Assembly (NCBI GenBank): GCA_017525225.1
Contig: JAFXTB010000155.1
Span: 1-64,000 of the forward strand
DNA length: 64,000 nucleotides
Source of the DNA: Kiritimatiellia bacterium
Lineage (GTDB): Bacteria; Verrucomicrobiota; Kiritimatiellia; RFP12; UBA1067
Direction: 5' to 3'
Made by a program: the position numbers and the translations under genes
Notes under the pieces: model-generated
What the model was told of the DNA's origin: nothing
What the model saw: the letters and a program-made list of their open reading frames with translations, nothing else
Database searches by the model: none
Shown: piece after piece, positions 1 through 64,000 of the stretch
Layout of the letters: each line of letters starts with the position of its first letter
Numbering within the stretch: position 1 is the stretch's first letter

Positions 1-707
1 CTGGCGTAGCCGACATGAACGGCATCGGGCCTACCCCCGCAGGATCCGCCGAGACGCAGACGCCTGGTGAGACGGGAAGCAGGAAAGCAGGTGATGAGAA
101 TTATTCCGCATTGAAATCTCATCATGGCAGGAGTGGGAATGGCGCTGGCAAGGGAAATAGGCATGAGGACCGGGGTGATAGGTGCAGGGACGTGGGCTAT
201 AGGCGCAGAAATGTGGGCGACAGGTACGGAGACGTGGGTGATTGGGGGATGGAGAACATGCGGAGGCGAATGAGGCGGCGGAAAGAACGCTTGAGGAGTT
301 TGCTTGACGGATGCGCGAACACATTCAAAGACGTGCTCGCTAGGATAGATGTCGAACTGGACAGGATGTGTTCAGGACAGATGCAGAACTGGACACGACT
401 TGCTCGCTAGGACAGATATCGAATTGGATGGGATGTGTTCAGGATAGATACCTAACTGGACACGACTTGCTCGTTATCCCACCGTCCGCGCTGCGCACGG
501 GAATGTAGAGGAGGATAATTTGGAGAATGTTGCCAATGTGAAAATGTTGCCAGTTCCAATGTTACCAGTTCAAATTGGAATTGGGTTTTGGGAATGGCAA
601 CATTGGATATTGGCGACATTTGATCAAGTCATAGGAAAGGATAGACGCGTAACTGGACACGGCGGGGCGCGTCTCTCCCGGTTCGGTGGAGTACCGTACC
701 TAGCTGG
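1..707. other. Gene-free left end with short repeats
   Basis: I see no convincing gene here. The open frames, for example one on + at 15-410, translate to Arg/Gly/Asp-rich repetitive sequence and have no ribosome binding site. Besides the 67-bp tandem repeat listed separately, 544-573 holds two near-identical 15-mers of the type ATGTTGCCAGTTCCA, and 529-625 is full of variants of TTGCCAATGT in both orientations. The minus-strand gene that ends at 708 makes this its 3' flank. Confidence 0.6.
334..474. repeat. Imperfect 67-bp tandem repeat
   Basis: Two units start at 334 and 401, and a third begins with TGCTCGTT at 468; each starts TGCTCGCTAGGA and ends AACTGGACACGACT. Each unit is itself two copies of a roughly 22-bp motif close to AGGAYAGAT-N5-AAYTGGA, at 342, 374, 409 and 441. 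A further lone copy lies at 638-659, so the small motif, not the 67-mer, is the basic repeat. No function is apparent. Confidence 0.8.
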
Positions 708-3700
708 TCACTGGCGGACGCTGAAGAGCATCCGCACTATGCGGCCTGAGCCGGAAGCGTTCGGGCTCCAGGGGAAATACCAGGGGTTAACGTCATGGTA
801 GCGCTCTCCAACGATGAACTCGTCGGAGACGGAGAACCTGAGCGTCGCCTGGAGCGCCTGTTCCGCCAGGTCGTTCCTGCCGACCCGAAGCCATGCCATC
901 ATCCACTGCATCTCGCTCCAGGTGGTGTACCAGATGTGTCGGCCCAGGACGGCTATGGGCGAGGGATGGCGCATGTAGAGACCGTTCTCGTTGGCGAAGC
1001 CTCGCCGCAGCAGGTTGCGCCTGAGCCGTACGAGCTCGTCGGCGGAAAGCAGCCCGCTCGCGGCGAAACCGGCGGGATGGAGATAGAAGAATCCTTGCGA
1101 TACGAGCTCGTCCTCGCGCTCCCCGGTGGCGGTTATCGGGAGGAACAGCTCGTCCCTGCCCTTCGACTTCTCGCGCCAGCGGTCGAGCACCTTGACGATC
1201 ACGGCCCGGTAGTCCTGCCATTCAGCCCGAGCCACCGCGGCATTCGGCTCCGCGAACATCTCGCAGGCCTTCGCATACCATTCCAGCGCCTCCATGTTCA
1301 CGAGATCGGTATGTCCCCAATGCTGCAGGCCCGTGGCGGAATCCGTGGACTTCATCGGAGGGAAGAGGCCGTCGCCCGTGCGACCGGCCCTGATCCATGC
1401 GAACGACCTTGCGGCCCTTTCCGAATGCCGCCGCCACAGCGCCGCGTTGCGCGTCGTGGCGCAATGCTGCGCTAGCATCCTGAGAACATAGGCGGTATCC
1501 CCCGCCCATCTGTTGCGGAAGGGACCGGCCTCGCCGCTGTCCTGCACGCAATGCGACCAGTAGAAATCGCATATTGAGTCGGCATAGCCGCTGAGGCCGA
1601 GGAGATCCAGCGCCGTCACGACATGTATGGATTCTCCGGGCCAAACAAGGCGCTGCAGTCCGCCCTGGCGCGGCAGCACATGGTTCGCCCCGTTCGCAGG
1701 CATCGCAAGGCACTGGAGCATCTGCACCGCCAGGTGGCGCACAAGCGTCTTCATTCCGTCGTCCCGCCGTGCCACCTCGGGCAGAACGACGTTTGAAAGC
1801 TCCGCCGCCCAGGATGCCTTCATCGCGGTCCTTGCCGCATCATAGCCGATCGCCGGCTCCTCACCGCGTCCAAGAGTGAAGTCCACGCGCCTGGTCTCGC
1901 CCGGCTTCAGCCGCACGGAAAGTCGTGCGCCCCCCTTCTCGGCATCCCACGACATGGTCACCCCGTCACCCGGCCTGAAGGCGACGAAGCGGTCCGAGCT
2001 GCGGAACGTATCGCCCTGGCGCTTCCAGTCGCTGGCCGGAACCTTGAGCCATCTGCCCACATCCGCCTCGTAGATCGCATACACGTCGGGGCCGGAATGC
2101 ACCAGGGCCATCTCGGTGGCGTTCCTCAGCAGCACGAGGAACTCGCGCTCCACCGGTTCGGCGCCCTTGTTCGAGAACTCCGCCCGCGCGAAAAGCGACG
2201 GTTTTCTGCCGAACGGCGCACAGGCCGAGAGCTTCGTCTCCACGCCGCCGTCAAGCCATGTCTGCGAATGGTCAGGGGTGCCGTCCGGGGTTACGCTGAG
2301 CCGGGCATCCTTGAAGTCCAGGGCCGTGCAGTCGCCGCGTACGAGCCACGCGCCGTGGGCGGACTGCTTCGAGTAAGGCAGCCGCCAGTCAGGCGTGTGT
2401 TCGTCCTCGGCGAACAGCAGCTTGCCCTCGCGCCAGAAAGTGAACAGCCTTTCGGAAAGCGGACCATGCAGATACCTGCGCGTCGTCTGCGGCTTCTCCC
2501 AGCGAGGCGGCACGCCATCGTCCGGGGCGATCTTCCTCTGTGGCACATTCGCGGGGGGCGCGGAGGCGAGTAAGCCGGCACGCAGGGCGGGCATGGTCTC
2601 GACGCATCTTTCGGACAGCTGGAAGACCCCGAAACCATCGAAACCCAGCTCGCGTACCACCTCTATCTCCTGCGCGAGACGCACGGCGTCGCGGCCGAAC
2701 CGCGTCCATTCGTTCAACCCCAGCAGCGGAATGATCTTGCCCTTCAACCCGCGGCCGAGATCACGCTGGCGCGTCAGCAGCTGGCGGAGCCCGGCCACGT
2801 TACCCTGGTGGTAGTCCATCGTCTCGGAATAGTCTATGATCCCCTCGCGGCACCACGCAATCCAGTCCTGACCGTACCAGTTGGGACTTGTCGCGCCATC
2901 GAGCATCGTGGCCGCACAGATCTTCACGCCCGGGCACTCGGCCCGGATGCGGTTCGAAACCTCGCGAACGAAGCTTGTCAGCACCTCGCGGCGAAAGGCG
3001 AACCACTGCTCCTTGACCTTCGGGTTGTTCCACACCTGCCTGTTCCAGTTGGTTATCGAAAAACCGCACTTAGCCTCGAACATCTCGCGGCATCCGTCGC
3101 AGGCGCATGTGAATCCGCTGGGATAGCGGATGTAGTCGAACTCCACGGAATCCGGACGCATCCGCGCCAGCTCCATGAACTGCTCCATCTCCGACCTGCG
3201 GTTGGCGGGGTCCGCCGGACACATCCACAAGGGATCCTCCTTGCCGCTGAAGTCCTTCAGCGCGCGGCCCGGGATGCCTTGCGTGGACTTCTTCGTGCTC
3301 CGCCAGCACACCTTCCAAAGACAGCACTTCACACCCTGCGCCCGGCACGCCTCCAGACACTCCGCCGCCTCCTTCTTGAAGAGGCAGTTGGCCCAGGCCA
3401 CGTTCGGCACGATCTCATTGTATCCACCGTTCTTGGCAATCTCCACGCTCTTGGCCCATCCGAGCCCTGCATAGCCCTTCTCATTGTGGCATGAGAGGGA
3501 ACGAAGCTCGCCGGCCTTCGGCTTGAGCGAACCGAGCCACTGCGCGTCGGCGGCGTCGGCGCGGTCTGCCGCCGCCATGCCGCGATCCAGGGCATCGCGC
3601 CAGGTAGGCTCGACAGACAGCAGCATGCCGCGGAAGAGCTCGCGCGCCTCGCGGCCCCAGCAATCCCAGCCGGCGCCGAAGTAGAATCCGCCCGGCGACG

Positions 3701-4643
3701 CGACAAGGGCGACGATGCCGACATCCTTGCGCTCGGCGTCGGCAAACACCGCGAGCGGACGTACCTTCGGCCGGACCACGGGTTCAATGAACGTGTTGAA
3801 CCTTTTTGCGATGAAGGACGGAGCTCCCTCCAAGGCTTGCGTCGTCGGTATGATGCCGTCCACCGGCGGCTTGCCGGGATCCTTGCGCCGGTCGTAGAAG
3901 CCCTTGGTATTCACACCAAGGAGACCTCGTATTCTGGAATCCACGTAGCTGCAGGCCAGGAAGCGGCCACCCCGCGCGGCGAAACGGGCGAGCTCGTCGG
4001 CCGCGGCCGCAGGTACGGACGGGTTGCTCGGGAATACAAGCAGCCTGGTCGACTCAGGTATGCCTTTGGAGACATCCAGGTCGGACAGCTGCGTCACCGG
4101 CACGCCCATGCCTTCCAGGAACCTTGCCATCGTACAGGCCAGCCTGTCGTGGCGGTCCCATTTGAACGCCTTCACGCAGCTGTCGCCCCTAACCACGATG
4201 ATCCCAGGGTTGATCGGCAGAAGGCCTACATTCGCTATGTGGAACCTGGCCGTCGTGTCCAGCCCGTACTGGCCGCCGATCGTGACGCATGTGACATTGC
4301 CCCAGCCGGCGACGTCGCCGATCGTCGAGCTGCAGTCACTCTTACGCACAACGACATGGTTCCAGCGACCGGGTTCGCCTGGCTCGAACACGCCACAGTA
4401 GCGGCCATCGCCGCTGCGAAAGTTGATCTGGTAGGAGACGAACGTGGAAGGATCGTCCACGTAGAAGTCGAAGGTAAAGCTTTCGGCGAGACGCATGTCG
4501 CCCGGCCGTGCTATGATCCATTCCGGCTGCGGCGACTTGTCGATCGCCATCACGTATTCCGGCGTCACCTCGACGCGCCGCGCCTCTGCGCCAGAGAGCG
4601 GCGACATGGCGAGCATAATGAAGAAAGGCAGAAGTCGTCTCAT
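708..4643 (-). CDS. Large secreted GHL10-type glycoside hydrolase-like protein
   Basis: A 1311-residue exported protein probably acting on a polysaccharide outside the cytoplasm. I start it at ATG 4643 because that begins a clear signal peptide (MRRLLPFFIMLAMSPLSGAEA) and lies about 50 bases after a good -10 box; the open frame runs much further upstream into mfd but that part is Arg-rich shadow. After an N-terminal beta-rich region and a segment near residue 150-230 that resembles a glutamine-amidotransferase-like fold (VVRGDSC, LLVFPSNPS), the middle third looks like a (beta/alpha)8 barrel of the GHL10 / family-10-like glycosyl hydrolase group, with FDYIRYPSG near residue 500 and GFDGFGVFQLSE near 678. 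The last 430 residues are Trp- and Arg-rich and resemble an alpha/alpha toroid as in glucoamylase-like enzymes. The substrate cannot be read from the sequence. It is transcribed separately from mfd. Confidence 0.75.
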   Translation of the reverse strand: MRRLLPFFIMLAMSPLSGAEARRVEVTPEYVMAIDKSPQPEWIIARPGDMRLAESFTFDFYVDDPSTFVSYQINFRSGDGRYCGVFEPGEPGRWNHVVVRKSDCSSTIGDVAGWGNVTCVTIGGQYGLDTTARFHIANVGLLPINPGIIVVRGDSCVKAFKWDRHDRLACTMARFLEGMGVPVTQLSDLDVSKGIPESTRLLVFPSNPSVPAAAADELARFAARGGRFLACSYVDSRIRGLLGVNTKGFYDRRKDPGKPPVDGIIPTTQALEGAPSFIAKRFNTFIEPVVRPKVRPLAVFADAERKDVGIVALVASPGGFYFGAGWDCWGREARELFRGMLLSVEPTWRDALDRGMAAADRADAADAQWLGSLKPKAGELRSLSCHNEKGYAGLGWAKSVEIAKNGGYNEIVPNVAWANCLFKKEAAECLEACRAQGVKCCLWKVCWRSTKKSTQGIPGRALKDFSGKEDPLWMCPADPANRRSEMEQFMELARMRPDSVEFDYIRYPSGFTCACDGCREMFEAKCGFSITNWNRQVWNNPKVKEQWFAFRREVLTSFVREVSNRIRAECPGVKICAATMLDGATSPNWYGQDWIAWCREGIIDYSETMDYHQGNVAGLRQLLTRQRDLGRGLKGKIIPLLGLNEWTRFGRDAVRLAQEIEVVRELGFDGFGVFQLSERCVETMPALRAGLLASAPPANVPQRKIAPDDGVPPRWEKPQTTRRYLHGPLSERLFTFWREGKLLFAEDEHTPDWRLPYSKQSAHGAWLVRGDCTALDFKDARLSVTPDGTPDHSQTWLDGGVETKLSACAPFGRKPSLFARAEFSNKGAEPVEREFLVLLRNATEMALVHSGPDVYAIYEADVGRWLKVPASDWKRQGDTFRSSDRFVAFRPGDGVTMSWDAEKGGARLSVRLKPGETRRVDFTLGRGEEPAIGYDAARTAMKASWAAELSNVVLPEVARRDDGMKTLVRHLAVQMLQCLAMPANGANHVLPRQGGLQRLVWPGESIHVVTALDLLGLSGYADSICDFYWSHCVQDSGEAGPFRNRWAGDTAYVLRMLAQHCATTRNAALWRRHSERAARSFAWIRAGRTGDGLFPPMKSTDSATGLQHWGHTDLVNMEALEWYAKACEMFAEPNAAVARAEWQDYRAVIVKVLDRWREKSKGRDELFLPITATGEREDELVSQGFFYLHPAGFAASGLLSADELVRLRRNLLRRGFANENGLYMRHPSPIAVLGRHIWYTTWSEMQWMMAWLRVGRNDLAEQALQATLRFSVSDEFIVGERYHDVNPWYFPWSPNASGSGRIVRMLFSVRQ

Positions 4644-4703
4644 CTTGAATCCTCTTCCTGGCGCCTTGCGGCGGCCGAGCGTACTTGTTTTCCCTTGACG
4701 GAC

Positions 4704-4709
4704 ATTATA
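4704..4709 (-). promoter_or_regulatory. Extended -10 promoter for the secreted hydrolase
   Basis: The minus strand reads TATGGTATAAT, an extended -10 (TGN-TATAAT) without a clear -35, eight bases beyond the mfd stop codon. It gives a leader of roughly 50 bases for the gene starting at 4643. Confidence 0.65.
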
Positions 4710-4717
4710 CCATAACC

Positions 4718-7700
4718 CTAACCTCGCCGCGAGTCTGAATCCGAGCGGGGTACCCGGCCCTCGAGCATTTTGAACAACGAGGCTATCTTCCTTTCCGGCG
4801 TGCTGCCGGAGAGGCGTCCAACGAAGTCCACGTCGCGCGAGCCTTCGCGATAGAACACGGCCTTGCCGTTGTGGACGTCCAGTCGCGAGATATGCGCCTG
4901 CGCGCACAGTACCCTGAGTTCGGCCAGCTTCACGAGCCGTTGCGCCGCTCGCGGCAGCCTGCCGTAGCGGTCGGCCAGCTCTCCACGCAGCTTGCGCACC
5001 GCCGCCAGGCTGGAGGTCTCCGCCAGGCGCCTGTGGAACGCCATGCGCTGCGCGTCCTCCTCCACATAGTCGTATGGCAGGCATGCTCCGGACGCCGGAT
5101 CGGCCGAACCCGGGGAGAAGTCGAGGAAATCCAGGTTTATGGTCACGTCCACCAGCATCGGTACATCCTCGCCCTTCAACCGGGCGATGGTGCGCTGCAG
5201 CAGCTGGCAGTAGAGCGAGAAGCCGATCGCGGCGATGTGCCCGGACTGCTCGCTACCCAGAAGGTTGCCCGCGCCCCGGATCTCGAGGTCGCGAAGGGCG
5301 ATGTTGAAGCCGGCGCCCAGCCCCGCATGGCGCCTGAGGGCGTTGAGGCGCTCGCGAGCATCGGAGTCCACCAACCCCTCCTCGGGCAGAAGGAAGTACG
5401 CATAGCCCTGGCGGGACGACCTGCCGACCCTGCCGCGCAGCTGGTAGAGCTCCGCCATGCCGAACCGGTCGGCGCGGTCGACGAGGATCGTGTTGGCGCG
5501 AGGGATGTCCAGACCGGACTCCACAATCGTCGTGCACAGCAGCACGTTCGTGTCGCCATGCGCGAAGCGCTGCATCTTCGCGGCGAGCTCGGCGCTCTCC
5601 ATCTGACCGTGCGCGATCTCGATGCGCGCGGAAGGCACAAGGGTGCGCAACCGTTCCGCCACGCGGCGGATGGTCATCACACGGTTGTACAGATAGTACA
5701 CCTGACCGCCGCGCGCAAGTTCGCGTTCGATGGCCTGGCGCACCGTTTCATCGCTGTCGCGTACGATCTTCGTGTCCACGGCGACACGTTCGCGCGGAGG
5801 TGTCTTCAGCACGGACAGGTCGCGCGTGCCGGTCATCGACAGGTACAGCGTGCGCGGGATGGGCGTGGCGCTCATGGTGAGCACGTCCGCCGTGGCCCTC
5901 AGTCGCTTGAGCCATTCCTTGTGCTTCACCCCGAAGCGCTGCTCCTCGTCGATCACTATGAGGCCGAGATCGTGGAATCGCACCTTCTCTGAAAGGAGCG
6001 CATGCGTGCCGATGACGATGTCCGTCGCGCCGGACAGCAGCCGGGCGCGCGTGCCCTCCCGCGCAGCGGGCGATTGGAAACGGCTCATCGCCTCTATGCG
6101 TACGGGGGTCTGCTCGAAACGCGCAAGGAACGTCTCGTAGTGTTGCTCCGCGAGCACCGTGGTCGGCGCAAGCAGCGCCACCTGCCTGCCGTTCATGGCG
6201 GCCACGAAGGCCGCGCGCATGGCGACTTCCGTCTTGCCGTATCCGGCGTCGCCGCAGATGAGCCTGTCCATCGGCTTCGTAGATGCCAGGTCGCGCTTCA
6301 CTTCCTCGATGGCGCGCGCCTGGTCGGGGGTCTCCTCCCACGGAAACGCCGCCTCGAACGCTTCGATGCCGGGCGGCGACGTGTCGTAGGCGAACCCCGG
6401 CACCACGGCACGGCGCGCCTGCGTCTCCAGGAGCGATGCCGCGAGGTCGCGCACCGCGCGCTGGGCGTCGGCCTTCTCGCGCACCCAGCGCCGGCCGTCG
6501 ATGCGGTGCAGCTTCACCTTCTCGCCCTTCACGCCAACATAGCGCGACAGCAGATGCGCATGTTCCACCGGCACGTGCAGTTTCGCTCCGCCGGCATACT
6601 CCACCGTGAACACCTCGCTGCGCGTATCGCCGACCTCCACCTCGGTGGAACCGAGGAACCGGCCTATGCCGTAGTCCACATGTACCACGAGCTCGCCCGG
6701 CTCCAGATCGAGGTTCTCCGTGAGGCGCTCGCCGGCAGGCAGGGTACGCGAACGCATGCCCGCGGTGCGTCGATGCGCGAACACGCGGTCGGAACGCGTC
6801 ACCACCGCGAGTCCCGGCACCTCGAATCCTCCTGAAAGCGCATCCAGCTCCAGCAGATGGAAGCCCTTGCGGCGGGCCGCATCGAGATGCGCCGCCAGTC
6901 GTGAACGGGCGGCATCGAGCAGTTCGGGACTCCGCACGGCCTCTGCACCCAGCTCGCTGAAGCCGGGTAGCGGCGACGTCTGGAACCTGGCCGTGGGAAC
7001 GTCGCGGGGCGGCGGATCGCCCGCATAGACCAGGCGCGCGGCACCGGCGACGCGCCGCAGCGCCTCAGGGTAGGCGTCATGCTCCAGCCACAGAACAGTG
7101 CATCCTTCCGGAAGAAGCTCCAGGAGATTCTTCATGGACCTTGCCGGGCCTTCAACGGTCACGGGGGGGATGTCCACAGCGTCGATCTTTCCCACGGATG
7201 TCTGCGTGGCAGGATCGAACACGCGCAGGGAATCAAGTTCGTCGCCGAAGAATTCCGCGCGGAACGGACGTTCGGCGCCGGGCGGCCACACGTCCAGCAC
7301 GCCGCCGCGCACCGAGAACGCGCCCGGGGCATCCACCTCCGGCATGCGGGTGTATCCGCCCGCAAGCAGCTTCCCCTGCAGCGTCCCGAACGCATTGGCT
7401 GCAGGTTCCGAGACCGAAAGGCGCATGCTCGCCGCCTCGACGGACGATGCAGACGGCACCCCCTTCTGGAGCGCGGGCGGCGATGTCGCAACCACCAGTG
7501 GATACGGGCGTATCGAATACGCCCCGAGCGCGGCTGAGACCCTGAGCCGCGCGGCCGTGGAGGAGGGATCGTCCTCCAGCATCGGCGGGAACTCCAGCAC
7601 TCGCACCATTCCAGACTTCTCGAAGACGGCGAGATCGTCGGCCAGCACATCGGCCTCCGGCAGCCCAGGCGATACCGCAAGCACGAACGGCACGCCGCGA

Positions 7701-7795
7701 GCGGGAGGTTTGCACGCGAGCGCCACCGCCGCGAACGCCGCAGAGGATCCGGTGAAGGAAGACAGCGCGACCGCTGGCGACGGATGGTCCGTCAC
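4718..7795 (-). CDS. mfd: Transcription-repair coupling factor Mfd
   Basis: An ATP-dependent DNA translocase that removes RNA polymerase stalled at DNA lesions and recruits the UvrABC repair machinery. It is 1025 residues, somewhat shorter than the E. coli protein (1148). Visible in order: a UvrB-like N-terminal half (GVLDVWPPGAERPFRAEFFG), the RNA-polymerase-interacting domain (LVVHVDYGIGRFLG, about residue 370), RecG-like translocase motifs GDAGYGKTE (Walker A, near 520), VIDEEQRFGVKHKE (Walker B), MSATPIPRTL and QLRGRVGRS, and the C-terminal TRCF domain. The start is GTG at 7795; the frame stays open upstream (ending AFNAFEKAFAL) without an ATG, so the true start may lie a little further out inside the end of the phosphatase gene. 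Confidence 0.97.
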   Translation of the reverse strand: MTDHPSPAVALSSFTGSSAAFAAVALACKPPARGVPFVLAVSPGLPEADVLADDLAVFEKSGMVRVLEFPPMLEDDPSSTAARLRVSAALGAYSIRPYPLVVATSPPALQKGVPSASSVEAASMRLSVSEPAANAFGTLQGKLLAGGYTRMPEVDAPGAFSVRGGVLDVWPPGAERPFRAEFFGDELDSLRVFDPATQTSVGKIDAVDIPPVTVEGPARSMKNLLELLPEGCTVLWLEHDAYPEALRRVAGAARLVYAGDPPPRDVPTARFQTSPLPGFSELGAEAVRSPELLDAARSRLAAHLDAARRKGFHLLELDALSGGFEVPGLAVVTRSDRVFAHRRTAGMRSRTLPAGERLTENLDLEPGELVVHVDYGIGRFLGSTEVEVGDTRSEVFTVEYAGGAKLHVPVEHAHLLSRYVGVKGEKVKLHRIDGRRWVREKADAQRAVRDLAASLLETQARRAVVPGFAYDTSPPGIEAFEAAFPWEETPDQARAIEEVKRDLASTKPMDRLICGDAGYGKTEVAMRAAFVAAMNGRQVALLAPTTVLAEQHYETFLARFEQTPVRIEAMSRFQSPAAREGTRARLLSGATDIVIGTHALLSEKVRFHDLGLIVIDEEQRFGVKHKEWLKRLRATADVLTMSATPIPRTLYLSMTGTRDLSVLKTPPRERVAVDTKIVRDSDETVRQAIERELARGGQVYYLYNRVMTIRRVAERLRTLVPSARIEIAHGQMESAELAAKMQRFAHGDTNVLLCTTIVESGLDIPRANTILVDRADRFGMAELYQLRGRVGRSSRQGYAYFLLPEEGLVDSDARERLNALRRHAGLGAGFNIALRDLEIRGAGNLLGSEQSGHIAAIGFSLYCQLLQRTIARLKGEDVPMLVDVTINLDFLDFSPGSADPASGACLPYDYVEEDAQRMAFHRRLAETSSLAAVRKLRGELADRYGRLPRAAQRLVKLAELRVLCAQAHISRLDVHNGKAVFYREGSRDVDFVGRLSGSTPERKIASLFKMLEGRVPRSDSDSRRG

Positions 7796-7880
7796 CAGTG
7801 CAAAGGCCTTTTCAAAGGCATTGAAGGCTTCTTTCAGCTGGTCGATCTGTGCAGCCTTTCCGTTTCCCGGACGAATCCGC

Positions 7881-8693
7881 TCACCTTCGTCTGCGGCGCA
7901 CCTCGATGCAGATCATCGAATAGTTGTCACTGGCGCCTGCGGCGACTATGCCCTTCTCCAGGCGCGTCACTATGACTTCCGGCCCGACGCGCCCCTTCAT
8001 GGCCGCGAGTATGTCCGCGTCTGAAAGCATGTCGTGCACGCCATCGGTGCAGAGCAGGTATCGGTCGCCGGCGCGCACCTCGGCCTTCTGCCAGTCGGGC
8101 CGGACCCTGAACTCGGTACCGACCGCGCGCGTAAGTATGTGCGACAGCGGATTCCTGCGCGAACTGAGGTTTTCCGATTCCGTGCGCGAGACCGTCTTGC
8201 GGCTCATCTCTCCGCCGACGGTATGGTCGGATGTCATAAGGCGAAGCTCGCCGCGGCGCAGACGATACACGCGGCTGTCGCCGACATGGACGATCGAGGG
8301 ATGGGCTCCGTCCTGGGGATTGAACACCATCATCGCCACGGTCGATCCCATCGACCTGTATCCCTTTTCAGCGGCGTATGCCCTGATACGGTGATTGACG
8401 CTCTTGAGGACTCTGTCCACCATCAGCATCCTGTCGTCGCCGGAAAGCGAATCGAATCCCTCCGCCCTCGCGGCGTTGGCGAAGCCATCGCATATCCACC
8501 GGCTCGCGAGCGCGCCGCCCTTCCCGCCGCCCATGCCGTCCGCAACGCAGAACAGCCCCGCCTCCGAAAGCGCGAGGACGCTGTCCTGGTTCTCCTTGCG
8601 CACCAGTCCACAGGCGGTCAACTTGCCGACCTCGAAGCAGAAGCCGGAGGAATACGTCGTGAACCTGCTCATTATCCAGTCTACTAGCGACAT
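7881..8693 (-). CDS. PP2C-family Ser/Thr protein phosphatase
   Basis: A 270-residue Mn/Mg-dependent protein phosphatase. The metal-binding signatures are complete: ENQDS (about residue 31), VADGMGGGKGG (45-55), VGDSRVYRLR (about 135), TDGVHDML (about 214) and SDNYS near the end. I chose ATG 8693 (MSLVDWIMSRF) rather than an upstream start, since the extra residues would overlap the neighbouring small gene. There are no membrane segments, so it is cytosolic. It follows a small protein and a sigma-like factor on the same strand with short gaps, so it may take part in partner-switching control of that factor; this is inference only. Confidence 0.9.
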   Translation of the reverse strand: MSLVDWIMSRFTTYSSGFCFEVGKLTACGLVRKENQDSVLALSEAGLFCVADGMGGGKGGALASRWICDGFANAARAEGFDSLSGDDRMLMVDRVLKSVNHRIRAYAAEKGYRSMGSTVAMMVFNPQDGAHPSIVHVGDSRVYRLRRGELRLMTSDHTVGGEMSRKTVSRTESENLSSRRNPLSHILTRAVGTEFRVRPDWQKAEVRAGDRYLLCTDGVHDMLSDADILAAMKGRVGPEVIVTRLEKGIVAAGASDNYSMICIEVRRRRR

Positions 8694-8716
8694 TTGCTTG
8701 CGCCGATCCTTTCCCT

Positions 8717-9031
8717 TCAGGCGAACGTCAGGCCACCGGGAACCGGTTCCCGGCCTGGCTGGCAGAACCATACGGCCGGCTCGTGGATGCCGGCCACGAA
8801 ATCGGCGCAGGGGATGCGGCCCATCCCCTCCTCAACCTTCCACTGCCCGCCCATCAGGTGCAATGTGCCTGCGGGGATCGGGGCGTCGTCCCAGTCGGTG
8901 ACGTAGAACGGAAGCATGTCGCCGGTACCGCGTCCTGCCGGGAACACGAGCCGCACCAGCCAGCGCTGCGATGGATCATTGCCCAGGATGGATCTGAACT
9001 CGACCGCGAAATCCCTGTCCGGACACTTCAT
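8717..9031 (-). CDS. Hypothetical 104-residue protein
   Basis: Not recognised. It is soluble and beta-rich, with several aromatic residues (WLVRLVFPAGRGTGDMLPFYV, shortened: PFYVTDWDD, QWKVEEGMGRIP, AVWFCQPG). The gene lies three bases downstream of the sigma-like gene and 23 bases upstream of the PP2C phosphatase, so the three are almost certainly cotranscribed. Its place between a sigma-like factor and a phosphatase would suit a regulatory or antagonist role, but nothing in the sequence proves it. Confidence 0.7.
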   Translation of the reverse strand: MKCPDRDFAVEFRSILGNDPSQRWLVRLVFPAGRGTGDMLPFYVTDWDDAPIPAGTLHLMGGQWKVEEGMGRIPCADFVAGIHEPAVWFCQPGREPVPGGLTFA

Positions 9032-9034
9032 CGT

Positions 9035-9643
9035 TCATCCCTCCCTGTCATGCCTGGGCCATGCCGCGCGCATATCCTTAACCGCCCTGGAGAATATCTG
9101 GTCGACCGCCGCCTCAGACGGGATCTCCAGCAGCTCCGCGACCTCGCGGGACGAAAGGAAGAAGCGCGTCTTGAAGAGCAGCACGTACGCCTTGCGCGGA
9201 TCGTCGTTCCAGAGATCCTTGAAGCACATGTGCGTCACCTGCCATATCTCATTGCGCGTGAACCCCTTGTCGTGGAATGGTATCGCCATCGGTTCGCCCC
9301 GTTCGTCCAGATCCGCGGTGCCCTCCAGCGAGAACTCGCCGTGCGGCGCCGGGTCCGACCGCGTGATGTAGCCGCGCACGTAGGCGCGCATCCATCCCAT
9401 GAGGCTGCCGCCGTCGTCGCGGTAGTTCGCAAGCTTGCCGTCGCCGACCATCTCCTTGAACAGTATGCCGAACAGGTCGCCGTCCGTAATGCTCCATTTG
9501 CGCATGAGTTCGGCGTTGCGCTGCCGCTTCTTCTCGGGTTCTATCACCTCGAACCAGACGCGCTTCCAGGCCGCATCCTCCCCTTCCCTGAGAAGTGGCA
9601 ACAGGTCGTGGTCGCTAAGCTTCAAGACTTCCTCGTAGGTCAT
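9035..9643 (-). CDS. ECF-like sigma factor family protein
   Basis: A 202-residue protein whose C-terminus reads like sigma-70 region 4: FLSSREVAELLEIPSEAAVD followed by a basic recognition helix (IFSRAVKDMRAAW). The N-terminal part (GEDAAWKRVWFEVIEP, then FGILFKEM and MGWMRAYVRGYI) fits a divergent region 2. It therefore probably directs RNA polymerase to special promoters, though region 2 is degenerate enough that it could be a sigma-derived regulator. It overlaps the pseudouridine synthase by four bases (start 9643, stop of the other gene at 9640) and leads into the small protein and PP2C phosphatase. Confidence 0.7.
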   Translation of the reverse strand: MTYEEVLKLSDHDLLPLLREGEDAAWKRVWFEVIEPEKKRQRNAELMRKWSITDGDLFGILFKEMVGDGKLANYRDDGGSLMGWMRAYVRGYITRSDPAPHGEFSLEGTADLDERGEPMAIPFHDKGFTRNEIWQVTHMCFKDLWNDDPRKAYVLLFKTRFFLSSREVAELLEIPSEAAVDQIFSRAVKDMRAAWPRHDREG

Positions 9644-10377
9644 GTCGTTCCTCCGGTGGACTGAGCCGGTGCGGCATCGAGAAGCGGCGCGGCTTTCTTA
9701 GCGAACGGCGGCAGGCTGGTCTCGAAAAGCATGCGCCTGCCGGTACGCGGGTGGATGAAGGCCAGCCGCCAGGCATGCAGGCAGAGCCCCTTCCACCGCG
9801 TGCGCGCAGATGGGGCTCCTCCATACTTGGCATCGCCCGCCACAGCATGGCCGGCCTCGGCGAAATGCACGCGTATCTGGTTCTTGCGGCCGGTCTTGAG
9901 CATTGCGACGACCAGCGTGAAGTCGCCTTCCTCGCAGACGCGCTCCCACTCAGTGCGCGCCAGCCTGCCGGCCTTCGGATTCCTGACGGACCTCACGCGG
10001 TAGCCGTCCGCATCCTCCGCCAGATAGCTTTCGAACACCCCCTTCGCGGACGGCAGGCGCCCAGCGACGAGGGCAAGGTATGTCTTCTCGGTGATTTCGT
10101 TCCAGCGCGAACGGAAATGCTCCTGCACCTCCTCCGACTTCGCCACCATCATGACGCCCGCCGTCTCGCGGTCGAGCCTATGGACGAGGTACACGCGCTT
10201 CCTGCTTTTGGACTGGCCCTTGCGCACATAGTCGGAAAGCGCCCATTCGACGGTATATTCGCCGCCGCGCCGCGTCTCCTGCACCAGCAGCCCGGCGGAC
10301 TTCTCCAGAACGATGACGTCGTCGTCCTCGTGGATGATCCTGATGCCGCGCAACCTGGATTCGCCCTTCCTTCGCAT
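9640..10377 (-). CDS. RluA-family pseudouridine synthase
   Basis: A 245-residue RNA modification enzyme that isomerises specific uridines to pseudouridine in rRNA or tRNA. The signature HRLDRETAG with the catalytic Asp is near residue 63, preceded by IIHEDDDVIVLEKSAG, and LKTGRKNQIRVHFA and HAWRLAFIHPRTGRRM follow as expected. There is no S4 domain, so it resembles the short RluA/TruC-like members. The first residues are basic. The target uridine cannot be told from sequence. Confidence 0.92.
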   Translation of the reverse strand: MRRKGESRLRGIRIIHEDDDVIVLEKSAGLLVQETRRGGEYTVEWALSDYVRKGQSKSRKRVYLVHRLDRETAGVMMVAKSEEVQEHFRSRWNEITEKTYLALVAGRLPSAKGVFESYLAEDADGYRVRSVRNPKAGRLARTEWERVCEEGDFTLVVAMLKTGRKNQIRVHFAEAGHAVAGDAKYGGAPSARTRWKGLCLHAWRLAFIHPRTGRRMLFETSLPPFAKKAAPLLDAAPAQSTGGTT

Positions 10378-10395
10378 ATCGCGCTTCCCCCGCCC

Positions 10396-12666
10396 CTACA
10401 GATCCGCAAACGGGTTGCATGTGAACCCGCTGGACACCGTCCGCCCGCCGTATTCTCCGCCCACGCGCCTCGGGCCGGCATCGCGCCGCTGCGCACAGCC
10501 GCGGGCCTCGGGTCCGCGCGGACGCGTCCTGGCCGAGAGCGACACCCGCCCGCGGTCCCTATCCACGCCTATGACGCGCACCGTTATCTTGTCGCCCGTC
10601 TTCACCACCTCGGCGGGATCGCGCACGAAGCGGTCCGCCAGCTCGGAGACATGCACCAGGCCGTCCTGGTGGATGCCGATGTCCACGAACGCGCCGAACG
10701 CCGTCACGTTCGTGACGACACCTTCGAGCGTCATGCCCTCCTGCACGTCATCGATGGTGGTGACGTCTTCGCGGAAGGCCGGTCTCTCGAACGCGGCGCG
10801 CGGATCGCGTCCCGGCTTCTTCAGCTCCTCGAGGATGTCGCGCAACGTCGGCTCGCCAACCTCGGCGGAGACATACCGCTTCACGTCTATCCTGCTCGCG
10901 AGCGTTCCGTTGCCTACAAGCTCCTTCACCGTGACGCCCAGATCGCCGGCCATCGTCTCCACGAGCGCGTACCGCTCGGGATGCACGCCGGAGGAATCAA
11001 GCGGATTGGCCGCGCCACGTATCCTCAGGAACCCTGCGGACTGCTCGAACGCCTTGGGACCCAGTCCCGCAACCTTCTTCAGCTCTCCCCTGCTCCTGAA
11101 CGCGCCGTTCTCGTTGCGCCAGGCCACGATGCGCTTCGCAAGCGCCTCGCCTATTCCCGAGACGCGCGTCAGCAGCGGGGCCGACGCCGTGTTCAGCTCC
11201 ACGCCCACCTTGTTGACGCAGCTCACCGTGACCTCGTCGAGCTTGGCGCTCAGCAGCGGCTGGAACACGTCATGCTGGTACTGCCCCACGCCTATCGCCT
11301 TCGGGTCGATCTTCACAAGTTCGGCAAGCGGATCCTGCAGGCGGCGACCGATCGATATCGCGCCACGGACCGTCAGATCGAGATCTGGGAACTCGTCTCG
11401 GGCGATCTCGCTCGCGCTGTACACCGAAGCTCCCGCCTCTGAGACCGAAACCACCACCACGTCCTTCCTGTCCAGGAGCTTCAGCGTCGCGCGCACGAAG
11501 GCTTCCGTCTCGCGGCCGGCCGTGCCGTTGCCTACGGCTATCGCCTCCGGGTTGAATCTCGCCACTAGGCGCGCAAGCGTCTCGCGCGCCTCCGTCGGCC
11601 GCTGCATCGGGTATATCACCGTGTTGTCCAGGAACTTCCCGGTGGCGTCGAGCATGGCCACCTTGCATCCGGTGCGTATGCCGGGGTCTATCGCCAGCAC
11701 GCGCTTCTCGCCGAGCGGCGAGGCGAGAAGCAGGTTGCGCAGATTCTCCGCGAACACCTCCACCGCGGCCCGGTCGCTTGCCTGCTTCTTCTCCATCGTG
11801 ACATCCAGTTCGCATGCCGGCGCCACGAGCCGCCTGTACGCATCGGCCGCGGCCTGGCGCAGCTCGTCCGCCAGCGGACTACGCGCATCAACGCCCGCCA
11901 TCTCCTCGATGCGCTCCACGAGCGGCGCGGCATCAACCACGAGGCGCATGAACAGCACCCCTTCCGCCTGCCCGCGCCTGATGGCAAGGAACCGGTGCGA
12001 CGGCATATCGGCAAGCCTTTCCTCGAAATCGTAGTACTGCTCGAACTTCGTCGGTTCGGCGGGCCTGGGGGTGACCACGGACGATTTCACCACGGACCTT
12101 GTCGCGAACGCCTGCCGAACCAGTCCGCGCACCTCGGCCATGTCGGCAAGGCGCTCGGCGCAGATGTCGCGCGCGCCGGCAAGCGCGGCGGCGGCGTCCG
12201 GCACGTCCTTAGCGGCATCCACGAACGCGGCCGCGGCGGCGTCCGGTGACTCCGCGCCCTGCGCCCAGATGATGTCCGCCAGCGGCTCCAGCCCGCGCTC
12301 CCTCGCGATCATCGCGCGCGTACGGCGCTTGGGCCGGTATGGCAGATAGAGGTCCTCGAGCGCGCTCTTCACCATGCACTTCTCTATCTTGTCACGCAGA
12401 TCGTCGGTGAGCTTGCCCTGCTCCTCAATTGATTTCAAGATCGCGGCCCTGCGCTCCTCCAGTTCTTCGTAGTAGCCCACGCGCTCCTGCACCTTCAGGA
12501 TCTGCACCTCGTCCAGATTCCCATGCACCTCCTTGCGGTAGCGCGCGATGAAGGGCACGGTGTTGCCCTCCTGCAGAAGACGCGCCACGGCGGCAACCTG
12601 CAGGACGGTCACGCCTGCCTCGCCAGCGACGCGTGCCATCGTCTCTACGTTCAAATCTTCGTTCAT
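10396..12666 (-). CDS. tex: Tex-family RNA-binding transcription accessory protein
   Basis: A 756-residue Tex protein, a nucleic-acid-binding factor conserved in most bacteria. Visible domains: the N-terminal HTH-like helical region with VPFIARYRKEVHG, the EDLYLPYRPKRRTRA segment, a YqgF/RNase-H-like domain beginning LAIDPGIRTGCKVAMLD (about residue 325), VGQYQHDVFQ, helix-hairpin-helix repeats (FRSRGELKKVAGLGPKAFEQ, about 525) and a C-terminal S1 domain (TNVTAFGAFVDIGIHQDGL, about 650). The last 40 residues after S1 are Arg/Gly-rich. It has its own promoter upstream. Confidence 0.95.
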   Translation of the reverse strand: MNEDLNVETMARVAGEAGVTVLQVAAVARLLQEGNTVPFIARYRKEVHGNLDEVQILKVQERVGYYEELEERRAAILKSIEEQGKLTDDLRDKIEKCMVKSALEDLYLPYRPKRRTRAMIARERGLEPLADIIWAQGAESPDAAAAAFVDAAKDVPDAAAALAGARDICAERLADMAEVRGLVRQAFATRSVVKSSVVTPRPAEPTKFEQYYDFEERLADMPSHRFLAIRRGQAEGVLFMRLVVDAAPLVERIEEMAGVDARSPLADELRQAAADAYRRLVAPACELDVTMEKKQASDRAAVEVFAENLRNLLLASPLGEKRVLAIDPGIRTGCKVAMLDATGKFLDNTVIYPMQRPTEARETLARLVARFNPEAIAVGNGTAGRETEAFVRATLKLLDRKDVVVVSVSEAGASVYSASEIARDEFPDLDLTVRGAISIGRRLQDPLAELVKIDPKAIGVGQYQHDVFQPLLSAKLDEVTVSCVNKVGVELNTASAPLLTRVSGIGEALAKRIVAWRNENGAFRSRGELKKVAGLGPKAFEQSAGFLRIRGAANPLDSSGVHPERYALVETMAGDLGVTVKELVGNGTLASRIDVKRYVSAEVGEPTLRDILEELKKPGRDPRAAFERPAFREDVTTIDDVQEGMTLEGVVTNVTAFGAFVDIGIHQDGLVHVSELADRFVRDPAEVVKTGDKITVRVIGVDRDRGRVSLSARTRPRGPEARGCAQRRDAGPRRVGGEYGGRTVSSGFTCNPFADL

Positions 12667-12746
12667 CTATTCCTTGTTCCTCGTTCCTCGCATGAAGTCG
12701 GCAATGCCCCCGGCGGGCATCTCCATCTGCCGTCCCCATGCCGTTA

Positions 12747-12752
12747 ATTATA
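12747..12752 (-). promoter_or_regulatory. Extended -10 promoter for tex
   Basis: The minus strand reads TATGCTATAAT, with no strong -35. The leader of about 75 bases contains a short hairpin (ATGCCC-GCCG-GGGCAT) close to the tex start. A 12-base palindrome, GCGGCATGCCGC at 12794-12805, lies between this promoter and the next gene upstream and might be an end-of-transcript structure, but it lacks a T-run. Confidence 0.6.
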
Positions 12753-12818
12753 GCATAAAACCGTTTTAGCCTGTTGTAAATTCATAACGGAATGCGGCAT
12801 GCCGCGCCACGCAGAGCC

Positions 12819-13355
12819 TCACGAGGAAGAGCCTTGCCGCGCAAGCCATGCACAGCCGCACGCCCCTCCAACGGCCGCAGCCAGGAGTTCCGGCGAGAAC
12901 ATGATGGCGGCTGCGATGGCCACTAGGCACAGTATCCAGGCCGCCGCGAGCGGGACATGTCCCGGACGGCGATCCGACACGCGAAAGCGGCCTTTGTCCA
13001 CTGGATCGATGTAGAGGACGGGTCCGGACGACCCCAGCGGCAGCGGCACTGGATGGTCGGCGATCCAGCGGCGGCGAAGGTCCAGCCTGTACGCTCGGCG
13101 GCCCTCGACGCGCACTGCGAGGCGGCCGTCCGGCTCCATGTCCAGCTCTATGCCGGGCGGAGCGTCGAATACGACCCGCATTCGCTCTGGGCGCTCATCG
13201 AGCCTGACCGCGATCTCGGCAAGGTAGCCCGCCATATCCTTCGGGCGCGGGTCGTCTGCATCCACCGTCACGGTGACAGGTAGCCTCCGTTTCCGCGTGA
13301 GCGCCGCCACGGCCAATGGAACGGACAGCCCGGCGATAAACAACGCGATCCACAT
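12819..13355 (-). CDS. Hypothetical membrane protein, two or three segments
   Basis: Not recognised at family level. The 178-residue protein has an N-terminal hydrophobic segment (MWIALFIAGLSVPLAVAAL), a charged soluble middle of about 110 residues with repeated Arg-Leu-Asp patterns, and a C-terminal hydrophobic pair (LAAAWILCLVAIAAAIMF and LLAAAVGGACGCAWLA). It probably sits in the inner membrane with the middle domain on one side. The gene is three bases downstream of the acetyltransferase gene, so it is likely the last gene of that transcript. Confidence 0.65.
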   Translation of the reverse strand: MWIALFIAGLSVPLAVAALTRKRRLPVTVTVDADDPRPKDMAGYLAEIAVRLDERPERMRVVFDAPPGIELDMEPDGRLAVRVEGRRAYRLDLRRRWIADHPVPLPLGSSGPVLYIDPVDKGRFRVSDRRPGHVPLAAAWILCLVAIAAAIMFSPELLAAAVGGACGCAWLARQGSSS

Positions 13356-13358
13356 GGG

Positions 13359-13853
13359 TCAGGCGCCGAGGCGGCACACCATCGCCTTCTCGGGGCAGGT
13401 GAAGGGGTTGGCGTGCTTGGTGCAGTTGATGCATCCGGAGTAGAGCTTGTGCATCACCTGCGTCTTGGGAATCTCGTGGAAACCGAGCGAAGTGAAGAAC
13501 TCGGGCGCGAAGGTGAGCACCAGCACCTCTGCTGGCTGGAATGCCGCCACCCTCGAAAGTATCCGCTGCACCAGCGCGCGCCCTATGCCCATGCGGCGGC
13601 ACTGGCTGCGCACGGCAACGGACTGCACCTCGACCGTGGCATGCCGCGGCGCGCCGATCTCGGGCAACACCGTGTAGGCGGCGCAGCCTACCAGTTCCCC
13701 CTCCACCTCCGCCACAACGAAGCGATCTATGTGCGCCACGATGTCGCCCATCGGACGCGGCACGAGATCGTCGCGATGCTGCTGTATCAGCTCGAATATG
13801 CTTTCGGCGTCGGAAAGCGTGGCGTCGCGCAGACTGTAGGGTCGCTGGTTCAT
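13359..13853 (-). CDS. GNAT-family N-acetyltransferase
   Basis: A 164-residue acetyl-CoA-dependent acetyltransferase. The acetyl-CoA loop is VAVRSQCRRMGIGRALV (about residue 83-99) and FFTSLGFHEIPK follows as in N-acetylglutamate-synthase-like GNAT proteins. The C-terminus has a Cys cluster, GCINCTKHANPFTCPE, seen in some argA-like single-domain acetyltransferases; it could bind a metal. The natural acceptor may be glutamate or another amine; sequence alone does not settle this. The start overlaps the stop of the lipoprotein gene by four bases (13850-13853). Confidence 0.85.
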   Translation of the reverse strand: MNQRPYSLRDATLSDAESIFELIQQHRDDLVPRPMGDIVAHIDRFVVAEVEGELVGCAAYTVLPEIGAPRHATVEVQSVAVRSQCRRMGIGRALVQRILSRVAAFQPAEVLVLTFAPEFFTSLGFHEIPKTQVMHKLYSGCINCTKHANPFTCPEKAMVCRLGA

Positions 13854-14452
13854 CTGAGACCGGAAAGTGCATTGGCGACGGCCGTTCCCACGGCCGCGCT
13901 GAACGCTGCGGAATAGTTACCGTCGGCAGCGTCCGCCTCGCCCGACCCACTGCCCGAAAGCGCGATGTCGCGCGCCGCCCTGCCGGTGCGCACCACGTTC
14001 ACCATCACCGCCGCACGGGCCTTGCGCTCGCCAGAGGTACGGCAGTCTATCGAAAGCTCCGGCACCACCACCTCCACCACGGCGTCGGCCGACGCCACCG
14101 ATGACTGGTGCATCACGCGCCCGAAGCGGCCGTCCGCCGACAGATTCGAGAGAAGCGGTCCCTTGAGAAGCGCGGCAGGCTGCGCGGCGAACCGGTTGGC
14201 GGGATCGAACGCGACGGATCCATCCGCGCGCCTCACCGTGAACATCGGCTGGTCGTACGGCGCAAGCACGGACACGGAGCCAAGGCGCGTGGCGGCGAAC
14301 ATAGGCTTGGGCTCGGCGGACGGCAGGGCCGTTGGCGTGGACGCCTCAACCGTCCACGAGCGCGCAGGAGGCGGCGCCGATGAAAGGCACCCCGCCGACA
14401 CCGCCAGCATCGCCGCCACGACGGCCAGGCACATTACAGAACCGGATTTCAC
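13850..14452 (-). CDS. ABC-transport auxiliary lipoprotein (PqiC/MlaE-associated type)
   Basis: A 200-residue lipoprotein of the ABC_trans_aux type, which works with MCE/Mla-like lipid or solvent transport systems at the outer membrane. The start is GTG at 14452, chosen because it makes a GTGA overlap with the stop of the phosphoesterase gene and gives a lipoprotein signal peptide with lipobox VSAGC. The body shows the expected pattern ATRLGSVSVLAPYDQPMFTV, then NRFAAQPAALLKGPLLSNL. No ABC or MCE partner genes are nearby, which is odd for this family; they may be elsewhere. Confidence 0.75.
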   Translation of the reverse strand: MKSGSVMCLAVVAAMLAVSAGCLSSAPPPARSWTVEASTPTALPSAEPKPMFAATRLGSVSVLAPYDQPMFTVRRADGSVAFDPANRFAAQPAALLKGPLLSNLSADGRFGRVMHQSSVASADAVVEVVVPELSIDCRTSGERKARAAVMVNVVRTGRAARDIALSGSGSGEADAADGNYSAAFSAAVGTAVANALSGLR

Positions 14453-15186
14453 TTGCCCACCTCGAGACGGGCCGCGAGCCTTTCCGGAAGCCCTGCGGAA
14501 CGGATGCGCGCCTGCGCGGCGGCGACATCGTACTCTATGCGGCGGAAGCGGATCGTACGCGTCGCCGTGTCGTAGATGACATAGGAGGCGCGAGGGTCGC
14601 CATCGCGCGGCTGGCCCACGCTTCCCACGTTGATGAAAAGCCTCTGGCCTAGCTCTATCTTGAAGTCGGTGGGTTCGTAGTGCACCACGCCCTCCTGCCG
14701 CTTCTCGTAGATAATCGGCACATGCGTGTGGCCGTGGAAGCACAGCGGCGTGCGCTGGTACACGAAGTTCGCCTCAGCCTGCAGGTTCTCGAACACGTAG
14801 CCCCATCTCAGCGGCATGTCGAGCGTCGAATGCACGATCGTGAAACCCATTATCGGACGCGACAGCGGCAGATCGTGCAGCCACTGCAGATCGGCCTCGG
14901 AAAGCTGGCTGCGCGTCCATTCCACCACCGCCGCCGCCACCGGATGGAAGTCGGCCAGCGACTCCTCCACATACGCCACGTAGTGGTCGTGGTTGCCGCG
15001 CACCACAGGACACTTCAGCTCGTCGCGCACGACGCGGATGCATTCGGCCGGCGCCGCGTTGTAGCCCACCACGTCGCCGACGGAGATGTAGTCCGTCACG
15101 CCCTGCGAGCGCGCATCCGCCAGGACGGCGTCCAGCGCGTCTATGTTGGCGTGTATGTCGCCCAGTATGGCGTACGTCCGGCCCAT
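14449..15186 (-). CDS. Metallophosphoesterase (YfcE/DUF2437-like single-domain type)
   Basis: A 245-residue calcineurin-like phosphoesterase. All metal ligands are visible: GDIHAN near the start, GDVVGY, GNHDHY, and HGHTHVPI plus NVGSVGQPRDGDPRASY towards the end. It probably hydrolyses a phosphodiester or phosphomonoester in the cytosol; the substrate is unknown. It lies between ispD (one-base gap) and the lipoprotein (GTGA overlap), so it belongs to a four-gene run. A close paralogue of nearly equal length is in the island at 33146-33886. Confidence 0.88.
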   Translation of the reverse strand: MGRTYAILGDIHANIDALDAVLADARSQGVTDYISVGDVVGYNAAPAECIRVVRDELKCPVVRGNHDHYVAYVEESLADFHPVAAAVVEWTRSQLSEADLQWLHDLPLSRPIMGFTIVHSTLDMPLRWGYVFENLQAEANFVYQRTPLCFHGHTHVPIIYEKRQEGVVHYEPTDFKIELGQRLFINVGSVGQPRDGDPRASYVIYDTATRTIRFRRIEYDVAAAQARIRSAGLPERLAARLEVGK

Positions 15187-15187
15187 C

Positions 15188-15868
15188 TCACTTGATCTTC
15201 AGCACCCCTGCCGCGACCTGCAGATCCTCCACCGTCGTGATCTTCAGGTTCACCGCGTTCGACTCGTAGATCTTCACCGGCTCGCCGAGAAGCTCGACCG
15301 CTGCGGAATCGTCCGTCACCGTGCGCTTCTCCTCCACCACCTTCGCATACGCCCTGGCGAGCAGCGGGGCGGAGAACGCCTGCGGGGTCTGCACGGCCCA
15401 GAGCTTCGAACGATCCTCGGTATGGTCCACCTGCGCGCCCTTCTCCACATACTTCACGGTGTCCCAGATGCGGCAGCCCACCACGGCCGCGCCCGTGCGG
15501 CGCGCGAGCTTCACGACCTCCGTTATTGTTTCCGGCTTCACGCACGGCCGCGCGCCATCGTGCACCACGACGATGCGAGTGTCGGAATCCATCGCCTTGA
15601 GACCCGCCATCACGGAATCCTGCCGTTCCTTCCCGCCCGGCACGATCGCATGGATCTTCGAAACCCCGAACATCCGCACAAGGGCCTTCGCGGCCGTCTG
15701 CTGGTCCTTGCGGACCACCAGGACCACCTGATCTACATCAGGACAATGCTCGAACGCAAGCAGGCTCCAGGCTATGACCGGACGCGACCCAAGGCTCAGG
15801 AACGCCTTGTCCGTTCCCGCGCCCATGCGGTCGCTCTTGCCCGCCGCGACTATTACCGCTGTAACCAT
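15188..15868 (-). CDS. ispD: 2-C-methyl-D-erythritol 4-phosphate cytidylyltransferase
   Basis: The 226-residue third enzyme of the non-mevalonate isoprenoid pathway, making CDP-methylerythritol from MEP and CTP. The CTP-binding start AVIVAAGKSDRMG is followed by KAFLSLGSRPVI, then VPGGKERQDSV, VVHDGARPCV and AVQTPQAF, all typical of IspD. I start at ATG 15868 (MVTAVIVAAGKS) rather than seven codons further upstream. Downstream genes follow with overlaps. Confidence 0.95.
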   Translation of the reverse strand: MVTAVIVAAGKSDRMGAGTDKAFLSLGSRPVIAWSLLAFEHCPDVDQVVLVVRKDQQTAAKALVRMFGVSKIHAIVPGGKERQDSVMAGLKAMDSDTRIVVVHDGARPCVKPETITEVVKLARRTGAAVVGCRIWDTVKYVEKGAQVDHTEDRSKLWAVQTPQAFSAPLLARAYAKVVEEKRTVTDDSAAVELLGEPVKIYESNAVNLKITTVEDLQVAAGVLKIK

Positions 15869-15906
15869 TGAAAATACCTCACTCAACAATGCCTGTCTGG
15901 GGGGAG

Positions 15907-15912
15907 ATTATA
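15907..15912 (-). promoter_or_regulatory. Extended -10 promoter for ispD run
   Basis: The minus strand reads TTCTGGTATAATC, again TGN-TATAAT, about 40 bases before the ispD ATG and just after the permease stop codon. It should drive ispD and the three genes behind it. Confidence 0.6.
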
Positions 15913-15941
15913 CCAGAAATGCCCCCTGCGCGCAACCGATT

Positions 15942-17039
15942 TCAGCGCTGGCGCCAGAAAAGCCGGCATCCGATGAGGAAGAACACCACGTCTGGCAGGA
16001 AGGCCGCCAGGATCGGCGGGCACCATCCAAGCCTCGACAGCACCATGAAGGCGATCGTGAGGGCATAGAAGGAGAAGAACATCGCAAGCGCCCCCACGAT
16101 CCCCTTGAACACCGACTGCCGCCCCGTGGCTATGCCCGCCGGGATAGCGAAGAGCGTTATGACTATGCACGCGAGCGGCGAGGCTATCTGCGCCCACATG
16201 TCGTACTGCATCTTCGAGCGGTCCTTGGCCGTCATCGACGAATGCGTACGCATGAACCGCAGCATGTCCGCGATCGAGAAGTACTGCGAGTCGCGGTTCT
16301 GCAGGATGAAGTCGCGCGGCTCCTCGGTGAACGAAGGGAAGGCGCGCAGGGAGAGCTTCTCCAGCTCGGGCACGGGCGACGCCTTCTCCACGCCCTGCTC
16401 GTCGAAGTAGAACACCGTGGGATGCAGGAACCACCACAAGCCGTCGAGATACTCGGCACGGTCGCTCTTGACCGTCATCTTGCGGCCGCCCGAGGGATAG
16501 TCCACCGACACCGTCACATCCTCAAGCACCTTCGCGTCGTCCGTCACCATCAGCCCCACGTTCCATGTGCGGTCCTCCGCGGGGTTGCAGTACACGATGT
16601 TTCCGGCATGCACCATCTCCTCGTCGTTGAAGCGCGCGTTGCGGAACTGGCTCGCCCACTGGGCGTTCGCCGGCACGTACACCTCGTTGACGTACACCAC
16701 GAACGCCGCCATGAGCGTGGCGACCATCAGCAGCGGACGCACGATCGCGAAGAACCCTATTCCGCTCGCGCGCATCGCCACCAGCTCGGAGTGGCGGCAG
16801 AAGTTCCACATCGTATAGAGCGTCGCCAGCATCAGGCACGCCGGCGCAAGCCACTCGAAGTACGGCGCGAGGTAGCCCACGAAGTACCGCACGACCTTCC
16901 CCCATTCGGGCCGTGCGGCTGCAAGCCGACTGAACGAGCCGAACAGCTCGAACAGTATGTATATGGACATGAACCCGGTGAGGCAGTAGCAAAGCGGCAC
17001 CAGATATTCGCGCAGGACGTAGCGTGTCAGTATTCGCAT
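15942..17039 (-). CDS. LptF/LptG-family lipopolysaccharide export permease
   Basis: A 365-residue YjgP/YjgQ-type membrane protein that, with LptB, extracts lipopolysaccharide from the inner membrane. Two hydrophobic segments near the N-terminus (YLVPLCYCLTGFMSIYILFELF and a second around residues 65-125), a large periplasmic beta-jellyroll-like region, and four C-terminal-half segments ending in IAFMVLSRLGWCPPILAAFL match the family. Only one permease is seen here; its partner is elsewhere. The ATG lies only seven bases after the -10 box, so the mRNA is probably leaderless. Confidence 0.88.
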   Translation of the reverse strand: MRILTRYVLREYLVPLCYCLTGFMSIYILFELFGSFSRLAAARPEWGKVVRYFVGYLAPYFEWLAPACLMLATLYTMWNFCRHSELVAMRASGIGFFAIVRPLLMVATLMAAFVVYVNEVYVPANAQWASQFRNARFNDEEMVHAGNIVYCNPAEDRTWNVGLMVTDDAKVLEDVTVSVDYPSGGRKMTVKSDRAEYLDGLWWFLHPTVFYFDEQGVEKASPVPELEKLSLRAFPSFTEEPRDFILQNRDSQYFSIADMLRFMRTHSSMTAKDRSKMQYDMWAQIASPLACIVITLFAIPAGIATGRQSVFKGIVGALAMFFSFYALTIAFMVLSRLGWCPPILAAFLPDVVFFLIGCRLFWRQR

Positions 17040-17046
17040 CGCGGAT

Positions 17047-17052
17047 ATTATA
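17047..17052 (-). promoter_or_regulatory. Extended -10 giving a leaderless permease mRNA
   Basis: The minus strand reads TTTTGGTATAAT, then seven bases, then the ATG at 17039. With normal -10 spacing the transcript would begin at or next to the start codon. Confidence 0.6.
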
Positions 17053-17056
17053 CCAA

Positions 17057-17086
17057 AAAAGACGCGGCCGTGGGGCCGCGTCTTTT
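17057..17086 (-). terminator. Rho-independent terminator of the HU gene
   Basis: A perfect 13-bp stem (AAAAGACGCGGCC at 17057-17069, loop 17070-17073, complement at 17074-17086) sits 26 bases after the HU stop codon. The minus-strand transcript ends in a T-run after the stem. The stem is A/T-flanked on both sides. Confidence 0.85.
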
Positions 17087-17111
17087 CAACAGCGCAAGGC
17101 TGCCGCCTGAA

Positions 17112-17405
17112 CTACTTCAGGACGGCTTCCTTGGCGGCCTTGCAAAGACGGAACTTGGCCGTCGTCTTCGCGGCGATCTTCATCGGCTCGCCCGTCTTCG
17201 GGTTGCGGCCCATGCGGGCTTTCCGCTTGGCCTTGATGATCTTGCCCAGACCCGGGAGCATCAGCCCCTTCGGGAGCTTGGCGCCCGCGTAGGCGATCTG
17301 GACGAGCGCGTCGTAAGCGAGCGCGGCCTGCTTCTTCGAGATGCCGGCGGCTTCAGCGAGCGCAACCATCATCTCACTCTTCGTGCTAGGAACCTTCTTT
17401 GCCAT
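17112..17405 (-). CDS. HU/IHF-family DNA-binding protein
   Basis: A 97-residue nucleoid protein of the HU family: N-terminal helices (STKSEMMVALAEAAGISKKQ) and a beta-arm region with GLGKIIKAKRKARMGRNPKT and the typical GEPMKIAAKTTAKFR. It binds and bends DNA non-specifically. It is monocistronic, with its own promoter (17457-17485) and a strong terminator (17057-17086). Confidence 0.93.
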   Translation of the reverse strand: MAKKVPSTKSEMMVALAEAAGISKKQAALAYDALVQIAYAGAKLPKGLMLPGLGKIIKAKRKARMGRNPKTGEPMKIAAKTTAKFRLCKAAKEAVLK

Positions 17406-17456
17406 TTGTTTTTCTTTCCTTTTTCATCGCGAGGGGAAATCCCGCGCAACGCCTAT

Positions 17457-17485
17457 AGAATAGCGGTTTTTCGTTCCGTGCGCAA
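17457..17485 (-). promoter_or_regulatory. Sigma-70 promoter of the HU gene
   Basis: On the minus strand TTGCGC (17485-17480), a 17-base spacer and TATTCT (17462-17457). This is the one place in the backbone with a recognisable -35/-10 pair at ideal spacing; the leader is about 45 bases and ends in a purine-rich AAAGGAAAGAAAAACAA. Confidence 0.75.
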
Positions 17486-17538
17486 GGGGTAAAATGAAAA
17501 AAGTTTGATTTTTCGCGCATTGGCGATTTTCGGGGCCT

Positions 17539-18462
17539 TCAGGCGCGCGGATGGCAGCGTCGGTGCACGGACGCGAACCTGCTCTGGTCGACGTGCGTGT
17601 AGACTTGCGTCGTCGCGATCGACGAGTGCCCCAGCATCTCCTGGATCGCGCGGATGTCCGCCCCGTGCGCAAGCAGATGCGACGCGAAGCAGTGCCGCAG
17701 CACGTGCGGCGAAACGAGCGCGGGATCAAGCCCGGCCGCGGCTGCGCGCTCCTTCAGCATCTTGAACACGCCGAGACGCGAGAAACGTTTGCCGAGCCGC
17801 GTGAGGAAGATGTGGCGCACCGGCCGCCCTTCGCGAAGGAACGCGCCGCGCCCGCCAGACATGTAGCGCGCGAGCGCCTGCCCTTCCGCGGTACCGATCG
17901 GCACGAGCCTTTCCTTTGAGCCCTTGCCAACGCAGCGTATGAGATCGGCATCCGCAATGAAGTCACCTTCCTGCAGGTCGCACAGCTCGCTCACGCGAAG
18001 TCCGCTTCCATAGAGCAGCTCGAGCATCGCGCGGTCGCGCATGTCGCGCGGGGAGTCCCCCGAGACGGAATCAAGAAGGCGGCGCACCGCCTCCTCGGTG
18101 AGCGCCTTCGGCAGCACCCTTCCGCGCTTCGGCGCATCGAGTCCTTCGGAGACGTCGTTCGGCGCCAGCCCCGACGCCTTCAGATGGCGCAGGAACTCGC
18201 GCACCGCCACGAACGCCCTTGCCTTCGTCGAGGGCCGACGACGGAGCGCGTCGAGATGCGCAAGATGGAGCCGTACGTGCTCGCGCGTCACGTCGGCGCA
18301 ACCGATGATGCCGCGGGACGCCAGGAACTCCACGAAGAACGATGCATCGCGCGCGTACGCCTCGAGCGTGTTCGCTGCCACGCCGCGCACGAATGCGAGA
18401 TTGTCGCGGAAGGACCGCAGCGCCTCCTCGAGCGGCGTCGGCGCGCCTTCAGGCCGACCCAT
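17539..18462 (-). CDS. XerC/XerD-type tyrosine recombinase
   Basis: A 307-residue site-specific recombinase of the family that resolves chromosome dimers at dif. The N-terminal SAM-like domain (FRDNLAFVRGVAANTLEAYARD) is followed by the catalytic domain with all conserved residues: Arg in GSGLRVSEL, Lys in KGSKERLVP, His-x-x-Arg in SPHVLRHCFASHLL, His in LGHSSIATTQ and the nucleophile Tyr in VYTHV. It sits in housekeeping context with no island next to it, so XerC or XerD is more likely than a phage integrase. Confidence 0.9.
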   Translation of the reverse strand: MGRPEGAPTPLEEALRSFRDNLAFVRGVAANTLEAYARDASFFVEFLASRGIIGCADVTREHVRLHLAHLDALRRRPSTKARAFVAVREFLRHLKASGLAPNDVSEGLDAPKRGRVLPKALTEEAVRRLLDSVSGDSPRDMRDRAMLELLYGSGLRVSELCDLQEGDFIADADLIRCVGKGSKERLVPIGTAEGQALARYMSGGRGAFLREGRPVRHIFLTRLGKRFSRLGVFKMLKERAAAAGLDPALVSPHVLRHCFASHLLAHGADIRAIQEMLGHSSIATTQVYTHVDQSRFASVHRRCHPRA

Positions 18463-18471
18463 GCCGCCGCC

Positions 18472-18792
18472 TCACTTCCCCTTGGATTTGGCGCCGACCG
18501 ATTCGGGCGTCACGCCGTTCGCGGTGAAGCCCGCCTTCGCGATCGCCATCTCGATATTCTTCTTCGCCAGCTGCATCGAGTCGTAGCGCAGCTTGAGCGT
18601 CTTGCTGGCGGGATCGAACACGAGGCTCGACTTATCGATGCCGGCATACGGCTGGAGCGCGGCCGAGACCGCCGGCGCGTCGTCCGGGGTCATGCCGGGA
18701 ATAGATACGGAGAATTCGCGCACGTCGGCGCGGCGGCAGCCGGCGACGGCGAGGACGATGGCGCATGCCAGAAATGATGCTGCGTGTTTCAT
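18472..18792 (-). CDS. Small lipoprotein with HMA-like fold
   Basis: A 106-residue protein with a lipoprotein signal peptide (FLACAIVLAVAGC, lipobox AVAGC) and a body resembling a ferredoxin-like heavy-metal-associated domain: SVSIPGMTPDDAPAVSAAL, KTLKLRYDSMQLAKKNI and IAKAGF. The usual CxxC metal ligands are missing (the equivalent loop reads GMTPDDA), so metal binding is doubtful. The C-terminus is Lys-rich. The ATG is seven bases after a TATAAT box, so its mRNA is probably leaderless. Confidence 0.7.
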   Translation of the reverse strand: MKHAASFLACAIVLAVAGCRRADVREFSVSIPGMTPDDAPAVSAALQPYAGIDKSSLVFDPASKTLKLRYDSMQLAKKNIEMAIAKAGFTANGVTPESVGAKSKGK

Positions 18793-18799
18793 AGGGCAA

Positions 18800-18805
18800 A
18801 TTATA
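18800..18805 (-). promoter_or_regulatory. Extended -10 giving a leaderless lipoprotein mRNA
   Basis: The minus strand reads TATGCTATAAT followed by seven bases and ATG 18792, the same arrangement as the LPS permease gene. Confidence 0.6.
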
Positions 18806-18811
18806 GCATAT

Positions 18812-19966
18812 TCAGCGGATCTTGACGAGCAGCACGAACAGCAGCGGCATCAGGAACGCCTGCAGCAGCACGAAGCGCATCAGCACCTGCGCGTTCGACC
18901 ACTTGAGCGACCGCTTGCAGTGGTCGTGCAGAGGGAACCTCACTCCATGGAGAAGCCGCACGAGCGGATTCTGCCGCTCCGCGATCTCCGGCGGCAGCAC
19001 CGATGGCGGCCGCACGTCCAGCCCGAGCCGGCGCAGAAGGCGCAGCAGCACAAGCTTTCCAAGCCCCGCGCCGCCGTTGACCAGAACCACCGGCGCGAAC
19101 GCGAAGATGAGAAGCGGATTGCCGGAGACCAGCACGCCCGCGCCCACGAGCAGGCCGAGGAAGCGCGAACCCGCATCGCCCATCAGCACCTTGGACGGCT
19201 CCGAGTTCCACCACAGGTATCCAGCGATTCCGCCGGCGACCGTCATGAGCAGGATCGCCCAGCGCGCCGCGAGACGCGCCGCCGTGCCGCCCACGGGAAT
19301 GAGCAGGTAGTGCGCCACCGGCATGTAGCCTATGACGAGATACAGCAGCACCGCGAGGCTCACGAGCGTGATAAGCGTGAGCGACCCGGCAAGACCGTCC
19401 ACGCCGTCAGAGCAGTTCGTAGCGTTCATCGTGAACCAGAGCATGAAGCCCGCGGCGGGGATGTACACGTACCAGGGTATCTGCCACATACCCTTCACGA
19501 ACGGCAGCCAGATCTTAGCGTACGCGGCCTCCCCCGTGCCGTGCGCATAGCCGATGTAGATGAAGAGCGCCACGCCCAGCGACACCACCGCGTCCAGAAG
19601 CCCCTTCTTGAGCTGCCCCCACGGCATGACGCTGCGATCGTCGAGATATCCGAACACCATCGCCGCGTAGAGGCAGAGGAGGACACCGAGGTCCGGCACG
19701 TTGAGCGGCATCACAAGCAGTATGACCGGAAGTACCAGAAGCGATATCCAGAAACCCGCCCCGGTGGGCTTGCCTTTCGACTGCATCCCACCCTGCACGA
19801 GCGCCTTGCCCTGATCGTGGGGCAGATGACGCCACAATCTCGGCAGGAACAACACCACGACGAGCGCGGCAAGCATCGTGCCGCCCGCCAGAAGCAGCGC
19901 GTGCGACCGGAAGAGGCGCAGCGGGCCCCATCCGTTTGCAACAAGATTTGACAGATGGTACAACAT
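18812..19966 (-). CDS. mraY: Phospho-N-acetylmuramoyl-pentapeptide transferase
   Basis: A 384-residue inner-membrane enzyme that joins the UDP-MurNAc-pentapeptide to undecaprenyl phosphate, giving lipid I. About ten hydrophobic segments and the catalytic motifs are visible: FGYLDDRS (Asp pair), NATNCSDGVDGLAGS, VLMGDAGSRFLG and a late His motif FPLHDHCK. The length is a little over the usual 360. I start at ATG 19966 (MLYHLSNLVANGWGPL), which matches the family start. It lies outside any recognisable dcw cluster in this window. Confidence 0.93.
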   Translation of the reverse strand: MLYHLSNLVANGWGPLRLFRSHALLLAGGTMLAALVVVLFLPRLWRHLPHDQGKALVQGGMQSKGKPTGAGFWISLLVLPVILLVMPLNVPDLGVLLCLYAAMVFGYLDDRSVMPWGQLKKGLLDAVVSLGVALFIYIGYAHGTGEAAYAKIWLPFVKGMWQIPWYVYIPAAGFMLWFTMNATNCSDGVDGLAGSLTLITLVSLAVLLYLVIGYMPVAHYLLIPVGGTAARLAARWAILLMTVAGGIAGYLWWNSEPSKVLMGDAGSRFLGLLVGAGVLVSGNPLLIFAFAPVVLVNGGAGLGKLVLLRLLRRLGLDVRPPSVLPPEIAERQNPLVRLLHGVRFPLHDHCKRSLKWSNAQVLMRFVLLQAFLMPLLFVLLVKIR

Positions 19967-20028
19967 AATAAAATGCAGATTGGAGGACAAGAGCCGCCGA
20001 AACGGCACCTGGTCCAATGGACGCCGAT

Positions 20029-20034
20029 ATGATA
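20029..20034 (-). promoter_or_regulatory. Likely -10 of mraY
   Basis: The minus strand reads AATGGTATCAT, the same extended -10 type with one change, about 60 bases before the mraY start. Confidence 0.45.
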
Positions 20035-20081
20035 CCATTTCCCGGCTACGGTTTCAAGTAGCCGTCTGCAACTGCCGCCCG

Positions 20082-21038
20082 CTATTGCGCCAATGACATT
20101 CCCTTGGGCGTCAGCATAATCTCGCGGACACGGGCGATGTCTGCGTCCGTAAAGCCACAGGATTTCACGTAGGAGACTATTCGCTCCGTCAGCGTCGCGC
20201 CTGGGAATGCGTCCATGACCGCCACAAGACGGTTGAAACGTGCTTTGTGCGTGAAATTCGGGTTTAGGGCATGTCCAGTACCGAACACGGTGAGTTCCCA
20301 GTCCTTGCTGAGATCATCGAGCGACACGCCCAGGATACCGTTGAGAATGAAGGCGACCGCACCCGTGCGGTCCGCGCCACCGGCGCAATGGAAAATGACG
20401 GGATAGTTGGACCTTTCCAGAAACACACGGAACGCGGCGGCGAAAGCGCGCTTTGCATCTTCATCCTTGAAGCCACCATACGTCTTCTGCGGACAGTGGA
20501 ACCATTTCACGCCAGGTCCCAGCGGCGAGCCGCTCATGCCGTAGCATTCGTGCGGCGAACGTAGGTCGAGATCGCTGCGTATGCCAAGCCCATGGACAAG
20601 CTCCGCAATGTCCTTGTCTGAGATCTTCCGCACACTGGGCTTGAAGGTGGACTTTTCCTCCTCCGTCACGGGTGTGAGTCCGAAGATGTATTCATATCCA
20701 TGTTTCTCCCCGCGCTTGAATCGTGCCCCAGAATCAAAAGCGGCGCTGCGATATACAAGGCCATGCCGGACACGCCGTCCATCAAGGCCCATCCAACCGC
20801 CGATGTCACGCATGTTGGATACGCTATCCACAGCCATGAAGCGTGGCGGACCGTCTTCAGGACGCGGCTTTACATCCCTGAACTTCGCCTTTTGGACCGG
20901 ATCGGCGAGAATGGCGGCACGCTCTTCTGCGCTTTTCGCAAGAAATTCCGAGATGATTCCGGTACCTTGCCCCGCATACACGACAGCCGCCACACCCAAG
21001 GCCAGCACGACCGTCATCGCAATGATCTTCTGTTTCAT
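20082..21038 (-). CDS. Secreted tyrosine-phosphatase-like protein
   Basis: A 318-residue protein with an N-terminal signal peptide (MKQKIIAMTVVLALGVAAVVYA) and the P-loop of Tyr phosphatases, HCAGGADRTG (Cys-x5-Arg) near residue 220. NMRDIGGWMGLDGRRVRHG and LVYRSAAF near residue 85 match the Y_phosphatase3 group. It is probably periplasmic or secreted and may act on phosphoproteins or phosphorylated small molecules. The ATG at 21038 is preferred over a GTG four codons upstream because of the better spaced AAGGA. It stands at the edge of the AT-richer accessory stretch. Confidence 0.85.
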   Translation of the reverse strand: MKQKIIAMTVVLALGVAAVVYAGQGTGIISEFLAKSAEERAAILADPVQKAKFRDVKPRPEDGPPRFMAVDSVSNMRDIGGWMGLDGRRVRHGLVYRSAAFDSGARFKRGEKHGYEYIFGLTPVTEEEKSTFKPSVRKISDKDIAELVHGLGIRSDLDLRSPHECYGMSGSPLGPGVKWFHCPQKTYGGFKDEDAKRAFAAAFRVFLERSNYPVIFHCAGGADRTGAVAFILNGILGVSLDDLSKDWELTVFGTGHALNPNFTHKARFNRLVAVMDAFPGATLTERIVSYVKSCGFTDADIARVREIMLTPKGMSLAQ

Positions 21039-21144
21039 GACGTTGATCACGTCCTTTCGATTATATATAAACTATGACTTTTCTGGATCTTTCCTATAAT
21101 CCGCAAGATCATATCGCATCCTTGAAAATCGACTGCTCTCAACC

Positions 21145-22215
21145 TTAGCCCCTTAGATGAAGATTGACCTTGGCCAGTTGCGCCCGAATCTCCTCTATCG
21201 ATTTTTGACCGAAGTTACGATATGCCCGCAAGTCATCTGCCGACTTATCAAGCAACTCTCCAATCATTTTGATTCCAGCATTGGCCAAACAATTGCTAGC
21301 ACGGACAGAGAGTTTTAATTCACTAACAGAAATTGAACGCACTTGTTCGGCCGTCATATCCCGCAACGCTGGATTAATCTCTTCCTCCTCGACTTCTACA
21401 TTCTTTTTGGGGCATTCCTCCGTATTTAGTCCAGCAAGAATTTTGTCTAGGAATTCCTCCCCTTCTGTCTTTTTCGGATGATTGCACGTCTCAATGTCTT
21501 TGAGCTTTTGTACGGCTGGCTCATACTTGAAATGTCTCACTAGCCACTCATATCCCATCTTCACCATCCTCATCCTCTGGCGTTCAGATATTGTCTGATC
21601 ATTTTCGACTGATTCAGTCAATCGAAAGACATACGGGACCTTCATTTTCATGAAATATCCAATAAATGCGTAAAAAACGTTTGAGTTAAAGGATGTAATA
21701 TCTTGGTGATTTCGTTTGCAAAGCCAATCCTGCAAACCGCCATATCCAAATGCTGATTTAAACTTACCTGATTCATGATGTTTATGGGTCACAAAATCCT
21801 CTGTCTCATTATAGAGCGACAAACCAATAACTCCGGCGATCGTGAGCGTATCATGCTCATTCATTTGCTCCATAGCCCACTCAACAGAGTAATACACGTC
21901 CTCATTCAGCAAAAAGTTTCGCGCGTCAGTCGGATCCAGCTTGCCGATCTGCGCATCTGGAAGCACGCACAACTCTTCAGCCATACGCTTGACCTCCGCC
22001 ATGAAATTGCGAGTCACCCTAGTCCCTTTCGGGTTCTTAACATTGACAAATATATCGGGCTGAATAAGTCTAGCCAACGTCTCCAGCACAATATAGTGAC
22101 TATTCAGTACAATTTCAAGAATCTGCTCTTCCAGTGTCATCCCCTTCGCATCAGCAGCCCTGATGTCTTCAAGGTTGAGTAAGGATTTCTCTCTTGGCAT
22201 CTGAATGTTTTCCAT
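21145..22215 (-). CDS. Protein with RNA polymerase alpha-CTD-like C-terminus
   Basis: A 356-residue protein. Residues about 290-356 read as a complete alpha C-terminal domain: SELKLSVRASNCLANAGI, IGELLDKSADDL, YRNFGQKSIEEI and LAKVNLHLRG. In RNA polymerase this domain binds UP-element DNA and activators. The first 280 residues are not recognised; they contain TLEEQILEIVLNSHYIVLE and many acidic stretches before the CTD-like part (VEVEEEEINP). Possible roles are a DNA-binding adaptor or a stand-alone mimic that recruits or poisons transcription. Base composition is clearly AT-richer than the backbone, suggesting transfer. Confidence 0.6.
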   Translation of the reverse strand: MENIQMPREKSLLNLEDIRAADAKGMTLEEQILEIVLNSHYIVLETLARLIQPDIFVNVKNPKGTRVTRNFMAEVKRMAEELCVLPDAQIGKLDPTDARNFLLNEDVYYSVEWAMEQMNEHDTLTIAGVIGLSLYNETEDFVTHKHHESGKFKSAFGYGGLQDWLCKRNHQDITSFNSNVFYAFIGYFMKMKVPYVFRLTESVENDQTISERQRMRMVKMGYEWLVRHFKYEPAVQKLKDIETCNHPKKTEGEEFLDKILAGLNTEECPKKNVEVEEEEINPALRDMTAEQVRSISVSELKLSVRASNCLANAGIKMIGELLDKSADDLRAYRNFGQKSIEEIRAQLAKVNLHLRG

Positions 22216-22242
22216 TACATCACTCCTGTACTATAGAAATTC

Positions 22243-23055
22243 TCAAAGCGCTCTTACCGAGAAATTACCAAACGCTTTATTAACTACGGCGGCGAGCGCT
22301 TCAGCGTATTTCTTAATTCCGGCGCTGCGTATTTCAACGCCTTCCTCCGAGTGCATGTCGCCTTTACATGGCAGGCAGATCGAACAGCATGGTAAATCGT
22401 ATTCGTCATACTCCCATGACTCGTCAGGTTCACCGTCCACAACAATGCATGGATCACGGTCAATGTCGGCGACTGTATTTTTAAGTGTTCCCGCCATCTT
22501 CTGCTGATGCGCTTCGTCATCTTCAGGAAGCACATTCTCGATGGTGAACGCCTTTTCATCCGTCCATCCCTCTTCCGTCACATCGGTTGCCACGACATAT
22601 TCCACGTAAATGCCTCTGTCCCTGAGCGCCTCGACAACTTCATCCGCCCCGCCGAACCCATCTTCGGCCTCCTCGTCACCAGTGAACGCCACCATGACAT
22701 TGTCGCTAAACGCGTTCTCCTTCATGCAGGCGACAATCACCGCATTCGTGATGAGATTGTCGAAGGAGCCTTTCCACAATTCGCCGTCGCACTTTACGTA
22801 GCACTGTTCGGCCACCATGTCAACGTGGGACGAAACAACGACGACTGGTTGCTCCGGATCAAAATTACTCGGCGCATAGATTTTCGCAAGATCGCCATCA
22901 TGATAAAGTTTCCAACCACTCTCTTTCAGACACTCAGCGATGGCATCAACCCGCGCCGTGTTTGTAAACTTCTCTCCATCATCCTCACCGCGCACGGCGA
23001 TTCGTTCAAGGATGGGACGGACTACTTCTTCTCCTTTACACCACATCGTCATCAA
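22243..23055 (-). CDS. M20/M42-like zinc peptidase-like protein
   Basis: A 270-residue protein with the ligand pattern of co-catalytic zinc peptidases: SSHVDMV (His-x-Asp, about residue 75), GSFDNLITNAV (bridging Asp), FTGDEEAEDGFGG (Glu pair), ATDVTEEG (Asp) and GDMHSEEG (His). All five ligands are present although the protein is shorter than usual and lacks an obvious dimerisation domain. The substrate may be a small peptide or amide. The first 20 bases overlap the end of the transposase gene, so transcription may continue from it. A second member is at 34198-34968. Confidence 0.65.
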   Translation of the reverse strand: MMTMWCKGEEVVRPILERIAVRGEDDGEKFTNTARVDAIAECLKESGWKLYHDGDLAKIYAPSNFDPEQPVVVVSSHVDMVAEQCYVKCDGELWKGSFDNLITNAVIVACMKENAFSDNVMVAFTGDEEAEDGFGGADEVVEALRDRGIYVEYVVATDVTEEGWTDEKAFTIENVLPEDDEAHQQKMAGTLKNTVADIDRDPCIVVDGEPDESWEYDEYDLPCCSICLPCKGDMHSEEGVEIRSAGIKKYAEALAAVVNKAFGNFSVRAL

Positions 23056-24130
23056 TCCTTACGATTCCAACCGCCAAAACCGGCTTAGTCAAGCCATCCA
23101 CAATGACATCACCCATCAGATGGCAACGGTCATAGAGTTCTGCCCTTGTCGGTTCGCGCGTCATGGCGGGCCAGAGCGAAAGGAAGAGCATTCGGCCTTC
23201 CGCGCAGAAGCGCTCGTACTGGCGGCCGGGATGCCACCGCTCGCCGAAGCCCTCGGGCGAGAGTACCACCCACCTCCCGCCGGCCAGACCCAAGGCATGG
23301 CCGCACGCCTTTTCACATGGGCTCATGAAGGTACCGACGCCAGCCCCACCAGGGCCAATACGCCGCGCTCGTGCGACAGCCGCGTTCCACTCCTTACCAC
23401 CCTCGGTAAGCTTGCGCGAATAGCGCATCGGCTCCAGGATCGGTGACTTTAAGATATCGATGTTGCCATAGCCATACCACTTCCGCCCGAGAAACGACAC
23501 TTCATTGACGCGCTGGAAAAACTCACGGTGGCTTTGGCGCCGCCAGCTTCGCTCGGGATTCTCGCGGATATACCGCGTAAAGGCCGCGAGCTGCCCATCG
23601 GCCTTTACGATCCAATCATGCCAATCAAAGGCGAAGAGGTGTTGCCCGCCAGAGCGGGCAACGGCACCACGCCTACCGCCCGCGCTAGCCTGCAACTTTT
23701 CTGAGCTTGCTTCGCCCTTCACGCCAGTAGGCGATCCCGCCGCGCTAGTCGCGCCGCCATCTGCGCAGGTAGGCGTCTCGCTCGCGCTTGCTCTGGCAAG
23801 CGCGAAATACCCCTTCTCCAACTTTCTCATCAGCATTCTCACAATTACCGCCAAGCTCACTCGCTTCTCGATATCGCGAATCTTGATGAGTAGGTGAATA
23901 TGATCAGGCATGATGGAGAAACATCGAATCGGCTCGATGCAATACCAGGTTTCGTGGAATGTCATGATGATATCGACGAATAGCCGCGTAATCCTGTTCC
24001 CTTCAAGGTAGTGGCTCGCCGTACCGCCACAGACGCGCGAAAGCGCAGGGTAACCATCGTTGCGCCTGATCGTTACCATATAGAAATATGGCAATGAATA
24101 ATCAAACCCTGGCAAGCGGCGGCCCATCAT
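23036..24130 (-). CDS. REP-associated tyrosine transposase (RAYT, Y1 HUH)
   Basis: A 364-residue single-strand nuclease of the TnpA_REP / Y1 family. The start MMGRRLPGFDYSLPYFYMVT and the HUH motif (MPDHIHLLI, about residue 72) are typical, and RYIRENP near residue 190 is the usual Tyr helix region. Two things are odd. Residues about 109-163 are a low-complexity Ala/Ser/Gly insert encoded by palindromic REP-like DNA (23641-23804). A further 140 residues follow the normal end of the domain and are unrecognised. Such enzymes mobilise or maintain REP palindromes in their host. Confidence 0.85.
   Translation of the reverse strand: MMGRRLPGFDYSLPYFYMVTIRRNDGYPALSRVCGGTASHYLEGNRITRLFVDIIMTFHETWYCIEPIRCFSIMPDHIHLLIKIRDIEKRVSLAVIVRMLMRKLEKGYFALARASASETPTCADGGATSAAGSPTGVKGEASSEKLQASAGGRRGAVARSGGQHLFAFDWHDWIVKADGQLAAFTRYIRENPERSWRRQSHREFFQRVNEVSFLGRKWYGYGNIDILKSPILEPMRYSRKLTEGGKEWNAAVARARRIGPGGAGVGTFMSPCEKACGHALGLAGGRWVVLSPEGFGERWHPGRQYERFCAEGRMLFLSLWPAMTREPTRAELYDRCHLMGDVIVDGLTKPVLAVGIVRIDDDVV
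23641..23672 (-). repeat. REP-like palindrome inside the RAYT gene, unit A
   Basis: Read on the minus strand: GTAGGCG, seven bases, a 9-base arm (GTTGCCCGC), loop TCTG and the exact complementary arm (23641-23662 on +). A GTAG box 5' of a hairpin is the signature that TnpA_REP proteins recognise. Confidence 0.75.
23726..23752 (+). repeat. Degenerate REP-like unit inside the RAYT gene
   Basis: GTAGGCG (23726-23732), seven bases, then a weak CGCG-based stem around TAGT. It looks like a decayed copy of the two flanking units. Confidence 0.4.
23769..23804 (+). repeat. REP-like palindrome inside the RAYT gene, unit B
   Basis: Plus strand: GTAGGCG, seven bases, arm CGCGCTTGC (23783-23791), loop TCTG, arm GCAAGCGCG (23796-23804). 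It has the same box, spacing and loop as unit A but the opposite orientation, so the two form a BIME-like pair. Confidence 0.75.
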
Positions 24131-24138
24131 TCAACACC

Positions 24139-24279
24139 TTAGTTGCCAAGGTTCGGGTTCGCCACCGCGACCTTCAGAAACTCGAACGGCCCCTTCGCCT
24201 TCCGCTCTCGCGTCAGTTCACCAACTAACTCCGCAGCAAGATTCTCAATACGGGCATTCTCTATGACTTGTAACGACAT
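24139..24279 (-). pseudogene. RecC-like N-terminal stub
   Basis: A 46-codon frame with an excellent ribosome binding site (GAGGAGGATGT before ATG 24279). Its translation (SLQVIENARIENLAAELVGE ... PFEFLKVAVANPNLGN) resembles the extreme N-terminus of exodeoxyribonuclease V gamma chain (RecC), where such a start is followed by about 1000 more residues. Here a stop comes at once and the RAYT gene begins nine bases later, so this is probably the remnant left by an insertion or deletion. It is immediately downstream of the DUF262 gene (11-base gap). Confidence 0.5.
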
Positions 24280-24290
24280 ACATCCTCCTC

Positions 24291-26462
24291 TCAAGCCGGA
24301 TCGTTATTTGGATTCACACCCAAAACGCGTCTGAATGCTGAATCCAAAAGGCCCAACATATCGTTGCCATGGATCGCGCAAACTTCTTTCCAACCAACTT
24401 CATTCGCCGGGGTAAGCTCAGCCATTAGACGCAACTTCAAACTCCCCCCAAACACAGTTTCTCTATATTGAATCTTCTTCGCACTTGGCTTTAGATTTGA
24501 AAACTTAGAATTCTCGCTTGGCTGAACAACACACAAATTTCCAAACTGATCAACAGCCCGTCTTCCCTGCCCATCTGGATCTATCCATACGAGTTGCTGA
24601 TTCTGTTGACAACCCTCTGGATGCTGCGGATACCAATGCTCAACAGAATTACGATATGCAAATACAAAGGGCTCCCAAGTCCCTTCAGCTCCTTGAGACT
24701 TGAACTTCTTCTTCTCTTTTGCATCCCTCCATAGCAGGAAGTCTAGATAATTAAAGATAATATGAGGCGTAGAAGTGCCTTCGCGCAAATTTTCTTTCGT
24801 TAATTCGGCAACGTATCCTTTTGTCTCTACGCATGCATACCTCTCCGCCTCATTAACAAGATCCACAAAAGAGACAACGCCATCCACATGGACTCTGTAC
24901 AGCCAATCCAACAATCTAGTCACCCAATGCATACCTTTGAATTCTGTGTATGTAACCCTTAGGCACGATTGTAACATCAGAATCTCTTCACGCGAATTGC
25001 TCTTTACGTTTTCTTCACCATCACACCAATCGGAAGCCACATAGTATGCTGTGCGCTTCTTCCCGCTCTCGTCAACACTTTGCCGTAGTTGTTTCAAACT
25101 CCAGTCTCCATCAACCGCATCACGTTCATAGTCACGTTTAACTATGTATTTGTCAAACAGGCATCTACATGTCAGGAGGCATTTTGCAAAATCCCATGCT
25201 ATATTTCCATTTTTCTCATTGTCTCCGCCATCCTTCTTGAACAAATCCTCAAAACGCCGAATCATCTTCGAAACATCAAGTTCACTTCTGTCAAGATCAC
25301 CTTGATTGTTTTTATGGTTAAACACCTTCAACACATTCAGTAGGAAATGGGGGAAGTATATTACACTTCTAAATCGCACAGGGTCCCCCCTGCCCTCTAA
25401 TTCATCCGATCCATCATCGAGTACCTGTTCTTCATTCGATTCATCCTTCACCTTTCCCATCAGAAGAGACTCACAAATCGAACACTTTACATCGCATACG
25501 CCCTCACCATTCGCACCAACATCAATCTGAGGCATTGCGGACCAATCTTTCCCGAAAATCTCGTCACGAACGCCAGATGAGAAATGCATTTGCACATACC
25601 CGTTCATGTCGCTACAAGCATTCCAAATTTGTGCAAATCGTTTTCGCTTATTAACGTCGGTAAGCTGTCGCATTAACATAGCTTTGACAATATCCTCTGG
25701 GTCTAATTGCTCACCACGTGTGTTCATCACCTCAAAATATCTATTCAAGTCAGTTGTGTCTGGGACCCTGACAAGATATAGTCGGACCTTCGACAACCCC
25801 TTTAGCATCCGATTTTTATATTCATCACCACGGGCCCGAAGGTGGCGCAATATTGAAACTACACCATTACACATGCTATTTTCAAGTGCCACACCTTTCT
25901 CGTTTGCCTTTTCTTTAATCAACCAATCCCCTTCCTTGACCTGTGCGTCAAGCTCCGCGAGCTGCTTAGTCGCCCTCTGCACACAATTCTCTTGCGTGTC
26001 CGCCTTACACACAAAAGCTTTAGCGAACTTTATTATTTCCTTTATATGCATTACTGTTCGTCGCGACCGAACCCGTTGTGCATAATCCAACGGATTTTTC
26101 GACTTGATCTCAACCCCAAGACAATTCAGCAATATGAAGAGTGCCGTCAGGCGTTGCTGTCCATCAATGACCTCACACCAAAGATGGCTATCTTTCTCTG
26201 TGGCCTTAACAACAACCGAGCCTATATAATATTCATTCGTGCCATTTTCGTCAGAAATAGCGGCATCGTGAATGTCATCCATCAGGCAGATCAGCTCATT
26301 CTCATTGACCTCATGCGGAGGTGTACCCCACGCGAATGCGCGTTGATATAGAGGCACCTTAAATGTACAGCATGGGAACAAGTCAAACAGTGATACCTCG
26401 TCCTGAAGTACAGGGGCTTGAACAACCGATGACTTCGTCAGATCTTCTTTATAGTCAACCAT
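24291..26462 (-). CDS. DUF262/DUF1524 (GmrSD-like) protein
   Basis: A 723-residue protein with an N-terminal DUF262 ParB-like domain (VPLYQRAFAW about residue 36, YIGSVVV, VIDGQQRLTAL about 102) and a C-terminal DUF1524-like HNH nuclease segment (SVEHWYPQHP about 610, FGNLCVVQPSENSKFSNLK about 640). This is the architecture of type IV GmrSD restriction enzymes, where DUF262 hydrolyses NTP and the HNH part cuts modified DNA. The start at 26462 is set by GAGGAGG seven bases upstream; it overlaps nothing and follows the larger DUF262 fusion by 11 bases. AT-rich composition marks it as acquired. Confidence 0.85.
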   Translation of the reverse strand: MVDYKEDLTKSSVVQAPVLQDEVSLFDLFPCCTFKVPLYQRAFAWGTPPHEVNENELICLMDDIHDAAISDENGTNEYYIGSVVVKATEKDSHLWCEVIDGQQRLTALFILLNCLGVEIKSKNPLDYAQRVRSRRTVMHIKEIIKFAKAFVCKADTQENCVQRATKQLAELDAQVKEGDWLIKEKANEKGVALENSMCNGVVSILRHLRARGDEYKNRMLKGLSKVRLYLVRVPDTTDLNRYFEVMNTRGEQLDPEDIVKAMLMRQLTDVNKRKRFAQIWNACSDMNGYVQMHFSSGVRDEIFGKDWSAMPQIDVGANGEGVCDVKCSICESLLMGKVKDESNEEQVLDDGSDELEGRGDPVRFRSVIYFPHFLLNVLKVFNHKNNQGDLDRSELDVSKMIRRFEDLFKKDGGDNEKNGNIAWDFAKCLLTCRCLFDKYIVKRDYERDAVDGDWSLKQLRQSVDESGKKRTAYYVASDWCDGEENVKSNSREEILMLQSCLRVTYTEFKGMHWVTRLLDWLYRVHVDGVVSFVDLVNEAERYACVETKGYVAELTKENLREGTSTPHIIFNYLDFLLWRDAKEKKKFKSQGAEGTWEPFVFAYRNSVEHWYPQHPEGCQQNQQLVWIDPDGQGRRAVDQFGNLCVVQPSENSKFSNLKPSAKKIQYRETVFGGSLKLRLMAELTPANEVGWKEVCAIHGNDMLGLLDSAFRRVLGVNPNNDPA

Positions 26463-26473
26463 TTTAATCCTCC

Positions 26474-29400
26474 TCAAAGAGCGTTAACAAGTTCCCAAAG
26501 AGACTTCCTATCGTCCGTCTTCTGCTTCTCTTTTGCAGACTTCGACATTTCAACAGCCATCTTCGCAATGTCCGTATGGAACACCGCATTCCTGATAGCG
26601 AAAAACATTGCGATCCTATTCGTGTAGTTACTGCTTCCGTCAACAACACCCAGGGCGTACTTGTTTGGTGTCTTAGGACTAAAATACTCAAGGTCTAGCC
26701 TCGCTGAATATACCCATTTGCACAATGTTTTAATTGCAGCATTGACATCTTCTTCGAGAGGAAGTCCCAATCCAAAACGATCGAAATACGCCAAGAGAAC
26801 CGACTCGAACAGCGCCTTAATATATACATTGTTGCTCCTATTCTCAAGTATCGGCTTTACCCCAGGACAACTCTCAGCTTTTTCTCGAACCTTCTTCAAC
26901 AAGACCTGATAATGCGAAACCATGTCGAAGAACTCCTTCCCAGGAGCAAACTCTGTTCCTATACGAAATTTTCCTACGGCAGCAAAAGCATTGTCAACAT
27001 ACCCATATTTACCCCTCCACCGCTGAGGGACGCCCTTAAAAGCCTTTAGGTCTTTAGTTGTAAAGCCATAGCATCTTTCTTTACCCGACCATTTCAAGAT
27101 TGGATACAAGAGTTTGTCAAACAAATAACTTAGATCCTGAACATCGAAATTCTCCCATTGTATCACAACCAGCAGACGCGGATCCTTTGTTTCATGCCCA
27201 ACATTTTCATAGCAATCAGGATTAAGACGGATGTCTTCATCTAGCTCCCGCAAATGATACGCCTTCAGTAGATCATGCGGCTCAAGTCGTCTTCCTTTGA
27301 TATTCTGTGAATCAAACAACTGAAACGCATAATCGCGTTCGGTCACACACACAGCAACGACTTGCAGCGAATTAGTAAAGGCTTCTTTGAATTTCGCCTG
27401 GCAATCGTCACCATGGATTTTTAAATAATCCATAATATGGCACAGATTATTGTTGAGATTTCTTCTCGAGTCCGGCATTTGAATAAGCGCAGGATAAAAC
27501 TCCGGTCTTTTCAAAAGGTCACACTCTATTCCTAAGGCAAGCGCCAACAATAAAAATGTCAAAGTACGTTGCTGACCATCGACAATATTGTAAACGCATA
27601 TTCCATCAGCGCTCTTTTCTTTGTGCAGGATAATCGAACCCATCCGATATGGTATGTCGCTCCAGTCATTTTCTTGCGGCTTTTTATCAATCACCATTCG
27701 TTTGATGTCATCCATGAACTCCCAGACATTATCCCTCTCCCATTTGTATGGACGCTGATACTCAGGAATACGCAGATTCATCTTAAACAATTGTGGTATA
27801 GTTATAACCATCGCATTTTTATCCCCAAGGACATCCAGGGTCTCGCCCATAGTCAGCTGATTCTTGAGTGTTTTCAGTTTCTCCCTTATTCCTATGTCCA
27901 GCGTCAGGAACTTCTCTTCTTCTACAACCTTACGCACACTTGGCAACTTGTCTTTGTCGCCGACCTTGTCTCCTTGATGATCTTCTTTTGTTTTTGAGGC
28001 AAGCAGTCCATCATCATTTAATATAACTTCCCGAACATGCATACCTCTTTGATTGAGTCTTAATTTTAATTCCGCAAATTGTCGTATCTCTTCCAAATTT
28101 TCAAACCCGAATTCTTTACACACTTTCTCCCGCTCCACCTTTGTCCTTCTGCTATTGGCGGTAGACGCCCCAAATCCAACAGCAACCAAAGCTGGGTTAT
28201 CATACCCACCTACAGGCCATTCCCAATCAGGCATTAAACTATCACGATCTACATCACAAGGTTTCTTCAACCCATTCTTAGTGGGCATCCACTTGCTATC
28301 CTTCAACTGAATAACAAAGCTTGAATCAGAAATCCTGCCTTCTGCACCACGATTGGGTTTATAAAATGCGGATAACTGTTCTCTCGTCGCGGATATCAGC
28401 ACCTGCCAGACCAGCCGTCCGACACGTTGAAGTTTCGCCGGATCATTTTGTAGCTCACTCAGTTTTTGTATTATCTGCCCTAAGATGTCTATCTTAAAAT
28501 CTTTTTCTTCCTTAGTAGCCTTCATGACATTGCCAGGCGCTCCTCGTAGATAATCCGCCTTAACATGTTCTGATACAGAATCAACACAGGTGATTTGCAA
28601 CTCCAGCATAATGCCGAGTGCCTTAGCAAATTCACGAAGCGTCGTTAACTGTCTATCCCCTAAAATGCCACTATAGACATCCGACAACGAGAATCTGTTA
28701 ACTGTTGCAAGCACATTAGAAACTAGATTCAGTCCAGAATCAATATACGGCGAATCAAGAAAAATCTCGGAAAGCCTAACCCATCTCTTATCACAACAAA
28801 TCACAGGGAAACACCGACATTCACTTGCGTATATCCTGTTAGCCGCCAATAAATCAAGCATTGAACTAAAGTACAACTCATTCTCTTCTATTGTTGCATC
28901 ATTAATTTCTCCGGTTCCTGCCCAGAAATTCTTTATGTAATACTTTAGATTGGAAACCTCATCATATACATCAACATTGAGCTTCTTGAAAAATTCCTTC
29001 AAGGTTTCTCCGTCCGGACAATCATTGATATATTTATCGAAGTCCTCGTGAATAGCCACGGCATCAATCAACTTTACATCAGAACAACATCTAACTAATC
29101 TCTTGCCACAATTTGCAGCAACCAACTCACCTGTTTGCAACCTAATGAAAGGGACCTTTAAGATGCCATCCTTAAACTCTTCATGCAGCCATGCTGCGTA
29201 TTCTTTCCTTGCATATATAAAGAGCTGTATCAACTCGGCATTAGCCTTCCCAGCAAACAACTGCGCGCAATCATGTCTTTCTTGACACTCCCCAACCAAG
29301 GTCTCAATATTAAACTCTTCAATCCCTATATCATCGAAAAACCTGTACGCATTGGAATTCTTTTGTGAAGGATTTTTAGCCCATGCGATATTCGTGTTCT

Positions 29401-30658
29401 TTTTTATTATCTTCAAGTCAGCGTCCGATATGATCTTCTGCATTATTTGGCCGCCGCGACATGCTTCAGAGGCTCTGGCAAAGCCTCCTTGCCTGATTGG
29501 AATTAGACTTTCATTCTTAAATGAATTCAAAACCTCTCTTCTGATAACTTCATACTTTTCCGCAATTCCATCTCTTGAATTCGGCAACACATCGAAGAAA
29601 TCTGTGCTTAATAATCCTGACTGCTTAATGATTTCAAGGCTTTTCTGTTGAAGCGCCGCAATAGCCTCCATCAATTTACGATTTTCTGCTGTGTCTCGAA
29701 TTTCACTACGGCTTACCGTTGGCGCAAATGATGCATGAATCGAATACCGTAACCCCGAATTCTCACCAGTAGCTGGGAAATGAATATAAACACTTGCATC
29801 TGGATCTGAAACAATCCGCTGAGTTATTTTCCTCTCGCCGTCCTCTGATACATTTTCTTCGTCAGCTATTCGATAAGCTAATCCAATTGGAATATTCCGC
29901 TGCTTTATTTCACCATTGTCTTCCACCTGCATTGTAACATCGTCGTCGAAACGAAGATACTTTGTCTCGGAAATCTTTTGACTGGTAAGCGCATGTTTAC
30001 TCACTATTATCGAATTGTTCTGGGGCTGAGGCTTTTTGAAAACAAATCCTCCAGCCGGCATTTGGACGCGAACCTCCTCTATATGTCTTAAGAAAACAAA
30101 CGACCTAGCACTTAAGTCATTGAGCTCATTCGTGATTTCATTAACGGCTTGAACACTACTTTTGCGAACATGGTCAAACGGCAGCACAAAGATTGTCGTA
30201 AAGCCCGGCAGAACTCCTATTCTCTGCACTTCATCATCTTCCAAAATTTCTGGCACCACCAGATTCTTTACCTTGAAGTGCCATTCGCCGGAAATAATTT
30301 TTGGAGTGTTTGTATAAGCATAGACAGATTTGAATCCAATTCCAAATTTTCCTATTCGGGTGTCTTCATCACGCTCATTCACTTTAGTACTACACGCAAC
30401 TCTTGATATAGCACTCACATCAGCAAAATTAAAAGCCCTTCCGTCATGCCGGAAAACCAACTGATCTTGTGTCAGAACAAACTCAACCGTTCGTGCTCCC
30501 TGGTCCTCCGCATTCTGCAACAACTCGTAGATAAAATGCGCGTCCTGAGGGTAGACTTCAATCAGCAACCGCCTAAGAGCCTCAAGTACACTCTTAGACA
30601 TTTCGTTTTCATACCAGTGCTTACTATCCTCTGCAAGCTTCTTGAATTGCTCATTCAT
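26474..30658 (-). CDS. Sacsin/HSP90-like ATPase fused to DUF262
   Basis: A 1394-residue fusion. The N-terminus is a GHKL ATPase of the sacsin type: FIYELLQNAEDQGA (N box, about residue 43), FRHDGRAFNFADV, and GKFGIGFKSVYAYT (about 106). A long alpha/beta middle region follows without recognisable motifs. From about residue 960 there is a full DUF262 domain: LRIPEYQRPYKW, YRMGSIILHKE and NIVDGQQRTLTFLLLALAL (about 1030), with YAFQLFDSQNIKGRRLEPHD after it. The HNH tail is absent. This combines a conformational ATPase with the NTPase/ParB-like module of GmrSD; with the next gene carrying DUF262 plus HNH, the two could form one nuclease complex. The family role in defence is known for DUF262; the fusion's function is inference. 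Confidence 0.8.
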   Translation of the reverse strand: MNEQFKKLAEDSKHWYENEMSKSVLEALRRLLIEVYPQDAHFIYELLQNAEDQGARTVEFVLTQDQLVFRHDGRAFNFADVSAISRVACSTKVNERDEDTRIGKFGIGFKSVYAYTNTPKIISGEWHFKVKNLVVPEILEDDEVQRIGVLPGFTTIFVLPFDHVRKSSVQAVNEITNELNDLSARSFVFLRHIEEVRVQMPAGGFVFKKPQPQNNSIIVSKHALTSQKISETKYLRFDDDVTMQVEDNGEIKQRNIPIGLAYRIADEENVSEDGERKITQRIVSDPDASVYIHFPATGENSGLRYSIHASFAPTVSRSEIRDTAENRKLMEAIAALQQKSLEIIKQSGLLSTDFFDVLPNSRDGIAEKYEVIRREVLNSFKNESLIPIRQGGFARASEACRGGQIMQKIISDADLKIIKKNTNIAWAKNPSQKNSNAYRFFDDIGIEEFNIETLVGECQERHDCAQLFAGKANAELIQLFIYARKEYAAWLHEEFKDGILKVPFIRLQTGELVAANCGKRLVRCCSDVKLIDAVAIHEDFDKYINDCPDGETLKEFFKKLNVDVYDEVSNLKYYIKNFWAGTGEINDATIEENELYFSSMLDLLAANRIYASECRCFPVICCDKRWVRLSEIFLDSPYIDSGLNLVSNVLATVNRFSLSDVYSGILGDRQLTTLREFAKALGIMLELQITCVDSVSEHVKADYLRGAPGNVMKATKEEKDFKIDILGQIIQKLSELQNDPAKLQRVGRLVWQVLISATREQLSAFYKPNRGAEGRISDSSFVIQLKDSKWMPTKNGLKKPCDVDRDSLMPDWEWPVGGYDNPALVAVGFGASTANSRRTKVEREKVCKEFGFENLEEIRQFAELKLRLNQRGMHVREVILNDDGLLASKTKEDHQGDKVGDKDKLPSVRKVVEEEKFLTLDIGIREKLKTLKNQLTMGETLDVLGDKNAMVITIPQLFKMNLRIPEYQRPYKWERDNVWEFMDDIKRMVIDKKPQENDWSDIPYRMGSIILHKEKSADGICVYNIVDGQQRTLTFLLLALALGIECDLLKRPEFYPALIQMPDSRRNLNNNLCHIMDYLKIHGDDCQAKFKEAFTNSLQVVAVCVTERDYAFQLFDSQNIKGRRLEPHDLLKAYHLRELDEDIRLNPDCYENVGHETKDPRLLVVIQWENFDVQDLSYLFDKLLYPILKWSGKERCYGFTTKDLKAFKGVPQRWRGKYGYVDNAFAAVGKFRIGTEFAPGKEFFDMVSHYQVLLKKVREKAESCPGVKPILENRSNNVYIKALFESVLLAYFDRFGLGLPLEEDVNAAIKTLCKWVYSARLDLEYFSPKTPNKYALGVVDGSSNYTNRIAMFFAIRNAVFHTDIAKMAVEMSKSAKEKQKTDDRKSLWELVNAL

Positions 30659-30704
30659 GCGAATCTCTCCTTGTTAGTTCATGGCATGTCATTCAAACGG
30701 GAGC

Positions 30705-31139
30705 TCAATGCGAAGCCAACCACTCGCAAGCACCTGCCCATTTTTGACGCGCATTGTCTAATAGCTCTTCTGGAATACCTTCACCGTTCTCCAGGGACGA
30801 CCAGAAATCCTGGAGCTTCCCGAATGCCGCCTGAAAAACCCCATTCCCTCCATTTGATCCCTGAGCAGCTGTGAACGCAGCTGTCCTCATTAATATACGG
30901 ATGATATCAGAGACTTGCTCGCCGCCCCTGTATAAATACAAATTGTAGGAAGGCAATTCGGCCTCATGCATCCGGCTCACATACTCTTCGGTCAGATGCA
31001 AGGCGTATTTACGATGATTTCGAGGATCCAACCGTTTTTTATCTCCGCCTGGGACCTTGGGCATGTCAAGCCAGGCAAGGAAATACACAGCAACATCTTG
31101 CCAGTTTTCCGCATTCATAACATCATCCAGCATTATCAT
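30705..31139 (-). CDS. Hypothetical 144-residue protein of the DUF262 cluster
   Basis: Not recognised. The start at 31139 is chosen for GGAGGAACTGCG just before ATG; a longer frame to 31202 would overlap the preceding gene. It is helical, with LPSYNLYLYRGGEQVSDIIR and a C-terminal segment FQAAFGKLQDFWSSLENGE. It lies between the 319-residue protein and the ATPase-DUF262 fusion with gaps of about 45 bases, so it is probably a conserved accessory subunit. Confidence 0.65.
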   Translation of the reverse strand: MIMLDDVMNAENWQDVAVYFLAWLDMPKVPGGDKKRLDPRNHRKYALHLTEEYVSRMHEAELPSYNLYLYRGGEQVSDIIRILMRTAAFTAAQGSNGGNGVFQAAFGKLQDFWSSLENGEGIPEELLDNARQKWAGACEWLASH

Positions 31140-31182
31140 CGCAGTTCCTCCATTCAGATTCTTCCGAGTTGCTATTAATTCA

Positions 31183-32142
31183 TCAACCTGCCGATGGTAC
31201 AACTATGAAATGGCCATGTCCACGCAAAAGGCGAGGTATGCTGATCCTGAAGTCGCCAGGCATATTGCGTGAAAAATCAATGATGATAGACCGACACCCT
31301 TTTCCCAAAAGTTTCTCAACAGGGATCCATGGGCGATCATAATCAGTGGCAACATAATAGGCGTATCGATAGGGGGCGCCTTCTTCACCGCATTTGTAGA
31401 GGCGAAAATCATCATCATCCGGTAGCCCGAACATCTCATCCAGCCCAGAATGTTCAGGATCGCCGTATCCTTCACCAATGATAACTAGCCCATCGGCAGT
31501 AAAGGAATCAAGGCCAATCTCGCCCTTTCGACAGACATAAACCAACACATGGCGTTGGGAATGTCCCTTCCCGCCTTTAGACTTAGGAGGTTTTGATGCG
31601 CCAGAATCTTCGGCAACAGCCGGAAAGTCACGATTCCCCGCATTTCCACCAGGGACAATGATTCTCCTAATATCGCTTTCCTCTATCTCCTTCAATTCCT
31701 GAGGAATAGTAAAATTCCGAGGTTCAATCTGAATATTCATTTCTCTAAGATCGTAATTCAACCATCCAAAAAGAACAATGCAATAATCCCCAATCTCCCC
31801 ATGTGTGTAATACTGCTGATTATTATGCGTAAACGGATGCTCAAGAATGAACCTCGCTCGAGTATCGTCCGGCGCTCTTGAACCTTGAGCCTTTTGCTCA
31901 ATCTCTTCGTGCGTACTTAGCAATCGTCTACCAGACCAGTAATATCTTGTATTCGGACGTTCGTTGCGAAAGCTATTGAATATCGCTTCAGGCACCCCCT
32001 TTTCAAACGCAGTATCAAGTACTTTAAGGAGTGTATCTTTATAGTTCCCATTGTCCAATTGTACATTGTTATCAACAATCACTCTGAACTTACGATTGCC
32101 GTTTTGAGGATTAAACCTCTTGAAGTCATTAAGCCTTGCCAT
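31183..32142 (-). CDS. Hypothetical 319-residue protein, first gene of the DUF262 cluster
   Basis: Not recognised. It is soluble and mixed alpha/beta, with a Gly/Lys/Ser-rich linker (KPPKSKGGKGHSQRH, about residue 190) separating an N-terminal half (HPFTHNNQQYYTHGEIGDYC) from a C-terminal half containing FTADGLVIIGEGYGDPE. It heads the four-gene run 32142 to 24291 and is as AT-rich as its neighbours. Sensor or specificity roles are possible but unsupported. Confidence 0.65.
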   Translation of the reverse strand: MARLNDFKRFNPQNGNRKFRVIVDNNVQLDNGNYKDTLLKVLDTAFEKGVPEAIFNSFRNERPNTRYYWSGRRLLSTHEEIEQKAQGSRAPDDTRARFILEHPFTHNNQQYYTHGEIGDYCIVLFGWLNYDLREMNIQIEPRNFTIPQELKEIEESDIRRIIVPGGNAGNRDFPAVAEDSGASKPPKSKGGKGHSQRHVLVYVCRKGEIGLDSFTADGLVIIGEGYGDPEHSGLDEMFGLPDDDDFRLYKCGEEGAPYRYAYYVATDYDRPWIPVEKLLGKGCRSIIIDFSRNMPGDFRISIPRLLRGHGHFIVVPSAG

Positions 32143-32159
32143 TTTATTCTCTTTTTCTT

Positions 32160-32225
32160 TTAATTTTCGTCACAAACAAACGTCATCTTCCCGCCGACAC
32201 GGTCGACGACGATTCCGTCATACAG
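32160..32225 (-). pseudogene. Relic of a retropepsin-like gene, C-terminal end
   Basis: The short minus frame ending at 32160 translates to LYDGIVVDRVGGKMTFVCDEN, closely matching the last residues of the intact aspartyl-protease-like gene at 43126 (LVVDRVGGKLTFVKN). The rest of the gene is gone and the frame runs out into the NUDIX gene. It shows that DNA has been lost or exchanged here. Confidence 0.55.
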
Positions 32226-32625
32226 CACCTCCAAACACCACCGGCAACAGTTCCGCGTCGGCGGGACAGAAGTCAAGGGAGGACATCTCGGCGGGGGTGT
32301 ACCAGCCGAGGGCTTCGTGCTCAAGCGCGGTGGGCTCCGCACCGGGCGCGGGCTCGCAGTCGATGAGCGTCAGGTGGATCGTGCGGTCAGGGTAGGCATG
32401 GGTAACGGATGTGCGGACGCGCGCGTTGACGATCTCAAGCGCGATCTCCTCGCGGCATTCGCGCGCAAGCGCCTCGCAGGGCGTCTCGCCGGGTTCGATC
32501 TTCCCGCCGATGAACTCCCAGTGCCCGCCCAGCGACTTGCCCACAGGCCGCCGACCGAGGAGATAGCGATCCCCTCGGCGGATGATACCGCCTACGACTT
32601 CGATGACCTTTTCTTCCGTGTTCAT
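32218..32625 (-). CDS. NUDIX hydrolase (MutT-like)
   Basis: A 135-residue pyrophosphohydrolase. The Nudix box is complete: GGKIEPGETPCEALARECREEI (Gx5Ex7REUxEExGU type; shown here only to name it, the Glu pair is at about residues 54-58). GGHWEFIGG before it and WYTPAEMSSLDFCPAD after it match 8-oxo-dGTP-diphosphatase-like members; ADP-ribose is another common NUDIX substrate and would fit the island. The start at 32625 (MNTEEKVIEVVGG) is the first ATG usable after the promoter, since the upstream ATG overlaps the -10. Confidence 0.88.
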   Translation of the reverse strand: MNTEEKVIEVVGGIIRRGDRYLLGRRPVGKSLGGHWEFIGGKIEPGETPCEALARECREEIALEIVNARVRTSVTHAYPDRTIHLTLIDCEPAPGAEPTALEHEALGWYTPAEMSSLDFCPADAELLPVVFGGAV

Positions 32626-32641
32626 CTCATCAACCGATCGC

Positions 32642-32647
32642 ATTATA
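32642..32647 (-). promoter_or_regulatory. Extended -10 promoter of the NUDIX gene
   Basis: Minus strand ATGGTATAAT, 16 bases before ATG 32625, so the leader would be only about 9 bases. Confidence 0.65.
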
Positions 32648-32702
32648 CCATATTTCCTGGCGCTTGTGTGGACTTGCTGGAAAATTCCCCTGGACATTAG
32701 GA

Positions 32703-33083
32703 TTACTTCGCGTTCCACGCAATGGCACGCTCGGGATGCCAGCCGAGGAGGTCCTCGTGAATGGGCTCCAGGACGAACACCTTCTCGACGCCCTCCACCT
32801 CCACGAGATACCGCTTGGTCGTAGGTACGTACTCCCACATCTCGGGACTGGTGAAATGCATGATATACCGAATGCGGAAACGATCATGGCGGACGACCCA
32901 CAGTTCGCCCAGTACCTTGTAGCGCGCCGAGATCCACGCAAGGATCTCGGCCTGGGTGCCAGTCGGCAGGGACTCGCCGCGGTACTCGACCTGCCCGTCG
33001 ACGAGACAGTGGTAGCGCTGCCGGCACGAGGCAAGCGTTTCAATGAGTGAACCGAGCCTGTCAGGTGGATTCCAGATAATCAT
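32703..33083 (-). CDS. Hypothetical 126-residue protein
   Basis: Not recognised. The protein is compact, Trp-rich and beta-rich (AWISARYKVLGELWVVRHD, FTSPEMWEYVPTTKRY, EPIHEDLLGWHPE). The leader carries GGAAGAAGGA as ribosome binding site and a copy of the TTTAAT/TTCAACAA box (33099-33119). Confidence 0.65.
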   Translation of the reverse strand: MIIWNPPDRLGSLIETLASCRQRYHCLVDGQVEYRGESLPTGTQAEILAWISARYKVLGELWVVRHDRFRIRYIMHFTSPEMWEYVPTTKRYLVEVEGVEKVFVLEPIHEDLLGWHPERAIAWNAK

Positions 33084-33098
33084 GTGTCATTCCTTCTT

Positions 33099-33119
33099 CC
33101 TTGTTGAAACAATTAAATC
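33099..33119 (-). promoter_or_regulatory. Leader box TTTAAT-N4-TTCAACAA, copy 1
   Basis: Minus strand GATTTAATTGTTTCAACAAG, with AGAAACCGT about ten bases further upstream. The same combination occurs after both tRNA-like genes and part of it upstream of the RtcR-like gene. It may be an activator or RNA element of the island. Confidence 0.4.
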
Positions 33120-33145
33120 ATTGTTGACGGTTTCTTATTGCAGGC

Positions 33146-33886
33146 TTATTCCCCTTTCCAGCCTGGCATCTCTTCCATCCACGGCTCAAGCGGTATAGAC
33201 TTCGCCCGCAGCGCGGCCTTGTAACCGGCAAAGTCAAAATCAACCTTGCGGAATTGGACCTCGCCCGTCACCGAGTCGAAGATCACATAGCTAGAGTACG
33301 GATTGACCCTGGGATAGCCCACTGAGCCAACGTTGACCAGGTACGACCACTTGTCGTCCATCTTGAAGTCGTGCGGTTCGAGCTGTTCGCTGTCGGGGTA
33401 ACCTTCCGTCTTCACCCTGTACAGCGCCTCTTGGTGGGTATGCCCGACGAACTGGAGCCGCTCACGTCCGTTGAGAATCGAGTCGCGAGCGGCCTGCCTG
33501 TCGCGAACATACCGCATATCCATCGGCGAGTAACAGCTTCCATGCGCCACCTCGAAGCCGTCGCCCAGGTACACGTATGGCAGCGACCTGAGCCAGGCCA
33601 AGTCCTCCTCCCCCAGCTCGGCGCGGTGCCGATTCACGCCGGCCTGGGCGGAACCGATCATATAGCCGATGCCGATGTAGTCCGCGACAGACTGGTCATG
33701 ATTCCCCATTATCGTGGGAATCTCACACTCGCGCAAGATGCGGATCGTTTCGGACGGATACGGGCCATACCCCACCACGTCCCCGGCGCAGATAACCTGC
33801 TCCGCTCCGCACTGCTCCGCATCCGCGAGCACCCTCTCGAGAGCCGTCGGATTGGCATGTACATCGCTAATTATTGCAAACTTCAT
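33146..33886 (-). CDS. Metallophosphoesterase, island paralogue
   Basis: A 246-residue calcineurin-like phosphoesterase with SDVHANPTALERVL, AGDVVGYGP, MGNHDQS, VGHTHQEA and NVGSVGYPRVNPYSSY, so all metal ligands are kept. It matches the backbone gene at 14449-15186 in length and layout, including the SYVIFD C-terminal beta segment. It may hydrolyse a cyclic or phosphorylated nucleotide; the island context suggests end-repair or signal removal, but this is inference. The leader has AAAGGAAACAGAC before the ATG. Confidence 0.85.
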   Translation of the reverse strand: MKFAIISDVHANPTALERVLADAEQCGAEQVICAGDVVGYGPYPSETIRILRECEIPTIMGNHDQSVADYIGIGYMIGSAQAGVNRHRAELGEEDLAWLRSLPYVYLGDGFEVAHGSCYSPMDMRYVRDRQAARDSILNGRERLQFVGHTHQEALYRVKTEGYPDSEQLEPHDFKMDDKWSYLVNVGSVGYPRVNPYSSYVIFDSVTGEVQFRKVDFDFAGYKAALRAKSIPLEPWMEEMPGWKGE

Positions 33887-33922
33887 GTCTGTTTCCTTTG
33901 CTTTTTGATTTCTTGCTGTTTG

Positions 33923-34183
33923 TCAACCGCAATTGGCACGGAGTCTCCTACGTTCGGCGAGCCGCCGCCAGAACTCCTCCCTCGCGGCGGCATTTTGGGC
34001 CTCCTCCGCTGCCTTCGCAGCCTCCTGCGCGGCCTTCTCACTCGCGCGCTCGGCGAGAATCTCCAGCGCGCGCTCGCGCGAAGCGTGGTAGATACGCATC
34101 ACCATCTTCACCTTGATTTCGGCGAACCGCTTCTCTTCTGACGCTGCTGTACGGGGGCTTCCCGGGACTAGTACAATCTTCAT
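33923..34183 (-). CDS. Small charged protein with the KVKMVMRIY module
   Basis: An 86-residue protein, start at 34183 (AAAGGAGAAAACGG before ATG). The core FAEIKVKMVMRIYHASRERA, then LEILAER, is shared with the 97-residue protein at 56718-57011. The rest is an Ala/Glu/Arg-rich helix, probably coiled coil. The family is unknown to me. Having two copies in the same island and no other recognised domain suggests an adaptor or antitoxin-like partner. Confidence 0.7.
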   Translation of the reverse strand: MKIVLVPGSPRTAASEEKRFAEIKVKMVMRIYHASRERALEILAERASEKAAQEAAKAAEEAQNAAAREEFWRRLAERRRLRANCG

Positions 34184-34197
34184 TCCGTTTTCTCCTT

Positions 34198-34968
34198 TTA
34201 CTGGAACCAATGCTGACTGGTTCCCACCGCCTCGAGCAGTTCCTTGCCCAGTGCGTAGGCACTCTGCGTATCCTCGACGACGAGGTATTCGGAGGAGCTG
34301 TGGGCGAGCCGGCCTCCGTTGCCAACGTTGAAGCACATCACCTTCGTCTTGTCGCGGATCTGCGTGACGTCCGTGAACGGCTCGTCATTGAAACGGGTGA
34401 CACCGTGCCGGGCGCAGACTGGCTGCAGAATCTCTCCGAAGAAGCCGTCGGAGTAGAGCAGGCGACCCGAGCAGGTGCGGCTTGCGCGGTTGCGGTCCGG
34501 CGAGTCGAACGACAGGCAGAAGCCCACATCGCCGAACCAGCCTACATCGAGCTCGCGCGACCCGAGCATGCCCAGCTCCTCTTCAACGAAGAAGACGGCA
34601 TTCACCACGGGCAGGACATCCACGAGCGCGAGCGCGATGGCGCATCCGAGCTTGTCGTCGGCCCCGATGCCGCCGTCCTCCGCATACAGCTCCGTATGTC
34701 CGCCGCGCACCCGTTCCAGGATGTCAATCAGCTGGGCCTGGTCGACGAACACGCCCTGCCAGGTCTGGACCGTGTCCATGTGATTGACCAGGCACGGATA
34801 GCATCCGCCTGCCGGATTCCCCTTTGCGAGATAGAGATTCCCCTTCCCGTCGCGGTGATGGTCGATCCCGCGTTCGTCCGCGAACCGTTCGACGTATTCA
34901 CGGAGCATCGTCTCCTTGCCGGAGCACGAAGGCACGGACAGCACTTCTTTGACGAACTCTTTCGTCAT
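34198..34968 (-). CDS. M20-family peptidase-like protein
   Basis: A 256-residue zinc peptidase-like protein with NHMDTVQTW (His-x-Asp, about residue 63), GIGADDKLGCAIAL (bridging Asp), VEEELGMLGSREL (Glu pair), SFDSPDRN (Asp) and a late AHSSSEY (His). It resembles peptidase T / aminoacylase-like enzymes in compact form. The start at 34968 (MTKEFVKEVLS) follows AAGGAAAGAAGAA. It lies 14 bases upstream of the small KVKMVMRIY protein. The function in this island is unclear. Confidence 0.75.
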   Translation of the reverse strand: MTKEFVKEVLSVPSCSGKETMLREYVERFADERGIDHHRDGKGNLYLAKGNPAGGCYPCLVNHMDTVQTWQGVFVDQAQLIDILERVRGGHTELYAEDGGIGADDKLGCAIALALVDVLPVVNAVFFVEEELGMLGSRELDVGWFGDVGFCLSFDSPDRNRASRTCSGRLLYSDGFFGEILQPVCARHGVTRFNDEPFTDVTQIRDKTKVMCFNVGNGGRLAHSSSEYLVVEDTQSAYALGKELLEAVGTSQHWFQ

Positions 34969-35047
34969 TTCTCTTCTTTCCTTTCTTGAAATCTGCTTTA
35001 GTGGTCGCCATTTGGGCACTGCCATTCAAGTACCCACCTTCGGTTTT

Positions 35048-35416
35048 TCACGCCGCCGTGGTGATCCCCGCCACGGACGGCGCGATGGCGGAAGCATTCG
35101 CTTCTACGGTCGCGGCCGCAGTTTCCAGCGAAGGCCATTCCTCCAGGAGCTCGCCGGTCCAGGCGTCGCACACGTAGCGGCCGCCAGTCATGGTCTCGAC
35201 CTCGAGCACGTCGCCGCGGACGCAGGCCGAGGCGATGGCGCCGTCGAAACGGCGGGCGAATATGACACGGCCGCGCCGGGTCCGTACCTGCACATCGTCG
35301 GAGCCGAGCCTGTACTGCGCGAACGGCGTAGACACGGAACGGGTACGGCGGGAGCGCTTCGCGATGGTCGCCGCAGCGACACGATCGGAATTCCAGGATG
35401 ATTTGAGTGTTTTCAT
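35048..35416 (-). CDS. Hypothetical 122-residue protein
   Basis: Not recognised. The basic N-terminus (DRVAAATIAKRSRRTRS) is followed by a beta-rich stretch that could be a small barrel: VQVRTRRGRVIFARRF, EVETMTGGRYVCDAWTGEL. Nucleic-acid binding is possible. It has its own leader with GAGGAAGAAGCA before the ATG. Confidence 0.6.
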   Translation of the reverse strand: MKTLKSSWNSDRVAAATIAKRSRRTRSVSTPFAQYRLGSDDVQVRTRRGRVIFARRFDGAIASACVRGDVLEVETMTGGRYVCDAWTGELLEEWPSLETAAATVEANASAIAPSVAGITTAA

Positions 35417-35472
35417 TGCTTCTTCCTCACTATTAAATACAAAGAGTTTGCGCGCGGATCGAGAGAAGACGG

Positions 35473-36102
35473 CTACCGCATCGTATCGGAAGTGTCATGC
35501 GCGGATTCGTCTTCATGCGCGGCGAAGGTGTCGCCGAGCGATCCCCCGCCAGGCAGCACCTCCACCACCCGGTCCCTCAGCGCGGCGAATTCCGCGTCCG
35601 TGAACACGGTCTTCACTTCGGCGACCCTGAGGCAATCCACCGTCTTCGAGACGCGACGGTAGATGACGCGTGGATTCCCTGAAGCGGCGGCGGCGCGGGT
35701 GGAGTCGGCGTCGATCTCAAACGCGCCGAACGACTTGTACCACCTGGCGCCATCGCGCTCCAGCCGGAAGAACACGTAGCGCGTCTTGGGCGCGGCAAGC
35801 TCTTCATTGATCCGCTTGGCGGTTATCTTGGCGTCATCGTTGTATTCGGAGATGGTCAGAATCTCGCTCCAGCCCTGAGAGTCGGTGTCTGGCCCGTATT
35901 CGGGGACGTTGTGCCAGCCATTGCCGCCATTTTCGGACGGCAGCCAGCCGATGACGTTCTGCTTCCCCGGAACATTGAACCAGGCGTGATACGGCAGCTT
36001 CATCGCCGCCAGGCCGAAGAGGTGCGTAACCTCGGCGACCGTATTGAGGTCGTCTCCAAAAGAGACATGACCACTCCTGAGACAGGAGTTGAATTTGCTC
36101 AT
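35473..36102 (-). CDS. Hypothetical 209-residue protein behind a tRNA leader
   Basis: Not recognised. The start is at 36102 (AAAGGAACAAAGAAA before ATG); the frame extends upstream through the tRNA-like gene, but that part is non-coding. The protein is mixed alpha/beta, aromatic-rich (KLPYHAWFNVPGKQNVIGWL, YVFFRLERDGARWYKSFG) and ends in an acidic tail. It is the first protein gene after the 36279 tRNA-like gene and its 115-base leader. Confidence 0.65.
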   Translation of the reverse strand: MSKFNSCLRSGHVSFGDDLNTVAEVTHLFGLAAMKLPYHAWFNVPGKQNVIGWLPSENGGNGWHNVPEYGPDTDSQGWSEILTISEYNDDAKITAKRINEELAAPKTRYVFFRLERDGARWYKSFGAFEIDADSTRAAAASGNPRVIYRRVSKTVDCLRVAEVKTVFTDAEFAALRDRVVEVLPGGGSLGDTFAAHEDESAHDTSDTMR

Positions 36103-36224
36103 TTTCTTTGTTCCTTTGATTGTTGTTGTTGTACCCACCGTGTAGGCGAAGCACAAAAAACTACACAGACGCAAAATCATCCGTTGGCAAGCGGTTTGCG
36201 GGCATATCGCAGGCCGCCGGTCAA

Positions 36225-36267
36225 TTTTTGTTGAAGCTATTAAACCTTTGTTGAAAAAATTAAACGG
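36225..36267 (-). promoter_or_regulatory. Leader box TTTAAT-N5-TTCAACAA, double copy 2
   Basis: Two consecutive 20-base units on the minus strand, GTTTAATTTTTTCAACAAAG and GTTTAATAGCTTCAACAAAA, right after the tRNA 3' end. Confidence 0.45.
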
Positions 36268-36278
36268 TTTCTTCTGGA

Positions 36279-36363
36279 TGGTGCCCCGAGGGGGAGTCGG
36301 ACCCCCACGCCTTTCGGCCCGTGGATTTTGAGTCCAGGTCGTCTGCCATTCCGACACCGGGGC
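36279..36363 (-). tRNA. tRNA-Leu(CAA)-like gene, copy 1
   Basis: An 85-base gene with encoded CCA, a 7-bp acceptor stem (GCCCCGG with TCGGGGC), a D-arm with G18G19, anticodon loop CTCAAAA giving anticodon CAA, a class II variable arm (GCC-GAAA-GGC) and a 5-bp T stem. Departures from consensus: C at position 26, a C-C mismatch at 27-43, and C instead of U at position 55 (T-loop TCCGACT). It may be a functional minor tRNA as in phages, or a tRNA mimic or decoy. Confidence 0.85.
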
Positions 36364-36424
36364 GGCGGTTCGCGAATCAGGATGATGAACAAATTCCCCA
36401 TGAACAACTCGTCCGAAAATGCCG

Positions 36425-37405
36425 TTATTTCACCCACCTGCCGAATGTCGCGTAAAACGGGGCAAACTTGCCTTGCTCTTCGACCGGGCGTCGGGCCGAG
36501 CCGGGCCCTTCAAGGATCGCGAAGACAAGTTCCTTGAACTTCCCCTTGAACTCCGGCTCCTCGAGAACGCGGCGAAACTGGTCCGCTACCGCATCGCACG
36601 GCAGCTTGTTCACGCCGCAACCGAACGCGCCGAGCACGATGCTGTCGTGTCCGTTCTTCAGGGCGATGCGGTAGATGGTACGTATCTTGTTGAGCTGGAT
36701 GGCATCGCCCTGCGTCGTGAAGCCGCCGTCAGGCGCCATGTACTGCCGCTCTTCGTTACAGTAGTTGTTCGGCTCGCGGAAGCTCAGGGCGGCGACCGTG
36801 ATCACACCGCAGGCAAACGGTTTCTCACGAAAGGCATATCCGTCGCGAAGGTTCCTACGGAAGAAAACGACGCCCGGCGAATAGATGCCGCCGAAGTCGA
36901 TGTCCAGCGGATAGGCGTTGAACCGGTGCGGCACTTCCGCTTCCTGCACGCACCTGTACTTCGGATCGTAATACTGGTAGAGCGACTGGCTCAGCGTCGA
37001 AAGGCGGCAGAGCGTCTCCTCCTGCGCGCTCATGCCTCTGTCGTAACCGCCGCCCGGACGCCTGCGCGAGGCAAGGTTCAGGATGGCGGGATGCAATCCG
37101 CATTTGATCATCTGCTCTGCAACGTCAACGCAGTCGGCGTTAACGCACCCCGTCTTCGTCTCGCATCCGCACTGCGGCACGTCGTCCACGTCGAAAGATT
37201 TCGCATAGACTTTCGTACCGGCGAGCAGGGCGTTCCTGTCGCCAAGACCGACGATCCGTCCGTCAGGCAGCCGGTAACCCCAGTACCGGAACACTTCGAC
37301 GTTGTTCCTGTAAACATCCTCCATGACGCGTTTCTTCCCGAAACGCCCGCCATGAGCGATCTGGTCTTTGGCTTTTTCGACATCCCAATCGTCAATTCCA
37401 ATCAT
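36425..37405 (-). CDS. Microbial-type PARG (TIGR02452-like macrodomain protein)
   Basis: A 326-residue ADP-ribose hydrolase-like protein. The catalytic signature of poly(ADP-ribose) glycohydrolases, Gly-Gly-Gly followed by Gln-Glu-Glu, is intact in RRPGGGYDRGMSAQEETLCR (about residue 115). Before it ILNLAS and after it GGIYSPGVVFFR, ITVAALSF and VLGAFGCGVNKLPCDAVA match bacterial PARG/TIGR02452 proteins. It removes ADP-ribose from proteins or nucleic acids in the cytosol. It is directly followed on the transcript side by the tRNA-like gene at 36363, 60 bases away. Confidence 0.88.
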   Translation of the reverse strand: MIGIDDWDVEKAKDQIAHGGRFGKKRVMEDVYRNNVEVFRYWGYRLPDGRIVGLGDRNALLAGTKVYAKSFDVDDVPQCGCETKTGCVNADCVDVAEQMIKCGLHPAILNLASRRRPGGGYDRGMSAQEETLCRLSTLSQSLYQYYDPKYRCVQEAEVPHRFNAYPLDIDFGGIYSPGVVFFRRNLRDGYAFREKPFACGVITVAALSFREPNNYCNEERQYMAPDGGFTTQGDAIQLNKIRTIYRIALKNGHDSIVLGAFGCGVNKLPCDAVADQFRRVLEEPEFKGKFKELVFAILEGPGSARRPVEEQGKFAPFYATFGRWVK

Positions 37406-37429
37406 GCCTTCAGTTCCTTTCCAGACATT

Positions 37430-38386
37430 TCAAAGAGGCTTTTCGACGATTCCGCGGACTCCAAGTTCTTTCAGAAGTTCGTCCGAGCAGGTGGTGATGT
37501 ACGAGCAGTTGCACGAGGCGTACCACTGTCCGGTCGAGAGCGCGACCGCGACACGTTCCGGCGTCAGCTCCGCGAACCTCATGCCCCCGCTCCGCCAGAG
37601 GGTCGTCAGGAAACCACATGTCGTCCAGTCTCCAGACCCTTCAGGGTTGAGCACGTTGTCGTTGACGAAGCCTGGGACAGTCTGCCAGCCCTTGCCGGGG
37701 AAACGGAAGCGCGCGCCGGCAGGGCCACCGAGTGTCTGGATGAAAAGCTTGTCGGGATAGCGCTCAACGAACGAAATGTCGGGAAAGTCCTCGTTGGAGA
37801 ACTTGACGACAGTCGCGAGCTCGATCGCCTTCATGCAGGCCGGATCCTTGGGGTTGCAGGGCTCGAAGTAGACGAGCGTACCCTTCTCCCTGAGGATCCG
37901 TGCGAGCTCGCGGTGTCCTGCTGCCGCGGTGTCGAAGAAGAAGACGTCCGGGACGAAGTCCAGCGCCGCCACCAGCGCCCGCGCCTGGTCGATCTTGATG
38001 TACGTCCAGCGCGGGAACCGGCTCTTGACACCGCGTGCCTTATCCTTCGCGTTGGAGGTGCGGATGGCCTTCTTGTTCGGGCCACCCTCCACCTTCGTCG
38101 TGCACACGGTGAGGAGCGTGGTGCCGCCGTCAGGCGTGTTGGTGACGAACCGCGTGTCGCAGCCGAAGTCCGCAAGGCCGGACTTCAGGAGCAATCCCTC
38201 CTCCGTGTCGTCGAAGCGTCCGATGGGGAGGGCATGCCAGCCGAGGACGGCAAGCAGCTTGGAAACCACGCCGCCGGTTCCGCCGACCTCGTGGGCCATG
38301 ACCTGTTCGGGAGCCTTGCGGTCCTCTTTCCAGGTGATGGTGTCGTAGTTGAACATGCCGCCGATCAAACACGTTGGTTTACTCAT
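37430..38386 (-). CDS. PfkB-family carbohydrate kinase-like protein
   Basis: A 318-residue ribokinase-fold protein. GGTGGVVSKLLAVLG (about residue 35) and LPIGRFDDTEEG match the sugar-binding half, VVKFSNEDF and LGGPAGARF the nucleotide half, and GSGDWTTCGF (about residue 248) keeps the catalytic Asp of the GxGD motif. The substrate is unknown. Placed between PARG and NADAR, it may phosphorylate a ribose-type product; that is inference. Confidence 0.8.
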   Translation of the reverse strand: MSKPTCLIGGMFNYDTITWKEDRKAPEQVMAHEVGGTGGVVSKLLAVLGWHALPIGRFDDTEEGLLLKSGLADFGCDTRFVTNTPDGGTTLLTVCTTKVEGGPNKKAIRTSNAKDKARGVKSRFPRWTYIKIDQARALVAALDFVPDVFFFDTAAAGHRELARILREKGTLVYFEPCNPKDPACMKAIELATVVKFSNEDFPDISFVERYPDKLFIQTLGGPAGARFRFPGKGWQTVPGFVNDNVLNPEGSGDWTTCGFLTTLWRSGGMRFAELTPERVAVALSTGQWYASCNCSYITTCSDELLKELGVRGIVEKPL

Positions 38387-38415
38387 TGCAAAGTCCTTTC
38401 ATCTAGGGAATACCA

Positions 38416-39048
38416 TCAAGATTCTTCGTTCTTACGGACATTCTGTAAGATCTTTATGTAAGCCAATGCATCGTCCGGTAGTCTATACTCCAGTTGCCCG
38501 CGATCGCGCAGTTCCATCAGCAGTCGTCCGAGAACGTTCGGTCCGGAGAAGTGCACCCCGTCGCCGGCAGGCTTCACGCCCCAGCAGTCCGGCTGCGCCT
38601 TTGGAAAGGTCGTCTGGTCTTCAACGATGAATCTGCCGCGGCTCCGCTCAAGTTCCGTCCGGAACAGCTCGCACTGCTCATACTTCTTCACAAGCGCGAA
38701 CTTCAGCGCATCGAGGATCATCGTGCCCCAATCGGGACGGCGATACGCCTTCTCGTAGCTCTTGACCGTGCGCTTGACCTCATGGCAGATCTTGCCGCGT
38801 GCGGTAATCCCGTTCCAGATCCTCTTGATGATCTCAGGATCCTTGAACTTCATGAGCTGGAAAACCTGCTCGGCGTTCTTGAACGTCACGCCGTCAATGA
38901 CAATCGGCGTCGCGTAGAAGTTGCAAAAGACGCCCCACTCCTCGGCGACCTTCCGAATTCGCACGCAGTCGGCGATCGGATAGGTCTGATAGCCGAAATA
39001 CTGCGGATAGTTGTCCCGGATGAACTCGGCGACGCTGTAGAAACTCAT
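38416..39048 (-). CDS. NADAR-family protein (N-glycosidase-like)
   Basis: A 210-residue protein with all NADAR (DUF1768/YbiA-like) hallmarks: FCNFYATPIVIDGVTFKNAE then QVFQLMKF (about residue 50-75), DWGTMILDALKFALVKKYEQ, FIVEDQTTF, DCWGVKP and NVLGRLLMELR. Some NADAR enzymes remove ADP-ribose from guanine in DNA and act as antitoxins to DarT-type ADP-ribosyltransferases. The start at 39048 makes an ATGA overlap with the stop of the ART-like gene, so the two are translationally coupled. Confidence 0.92.
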   Translation of the reverse strand: MSFYSVAEFIRDNYPQYFGYQTYPIADCVRIRKVAEEWGVFCNFYATPIVIDGVTFKNAEQVFQLMKFKDPEIIKRIWNGITARGKICHEVKRTVKSYEKAYRRPDWGTMILDALKFALVKKYEQCELFRTELERSRGRFIVEDQTTFPKAQPDCWGVKPAGDGVHFSGPNVLGRLLMELRDRGQLEYRLPDDALAYIKILQNVRKNEES

Positions 39049-39617
39049 GCCGACACCTCCGCACGGCTTGTCAGGACCCACTTGCCCGCCTGCTGCTCAA
39101 CATCGATCTTCTCGACCTTGAGGATCTTGACGTTCTCCTCGCAGAAGACGGCGACGTTCTTCTCGCCATCCGGCTTGTTCTGCGCCGTCGGCCAGACATT
39201 GAACAGGACACCCAGTCTGTTCAGAAATTCCGCCGCGGACTTCTCCTCAGCAAGGCCATTCGTCTTTGAACCCGTCAGCGTCATCCCGATCCACTTCCTG
39301 AACAGCTTACCGTGCACGAGCACCTTAGCCGGGGCTTTTACCCCCAGCGCAGACTCGACCTTAGCCACAATAGCCGCATTCGGAGGCGGATTAGACATGA
39401 GGTGATTCTCGGCCGTCAGATCTGGGATCTCGACCGTGTAGAGGTAGTGCGCGGGAGCCTTCACACCCTTCAGCGCGCGAGGATTCGAGTAATGGACGGC
39501 AGACCTCTCGGACTCTGTCAGATAAACGCCAAAACCAAACTTGATGCCGGTGCCGTCGCCGGCGCGGCTCAAGTCGAACCTGTCAAACAGCTCAGGTGAC
39601 CCATGGTACATTCTCAT
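39045..39617 (-). CDS. ADP-ribosyltransferase-like protein (possible toxin)
   Basis: A 190-residue protein whose start, MRMYHGSPELFDRFDLSRAG, then GFGVYLTESERSAVHY, resembles the His-Tyr-type ADP-ribosyltransferase domains found in phage polyvalent and MuF-type proteins (His in YHGSP, Tyr in GVYLTE). Such enzymes transfer ADP-ribose from NAD onto protein or nucleic acid. The third catalytic residue (a Glu) cannot be assigned with certainty. The start at 39617 has AAGGA eight bases upstream and makes an ATGA overlap with the Cys-rich peptide; a longer frame to 39680 is in-frame chance. Confidence 0.7.
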   Translation of the reverse strand: MRMYHGSPELFDRFDLSRAGDGTGIKFGFGVYLTESERSAVHYSNPRALKGVKAPAHYLYTVEIPDLTAENHLMSNPPPNAAIVAKVESALGVKAPAKVLVHGKLFRKWIGMTLTGSKTNGLAEEKSAAEFLNRLGVLFNVWPTAQNKPDGEKNVAVFCEENVKILKVEKIDVEQQAGKWVLTSRAEVSA

Positions 39618-39712
39618 GTGCAAGTTCCTTGGTGTTCGTGTTTCTTCGTAGGCGAATGGATACACCCCGATCCATAACATGTGCTACCGCAGCACCTACA
39701 GTTTGTACTCAT
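39614..39712 (-). CDS. Cys-rich 32-residue peptide
   Basis: A very small gene with a strong ribosome binding site (GGAGG nine bases before ATG 39712). The product has six Cys (positions 5, 7, 8, 12, 17, 31) and three His in 32 residues, beginning MSTNCRCCGSTCYGSG. It could bind zinc or form a compact knuckle. The stop overlaps the ART start (ATGA), so translation of the peptide probably sets ART translation. Its leader role or protein function is open. Confidence 0.6.
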   Translation of the reverse strand: MSTNCRCCGSTCYGSGCIHSPTKKHEHQGTCT

Positions 39713-39739
39713 TTCTTCTTTCCTCCAAAGATGGCAAGA

Positions 39740-39763
39740 CGACAGTATAGCATAATACTGTCG
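39740..39763 (-). promoter_or_regulatory. Promoter covered by a perfect 9-bp palindrome
   Basis: CGACAGTAT, six bases, ATACTGTCG. On the minus strand the same bases contain TATGCTATACT, an extended -10, so the palindrome covers the promoter of the peptide-ART-NADAR unit. A repressor bound here would block the promoter, as in toxin-antitoxin autoregulation. Confidence 0.6.
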
Positions 39764-39796
39764 GGGGTTGGGAGATTGTTTTGCAAATCACGCATT

Positions 39797-40198
39797 TCAT
39801 GCGTTCCAATACTGCCTCGCAGCATGCGTGACCTCGATCTCAATACCTGCGGTGCCCGCCAGGCGTTCGGCGAAGCGCTCGGCTAGATACACCGACCTGT
39901 GGTGTCCTCCGTAACAGCCGAACGCGACCTGGAGATAGTCGCGTCCCGTCTCGGGAGCCGCCTCGATTGTCTGGCGGACAAGCGACTCCGCCGCGTCAAG
40001 GAAGCGCTCGACACGATCCCTGTGCCGTTCGAAGAAATCGATCACCGGCTTGTCCAGCCCCGAATAGCCGCGCAGAGTCACTTCGTCGTGCGGATCGGGC
40101 ATCGACCGGCAGTCGAAGACGAATCCGCCCCAATAGTCGTCGTCAGCGTCCTCGGGCACGCCCCGCGGATAGGAAAACGACACGTTCGAAACCTTCAT
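39797..40198 (-). CDS. Stand-alone RapZ C-terminal domain protein
   Basis: A 133-residue protein equal to the RNA-binding C-terminal half of RapZ: FVFDCRSMPDPHDEV (about residue 25), YSGLDKPVIDFFE, and VAFGCYGGHHRSVYLAERFA (about 95-115). The N-terminal kinase half of RapZ is absent. In full RapZ this half binds sRNA and GlcN6P. Its start overlaps the stop of the GP88-like gene by ATGA. Confidence 0.88.
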   Translation of the reverse strand: MKVSNVSFSYPRGVPEDADDDYWGGFVFDCRSMPDPHDEVTLRGYSGLDKPVIDFFERHRDRVERFLDAAESLVRQTIEAAPETGRDYLQVAFGCYGGHHRSVYLAERFAERLAGTAGIEIEVTHAARQYWNA

Positions 40199-41037
40199 GC
40201 TGACACCTCCGTTGCCTTCTTCGCGGCCTTGAGGGCCCAATCGTCTCCACCAACGACATTGAAGCGGATGTCGCCCGCGCCGCAACAGCCACACCCGTGC
40301 TCCGCGCAGTTCCTGCAATGCCAAACGGTGATTTCCTTCTCCGCCTCGCGCTCGGCGCGCTTGTTGGCGGTCTTCGCGTCACCTCCCTGCGCACGTAGTG
40401 CGCGGACAATCTCGTGTTTGCGGGCGAGAAAGCGGGCAAAGGACTTCTGGTAAGGGCAGTTCCCCGAGCCGTCCCAAACGACATGCGTCACGTCAAACCC
40501 GAGCCGGCGTGCCTCCGCCTCGCCCGCCTCGTCGCCCGTCCAAGCTGAATAGCGGACATGAAGGTTCGCGGGATGGTCGACAAGCGCGGGCAAAAGCTCA
40601 ATCCGCTTCGTATAAAGGATTGCGTGTACCGTCGGGTGGTGGCGCGCGGCCGCCTTGCACGCCTCAACTTGCTCGGCGTTCTCGAAGTCACCGCCGTCCG
40701 AAAGGCGGATCGGAAGGTGAAGGCGCCCGGCCTCCTTGTAGAAATGTTCGTAGTAGGCGTTCGGGTCGATCCGGCGGAGGACCGTGTTCTTCGCCTCAAC
40801 CTTCCTGCAATTCGGCCGCAGCTTCGTGCAGATGTTGATCACGTAGCACGTCCCCGCGCACTTCTCGAGGCACGAGGGGTGGCATGTGATGATCGGGAGC
40901 GTCGCCTCGTTCACACACAGCGTCTTGTGGTTGCCGAGGCCGACATGCGGCGCTTCGGCGAAACGCCCCTGGTATTTGGCCTCGAACGCGGCCACGTCGC
41001 GCTGCATCAGCTCGATAAGTTTAGTGAAGTCTTTCAT
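40195..41037 (-). CDS. GP88-like Cys-rich protein
   Basis: A 280-residue protein resembling the phage gene product 88 family, which looks like a divergent radical-SAM-type barrel. A Cys cluster near residue 52-77 (CHPSCLEKCAGTCYV, CTKLRPNC) could hold an iron-sulfur centre, and a second Cys-rich cluster lies near residue 243-253 (CRNCAEHGCGCCG). LRLSDGGDFENAEQVEAC-type barrel segments lie between. It precedes RapZ-C with an ATGA overlap and follows the second tRNA-like leader. Confidence 0.7.
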   Translation of the reverse strand: MKDFTKLIELMQRDVAAFEAKYQGRFAEAPHVGLGNHKTLCVNEATLPIITCHPSCLEKCAGTCYVINICTKLRPNCRKVEAKNTVLRRIDPNAYYEHFYKEAGRLHLPIRLSDGGDFENAEQVEACKAAARHHPTVHAILYTKRIELLPALVDHPANLHVRYSAWTGDEAGEAEARRLGFDVTHVVWDGSGNCPYQKSFARFLARKHEIVRALRAQGGDAKTANKRAEREAEKEITVWHCRNCAEHGCGCCGAGDIRFNVVGGDDWALKAAKKATEVSA

Positions 41038-41147
41038 TTGCTGTTTCCTCGTTCCAAGGTGATTTGAGTTCTAGCATACTTAATATCACAGACGCAAAAT
41101 CATCCGTTGGCAAACGGTTTGCGAGCATATCGCAGACCGCCAGTCAA

Positions 41148-41190
41148 TTTTTATTGAAATTATTAAACATTTGTTGGAATGATTAAACGG
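41148..41190 (-). promoter_or_regulatory. Leader box TTTAAT-N5-TTCAACAA, double copy 3
   Basis: Minus strand GTTTAATCATTCCAACAAAT and GTTTAATAATTTCAATAAAA in tandem, immediately after the tRNA 3' end; AGAAACCGT precedes as at 33 kb. Confidence 0.45.
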
Positions 41191-41201
41191 TTTCTTCTGG
41201 A

Positions 41202-41286
41202 TGGTGCCCCGAGGGGGAGTCGGACCCCCACGCCTTTCGGCCCGTGGATTTTGAGTCCAGGTCGTCTGCCATTCCGACACCGGGGC
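41202..41286 (-). tRNA. tRNA-Leu(CAA)-like gene, copy 2
   Basis: Identical to the gene at 36279-36363, including C26, the C27-C43 mismatch and C55. Its 3' end lies 164 bases before the GP88 start. Confidence 0.85.
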
Positions 41287-41317
41287 TTCAATTTGCAGCC
41301 TCAGCAGTAGGTAAGCC

Positions 41318-41878
41318 TCAGGCGACTGGCCGCAGCCAGTATCCAAGGTCGTACAGCTGCGCAGTCAGTTCACGGCAGAGGCGGCTCACGATTTCGCGGC
41401 AGTGGGGAATGTCTTCAACCAGGGTCATGCCGTAGCAATCTGCGCGCTCCTCCGCGTATATCAGATGTTCGTCCGGACAGCCTTCGTTCTTCGGGCTAGG
41501 GCCCTCGGACAGACCAAGCCCCACGCGGTCAAAGTCTATCGCCTTGAAGATGTCCGACGGACAGGCCACGCTCACGGTCGTCCAGAGGCCGCCGTACGAA
41601 TCGTGGAGATGGAGCCTGACTACCACTTTGCGGCTGTCGGGCTCGCTAGGCTTCCTGCACGCCACTTCGAAAAGGAGGTCGGCATCTGTCCCGCTCAGCT
41701 CCGAAGTCATCGGGAAGAGGCGAGGCTCTCCGTCCCAGCCGCGCAGGGTTACCGAAGCAAACGCCCCGGTATCCCATGCGGAAGGCATAGGTTTGTTGAT
41801 CCACACGTCCCGGATGGGCCGGCCCGTGCAATCCGAGGCCGCTCTGGACATCAGACTGGGGATGCTATACGCGATCAT
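41318..41878 (-). CDS. Hypothetical 186-residue protein
   Basis: Not recognised. The start at 41878 follows AAGGAGGAAAAC. The protein is beta-rich with segments GAFASVTLRGWDGEPRLFPM, VVVRLHLHDSYGGLWTTVSV and a helical end. It lies 31 bases before the second tRNA-like gene and overlaps the end of the 60-residue gene by 14 bases. Confidence 0.65.
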   Translation of the reverse strand: MIAYSIPSLMSRAASDCTGRPIRDVWINKPMPSAWDTGAFASVTLRGWDGEPRLFPMTSELSGTDADLLFEVACRKPSEPDSRKVVVRLHLHDSYGGLWTTVSVACPSDIFKAIDFDRVGLGLSEGPSPKNEGCPDEHLIYAEERADCYGMTLVEDIPHCREIVSRLCRELTAQLYDLGYWLRPVA

Positions 41879-42050
41879 GTTTTCCTCCTTCGATGAGTCG
41901 GTTCCAGGCTTCACGATCGAGGATCACCGGGCCAGGGGCGTCGGGGTCGCTCATCCGGCCGATCTTCCTCGGGTTCTTCTTGTGCGCTAGGATGTCCTCA
42001 AACTCATAGATGGGGACCATCTTCCGCTTCTTCGGTCTGTTAATTGTCAT
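41865..42050 (-). CDS. Hypothetical basic 60-residue protein
   Basis: Not recognised. It begins MTINRPKKRKMVPIYEFEDI and is strongly basic at the N-terminus with a DAPGPVILDREAWNRLIEGG end. The start at 42050 has GAGGAAACAGGAA upstream; a longer frame to 42080 is possible. The size and gene overlap with the next protein suggest an antitoxin-like partner, without proof. Confidence 0.55.
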   Translation of the reverse strand: MTINRPKKRKMVPIYEFEDILAHKKNPRKIGRMSDPDAPGPVILDREAWNRLIEGGKHDRV

Positions 42051-42415
42051 TTCCTGTTTCCTCTTTTTTACCGTATTCACGTTGGCTGAATGCCAGCTCC
42101 AATAGAATACTACATTCCTCTCAGCGTTTTATTACTCTTAAACGCGGGTTACATTTGCATGAACATCCCCAAAGGGCCCCCTGCCCCCATTGTTTTTGCG
42201 GCGGGAGTGGGCTTGTTTTCTCAAGGGATGCGTCTAGCGAAATAATGCCATAACTAGTTGTATAATAGGCGATGTTCATTTTTTGAAGTTATGAGGTGTT
42301 GATGGGGGTAGGTGTTGGCAACTTCGCGCCGGCGAAAACCCTTGCCGTCCACTTGTATCATATCACTAATCCATAAAAACCGCGGAACGCATTCCGCTCC
42401 AAAAGAAAGGCAGCA
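42051..42415. promoter_or_regulatory. Divergent control region, 365 bases
   Basis: No gene. It separates a minus-strand gene from the plus-strand sigma-like gene. TATAAT at 42261-42266 may be the -10 for the plus gene, giving a leader of about 140 bases. A perfect 6-bp palindrome GCGGAA-CGCA-TTCCGC at 42382-42397 sits just before the ribosome binding site (AAAGAAAGG) and could be an operator or an RNA hairpin. On the minus side TAGTATTCT (about 42110) is a weak -10 for the 60-residue gene. Confidence 0.45.
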
Positions 42416-43030
42416 ATGAAGGAAACGACAGATTCCAGCAAGCTCAACGAAAAGCGGGTCGAATCCACGCTGAAGAAGCTGACAAAGTGGATCGCCTACA
42501 AGACATACAACGCGGACCTTCCCGCCTCGCCCGAGGACATCGCCGTGGAGGCCATCACATACGCCATCATGCCAGCCCTGGAGGGGAAGACAGATTTCCC
42601 ATCCTCCGAGGAGCACCTCATGCGCCGGGCGAGGCTGGTCGCCAGGTGGAGGATCCAGCAGGCAATCCAGAAGGCGGCCAAGGATCCCTGCCGCGAGTCC
42701 ATGGACGACGCAATGGAGGACGAAGACGGCACACCCCAGGAACACAGCGCCGCAGAGATCGAATACTCCATGCATTGCTACTACGAGGAGAAGCACCGCA
42801 GCGAAATGATGGCCCTGGGAAGGCAGGCGCTCGACAGGCTCGACGCCTTCCTGTCCGGGAAAGGCGTCTCCAAGCGCGACATCAAAATATACAAGGCCCG
42901 CAGCCTGTACGAAGCGCCAACCGATCTCGTGTGCGCCAGGTATGGCATCTCGAGGACAAACCTCTACAAGATCGTCTGCGTAATCAACGGCATACTGTCC
43001 CGCGACGGACGCTCGCTTGTCATGGACTAG
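42416..43030 (+). CDS. Small sigma-like protein A
   Basis: A 204-residue protein with a C-terminal helix-turn-helix of sigma region 4 style (GVSKRDIKIYKARSLY, then LVCARYGISRTNLYKIV) and an N-terminal part with region-2-like helices (RARLVARWRIQQAIQKAAK). It pairs with the paralogue at 57144-57761, which has the same pattern. It is one of only two substantial plus-strand genes of the island and faces away from its neighbours. It may direct transcription of island genes. Confidence 0.6.
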   Translation: MKETTDSSKLNEKRVESTLKKLTKWIAYKTYNADLPASPEDIAVEAITYAIMPALEGKTDFPSSEEHLMRRARLVARWRIQQAIQKAAKDPCRESMDDAMEDEDGTPQEHSAAEIEYSMHCYYEEKHRSEMMALGRQALDRLDAFLSGKGVSKRDIKIYKARSLYEAPTDLVCARYGISRTNLYKIVCVINGILSRDGRSLVMD

Positions 43031-43125
43031 CCCCTGTCAGAAGATAGTGTCAAATCTCGTCGCTAGAAGAATTCGACCTACGCTCCTTGCTTTCCGTTCC
43101 GTGCTCATCTCGCCGTTCCTTTCTG

Positions 43126-43725
43126 TCAGTTTTTCACGAATGTCAGCTTTCCGCCGACGCGGTCGACGACGAGGGTGAAGTTGGCGAAGAAGTCGTAGCC
43201 GATCACGCCCTCTGGAGGAACGTACTCGGGATTGTCCTTTACGTCACCACAAAGGATCTCGAACGGATATCCCATGAACTCGCATGGCAAACGCCGCACA
43301 GGCACAGTCCATGGCTCGCCGGAGAATCCGCAATCTTCAACAACGTCGACGATCGGGAAATGCGGCGGCTGGTCCAGATAGTTGACATACGAGTACGCTG
43401 CACCCGTGTCGATATAGCGCCTTGTATGAATTCCGCGGACATCCATTTTGACAACCCAGCCCGAATCGCGAACCTCGAGACGAACGTCCGTGCCGCCTTC
43501 GAGCGGAATAGGTTCGTCCGAGGTGATGATCTCGTTGTTCGGATAGTCGAACTTCGTGTACCGCTTCAGCGATCCGACGCCAGCGACGTGAAGACCGGGA
43601 ATCCCGAAGAGTTCCTGAACGCCTGGAAGGACTGGTTCAATCGCGCGGGGAAACCCCGTGTCCATAAAACAGGTCTTTCCGTCTATCTCAACGACCGGCA
43701 CCCTCTTGATCAATTTGAATTGCAT
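43126..43725 (-). CDS. Retropepsin-like aspartyl protease
   Basis: A 199-residue protein with two Asp-Thr-Gly motifs (CFMDTGFP about residue 20; YIDTGAAYSYV about 100) and the C-terminal hydrophobic Gly motif (GVIGYDFFANF about 180), as in duplicated pepsin-like or retropepsin-like folds. It would be unusual for a bacterium to keep both lobes in 200 residues. The start at 43725 follows AGGAGATTATGTA. A broken relative's tail is at 32160. The target is unknown. Confidence 0.7.
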   Translation of the reverse strand: MQFKLIKRVPVVEIDGKTCFMDTGFPRAIEPVLPGVQELFGIPGLHVAGVGSLKRYTKFDYPNNEIITSDEPIPLEGGTDVRLEVRDSGWVVKMDVRGIHTRRYIDTGAAYSYVNYLDQPPHFPIVDVVEDCGFSGEPWTVPVRRLPCEFMGYPFEILCGDVKDNPEYVPPEGVIGYDFFANFTLVVDRVGGKLTFVKN

Positions 43726-43795
43726 TACATAATCTCCTAGGCAGGATCTTCGTTCCAGGCCAGCGCGCGAAAAAGCCATAACTTTCCCACCACCA

Positions 43796-44593
43796 TCACC
43801 CAATATAGTTTCGACACTCATAAAGAGCGTCGCGAATAGTCATGTCCCGCTCTTTGACCATCTTAAGACATTGTTCCGCCACAGTATGCGGATAGGTGCT
43901 ACATGTTTCTCTTACCAAAGACAACGCCTTGTCCGGATCAACCGCGACACCAATGCCGATGGCATATAGTACGGCCAGTCGGACTTTTGCATACGGATAC
44001 CCTTGATCGGCCGCCTTCTTCGTATACTCAAACAACTTGTCCAGCACTTCGGAGTGTTGTTCGCCAGCATCCCAATCGAACACATCGCGGTTTTCGCGGT
44101 AGATGGCATCACTCAAGGCATCTGCAGCGTCCGTGTTCCTCAATCTCGCCGACCTCTCATACCAGACCACAGCCTTGTCCGGATCAGGCTTGAACAACTC
44201 GCCGTAATCGAACATCGCATAATGATTCAATTCGGCCAGTTCAAGCGCCGCCATGGCGGCGGCCGCCCTCTCGTCTGGATCGTTGAAGTTCGAGCCATTT
44301 GCATAGGCTCTCTCCCAATATGCTATTGCAGCAAGAAGTCCATCTCCAAACAAGTCGTCCCCTCGCCATTCAAAGCAGAGACGGCCATACTGATATTGAG
44401 AGATCACATTTCCGCGTTGCGCCGAATGCCTGAGCCATTCAAGACCGGCCTGAAAAGACTGGTCGCCATACGGATAATCGGCCAGGTCGCCTGCACATTT
44501 TATCATCGCAAGCCGATGTTGTGCCTCGCCGTCGCCCGACCTCGCGGTATTCTCCAACCTCTCAAGATCGCTCTCGTTCTGCGCTACATTCAT
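43796..44593 (-). CDS. Sel1-repeat protein
   Basis: A 265-residue protein made of Sel1-like helical repeats: ARSGDGEAQHRLAMI, WLRHSAQRGNVISQYQYG, IAYWERAYANGS, YTKKAADQGYPYAKVRLAVL. These form protein-binding superhelices. No signal peptide, so cytosolic. Its start overlaps the stop of the 334-residue gene by ATGA; the partner is probably that protein. Confidence 0.8.
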   Translation of the reverse strand: MNVAQNESDLERLENTARSGDGEAQHRLAMIKCAGDLADYPYGDQSFQAGLEWLRHSAQRGNVISQYQYGRLCFEWRGDDLFGDGLLAAIAYWERAYANGSNFNDPDERAAAAMAALELAELNHYAMFDYGELFKPDPDKAVVWYERSARLRNTDAADALSDAIYRENRDVFDWDAGEQHSEVLDKLFEYTKKAADQGYPYAKVRLAVLYAIGIGVAVDPDKALSLVRETCSTYPHTVAEQCLKMVKERDMTIRDALYECRNYIG

Positions 44594-45594
44594 TTTGCTA
44601 CCGTTCCAAGTTTTCCCTTAGACATCTCCGAAGAAGCCAGTGAAGGACATGCTCCTTCCGTCTGCTCCTCCAGCCGTGCCACCCGAAGCTTTTCGGCCAA
44701 AGGAAGACGCTCCCACGCGGCGCGGGCTATTCCGCGCGCCTTGCAGGCCTCACGGGAATAGGCGCGTTTCAGCACCTTGCGGTCAGATTCCGAGAGTGTC
44801 TGGAGTTCTTCGACTGTGACTCCGGCACACGAAGCGGCCCGATCGAGCTTCTGCTCGTCGGTGAGCTTCCGCAGATCTGGGCTGTAAACCTTATGCGGAT
44901 CGTCCATGAGCCCATCCGCATAGGTGACATTGCCGTTCTCGTCAACCTTGATGACGCCTTCGAGCAGCATCGCGAGAACGAAGCCGTGCCCCATCTTCAG
45001 AATCGGGCAATGCAGGACATCGTTATAGGTGAAGTTGTAGCGCGGCAGATGGCGGTTGTAGCCGTCGAAATCGACGAGCAGCAGGTTCTTCCCTTCGTCC
45101 CGCAGCGCGCAGAGGCGGCGATAGGCCTCCGTCTTCACGACGGCCTTCGCGTAGACGGGAAGATAGATGTGCTTTCTCGCGTCGATGTATCCGAGGCGCT
45201 TGAATTCGCCGTCGACCTTCCAATAGGAATACAGCGTCTTATTCGCGTTGGCGTTCTCCCGGCCGGCGGGGAATCGAATCGCCATGTGGTCGGTGTTCGA
45301 GGCGTCGGCCCACATGCGGTCGCGCCAGGCAAACCACTCGGGGAGCGGATTCCCGGAAGAATCGGCGAACCCGGCGAACACTTTCGAGCACTGCCAGGCG
45401 CGCTCGAAACGTTCGGCCTTCAGTCCGTCGTAGGTCTCAACAGGGCCAAGGAAGAATGGAGACAACCCCTCCCTCATCACCTGGTCGGGGTTTCCTGAGG
45501 TACAGTCGATGCGGACAAAATCTACACCCTTTGCAGCCGCGTCCAGCTGCGATTCCACACTACCCTTGCCTCTCTTCCCAACTAGTCTAATCAT
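44590..45594 (-). CDS. Hypothetical 334-residue protein of a phage-type family
   Basis: I do not assign a function. The pattern LSPFFLGPVETYDGLKAERF, WQCSKVFAGF, WFAWRDRMWAD and ILKMGHGFVLAMLLEGV recalls a family of conserved phage/bacterial proteins of unknown role. The C-terminal 80 residues are helical and basic. The -10 (TATACT) lies only 15 bases before ATG 45594, and AAGGAAAAGAGAAG fills the gap. It is coupled to the Sel1 protein downstream. Confidence 0.6.
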   Translation of the reverse strand: MIRLVGKRGKGSVESQLDAAAKGVDFVRIDCTSGNPDQVMREGLSPFFLGPVETYDGLKAERFERAWQCSKVFAGFADSSGNPLPEWFAWRDRMWADASNTDHMAIRFPAGRENANANKTLYSYWKVDGEFKRLGYIDARKHIYLPVYAKAVVKTEAYRRLCALRDEGKNLLLVDFDGYNRHLPRYNFTYNDVLHCPILKMGHGFVLAMLLEGVIKVDENGNVTYADGLMDDPHKVYSPDLRKLTDEQKLDRAASCAGVTVEELQTLSESDRKVLKRAYSREACKARGIARAAWERLPLAEKLRVARLEEQTEGACPSLASSEMSKGKLGTVAK

Positions 45595-45609
45595 CTTCTC
45601 TTTTCCTTT

Positions 45610-45615
45610 CTAGTA
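45610..45615 (-). promoter_or_regulatory. -10 box of the 334-residue gene
   Basis: Minus strand AATGTATACTAGAA, 15 bases before ATG 45594. The leader is very short. Confidence 0.5.
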
Positions 45616-45671
45616 TACATTGAACGCAAAGAGTGAGCCACTTTTACTCTTCAAAGGAATATCTTCTTAAA

Positions 45672-46856
45672 TCAGTCGTAGTCGATCTGGCGGGGCATGA
45701 ACTCGCGTTCGTACTGCTTGAGGAAGTACTGGTCGGTCATGAGCGATAGGTAGTCGGCCACGATACGGGCCGGAGGCGTCTCGTCGCGGTAGGAGTGCGG
45801 GTAGTGACGAAGGAAGTCCTTGCATACGCCACAGCTCTGATCATCCCTCTCGATCGCATCGAGATATACCTCGAATAGCGCCGACATCATCTTTGTAAAC
45901 CTGCCGCGCTGCTCGGCCAGCAGGTCGCATCCGTAGATTCTCTCCCCGTTGAAAGCCTTCATCTCCCTGTAGGCCGCGAACACCTCGGACGAAAACTCAA
46001 GATGTCCCCTGCCAAAGCTGTGCTCTACGATGTCCGTGCAGAGCGTCCCGATTATTTCAGTGTTCCGTCTGCCGAGGACCTTTGCGCATCTCTCCGGGAT
46101 GTCCGTCCGCTTGATGAGGCCAAGGGCGATGGCGTCCTCCATGTCCTTGCCGAGATAGGAGATGATGTCCGAAACGCGCACGACACATCCTTCCAGCGTG
46201 GATGGAAACACCTGCCGGTCGAAGCCCGGCGTCTTCATGCAGGCGGCGAGGTTCGACTCCAGTTTCTCCCAGGTGAGGTTCCAGCGGTCATACTCGTACA
46301 CCGGCGCCTCGAGCTCGCCGTTGTGCCCAAGTATGCCGTCTAGGACAGGAAGCGTCAGGTTGAGCCCCCTGCCGCCCTTCTCCAGATGCTGCAGGACGCG
46401 CACCGACTGTGCGTTGTGCATGAACGTCCCCGCCCCGTGTTTCGCGAGCAGTCTTGCAAGCTCAGCCTCGCCCGTGTGTCCGCACGGCGTATGGCCGATG
46501 TCGTGACCGATGGCGATCGCCTCGATTAGATCCTCGTTAAGCCGCAGACAGCGTCCGATCGACCGCGCGATCCTGGACACCATCTGAACGTGTAGCGACC
46601 GGCGCGAGATGTGGTCATTCTTGATCTGGAAGAACACCTGCGTCTTGTCCATGTATCGCGCATACGAATGGCAGTGCATGATGCGGTCGGCGTCGTGCGC
46701 GAACGGCGTCCGGAAGTATCCCCGCTCTCCGCGTTCCACGACCCGCCGGCTCGCCGCCGGATCGCTGCTGAAGAACGCATATTTCTCGTCCAGCACCGCC
46801 TTCTCGACGGAGAGGCTCGATTCCACCACCTTACGAAGTATCTCGTTCGTTTTCAT
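45672..46856 (-). CDS. dGTPase-like HD-domain triphosphohydrolase
   Basis: A 394-residue HD-superfamily phosphohydrolase of the dGTP triphosphohydrolase type. Signature: CHSYARYMDKTQVFF, RIARSIGRCLRLNEDLIEAI, AIGHDIGHTPCGHTGE (His-Asp pair about residue 110), then VRVSDIISYLGKDMEDAI. dNTP-hydrolysing enzymes can starve phages of nucleotides, so this may be a defence or pool-control gene. The start at 46856 overlaps the stop of the LRR gene by ATGA. Confidence 0.88.
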   Translation of the reverse strand: MKTNEILRKVVESSLSVEKAVLDEKYAFFSSDPAASRRVVERGERGYFRTPFAHDADRIMHCHSYARYMDKTQVFFQIKNDHISRRSLHVQMVSRIARSIGRCLRLNEDLIEAIAIGHDIGHTPCGHTGEAELARLLAKHGAGTFMHNAQSVRVLQHLEKGGRGLNLTLPVLDGILGHNGELEAPVYEYDRWNLTWEKLESNLAACMKTPGFDRQVFPSTLEGCVVRVSDIISYLGKDMEDAIALGLIKRTDIPERCAKVLGRRNTEIIGTLCTDIVEHSFGRGHLEFSSEVFAAYREMKAFNGERIYGCDLLAEQRGRFTKMMSALFEVYLDAIERDDQSCGVCKDFLRHYPHSYRDETPPARIVADYLSLMTDQYFLKQYEREFMPRQIDYD

Positions 46857-48040
46857 CTCATCTCCACCGTGACCTTGAAGAAATTGTAGTTCGACTCCTG
46901 GCCCGACGGGACGACCGTCCAGTCGCCCGACAGAAGAGACTGCCGGCCGTAGATGGTGTAGGTACGCTTGGCCGCCTCGGAAGCTGACAGCACAGGCGAC
47001 CACGAGACGACAGGCGCACCGTTCACGATTCGAATCTCCGCGCGAAAGAGGTCGTTCACGTCAGTGGGGTCTGTCCCCGCCACGTAGTCCTGCCACACCT
47101 GCATGGCATTGCCCGCCGCATCCTTCTTGCCAGTCGGCTTCGTGAGCGAAGCAGTAAAGTCGCTGCCGAACTTGGCGGCGTACGACGGAAACCGTGCCGC
47201 CCATGTCTCTGACACCGCCACGGCGCCACCCTTGATCTCCGTGATCACCGTCACGAAACCGGTCTCCTCCGCCTGCGTCCCGCCGCCGGATTCCTCCACC
47301 GTCTCGTGTGCCTGCATGTAGCCGAAGTCCACCGGCCACTTTTCCGGCACGCCCTTCACGTATGGCGCGATCCAGCCCGACGTGTTCCGGTTGATATGTA
47401 CCTTGAAACGCTCATAGTATCCGTAGGAACGGAAGATACTTTCACCAAGGCCCGACTTGTCCGTCATGGACGGAATCACCAGTCGCGGCGCGTTGCCGAG
47501 AAAGTACACATCCTTAAGCTCGACACACCCCTGGAAACATCCGGCGCCAAGGCGGGAGAGGGTATCGGGAAAAGTGATCGATACAAGACTCGTGCAGTTC
47601 GAGAACGCCGAGTCTCCTATCGTCGTCACGCCGGCAGCGAACGTCACGTTCGTCAGCAGCCAGCAATCGGAGAACGCCCGCGCGCCGATTTCGCGCACGG
47701 TCGCGGGAATCTTCACGCTCCGGAGCTTTTGGCACGTAATGAAGGCGGCATCGTTGATCTTCCGCACCGGCAGTCCGCCGATGGTGGACGGGATGACCAC
47801 AGAGCCGTCATACGAGGTGTTCGCCAGCGCGGGACGAGACGGATAGTAGGCCCCCAGTATCACATAGCTCGCATTCGCCTCGCCTGTCCGCCCCGGCTCG
47901 CACACCTTCGTGTAGGTCAGCTGCGGGTTTCCGGACGTCGTACCCGTGTAGATCTCATACGGCGGATACGACGCCGCCCCCGCCACCATCGGCAGCATAA
48001 CCGATGCGGTTATAGCCATTTTACCAACAAGTCCAATCAT
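46853..48040 (-). CDS. Secreted BspA-type leucine-rich-repeat protein
   Basis: A 395-residue protein with a signal peptide (MIGLVGKMAITASVMLPMVAGA) and several BspA/LRR_5 repeats (VVIPSTIGGLPVRKINDAAF, VKIPATVREIGARAF, VTTIGDSAFSNCTSL). The second half has a beta-sandwich-like end. Such proteins are surface adhesins. Finding one translationally coupled to a cytosolic dGTPase is odd. Confidence 0.75.
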   Translation of the reverse strand: MIGLVGKMAITASVMLPMVAGAASYPPYEIYTGTTSGNPQLTYTKVCEPGRTGEANASYVILGAYYPSRPALANTSYDGSVVIPSTIGGLPVRKINDAAFITCQKLRSVKIPATVREIGARAFSDCWLLTNVTFAAGVTTIGDSAFSNCTSLVSITFPDTLSRLGAGCFQGCVELKDVYFLGNAPRLVIPSMTDKSGLGESIFRSYGYYERFKVHINRNTSGWIAPYVKGVPEKWPVDFGYMQAHETVEESGGGTQAEETGFVTVITEIKGGAVAVSETWAARFPSYAAKFGSDFTASLTKPTGKKDAAGNAMQVWQDYVAGTDPTDVNDLFRAEIRIVNGAPVVSWSPVLSASEAAKRTYTIYGRQSLLSGDWTVVPSGQESNYNFFKVTVEMR

Positions 48041-48145
48041 TTGCTTTTTCCCTTTCCAAGTTCAAGAACGCCAAGAAGAAGCCCGACCTTACGTTTCGCC
48101 TCCCTCTGCCTATGAAAACAACGCCAAGTTCCTAACCTTACAACA

Positions 48146-51100
48146 TCAAGATCCTTTTTTTGACATGGTGTCTTGTTCCCCTTTGAGAAGTCCCATCAGC
48201 ATCTCGCTGCTGAGGGATGCCGAACCTGTATCGTCAAGGATGTCCGCCGCCAGCAGCCGCTTCGTGTTGTGAAGCGCCAGCACCTGTTCCTCCACCGTGT
48301 CCTTCGCAATCAGACGGTAGATCGTCACCGGACGCCGCTGGCCGATGCGGTGCGCACGGTCCGCCGCCTGGTTCTCTACCGCCGGGTTCCACCACGGATC
48401 AAGGATGATCACATAATCCGCCGCCGTGAGGTTGAGCCCCGTGCCGCCTGCTTTGAGCGAGATGAGGAAGAAGTCGCCTTCTCCGTTCTGGAACGCATCA
48501 ACGCGTCGGCCACGCTCCTTGAGCGGCGTCGACCCGTCGAGGTACTGCATCGACCAGCCTTTCCCCTCCACCATCTTCCTGACGATCTCCAGATAGTCGG
48601 TGAACTGGCTGAACACGAGCGCCCGGTGCCCGCCGTCGCGAAGTTCCACCATCAGCTCGGCCAGCGCATCGAGCTTGGCCGACACAAGCCCATCGCAGCC
48701 GGCCACAAGCGAAGGATTGCAGCAGAAACGGCGCAAGCGGGTGAGGCCGGTCAACAGCATGGCGAGCTTGTGCCGTCTGTCTGCCTTGGCCACGTCCTCA
48801 AGCGCCTTGAGGCGGCAGGCCTCGTATCCGGCGCGTTCCTTCTTGTCCAGCTCCACGAAGCGCGTCACTTCCGTCTTCGGCGGCAGATCGTCGAGGACAT
48901 CGCCCTTCAGGCGGCGGAGAATCAGGGGCTTCACCAGCCGCTTGACGCTTTCGCGGTTGCTTGTTTCAAAACCGTCGGCGGTTCCGAGCAGACCCGTGTT
49001 GAGGAAGTCGAAGATGCTCCACAGTTCCAGCAGCTTGTTCTCCACCGGCGTGCCGGTTGCCGCCACGCGGAATTTCGCCTTGAACCCCTTGACCGCCCTG
49101 GTGCGCTTGGCCGACTCGTTCTTGATTGCCTGCGCCTCGTCGAGGACGAGTCCGTTCCACTGCTTCTTCGCGAACTCCTTTTCGTGGAAGAGCAGATAGC
49201 CGTAGCTCGCCAGGACGACCGCGCGCGGACCGGCTTTCGCAACGCCCTTCTCGTCCTCGATCGCCATGACCGGCTCGAGAGTGGGCGCGAACCGCCGGAT
49301 TTCGTTCCGCCAGTTTCCGCAGACAGACGCGGGGGCGACGACGAGAGAGGGGCCGTCCTTCGCGCGCTCGAGGAGCAGCGTGATGATCTGAACCGTCTTG
49401 CCGAGGCCCATATCGTCCGCAAGGCACGCGCCGAACCCGCACGACGCCAGCCGCGAAAGCCACTTGTAGCCCTCCAGCTGGTACGGACGAAGCTGCGCCT
49501 GAAGCGTCCTTGGCGGCTCGGGGTCGGATTCCAGCGCCTTGCGCACGGCGTCCGCCGCCTTGGCCATCGCCGCCGGCAGTTCCACGCCTTCTCCGCCGAA
49601 CACGGCCTGCAGCATGGGAATCGCGCCGCGCGGAATCTCGTACGCTCCGTCTTTCTCGCGTCCGGCGGATGCCAGCGCGGAGAACTGACGCTGCATCTCC
49701 CTCGTCAGCTTCACGTAGTCGCCGTCGCCAAGCCGGACATAGCCCGAACCATCACCACCCGCCTTCATCGCCTCAAGGATCTTCATCATGTCCATGACGC
49801 GTCCGTCTTCAAGCATGAACGTGCCGCGGACTCTGAACCACCCGTTGCGCTCGCCGCCACTGGACTCGAGGCTGAACCGCGGACGCGACACCTGGAGCCG
49901 ACGTCCCTTCCGCCACTCTATTTCCACGGCGGGTGACAGTTTCTTCAGATTTTCCACCACGGCGACCGCTTCACCAAGACCGCGGACGCGCCACGAACAC
50001 CGTCCGTCAAACCATGCCACGCTGTCCGACATCGCCTCTTCAACGGGTCTGAACGCCGCCTTCTCCGCCTCGAAATCCCGCACAAGGCGAAACGGCCCGT
50101 GCTCTCCCGAAATGACGCTGCTCGGCGTACCGAATCCAGGCTCAAACGCCAGGCCGCCGTTTCCCGCGATCGGCCGCGTATAGGCATGGACCTCCAGCCC
50201 TCCGTCTCCGAAATCCAGACGTACGAAACAGACCGCATCCGCCTTCACCTCCGGAATCTCATCTTCGGTCTTCCTGTCGGGAACATCGGAAGAGGCCAGT
50301 TTCTTCAGTCTATCGAACATCTGCATTTGCCGCTCAACGCCTTCTCGGGGAATCCGTATGACGCCATTCGTCCCGTACAAGTCGAGAAGCTCCGCCACCT
50401 CGCCGACAACAGGGTCAACTCTGGCGAACATCAGTTCGTCGGCCCGGTCCGTTTCTCGAAGTACATATCCACAATACTTGAATCCCGTGGCCACCATCTG
50501 CCATTCGGGCATCTGAATGGTCACGCTTCCGTCGTCCGCCGCCGAGGTTCGCATGTAGCAGCGGCGCTCCTTGATTCTCACGTTGCGGCGGTCGATCTCT
50601 TTTCCGTCCCACGTCCCGTCCTGTGTTACGATTACAAGTTCAACGTTGTCCATGCCGCACAGCAGCGATAGCGCTTCCGGCACGCCGCGCTTGCCGCGGT
50701 ACCAGTTGCGATCCAGCTCTCGTGACAGGATCAACGTCGCGAGGCGCACGTCGCCGTCGTTCAATTTGTCCTGGCCGACATCGGAGAGCAGGTTTTCAAT
50801 TCGCACATATTCCCGCTCAAGCTGTCCGTCGTATTTTTTCCGCCAACTGTATGGCTGAACCGTCAAAGCCGAAAGCCAGCCGTCGTCTGCCCTTTTGCAT
50901 CGCAGTTCCCATGCGATTTTGCCGGATGGCGTTTCTTCCTCTTCAGGCTGATCATCTTCATCGCGCAAATATGTCGTTTTTTCCGCGAGGGCCGAGACAA
51001 AATCCTCCCATAACGACGGGATCTTTGCCGCGTTGTACGGCGGGATCCACGTTCCATGTTTTTCCATCGCCTGCAAAACCGGCGCGGCATTCCCTTCCGC

Positions 51101-52351
51101 ACCCAGTTCAGGTAGAAGCGACAAGACTGCGCCACAGACATTCACATATCCGTTTTGGAGGAATCCCTGCACGGCATCCGCCATTCGCCGCGCATTTTGA
51201 CGGAGAAATCGGACACGATCTGGTCCCATGCAGGATACCGCCAACGCTGTAAACACGACGGATCTCAAGTCATCCGATTTTTGCAGCTCGACAATGATAT
51301 TTCGCGACCAAACTCCCTCCCAAGCATATCTTCCCTGCAAGTCTCCCGCCGAGAGCGCCGCGCGGAGGTATTTGTTCAACACTCTTGGTCCGCCACAGTG
51401 ATATTCCAATATCTTTTGCGCAACCCTCCTTTTTTCCGGAACGACAGCCCTGCAAACCAGATAAAGGAGGAATCGCGACAAAGTGCCTTTCAGTTCACCT
51501 TTCTTCCGAAGCGGATCCATCAACTTGAAGGCCAGCGGCAGATCTCCCTCCAGCACGGCTTTGCATCCCCTGCAGAACGCGTCGGTGGACGCAAAAGAAC
51601 GGTTCAGTCCCTCACGCCATCCAGTCCAGACGCATAGCGTAGCATACGCCTGCACAACCTCGGAGTTTCCCTTCAGCCAAGACAGGGATCCTCCGTCCAT
51701 GTTCCGCCCGAGAACCTCCAGTCCATGCCGGACATCGCGTCCCTGCCAGAACGAGCACTCCAGCCAGTTGCCAATCTGCGCGGCACATTCTGCTTTGTCC
51801 AGACACGCCGCCATCCCGACAGGATCCAGATCGTCGGCCACCAGCTCAACAGCTGCCTGAATCGCGGCCAAACCCGGAAAACCGGCAATGCGCCCGGCGC
51901 AAGAGCGGTCACCCGTCGCAAGGAAGCGCCAGCCGTCCAACATCTGCACGGAAAAGGCTGCGTCATGTTCAACATTATCCGCCAAACTTCTTTCCTGTCC
52001 GGCCAGTCCCCATGAACGATAGATTTTCTCAAATGATTTTGCAAAGGCTGCTTTAGACGGCCACCACCCTCGTTTATCCGCCTCCTGCGCAATCACAGAG
52101 AGGGTGTCGCGTGCCGTCCGGACGCTCGGACGGCCATACCGGAGCACGCCTTTCTTCTCCAGCGATGCGACAGCCGCAAGCACTTCCGCACGATCCGTCT
52201 CGGATTCCGCGCCGAGCAGATCGGCAAAGCCCGCGTATCGCGTTGTTCCGTCCTCGTCCGCTTCCTTGCGGATGTCAACCGGCACCAGCGCCGCGATGAA
52301 GAACACGCGCCGCTCCGCAACGCCCAGACTCTTGTATTCGTTTGCCGTCAT
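48146..52351 (-). CDS. SNF2-family helicase-like ATPase
   Basis: A 1401-residue protein. The C-terminal 480 residues carry all Swi2/Snf2 motifs: LADDMGLGKTVQI (I), VLASYGYLLFHEKEF, VLDEAQAIKNESA (II), ATGTPVENKLLELWSIFDFL (III), and AHRIGQRRPVTIYRLI (VI). The N-terminal 900 residues include a winged-helix-like start and no recognised domain. It probably moves along DNA or remodels protein-DNA complexes. Long SNF2 proteins are frequent in defence islands. Confidence 0.88.
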   Translation of the reverse strand: MTANEYKSLGVAERRVFFIAALVPVDIRKEADEDGTTRYAGFADLLGAESETDRAEVLAAVASLEKKGVLRYGRPSVRTARDTLSVIAQEADKRGWWPSKAAFAKSFEKIYRSWGLAGQERSLADNVEHDAAFSVQMLDGWRFLATGDRSCAGRIAGFPGLAAIQAAVELVADDLDPVGMAACLDKAECAAQIGNWLECSFWQGRDVRHGLEVLGRNMDGGSLSWLKGNSEVVQAYATLCVWTGWREGLNRSFASTDAFCRGCKAVLEGDLPLAFKLMDPLRKKGELKGTLSRFLLYLVCRAVVPEKRRVAQKILEYHCGGPRVLNKYLRAALSAGDLQGRYAWEGVWSRNIIVELQKSDDLRSVVFTALAVSCMGPDRVRFLRQNARRMADAVQGFLQNGYVNVCGAVLSLLPELGAEGNAAPVLQAMEKHGTWIPPYNAAKIPSLWEDFVSALAEKTTYLRDEDDQPEEEETPSGKIAWELRCKRADDGWLSALTVQPYSWRKKYDGQLEREYVRIENLLSDVGQDKLNDGDVRLATLILSRELDRNWYRGKRGVPEALSLLCGMDNVELVIVTQDGTWDGKEIDRRNVRIKERRCYMRTSAADDGSVTIQMPEWQMVATGFKYCGYVLRETDRADELMFARVDPVVGEVAELLDLYGTNGVIRIPREGVERQMQMFDRLKKLASSDVPDRKTEDEIPEVKADAVCFVRLDFGDGGLEVHAYTRPIAGNGGLAFEPGFGTPSSVISGEHGPFRLVRDFEAEKAAFRPVEEAMSDSVAWFDGRCSWRVRGLGEAVAVVENLKKLSPAVEIEWRKGRRLQVSRPRFSLESSGGERNGWFRVRGTFMLEDGRVMDMMKILEAMKAGGDGSGYVRLGDGDYVKLTREMQRQFSALASAGREKDGAYEIPRGAIPMLQAVFGGEGVELPAAMAKAADAVRKALESDPEPPRTLQAQLRPYQLEGYKWLSRLASCGFGACLADDMGLGKTVQIITLLLERAKDGPSLVVAPASVCGNWRNEIRRFAPTLEPVMAIEDEKGVAKAGPRAVVLASYGYLLFHEKEFAKKQWNGLVLDEAQAIKNESAKRTRAVKGFKAKFRVAATGTPVENKLLELWSIFDFLNTGLLGTADGFETSNRESVKRLVKPLILRRLKGDVLDDLPPKTEVTRFVELDKKERAGYEACRLKALEDVAKADRRHKLAMLLTGLTRLRRFCCNPSLVAGCDGLVSAKLDALAELMVELRDGGHRALVFSQFTDYLEIVRKMVEGKGWSMQYLDGSTPLKERGRRVDAFQNGEGDFFLISLKAGGTGLNLTAADYVIILDPWWNPAVENQAADRAHRIGQRRPVTIYRLIAKDTVEEQVLALHNTKRLLAADILDDTGSASLSSEMLMGLLKGEQDTMSKKGS

Positions 52352-52420
52352 TCCACATCATACTCTTTCTTCAACGAAATGTTCGGACACGAACAACCCC
52401 GTCCTGGATCAAGCGCATCC

Positions 52421-52906
52421 TTACGCTCCCGCAGCCGCGAGCAGGAGTTGCAGCGCATGCTCAATCGCCGCCGTGCGAACAGCCTCGCGGTCGCCGGGGA
52501 ACACCTTCTTTTCGGTGATGACGGTCGCGCGGGAGCACGACCCTCCCGACGCAACCCCGAACCAGACGAGCCCGACCGGCTTCTCGACGCTGCCGCCGCC
52601 CGGACCGGCTATGCCGGTGAGCGACACAGCGAGGTCCGTCTTCAGAAGCCGTTTCGCACCCTCCGCCATCGCCGCCGCACACTCGGACGAGACCGCGCCC
52701 TTCGTCGCCAGAACTTCTTCTGGCACGTCTAGGACGCGATGCTTCACCGAATTGTCGTAGCTGATGATGCCACCCCAGAAGACGGCGCTCGAGCCGGAGA
52801 CTGCTGTTATCGCATACCCCACGCCGCCACCCGTGCACGACTCCGCCGTCGCGCACGTCATCTTCTTCTCTGTCAGAACCCTGACCAGTTTTTCCGCTGT
52901 TGTCAC
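52421..52906 (-). CDS. pncC: NMN amidohydrolase (CinA C-terminal type)
   Basis: A 161-residue stand-alone PncC, which deamidates nicotinamide mononucleotide to nicotinate mononucleotide in the pyridine nucleotide cycle. Motifs: TCATAESCTGGGVGYAIT, GGIISYDNSVKHRVLDVPEE, GAVSSECAAAMAEGA and TGIAGPGGGSVEKPVGLVWF. It is ten bases downstream of the ADP-ribosylglycohydrolase gene, linking NAD salvage with ADP-ribose removal. Confidence 0.9.
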   Translation of the reverse strand: MTTAEKLVRVLTEKKMTCATAESCTGGGVGYAITAVSGSSAVFWGGIISYDNSVKHRVLDVPEEVLATKGAVSSECAAAMAEGAKRLLKTDLAVSLTGIAGPGGGSVEKPVGLVWFGVASGGSCSRATVITEKKVFPGDREAVRTAAIEHALQLLLAAAGA

Positions 52907-52916
52907 GCTGTCACCC

Positions 52917-53723
52917 TCAGTCTATGATGTTGCCGGCATAGCGGAGTTGGAACTTCTTGAGGACCTGTACCATTTCTGGCTCAAGGTAGGATTCAGCCTT
53001 TGCCGCCAGATCCTTCGGTACGCCCCAGTACGCCTCCGCCACGGAACCGGCGATGGCGGCGATGGTATCGGAATCGCCGCCGATCGAGACTGCGTTACGG
53101 ACGGCATCCTCGAAGGAAGTCGACTCGAAGAACGCCTCCAGCGCCTGCGGCACCGATCCCTGGCACGATTCGTCCATGTGGTATGTCGGGCGTATCTCGT
53201 CGAGCGTGAAGTCCATCGGATAATAGTTCTCCACGACATGCGCGCGTATCTCGGGGAGCTTCCACCCCTGACGCGCAAGCCAGATGGCGACCGCCGTCGC
53301 CTCTGCGCCCTTGATGCCTTCTGGATGATTGTGCGTGATGTCCGTCACCTGAAGCGAAAGGGACTTCACCTCGTCAAGCGAATTGCCGATCCACCCGCAC
53401 GCGCTCACGCGCATGGCCGAACCGTTGCCCCAGGAATTGTAGGGCTGCGGATTGTCAGTCTTAAGCCAATACACGAAGCGTCCGCCGTAGCCCGCGCAGG
53501 GGATCGCCTTGTCGAACGCGCGCATGGAATCGGTGGCGATCTGCCTCAGGTCGCCACCTTCGTCACGCCACTTCATGAGCGCCGCCGCAACGGCGATGGT
53601 CATGAGCGAATCGTCCGTCCATTCGCACTCCTCGTGAAAGAAGTCGAACTTCTTCGTCTTGATGTTGTTGAAGTCGAATTCAAACCTCGACCCGACAATG
53701 TCTCCGATAATCGCACCGATCAT
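52917..53723 (-). CDS. ADP-ribosylglycohydrolase (ARH/DraG family)
   Basis: A 268-residue hydrolase that removes ADP-ribose from protein side chains or related substrates. Start GAIIGDIVGSRFEF, the first metal motif ECEWTDDSLMT (about residue 36) and the second GGDSDTIAAIAGSVAEAYWG (about 220) are intact. The start at 53723 has AAGGAGG seven bases upstream; the longer frame reaching into ClpP is shadow. The extended -10 is at 53751-53756. Confidence 0.9.
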   Translation of the reverse strand: MIGAIIGDIVGSRFEFDFNNIKTKKFDFFHEECEWTDDSLMTIAVAAALMKWRDEGGDLRQIATDSMRAFDKAIPCAGYGGRFVYWLKTDNPQPYNSWGNGSAMRVSACGWIGNSLDEVKSLSLQVTDITHNHPEGIKGAEATAVAIWLARQGWKLPEIRAHVVENYYPMDFTLDEIRPTYHMDESCQGSVPQALEAFFESTSFEDAVRNAVSIGGDSDTIAAIAGSVAEAYWGVPKDLAAKAESYLEPEMVQVLKKFQLRYAGNIID

Positions 53724-53750
53724 TTCTAGCCTCCTTGCTTTTAGGCGTTC

Positions 53751-53756
53751 ATTATA
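53751..53756 (-). promoter_or_regulatory. Extended -10 of the ADP-ribosylglycohydrolase gene
   Basis: Minus strand TATGGTATAAT, 27 bases before ATG 53723, placed in the 61-base gap behind clpP. It should also serve pncC. Confidence 0.65.
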
Positions 53757-53784
53757 CCATACTTTCGCATCAGATTGTGAACTT

Positions 53785-54372
53785 TCATGCCAGGACCTTG
53801 TCAACGATACCCCATGCCTTGGCCTCTTCGGCGGACATGAAGTGGTCGCGGTCGGTATCGTTGGTGACGCTGTCGATGGTCCTGCCCGACGCCTCGGCGA
53901 GGATGCCGTTGAGCATCTCCTTGAGGCGCAGAATCTCGCGCGCCGTAATCTCGATGTCGCTCGCCTTCCCCTGCGCGCCGCCCCACGGCTGGTGGACCAT
54001 GATGCGCGCATGCGGCAGCGCGTAGCGCCGGCCCTTGTCGCCGGATGCGAGTAGGATCGCACCCATGGAGGACGCCTGCCCCACGCAGTACGTGGCCACG
54101 GGGCACTTCACCATCTTCATCGTATCGAGGATGGCGAGGCCCGCCGTGACGCTGCCACCCGGCGAGTTGATGTACATCGACACCTCCTTCTCCGGGTCCT
54201 GCGCCTGCAGGAAGAGGAGCTGGGCGACGATGGCGTTGGCCATGCTGTCGTCTATCTCCCCTCCCACGAACATGATGCGGTCCTTGAGGAGGCGCGAGTA
54301 GATGTCGTACGCGCGCTCGCCGTCGCCGGACTTTTCGACTACCATCGGAATCAGACTTGCATTTACTTTCAT
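53785..54372 (-). CDS. clpP: ATP-dependent Clp protease proteolytic subunit
   Basis: A 195-residue serine protease subunit that forms tetradecamers and degrades proteins fed by Clp ATPases. The catalytic Ser is in [14 protein letters not shown], the His in HQPWGG and the Asp in the TDRDHFMS region. [18 protein letters not shown] and [13 protein letters not shown] are typical. No clpX follows, so this is probably a second copy or an isolated gene. The double AAA ATPase next to it is not a Clp ATPase. Confidence 0.95.
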
Positions 54373-54428
54373 TTGTTTATCCTTTCAAGAGTAACAACCA
54401 TGACACATGGAAGAGATTTCATACTTTC

Positions 54429-54477
54429 GGTCACGCTGGACGCGTGACCCTACCGGCGGGTACATGAGACCCGCCGG
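54429..54477 (-). repeat. Double REP-like palindrome between AAA and clpP genes
   Basis: Two hairpins in tandem: GGTCACGC-TGGAC-GCGTGACC (54429-54449) and CCGGCGGGT-N7-ACCCGCCGG (54453-54477). On the minus strand GTAG (54453-54450) stands immediately 5' of the first hairpin, the arrangement recognised by RAYT proteins. It may also act as a terminator of the AAA gene or stabilise clpP-side transcripts. Confidence 0.7.
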
Positions 54478-54498
54478 CAAGGCACGCGTACAGCCGAC

Positions 54499-56682
54499 TC
54501 AGGCGGCGAAGCCGATGGCACGGCTCTTGTCGCCATCCTTCTTCACAGCGCACTCCTCCTTGAGCGCCGCGATGCGCTCGGCGTTCGTGGCGTCCTCGCC
54601 GAGATAGAACATCTCCTGGCGGACGGTGCGGAAGTCGCCCGGAGCGACGTTCCGGAGCAGGCGCAGCTCGGCGCACTCCTCGTCCGAGAGCTTCGTCTTG
54701 AACATGCGCTCGAAGAAGGCCTTCTTCCCGGCATCGTCGAGGTAGCCGAACTCCAGCTTGAACGTGAACCGGCGCATCGTCGCGGGGTCGAGGTTCTTGG
54801 AGAAGTTCGTGGCGGCGACCATGATGCCGTCGAAGTTCTCCATCTGCTGGAGGAGCTCGTTCACCTGGGTGATCTCCCAGCTACGAGCAGCATGAGTGCG
54901 GTCCTGCAGGAGGCCGTCCACCTCGTCGAAGAAGAGGATGGCGTGCTCGGCCTCCGCCTGACGGAACGCACGGACGATGTTCTGCTCGCTCTCACCCACC
55001 CATTTCGAGAGGATGTCGCTGCCCCTCATCACCACGACCTTGCGGTCGAGCTCCTTGCCGAGATACTTCACGAACTCTGTCTTGCCCGTGCCGGGAGGCC
55101 CGTAGAGGAGGATGTTCATCCTGGGCTTGTCCTCGGAGGCGGCGCTGAAGCCGGCGTCGAGGTAGTTGCGCGCAGCCTTCACCAGGCGCTCCAGGGAGAC
55201 CTTGCCCCTGATGTTGAGCCCGTCGAGCGAGTAGTCCTTCGCGGGGAGGAAGGTGTTGGCGTCCTTGACGCCCATGAGCTTGCAGTGGGGCTTCATGAGC
55301 GTGGCGACCAGCTCGTCCACCTTGTCGGGCGCGGGAGCCATCCGCTTCACGTTCGCGAGCACGGTGGAAATGCCGCCCGCGCTCGTCTCGTACCTGGCGG
55401 CGTACTCCTCCATCTTCGACTCGGGGACGAGCGCCTCGAGGCCATGCTTCGCCACCTGGTTGCGCCAGATGGAGACACGCTGGGCGCCCGTGAGCCTCTC
55501 GAAGCAGATGGAGTAGTCGAAGCGGCGGCGCACGGACTCGTCCATCGCCCCGGCCGGGGCGTTGGAGATCCACACGGCGGGAATCTTCATCTCGTCGAGA
55601 ATCGAGTTCATCACGCCCTTCTCGGTGGACTTGCCGCCGGTGTCGAACCCGAAGAGTCCGAAGAGGCTGAACCCGCCCGAGCTGCCGCGCAGGAGCTCGT
55701 CCGCCTCGTCCACGATCATCAGACTCGTGGCGGGGTCCCCCTGGCCGTTGCACACCTGGATGCCCATCATGCGGGCCTCGGACTTCATGTTCCGTCCGTC
55801 CTCGTCGCCCTGGCGGATCTCCCAGGCCGTGCGCCCGAGCTCCTTCGCGAGGGAGCGGGCGAAGGAGGTCTTGCCCGTCCCCGGAGCGCCATAGAGGAGG
55901 ATGTTGCACTTGCCGCCGCTCGCGGTGACCATGCGCTTGAGAACCTCGCCATCCTTGGTCGAGAGGTCGCCGAAGAACTCCCAGGGGAGAATATCCTTCC
56001 CCTCGCTCTTCGAGTAGAAGCGGCGCTCGATGGTCTCATCGGACGTGCCGTCCATGAACCCGCCGAGCGTGCGGCGGCTGAAGTCGTAGTCGCTATCGAG
56101 GAGACCAAGCTTCAGCAGCTTGCCCTGAGGAGACATCGCCTTCACCACCTCGTCGTAGGAACGGTCGAGCGCCATCGCGTAGTAGAGCGGCTTCTCGCGG
56201 TCCTCCACGCGAACCGGCCAGCTGAAGCACGTCTGGTCGCGAACGTAGGCGAAGACGAGCAGCTCCGCCTCGAGCTCGTTCAGCTTGAGGACGCGCACGA
56301 GCTCGTCGAAGCGGCGTGCGACGATGTCCTCGGTCCCCGGGCCGCATTCCGCCTCCATGTACTCGCGTACCGTATCGAGGACGACACGGCACTTGTCCCG
56401 CGCGCCCTCATTGTTCCAGAGCGCGCAGAAGATGTCGTCCAGCGGGTCGCTGAGGTCCAGCCGGCAGTTGCGAGCACGGACCTTGGCCATCTCCGCGAGT
56501 TCCGCCGGCGAGTACGCCGCCTCGATGAGCTCAACCCCCTTGTCGTGGTCGAAACAGTTCCGGACTACATCGAAGAAGTCGTCGTCGCGACAGTCGTTCT
56601 TGTAGTTCTTAACCACGTTTCCCCAGTGCGTCAGGAGTTTCTTGTAGAGGTAGTCCTGAGGGATCTGCTTGAATCTTGCCAT
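54499..56682 (-). CDS. Double AAA+ ATPase
   Basis: A 727-residue protein with two AAA modules. The first has LLYGAPGTGKTSFARSLAKE and SLMIVDEADELL (about residues 270-340), the second LLYGPPGTGKTEFVKYLGKE and ILFFDEVDGLL (about 540-605), with NAPAGAMDESVRRRFD and ATNFSKNLDPATMRRF as sensor regions. The N-terminal 230 residues are helical and unrecognised. The fold resembles Cdc48/spastin-type unfoldases; a substrate or protease partner is not evident. Start at 56682 after GAGGAGTAAAAAAAAC. Confidence 0.85.
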   Translation of the reverse strand: MARFKQIPQDYLYKKLLTHWGNVVKNYKNDCRDDDFFDVVRNCFDHDKGVELIEAAYSPAELAEMAKVRARNCRLDLSDPLDDIFCALWNNEGARDKCRVVLDTVREYMEAECGPGTEDIVARRFDELVRVLKLNELEAELLVFAYVRDQTCFSWPVRVEDREKPLYYAMALDRSYDEVVKAMSPQGKLLKLGLLDSDYDFSRRTLGGFMDGTSDETIERRFYSKSEGKDILPWEFFGDLSTKDGEVLKRMVTASGGKCNILLYGAPGTGKTSFARSLAKELGRTAWEIRQGDEDGRNMKSEARMMGIQVCNGQGDPATSLMIVDEADELLRGSSGGFSLFGLFGFDTGGKSTEKGVMNSILDEMKIPAVWISNAPAGAMDESVRRRFDYSICFERLTGAQRVSIWRNQVAKHGLEALVPESKMEEYAARYETSAGGISTVLANVKRMAPAPDKVDELVATLMKPHCKLMGVKDANTFLPAKDYSLDGLNIRGKVSLERLVKAARNYLDAGFSAASEDKPRMNILLYGPPGTGKTEFVKYLGKELDRKVVVMRGSDILSKWVGESEQNIVRAFRQAEAEHAILFFDEVDGLLQDRTHAARSWEITQVNELLQQMENFDGIMVAATNFSKNLDPATMRRFTFKLEFGYLDDAGKKAFFERMFKTKLSDEECAELRLLRNVAPGDFRTVRQEMFYLGEDATNAERIAALKEECAVKKDGDKSRAIGFAA

Positions 56683-56717
56683 GTTTTTTTTACTCCTCGT
56701 TGTTTGTTGTTTGAAAT

Positions 56718-57011
56718 TCAACCGTGCAGGCCGAAGAAGTCCTCGGCGGACATGACTCCGCCGTCGTCTTTCCGTGTCGGCTCGTTTCCGCGCTCGAGCT
56801 GCATCTTCTCGCCGGTACGGCCGGCGATGATTGCCAGCGCACGTTTCCTGGATACGCCATAGATGCGCATGACCATCTTGACCTTCAGTTCGGCAAAGAG
56901 GTCCTTCGCAGAGGACTTCTTGCCGCGCGACCGTCCCTTGCGGACGGGTGTTTCGGGTTTCTCTACATCGCCGAAGAACTCGGCGGCGCTCATCATCGTG
57001 CTGTCTTTCAT
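56718..57011 (-). CDS. Small protein with KVKMVMRIY module and terminal FFG repeats
   Basis: A 97-residue protein. Residues about 42-70 (FAELKVKMVMRIYGVSRKRA, LAIIAGR) match the small protein at 33923. In addition the motif MSAAEFFGD near the N-terminus recurs as MSAEDFFG at the C-terminus, an unusual symmetric pair that may bind the same partner twice. It directly precedes the AAA gene on the transcript (35 bases). Start at 57011 with AAGGAACTAACACG upstream. Confidence 0.7.
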   Translation of the reverse strand: MKDSTMMSAAEFFGDVEKPETPVRKGRSRGKKSSAKDLFAELKVKMVMRIYGVSRKRALAIIAGRTGEKMQLERGNEPTRKDDGGVMSAEDFFGLHG

Positions 57012-57139
57012 CGTGTTAGTTCCTTGCATGTACTGTTTTCACCGACATTTATCATCTGCCGACAAAGTATTTAACAATGCCGCAGATGTTTCATTACGTG
57101 AAAAATGGTTTTTTCTTCTGAACTGGGGATTTCTCCGTG

Positions 57140-57164
57140 CCGTTCACGCCGCAGGCGTGAACGG
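57140..57164 (-). repeat. Palindrome at the end of sigma-like protein B
   Basis: CCGTTCACGCC-GCA-GGCGTGAACGG, a perfect 11-bp stem spanning the stop codon of the gene ending at 57144. No T-run follows, so it is a REP-like or mRNA-stabilising hairpin rather than a classic terminator. Confidence 0.6.
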
Positions 57165-57761
57165 ATCCTCGCTGTCAAGCGCGCGATCGAAATATCCGGG
57201 GCCATATTTCCGGAGCAGGTGGCCGACGCGGCATTTTCTCACAAAGACGTTGTTGGGCGTGAGGTGATAACGTGCCGCAAGTTCCTTCCCGGTCGCCATG
57301 CCCGTCGTGATGCCAGTGTAGATGGCAAGGTCCCGACGGGAGATGTCATGATTCCTGCGGAACATTTCGAGTGCACGCGCAAGCGCCCGGCTACGGATGT
57401 CGGCATCGATATACTGGCCACGGTGGCCGCTCGTGAGGATATCGGCTAGCATCTTCGATGTCTCTTCGACGTATTTGGCATGGCGCTCGCCGTGTTCCCT
57501 CAGATGGGAAAGATACGAACGCGCCTGCCAATACAGCGCCTTGACCCAACCCGCTTCCGTCCGTGGCAGCTTGTCGCCGTAGGCCATACGGTCTTTGACG
57601 AACATGAGCTTGTAGTAGGCGAACTCTACCGCGTCCTCGCGATCGGCATGGCTGTAGCGGTGGCTGAGCATCTGCACGATCGACTTACGGGTCTTTGCGT
57701 AGAGCACACCCCAGACGGTGAGGGTTGGATAAGGCATTTCTGTTTCGTTGTCGAATACCAT
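57144..57761 (-). CDS. Small sigma-like protein B
   Basis: A 205-residue paralogue of the protein at 42416-43030. The C-terminal part reads RRNHDISRRDLAIYTGITTG, then GKELAARYHLTPNNVFVRKC, a region-4-like helix-turn-helix; the N-terminal part has SHRYSHADREDAVEFAYYKL and WYWQARSYLSHL-type region-2 helices (WQARSYLSHL). The start at 57761 follows AAGGAAAACCAC. It diverges from the RtcR-like gene with 243 bases between them. Confidence 0.6.
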   Translation of the reverse strand: MVFDNETEMPYPTLTVWGVLYAKTRKSIVQMLSHRYSHADREDAVEFAYYKLMFVKDRMAYGDKLPRTEAGWVKALYWQARSYLSHLREHGERHAKYVEETSKMLADILTSGHRGQYIDADIRSRALARALEMFRRNHDISRRDLAIYTGITTGMATGKELAARYHLTPNNVFVRKCRVGHLLRKYGPGYFDRALDSEDPFTPAA

Positions 57762-58004
57762 GTGGTTTTCCTTGTTTGGACGGCGTGCCGTTGAAGCAAA
57801 CGCCACCCGGGTCTGCCTCAAATCCTGGCCCATCCAGAATCCAGGATTCACCTCTTATATACAGACGCAAAATCCAGTATTCGCTTATGCCTACCAGCGG
57901 GATTCCCATCAACTTCCGCTGTTTTTTAAACAACCTGTGAATTTTTCTTCCCCCCTCGTTAATTTTTTCAACACATCAGCGACATTATATGGTATACTAT
58001 CGGC
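57762..58004. promoter_or_regulatory. Divergent region between sigma-like B and the RtcR-like gene
   Basis: No gene. It contains GAATCC-A-GGATTC (57837-57849), the island motif GATTTTGCGTCTG on minus (57874-57862), GTTAATTTTTTCAACA on plus (57958-57973, a partial leader box) and the plus extended -10 TATGGTATACT (57993-57998). The last lies six bases before the RtcR-like ATG, so that mRNA is probably leaderless. Confidence 0.55.
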
Positions 58005-59957
58005 ATGCCAAAAGAAAAATCAACAAAGTCGCAGGATGTACAGCCAAAGCGCAAAGTCCTGATTTCCTTCATCAGCTATGATCAGGATGATTTCGAGGTC
58101 AAGAAAACCGATGAATCATTCATGAAATCTTATCTGCTTCCTGATGATCGTGTTCCGCAGAGCCGTCATGAGATCTGGCGGCCGTCCGTCGCACTTGCTC
58201 AACTACAGGGATTAGAGGAACATTACGACGACCTGGTTTTCGACGACTACTATCTCCTCACGGACAACCGTGACAAACACAAGAAAGTCAAGGAAGAAGT
58301 CATAGAGGACATCCGCCACGTAGCGCCGACGCTCAATCTAGTAGTCGACGATCCAAGAATCAAGAATCCTTTCGACACCTACGAAGTCTACCAGCGGTTC
58401 GTCGAGTACTTTTCCGACGAAAAATTTCACAGGGCGAATACCGAATACTACGTCAACTGCACCAGCGGAACCTCGCAGATACGCAACTGTCTCTTCCTAC
58501 TCACACAGATGGGCCAGATCGATGCACGCCGCATAGATCCCACACCATGGAGGAACCACAAACAACGGGGCAAGAAAAAAGACAACCAGTACAAAGAAGA
58601 CGGTCGGCGCTGGGTCAAGGGTTCGTATAAGATTGATGACCCCCGTGAGTTTACCGAGGCCTGCCGTAAAACGACTGAGTCAACGGACAAGGGGACGCTC
58701 GGTTTTCTGAAGTACGGTGTAACCACAAAGGACTACAGCAAGCTCGAGAAGATCGCACACATCATTGACAAGATCAAAGAAATCAAGAACCCAAAGTTAA
58801 GGGCGCAGCAGTCGATCCTGCTGACGGGGGAAACGGGCGTTGGGAAAACGCAAATGGCGCGAAACATTGCCGATGCATTTATGGGCAGGCGTGACAAGAA
58901 GAATTTCATCTCCCTAAATTGCGCGATGATTCGCGGGTCTGACGCGAACATCCAGCGAATGGAACTTTTTGGAAACAAGAAGGGCTTTCCCAACGCGAAT
59001 GACCAGGAAAAACCCGGTGTGTTTAGCACGGCCAACGGCAAAATCCTGTTTCTTGACGAAATCGGAGAACTCCATCCGACAATACAGGCCATGCTTCTTG
59101 CGGTGCTCGATGTGGACGACGACGGAAATTTCAATTTCGTCCCTCTCGGTGGCGACCCGTCCAAACCAGAGAAAAGCTCCTTTATGCTGATCTGCGGAAC
59201 AAACCGCCCGTTGGAACAGCAGTTGGAGGAGAACGCTTCCTCAGAAATCCATTTTCGAAGTGATTTGTTCAATAGAATCAACGCCTGGCATTTTGAACTG
59301 GCTCCGCTCCGAGAACGCCGGGAGGACATTCCCGAGAATGTCGATTCAATCTTGAACGAGTTCTATGCCGATACAAATGGGAAGCGTCCCCTGTTCAAAC
59401 CAACAGCGCTCAAAAAATTTCTCGACTTTGCCAAAGAAGAAAAGTGCACCACTTGGGACGGGAATTTCCGCGAACTAAACGCAATAGTGAGGCGCATGGC
59501 GATCCTCGCAGTCAACAACACCATTACGGATGAGATCGTGGAAGAGGAAATTAAAGCAGCTCAAAAACAGTACGAAGCCAAACGGCAACGCAGTGCTTCC
59601 GCAGTTGAAGAAACGGCGCGTCAAGCAACAATGGAAGCACCTCGCCAGGAGGAGAAGGAGGAACCCCATCAAGAACGGGACCACCACTCCATTATTGGCG
59701 ATGACACCTACAAATCCTTAAGTCTCCTTGACCAGGCAGAGTTCGATATCCTCGCGAAGACTGTCATGGAGGACCGTGTGACCGACCGGCAAGAGCTGAT
59801 CGAAAAAGTGTACGGCATACGGACTTCGGGCAAAGGGGCGGGCAAATTGAAACTGTCTTCGGGAGGTCTGACGCATCGCCTCTCCAATAAATTCAATCTG
59901 CGTCTCGTCAAAGGGAAACTGGTGAGAATCGAAAATCCCCAGCCCCCTGCAACCTAA
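58005..59957 (+). CDS. RtcR-like CARF/AAA+ transcription regulator
   Basis: A 650-residue regulator. Residues about 15-190 resemble the RtcR N-terminal CARF-type sensor (KVLISFISYDQDDF, VNCTSGTSQIRNCLFL). Residues about 270-520 are a sigma-54-activator-type AAA domain: GETGVGKTQMARNIADAF (Walker A), ILFLDEIGELHPTIQAML (Walker B), FRSDLFNRIN (arginine finger) and WDGNFRELNAIVRRMAI. The loop that should read GAFTGA is FGNKKGFPNANDQ instead. The last 120 residues, beyond the usual RtcR end, form an acidic linker and a basic tail ending in a possible winged helix (KLSSGGLTHRLSNKFNLRL). In known RtcR proteins damaged-tRNA ends activate the sensor. Confidence 0.85.
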   Translation: MPKEKSTKSQDVQPKRKVLISFISYDQDDFEVKKTDESFMKSYLLPDDRVPQSRHEIWRPSVALAQLQGLEEHYDDLVFDDYYLLTDNRDKHKKVKEEVIEDIRHVAPTLNLVVDDPRIKNPFDTYEVYQRFVEYFSDEKFHRANTEYYVNCTSGTSQIRNCLFLLTQMGQIDARRIDPTPWRNHKQRGKKKDNQYKEDGRRWVKGSYKIDDPREFTEACRKTTESTDKGTLGFLKYGVTTKDYSKLEKIAHIIDKIKEIKNPKLRAQQSILLTGETGVGKTQMARNIADAFMGRRDKKNFISLNCAMIRGSDANIQRMELFGNKKGFPNANDQEKPGVFSTANGKILFLDEIGELHPTIQAMLLAVLDVDDDGNFNFVPLGGDPSKPEKSSFMLICGTNRPLEQQLEENASSEIHFRSDLFNRINAWHFELAPLRERREDIPENVDSILNEFYADTNGKRPLFKPTALKKFLDFAKEEKCTTWDGNFRELNAIVRRMAILAVNNTITDEIVEEEIKAAQKQYEAKRQRSASAVEETARQATMEAPRQEEKEEPHQERDHHSIIGDDTYKSLSLLDQAEFDILAKTVMEDRVTDRQELIEKVYGIRTSGKGAGKLKLSSGGLTHRLSNKFNLRLVKGKLVRIENPQPPAT

Positions 59958-59969
59958 TCTCCTTTAAGT

Positions 59970-61301
59970 TTAAGCACATTTCACCTGATCTCGCAGGTAG
60001 CGCAATCGTCTGGGATGGCGTAGCATACGCAACGCCTTCGCCTCGATCTGGCGTACGCGTTCGCGCGTGACGTTGAACATCTGGCCGATTTCCTCCAGCG
60101 TACGGGAATTGCCGTCTGTCAAGCCATACCGGTAGTCGATTACCTCGCGCTCGCGAGGCCCCAGCGTTTGCAGGACATCCATCAACTGCTCGTGCAGGAG
60201 ATTCCGATCCGTCGCCACGGACGGTTCAACACTCGTGGGATCCGCCACGAAATCGCCAAAAGAGGCGTCCTCCTCGTCTCCCACCTTCATCTGAAGCGAG
60301 ATGGGACGCTGCGCCATGTTCAGAAGCTGACGCACTCTTTTCGGGGTAACGCCTAGCTCCTGCGCGAGTTCGGCCGCGGTTGGATCGCGGCCCAAGCTTT
60401 GTATCAGCTGCTTCTGGACTCGACGGAGTACCTGAAGCCGCTCGATGAGATGGACGGGCAGGCGGATCGTACGTGCCTGGTCGGCCAGCGCACGTGTCAC
60501 AGACTGGCGGATCCACCATGTCGCGTATGTCGAGAACCGATACCCCCTGCGGTAGTCAAAGCGCTCCACGGCCCGCACCAGACCGGCGTTCCCCTCCTGG
60601 ATCAAGTCCAGGAACTCCAGCCCGGAGTGCATGAACCGCTTGGCGATGGACACGACCAGGCGGAGGTTGGCCTCCACCACGCGAGACCGCGCCGCCTGGA
60701 CAGTCGACAACGCCCGACGCAGCTCGCCGAACTTTTTCGCGAATCGAACCTTTTTCCCGAACTCTGCATCTGCATCCGTGCAGAGCGCCTCAAAACACTT
60801 CTGGCTTATGCACATCTCAGCCGCGCACCGCGAAACGGCCAAGGCGCTGCGGGCTCGTTTAAGTTTCTGGCGGAAAGCGGGGATCCGCGCCACAAATGCG
60901 GCACGGTCTCCTGCAAACTCGTCGGAGACAATGTTGTCGAACCGTTCCTCCTGCCCTTCAATGCGGTCGAGAAGGCGCGCATACGACGTCGGGGCAAAGG
61001 GGAAGCTGTTGAAAATCTTCTGGCACGTCACCGTGGCCGCGGCGATCGCCTTGAACAACCTCGTCTCCTCCGCCATGTTCAACATCGGTATCTGCGCCAT
61101 CTGATAGAGGTAACTCTGTACGGACGAATCCGACATCATGTACTCCTCCCGAGCCTTCTTCGCCTCCTTCTCCGTCATGTCAGGATCTGAAGGCGGTGCG
61201 GTCTCGTCGGACACATCTGTGTCCGTCTCGGGCGTGTCCGTCTCGGGTGTGTCCGTGTCGGGTGTGTCACCCATTTCATCAATCTCGTAGTCTTCTTCCA
61301 T
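59970..61301 (-). CDS. RpoD-family sigma-70 factor
   Basis: A 443-residue sigma factor with regions 1.2 ([16 protein letters not shown]), 2 ([53 protein letters not shown]), 3 and 4 ([20 protein letters not shown]). Region 1.1 is replaced by an acidic Asp/Thr/Glu repeat ([12 protein letters not shown]) encoded by a short tandem DNA repeat at 61200-61270. It could be the primary factor or an RpoD paralogue. It converges on the RtcR-like gene with 12 bases between the stops. Confidence 0.9.
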
Positions 61302-61320
61302 ATTCTTTCTCCTTTCATTC

Positions 61321-61345
61321 GGCCCGCTCGGCGAGCGGGCCCTAC
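61321..61345 (-). repeat. REP-like palindrome with GTAG box
   Basis: GGCCCGCTC-GGC-GAGCGGGCC (61321-61341). On the minus strand GTAG (61345-61342) is directly 5' of the stem, as at 54.4 kb. It lies between the SF2 helicase stop and the sigma gene start. Confidence 0.7.
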
Positions 61346-61348
61346 CAA

Positions 61349-62995
61349 TTACTTGGTACGTAGATAATACCGTGCATCCCCCTTCGATGTTACGCTATAA
61401 GGGTTCATGAGCGCGAGGCGGAGACGCGGTAGCATGTCCGGCAGCAACTTGTCAGCCGCTTGCAGTACCTCCACGAAAGGTGTCCCGCGCCGGTACGTAT
61501 TCACAGACTCGTTGTAGCCGAAATCCTCCATCATCATGGTGATTTCGTTCGCGCTTGGCTCGTGGCCATCCGCCAAGAGCTTGAGCCGTATCATCCCCTT
61601 CAGGAGATCGACTGCGAACCGCCGGTGCGACAGCGCGCGCCGCCAGATCTGGCCGACGCACGCGCGCAGGTTGACCGCCAGGGCCGGAACCACCCGATCG
61701 CCGTCGCGCAGGAAGTTGGGAATCGCCGTCACCCGTTCCAAACCCGTGCCGAGACCTTTGTTGAGATGGATTGCGCACGGGCCCGGCGCATCATTCCAGC
61801 ATGCCGCATACGCCAACTCGCGGAAGCGCACGAGCGCGTCGTAGATGCCGCCGAACGCCGAGTAATACGACTTTTCCGCCTTCTCGGCGCGTTCAAGGCG
61901 TTGGATCTTGCGCGTGAATTTCTGCGGTACGACCTGTGCCGCGTGCCGGAACTCGCTTTTCCGCGCCGCGCGGTCCGCCTTCTCTCGCGCGGTCATCCGG
62001 CGAAGGGTCTCCTTCAGTGTCTGCTCGATCGCCTCCGTGCCGTCCGTCAGCGCAAGCCACTGATCCTGCTGCCACCTGAAGGCGTTGCGTGGGGACGCCA
62101 CACGCTCGAAGAGGTAGTTCGAGTTCGCGCTCTGCACGATGTTGCAGGCAACCTTGCCAGGAGCGCGGCGGAGGCCGCGTCCGCACATCTGGATCGTCGG
62201 CAGACGCGAGGCATCGCGCGCGAAGATGCTCATCACATCGGGCTGGTCGAAACCCTCCGTGAGCATCGCCACGTTCGCCACCACCTGCACGCGGCCGTTT
62301 GCAAACGCCTCGATCTGACTCTCCTTGTCGCTCTCGCCCGTTACCACCTCGCACGCCACACCGCCTGCGGCGAGGCGCTCGCGGAACGCCACGCATTCGG
62401 CGATCGTGGAGAAGAATACGAGGCTCTTCCCCCAGCGGGCGGGTTCAGCCAGGTAGAAATCCGCCGCCGTGTCCACACTGTAGTTCGGAATGACATACGT
62501 GTTGAACGGACTGAGATACCCTTCCCGAACGAGGCGGCCGATCGAACACGTACGCACCGTCTCCTGGAAGGAGAGCTTCATGCGGTCCGTCCGCATCGGT
62601 GTTGCCGACAGGCCGATCGTCCACTTGGCGTGCATCCGCTCGTATAGGAGCACGCAGCTCTGCGTCGCCTCGTGGTGGGCCTCGTCAAGAACGACTAGCT
62701 CCACCTCTGGCGGTACCTTCTCGAAGAGCGAAACGGGGCGGATGTTGTCACCGTGAAGGTCGCGGTTGGCTTCCATCATCTGACGCAGCAGGTGGTGGCG
62801 TGGCGCCACCCAGCCGATCTTGAGTGGACGTCCCAGATGTTCCTGGAGACGGTGGATCACCTCCAGGGCCATGTACGTCTTGCCCGAACCGACAGGCGAT
62901 TCGAGCAGGACGGACGTGCGTCCCCGTTCGGTGAACGCAGCGAGAGCCGCCTTGATAGCCTCCTGCTGGTAGGGCCTCTGCTCGTACTGCATCAT
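61349..62995 (-). CDS. SF2 DEAD/DEAH-type helicase
   Basis: A 548-residue helicase. [20 protein letters not shown] (Q-motif-like) is followed by [17 protein letters not shown] (I), [15 protein letters not shown] (II), [15 protein letters not shown] (III), [17 protein letters not shown] (V) and [14 protein letters not shown] (VI). It resembles the short type III restriction/SSL2-like helicases. The C-terminal 170 residues are unrecognised. Start at 62995 or the next ATG at 62992; GGGAGG lies upstream. The upstream gene stops two bases before, so they are cotranscribed. Confidence 0.88.
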
Positions 62996-62996
62996 C

Positions 62997-64000
62997 CTAT
63001 GCGGCCTCCCTTGAGAAGTTGATGCCGCCAAGGTAGAATCTGCTGGTCCTGCCTGCGTTCGGATAGAGGTCTTCCAGGTCGAAATCCTTGGAAAGGAGCG
63101 TCCCCGCGAAGGAATGGAGCGTGGAGTCGGGCTTGAGCAGGTCCGCATGGTGCGTGGTGAGCTCAGAAGCGAAGTTGAGGAGGTCGGCCACGCTGCATCC
63201 CACGGGCAGGAGCGGACGCTTCTTCTGGCCAATGTTCGTGAGGTCAGTCACGCCGTAGCGTACGCACGGGTTCGCGGCGATTTCGTTCAGACGCTCGCGA
63301 AGGAGCATTTGGTTGCGCGTATTCGCCACAGAGCGGCGGATCAGCCCCTCCAGCAGCACAACCTCGCCCACCGATGCCTTCGTGCCGGCCGCGGTGCACA
63401 TGCGCTCCTGCAGCATCTCGATGCCGGACGGATTGCTGAAGGAAACCAGCAGCCGACGGAAATGCTCGCCGCTGTTGTCCTTGATCTCCATCTTCGTGCG
63501 GAAGATTGGTGCCTCCGCCACCGCGCCGTTGGAACACACCTGGCGCCAGGTCGCGAGGCTCATGTCGGGCATGCCAACGCCGTCCACGGGCACACGGCAG
63601 CGAACGCGCACATGGTAGGCGCTGTCGTTCGGCACACTCCACGGATCGTCAAGGTCCAGCATGGCACTCAGCATGCCGTCGCCGTATTCAACTTCCTGCA
63701 GGCGGCGGTCATCGTGCAGTACCCTTTCAATGAACTTCACGGGCATGGGAAGTCCCTTGTCCTGCGTGAGGCCGAGGGCCTGGTTCTGCTCCGTGTCGAC
63801 CGTAACGCGAAGCGGCAGGTCCGGTTCCTTCTCAGCGGCGCGGGTCATCACCTCCAGTGGTGAGAAGAACCCGAATACCCCGAAGGGAATGCCCAGTTCA
63901 CCGGCGAGGGTTTTGTAGAACCGGTCGCTCAACTTGTAGGTCGTCTGACCGAGGACGAGTCCCTTGATCTTCTCGTCGTCACTGTCCAGGACCTCGACCA
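62997..64000 (-). CDS. Partial gene, DUF932-reminiscent protein
   Basis: The gene runs off the right edge of the window; at least 334 residues are visible. The sequence upstream of a TTG at 63932 stays open and protein-like (GLVLGQTTYKLSDRF), so the true start is beyond 64000. The part seen has no obvious motif; LPMPVKFIERVLHDDRRLQE and LLRERLNEIAANPCVRYGVT are typical of its helical character. Cotranscribed with the SF2 helicase. The DUF932 resemblance is weak. Confidence 0.5.
   Translation of the reverse strand, partial: VEVLDSDDEKIKGLVLGQTTYKLSDRFYKTLAGELGIPFGVFGFFSPLEVMTRAAEKEPDLPLRVTVDTEQNQALGLTQDKGLPMPVKFIERVLHDDRRLQEVEYGDGMLSAMLDLDDPWSVPNDSAYHVRVRCRVPVDGVGMPDMSLATWRQVCSNGAVAEAPIFRTKMEIKDNSGEHFRRLLVSFSNPSGIEMLQERMCTAAGTKASVGEVVLLEGLIRRSVANTRNQMLLRERLNEIAANPCVRYGVTDLTNIGQKKRPLLPVGCSVADLLNFASELTTHHADLLKPDSTLHSFAGTLLSKDFDLEDLYPNAGRTSRFYLGGINFSREAA

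Follow-up and report, generated by a model that had tools for sequence, protein, structure and literature searches.

Positions 24291-32142 of the window (the 64,000-nt stretch of Kiritimatiellia DNA analyzed here) encode a sacsin-like GHKL ATPase fused to a DUF262 protein, beside a DUF262-HNH protein. This raises two questions: (i) whether the cluster is a type of system not yet described and (ii) what the fused ATPase may do. The list of open reading frames in the window bears out the four genes and the order proposed in a first-pass annotation, all co-directional on the minus strand; we refer to them as A to D. Gene A (31183..32142) encodes 319 aa. Gene B (30705..31139) encodes 144 aa from an ATG with GGAGG ahead of it; its longest open reading frame, from a TTG start, would give 165 aa. 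Gene C (26474..30658) encodes 1394 aa, and gene D (24291..26462) encodes 723 aa if translation starts at the ATG at 26462, or 728 aa with the TTG at 26477 as start codon. The intergenic gaps (~43 nt for A-B, ~46 nt for B-C, and ~11 nt for C-D) are operon-like. GC content is 41-47% over 24-32 kb and 57-69% in most of the flanking DNA. The low-GC stretch starts near 21 kb of the window. Positions 21145-22215 encode a low-GC 356-aa protein that has an RNA polymerase alpha CTD domain at its C-terminus and is not RpoA itself.

Pfam confirmed the domain calls of the first-pass annotation, a GHKL ATPase-DUF262 fusion and a DUF262-DUF1524 protein. In C, matches were obtained to SACS (residues 32-125, 1e-16), GmrSD_N/DUF262 (957-1135, 6e-25), and DUF7834 (1164-1381, 1.5e-32), and in D to GmrSD_N (39-268, 2e-24) and GmrSD_C/DUF1524 (577-696, 2e-8). 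DUF4263 had no Pfam match in either protein. Motif searches recovered the hallmarks of the GmrSD family: the DUF262 motifs YQR, DGQQR, and FxxxN are present in C and D alike, and the DUF1524 domain of D retains the HNH residues H614, N647, and N656, the two asparagines spaced by 9 residues as are N521 and N530 of GrwA (PMC12137116). The GHKL motifs of C are also complete (N-box ELLQNAED, HDG, and G-box GKFGIGF). With PADLOC, one of the checks that had been proposed, residues 5-803 of C match positions 7-804 of the 1302-position TmtA profile (2e-59), so that the match stops well short of the profile's full length, and A and B have no match. The name TmtA presumably stands for Tiamat. Gene C combines a TmtA-like GHKL/sacsin portion (~1-870) with a TgvA-like DUF262-DUF7834 portion (~945-1390), and D resembles the TgvB/GrwA nuclease subunit.

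The two halves of C have separate histories. Residues 930-1394 align with standalone proteins of 426-505 aa, relative to which C carries ~930 extra N-terminal residues with the GHKL domain. Wherever a comparison of the next gene downstream was possible, the standalone homologue is followed directly by a homologue of D. One such pair type occurs on hundreds of Klebsiella plasmids, an estimate based on the match to the C half and on two inspected records. The earlier view that a split into DUF262 and DUF262-HNH subunits is undescribed does not hold: TgvAB (PMC11411939) and GrwAB (PMC12137116) are two-protein precedents, and many plasmids and genomes carry adjacent standalone homologues of the C-terminal half of C and of D. 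Two adjacent DUF262 genes, one with DUF1524, are seen in the window, in a second genome described below, and in the standalone homologous pairs. The split system, then, is already known, and the GHKL/sacsin fusion appears to be new.

The GHKL half of C aligns at 25-38% identity with GHKL/sacsin proteins, typically of 1030-1100 aa, whose aligned examples have an HNH-like domain at their C-terminus. Genes for these relatives are mostly directly behind a gene of ~1030 or ~1190 aa, and a profile search with one such partner identified it as an SNF2-type, DrmD-like helicase. The helicase-type gene followed by the GHKL/sacsin-HNH-like gene, often with a 4-nt overlap (L012-L014, L017, and L115-L194), looks like a two-gene module; it is widespread in bacteria and also occurs on an archaeal plasmid. 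DUF262 was found at none of the best 80 GHKL loci from 84,980 genomes, and no match in the plasmid or phage records covered 80% of C.

A scan of 162 genomes of the order revealed a second fusion, in a genome of another genus of the same family (G429), and no further one was found in 388 genomes sampled across the phylum, making two in total. Text searches of the open-access literature, of incomplete coverage, returned no description of the fusion or of genes A and B. In G429 the order A-B-C-D is preserved, with a 1404-aa fusion followed by a 685-aa homologue of D. A frameshift or assembly chimera is an unlikely source of the fusion in C, given its recurrence with the same neighbors. Protein identity between the two genomes is 27% for the GHKL half, 46% for the DUF262 half of C, and 42% for D. 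Tree inference places the DUF262 halves of both C proteins as sisters (support 100/99), and likewise the D proteins (90/90), whereas the GHKL halves fall in different clades. A sister relation of the GHKL halves was rejected (p-AU 7e-9, 48-row tree); this tree has long branches, about which the tool warned, and the likelihood gap is large. Given sister DUF262 parts and non-sister GHKL parts, the GHKL half was either attached twice or swapped. The presence of GHKL ATPases of differing ancestry on the same kind of partner suggests that they are swappable control modules. The next nearest DUF262 pairs (G396 and G444) carry a different N-terminal extension, of ~180 aa. By eye, similar M20-peptidase-like genes flank the cluster (window 22243-23055) and the G396 pair (L201:10396-11214). 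A small protein starting with MIKIIQGDITTLAVDAIVNAANE, macro-domain-like by eye, is encoded in three genomes immediately ahead of DUF262 genes (L235:3809-4351, L237:3082-3717, and L240:4765-5358).

Genes A and B have a different recent history. Their proteins are 99% and 94% identical, respectively, between the window and G429, and the DNA is 98% identical over 30705-32212. Over most of A there is a single mismatch in ~900 nt; mismatches rise toward the B end, identity drops sharply after B, and no such identity is found within C. For the flanking Nudix gene, DNA identity is only 80%. Since A-B are nearly identical across genera while C and D are far more diverged, A-B have moved recently between genera. 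This is much better evidence for transfer than the adjoining transposase cited in the first-pass annotation, although the claim of horizontal transfer itself stands. The transposase-like gene (23036-24130, minus strand) has only a weak match to REP-associated (RAYT-type) transposases, its GC content of 58% is host-like, and the genome contains several relatives of it at other sites; we reject it as a sign of mobility and place it outside the system.

Neither A nor B matched Pfam, NCBIfam, or PHROGs profiles, and the plasmid searches and virus-contig scans made with them gave no match either. For A, the PDB yielded a single insignificant match. AF2 modeling of A (pLDDT 32) and B (pLDDT 51) gave structures of too low quality to support a fold search; B is predicted, with low confidence, to be mostly helical. 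We found A in only the two near-identical copies. A weak hit in another genome (G435, E 0.007) was attributed to chance, as it covers just 83 residues, contains an in-frame stop, and lies in an inconsistent context. The first-pass annotation had made its proposal depend on the small genes recurring with the cluster, and both accompany the fusion pair again in G429. A third genome, G477, has a B homologue (45% identity, 3e-28) ahead of a tandem DUF262 pair of another type, lying 27 bp upstream of genes for a 698-aa protein with GmrSD_C and then a 939-aa protein, without GHKL. Further upstream is a gene for an SRA-domain protein (5e-17), the kind that reads modified bases. All three B genes therefore stand ahead of a DUF262 pair, but two of them are near-identical and not independent, and DUF262 itself is frequent among genomes of the family (61 of 115), so the linkage is suggestive rather than conclusive. 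We read B as a probable accessory common to other tandem DUF262 systems and A as a more restricted one; both could also be hitch-hikers. The motif R43-x4-H48 is invariant across the three B homologues. An RNase role of the HEPN type was considered for B and is unsupported, there being no HEPN match in Pfam. The motif sits in an early helix, unlike that of typical HEPN proteins.

The ends of the cluster indicate how the locus may have been reshaped. In G429 a Nudix gene comes first, then a ~200-aa gene carrying a pair of DTG motifs, genes A to D, a RecC-like gene, and a RecB-like gene (the last assigned by eye). The window locus keeps only the last codons of the aspartic-protease-like DTG gene (32165..32212, minus strand), a gene that G429 has at full length ahead of A. 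Of the RecC-like gene it keeps roughly 50 codons at the start (24141..24290, minus strand), where DNA identity with G429 is 88% over 24141-24322. Because only these ends remain, the window locus is a shortened version, and with such neighbors lost or truncated the window copy may be partly decayed. Across several loci, the ~200-aa double-DTG gene, which has no Pfam match, is followed by restriction genes within ~15-25 nt, and decayed 3' ends of it precede more restriction genes at the same loci (SRA, the B-DUF262 pair, DUF262, and LlaJI). Copies or remnants are at L200:15478-16068; L219:12898-13542 and 11934-12048; L221:7883-8527 and 5612-5660; L224:499-1077, where a disrupted copy precedes AAA-LlaJI genes; and window 32165-32212 and 43126-43821. 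The DTG gene seems to mark a point at which restriction cassettes insert or recombine. Several genomes of the family have RecBC/AddAB-like helicase-nuclease genes next to restriction genes of the DUF262 or LlaJI kind (L200:1387-7650, L224:6900-9000, L230:9745-15940, and the truncated RecC start after D in the window). Two tRNA-Leu(CAA) genes lie ~5 kb apart on the same strand of the window (36279-36363 and 41202-41286), and their sequence has a 34-nt match close to the G429 locus as well.

Potentially addressing the role of the fused ATPase, we consider it fairly probable that the cluster is a GmrSD-family (type IV-like) restriction system resembling TgvAB and GrwAB, with a nuclease gated by the GHKL ATPase and B as an accessory. 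This reading is based on the architecture, the gene linkage, the intact motifs, the recurrence of the cluster, and the separate ancestry of the two GHKL halves. The nuclease subunit would be D, with a DUF262 sensor/NTPase and an HNH domain, and the C-terminal half of C would be its DUF262 partner in a TgvAB/GrwAB-like complex. The DUF262 sensors, or an accessory, may detect foreign and probably modified DNA, as family membership suggests for C-D. ATP-dependent dimerizing clamps are characteristic of HSP90/MORC/MutL-type ATPases. Most likely, the GHKL module of C likewise dimerizes and clamps on ATP binding, and this clamp would gate or license D to cut DNA, with a presumed anti-phage effect. 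More tentatively, tandem DUF262 pairs may be a chassis with pluggable N-terminal modules (GHKL of different origins or the ~180-aa domain) and accessories such as A and B. In that event C-D with B, and possibly A, would be a distinct multi-subunit defense type that depends on an HSP90-like ATPase cycle to license its separate HNH nuclease.

The fusion could instead be accidental: the GHKL half, left over from a GHKL-HNH system, would be mostly passive or in decay on an ordinary TgvAB-like pair that works without it. Standalone pairs strongly predominate, the searches turned up two fusions only, and TgvAB works in Vibrio cholerae without GHKL (PMC11411939). However, both fusions are single open frames with complete GHKL motifs, and GHKL halves of different ancestry on sister TgvA-like halves point to selection for a GHKL partner, which makes a passive remnant unlikely. 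Less likely still is abortive infection, in which a Tiamat-like GHKL sensor would unleash the C-D nuclease on the host chromosome or RNA, perhaps with B as an RNase-like toxin or antitoxin. The Tiamat profile match of C and the predicted helical nature of B with its invariant R-x4-H would fit such a scheme. Against it, TgvAB hits phage directly with no growth arrest, and GrwAB cultures give no typical abortive response (PMC11411939, PMC12137116). The lack of a HEPN match and an unusable model also weaken the case for B as an RNase.

A further possibility, somewhat doubtful but the strongest of the three alternatives, is that A-B have a separate function, for example as a mobile or regulatory pair, and that C-D alone provide defense; this is compatible with gating of D by the GHKL module of C. 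The near-identity of A-B between genomes whose C and D proteins share 27-46% identity, its abrupt end after B, and the confinement of A to two genomes would be expected of such a pair. Against it, a diverged B recurs ahead of a different DUF262 pair, and the spacing in the window is operon-like.

The cluster offers a Tiamat-like ATPase naturally fused, with two different GHKL ancestries, to a subunit of a probable restriction system with known partners, providing a concrete and testable hypothesis that GHKL acts as a nuclease gate. The mechanism of Tiamat is given as unknown in recent surveys (PMC10482375, PMC12926258). The cluster also presents the tandem DUF262 pair as a modular platform, with B as an additional, uncharacterized small partner.

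Among known systems, we likened C-D to TgvAB and GrwAB by described layout and motifs, direct sequence comparison being with homologous pairs such as those of the Klebsiella plasmids. In both systems anti-phage activity needs both genes and is abolished by DUF262 or HNH mutations (PMC11411939, PMC12137116). TgvAB, a GmrSD-like system of V. cholerae VPI-2, resembles the C-terminal half of C plus D: both proteins have DUF262, the DUF262 gene comes first, and TgvB also has DUF1524. In contrast to the cluster, TgvA has no described GHKL domain, there is no A or B, and TgvAB lies inside a type I RM operon (PMC11411939). GrwAB of V. cholerae WASA VSP-II acts on phages with hypermodified DNA and likewise pairs two cooperating DUF262 proteins, one with DUF1524, with a shared motif set. 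Its gene order is reversed, as in the G477 pair, GrwB has other C-terminal domains, and GHKL is undescribed in either protein (PMC12137116). The DUF262 partner of this subgroup stands alone, and C departs from this by its extra N-terminal module.

Tiamat shares with C its GHKL/sacsin-type N-terminal ~800 residues, but C continues as a DUF262-DUF7834 half and is linked to other genes. The helicase and GHKL-HNH pairs likewise have a homologous GHKL half, but they end in an HNH-like domain behind a helicase-type gene and have no DUF262. VcSduA, a type I-D Shedu protein with an N-terminal GHKL ATPase, is like C in placing GHKL ahead of a defense nuclease as its proposed controller (PMC12137116). 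Its DUF4263 PD-(D/E)XK effector is in the same chain, whereas the nuclease of the cluster is a separate HNH protein. Overall, the cluster appears to be a horizontally acquired, shortened-locus relative of known two-protein systems, in which the GHKL fusion is the new part.

Follow-up and report, generated by a model that had tools for sequence, protein, structure and literature searches.

The 64,000-nucleotide window analyzed here, a stretch of DNA from a Kiritimatiellia bacterium, encodes a regulator of the RtcR family, RtcR3, which on sequence grounds is a member of a paralogous clade with an eroded sigma-54 contact loop and an intact ATPase motor, located within an island that carries a compact one-chain RNA polymerase. 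This polymerase is undescribed. The reading that we favor, with a probability of roughly 0.4, is that RtcR3 is an RtcR paralogue specialized for the island and acts most probably on the island's own machinery.

Domain architecture of RtcR3 and its contact loop

The gene and the segments of its product are located in the window as follows.

58005..59957, forward strand: RtcR3 open reading frame, 650 amino acids, organized as CARF/RtcR sensor, AAA+ domain, linker and C-terminal HTH-like domain, with no GAFTGA
58149..58568, forward strand: RtcR/CARF-type sensor domain, residues 49-188 (PF06956, 73.4 bits, cut-off 23.1)
58827..58847, forward strand: Walker A motif GETGVGK, residues 275-281, intact
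58983..59000, forward strand: L1 loop, residues 327-332, reading GFPNAN where GAFTGA is expected (gap-free alignment)
59046..59063, forward strand: Walker B motif LFLDEI, residues 348-353, intact
59253..59282, forward strand: arginine-finger region FRSDLFNRIN, residues 417-426, intact
59460..59477, forward strand: sensor II motif GNFREL, residues 486-491, intact
59583..59756, forward strand: variable linker, residues 527-584, 28% identity among the RtcR3 clade
59757..59930, forward strand: C-terminal domain, residues 585-642, aligned with RtcR2 and with the canonical RtcR of the same genome

Pfam assigns residues 251-429 to the sigma-54 activator domain (Sigma54_activat, PF00158, E=3e-31) and residues 436-526 to the AAA lid, and the PADLOC RtcR CARF_AAA_HTH model matches the protein with E=2e-93. 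The score against the NCBIfam RtcR equivalog NF038308 is 311.9 bits, below the cut-off of 650. These domains and the intact motifs bear out the RtcR-like sensor, Walker A and B motifs, arginine finger and NFREL motif described in the first-pass annotation. Its reading of KGFPNAN in place of GAFTGA is equally sound, since the segment LFG-NKKGFPNAN aligns without gaps with LFG-HEKGAFTGA of solved relatives and three orthologues agree. The realignment that it proposed found no GAFTGA equivalent elsewhere in RtcR3, and the gap-free alignments exclude misalignment. Sequencing error is likewise excluded by the three independent orthologues, which are about 50% identical and also lack the motif.

RtcR homologues were searched for in 162 genomes of the same order. 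The three close orthologues of RtcR3 (G033 contig 39, G061 and G030; about 50% identity) form with the window protein one clade of the maximum-likelihood tree (support 100/100), and the canonical RtcRs group separately from it (96/93); the branches are long and the deeper joins are to be read with caution. An intermediate group, RtcR2, comprises proteins of about 600-650 amino acids (about 540 in canonical RtcRs), and two further RtcR-like proteins adjoining the polymerase, in G086 and G123, were designated RtcR4. GAFTGA is missing from all four RtcR3 members, whose loops all differ (GFPNAN, a GTVGNA stretch, a KVANV stretch and GAASGI), and two of the orthologues carry a 2-residue deletion in the loop. 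Identity inside the clade is 17% in the loop versus 57% in the AAA domain, and Walker A, Walker B, the arginine finger and sensor II are nearly invariant in the four proteins. Elsewhere in the family the loop reads GSFSGA, GAFSGA or GSYSGA (canonical RtcR), GDFTGA, GDFTDA, GDYTGA or SAFTGA (RtcR2), and GAYTGA or GAFTDA (RtcR4). Judged from this pattern of conservation, the motor of RtcR3 looks to be under selection and the sigma-54 handle does not.

The C-terminal 120 residues had been annotated as an extension that might provide a different DNA-binding or output module. They resolve instead into the variable linker and a diverged version of the normal RtcR C-terminal domain: residues 585-642 can be aligned to the DNA-binding C-terminus of ordinary RtcR with the intermediate RtcR2 as a bridge, which makes a new module unnecessary and rules it out. 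A single-sequence structure model of the domain reached a pLDDT of 52, too low for use. At the other end of the gene a TATACT box precedes the start codon by about 6-8 bp (window 57990-58005), so near that the RtcR3 message may be leaderless.

The island, its RNA polymerase and the mini-sigma

RtcR3 is surrounded by the following genes, the last two of which lie past the end of the window on the same contig (C53).

53785..54372, reverse strand: ClpP-like protease gene (named by eye from sequence), conserved beside the tandem AAA gene
54499..56721, reverse strand: tandem AAA+ ATPase, whose homologue on contig C155 is divergent to canonical RtcR
56718..57029, reverse strand: small conserved protein with SAEDFFG motifs, first gene of the tandem-AAA operon by locus comparison
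57144..57851, reverse strand: 235-residue, all-helical, possibly ECF-sigma-like protein, divergent from RtcR3, in a slot conserved beside RtcR
59970..61301, reverse strand: sigma-70 family factor (PF04539/04542/04545), convergent with RtcR3
61349..63232, reverse strand: island-conserved superfamily-2 helicase (ResIII) whose actual start is probably close to 63001
62997..64000, running to 64091 beyond the window, reverse strand: conserved 364-residue protein, no Pfam match
64253-64984 (L069:6254-6985), reverse strand: mini-sigma, 243 amino acids
64987-69915 (L069:6988-11916), reverse strand: fused beta-beta' RNA polymerase, 1642 amino acids, 1 kb past the window end

Locus comparison shows a single conserved island made up of the ClpP-like gene, the tandem AAA+ ATPase, the small SAEDFFG protein, the ECF-like protein, the RtcR-like regulator, in some loci the sigma-70 gene, the helicase, the 364-residue protein, the mini-sigma and the fused polymerase. 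The 235-residue neighbor, ECF-like by eye, has no Pfam match, sigma factors are among its top Foldseek matches with none significant, and its single-sequence model (pLDDT 62) is too low for use. The small protein has SAEDFFG/SAAEFFG repeated at both ends and is possibly a substrate tag or adaptor.

The fused polymerase contains Rpb2 domains 6 and 7 and Rpb1 domains 2 and 5 (also 1 in some) within a single open reading frame. The core motifs of both catalytic subunits are present, including the catalytic DFDGD and the Rpb2_6 basic motif, and ADFDGD, GDKLMGRHGNKG, NRQPSLH and AAQSIGERGTQLSM are intact. Its sequence matches in the PDB are ordinary bacterial beta and beta' subunits. Normal rpoB and rpoC are also present in the genome (contig 180; 1312 + 1451 amino acids versus 1642 for the fused protein). 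The fused polymerase occurs in 14 of the 162 genomes of the order, and we found no account in the open-access literature of a compact cellular polymerase accompanied by partners of this kind. A provirus origin was considered and rejected, there being no close relative in phage records or IMG/VR (best identity about 38%). A diverged fused polymerase of 2013 amino acids, with the DFDGD site seemingly changed to LDYDGD, is encoded in G288 (L142:7915-13956) within an apparent mobile element, its neighbors being a PolA-like polymerase, a primase-like gene and an integrase of the tyrosine-recombinase type (names given by eye); the gene content of this locus suggests a mobile origin for the wider fused-polymerase class.

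The mini-sigma (about 220-270 amino acids) is encoded immediately downstream of the fused polymerase. Of 346 genomes searched across the class, 14 have it, and these are the very genomes that encode the polymerase. Of 13 members only one matches PF04552 (sigma-54 DNA-binding domain) at all, and its E of 0.0016 falls short of the cut-off. Against a profile of 29 RpoN sequences the mini-sigma profile scores 28-29 over 108 columns with an HH-suite probability of only 6-7%; the corresponding scores are 14.8 +/- 2.8 for column-shuffled RpoN (1/200 as high) and 15.2 +/- 2.5 for the shuffled query (0/200), a z of about 5 for hhalign relative to the shuffles. The two proteins keep the same register across the tail of the core-binding domain and the HTH, right up to the final residues. 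Unlike RpoN, the mini-sigma is of half length and lacks the RpoN box in the alignment, ending before its position; a region I similarity spotted by eye was undetectable on testing. A PDB search with the mini-sigma gave no sigma-54 match. The profile comparison makes sigma-54 kinship suggestive, and the name is provisional.

An RtcR-like gene adjoins the polymerase/mini-sigma pair or lies within about 5 kb of it in 11 of 11 genomes with long enough contigs (G000, G030, G033, G057, G061, G063, G066, G069, G086, G109 and G123), the polymerases of which are down to only 43% identical. It directly follows the mini-sigma in convergent orientation in G030, G061, G086, G109 and G123. RtcR2 is encoded with no polymerase detected in G060 and G050, and the RtcR3 gene of G033 is on a 17-kb contig lacking the polymerase. 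The slot by this type of polymerase is also filled by RtcR-like proteins whose loops are good (GDFTGA, GAYTGA, GAFTDA), so loop loss is no requirement of the partnership.

A canonical RtcR, whose loop reads GSFSGA, is also encoded in the genome (contig C155), and rpoN, which the first-pass annotation had advised looking for, is present on contig C40. Besides RtcR3 there are 8 activator-domain matches, 5 of them non-RtcR proteins with GAFTGA or a one-letter variant. The rtcA-rtcB operon (rtcA recognized by eye) is on contig C85, hence not adjacent to RtcR3 on C53, and is preceded by the -24/-12 site TGGCATGGTTTGTGCT. With canonical RtcR, rpoN and rtcA-rtcB all located elsewhere in the genome, RtcR3 is unneeded for the rtcAB role and is an extra paralogue. 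Its slot is that of RtcR2 in the nearest syntenic relatives, and its low third-position GC (0.60; 0.64-0.91 in the neighbors) is consistent with replacement by transfer.

Promoters and possible modes of action

The first-pass annotation had proposed a sigma-54-independent switch or a rewired regulator. Loss of the contact motif with the ATPase kept makes rewiring likely, and the compact polymerase 5 kb downstream changes what rewired might mean. Sigma-54 independence has fared worse: textbook -24/-12 sites stand before the adjacent operon at two of the three orthologous RtcR3 loci (L048:8684 TGGCATGGGTTTTGCT and L050:9891 TGGCACGCTAAATGCT), and RtcR-likes with good loops sit in the same slot; it is unproven, and with such sites near the module in relatives it is not claimable for the whole clade. 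Sites scoring 10-11/12 lie 5' of the small-ORF/tandem-AAA operon at L048, L050 and most of the RtcR2 loci read, and also 5' of the tandem AAA gene next to canonical RtcR; upstream of this operon in the window there is no -24/-12 site of at least 9/12. Among inverted repeats searched for as possible binding sites, L048 and L050 each yielded candidates, and the window had no shared site. At L047:8691-8706 a -24/-12 site (TGGCACAGAATATGCT) stands about 50 bp before a tandem AAA gene that is transcribed away from canonical RtcR, which suggests an RtcR target besides rtcAB.

RtcR3 might still activate sigma-54 despite its unusual loop, possibly by way of loop 2, with the -24/-12 promoter in front of the small-ORF/tandem-AAA operon as its target. 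The sites at L048 and L050 are correctly spaced from the start codon, the regulator next to them is RtcR3, no canonical RtcR was listed for those genomes, and the same operon has -24/-12 sites beside canonical RtcR and RtcR2. What makes this rather unlikely is that both the F and the T of GAFTGA are gone and two members have the 2-residue deletion, whereas several activators are reported to need every one of the six residues of the motif (PMC7057263), and that the window operon has no comparable site. By analogy, RtcR3 could instead regulate the ordinary sigma-70 promoters used by the host polymerase, as has been described for GAFTGA-less family members: NtrC of Rhodobacter capsulatus, NtrC of Caulobacter and a Vibrio regulator (PMC10274813). 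Sigma-70-like extended -10 elements, recognized by eye upstream of the polymerase gene in several genomes, would fit, as would the sigma-70 and ECF-like genes flanking RtcR3. Yet some of the sigma-70-type members work without ATP hydrolysis (PMC10274813) and RtcR3 retains every ATPase motif, and what is conserved is its linkage with the compact polymerase, not with any particular sigma-70 promoter; we regard this alternative as improbable too, to a similar degree. That the gene is a decaying duplicate, its loop lost first and the rest to follow, would agree with the long branch of the window copy (1.15), its low third-position GC and the loss of the nearby -24/-12 site, but four genomes retain the open reading frame, the catalytic motifs and about 50% full-length identity, and we judge decay very unlikely.

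If RtcR3 is specialized for the island, as we prefer, its CARF domain would, going by the family, sense an RNA-damage or nucleotide signal and gate the intact AAA+ ATPase ring. The ring would no longer engage host sigma-54 canonically, because the contact loop is apparently no longer under selection. We infer that it most probably targets the island's compact polymerase, its small sigma-54-like partner or both, at promoters recognized by the C-terminal domain of RtcR3.

Relation to known systems and significance

RtcR3 shares with RtcR of the E. coli type, the CARF-AAA+-HTH activator of rtcBA, its domain order, PF06956 sensor, ATPase motifs and the position of the C-terminal domain; it differs in the missing GAFTGA-type loop, the NF038308 score below cut-off, the location away from rtcAB and the compact-polymerase island. 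With the GAFTGA-less activators named above it has in common an NtrC-class AAA+ domain that has lost the sigma-54 loop. Unlike them, it has a CARF sensor in place of a receiver and other genomic partners, and the window loop has been altered by substitutions, not by one large deletion.

Helicobacter has a fused rpoBC gene. Fused beta-beta' RNA polymerases have also been described in crAss-like phages (PMC7481178). The island polymerase resembles both in joining the two catalytic subunits in one chain, and differs in its size (about 1640 amino acids), its clearly bacterial sequence, its place on a bacterial chromosome alongside normal rpoB and rpoC, and its dedicated small partner and RtcR-type AAA+ gene. 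Since only two genes are involved (about 1640 + 240 amino acids), the polymerase and mini-sigma are directly testable in vitro.

AAA+ activators that keep the motor and have lost the sigma-54 handle raise the question of what else such rings remodel. The single-chain polymerase with its small partner would, if active, be an additional cellular-type transcription system outside phages, and the RtcR3 island may give its bacterial host a second transcription machine. It is a tentative further step, and one that we think doubtful, to see here a complete machine made up of a single-chain polymerase, its own reduced sigma-54-type specificity factor and a CARF-gated AAA+ ring that would switch it on after RNA damage or phage attack; if that were true, transcription could go on while the host polymerase is disabled.
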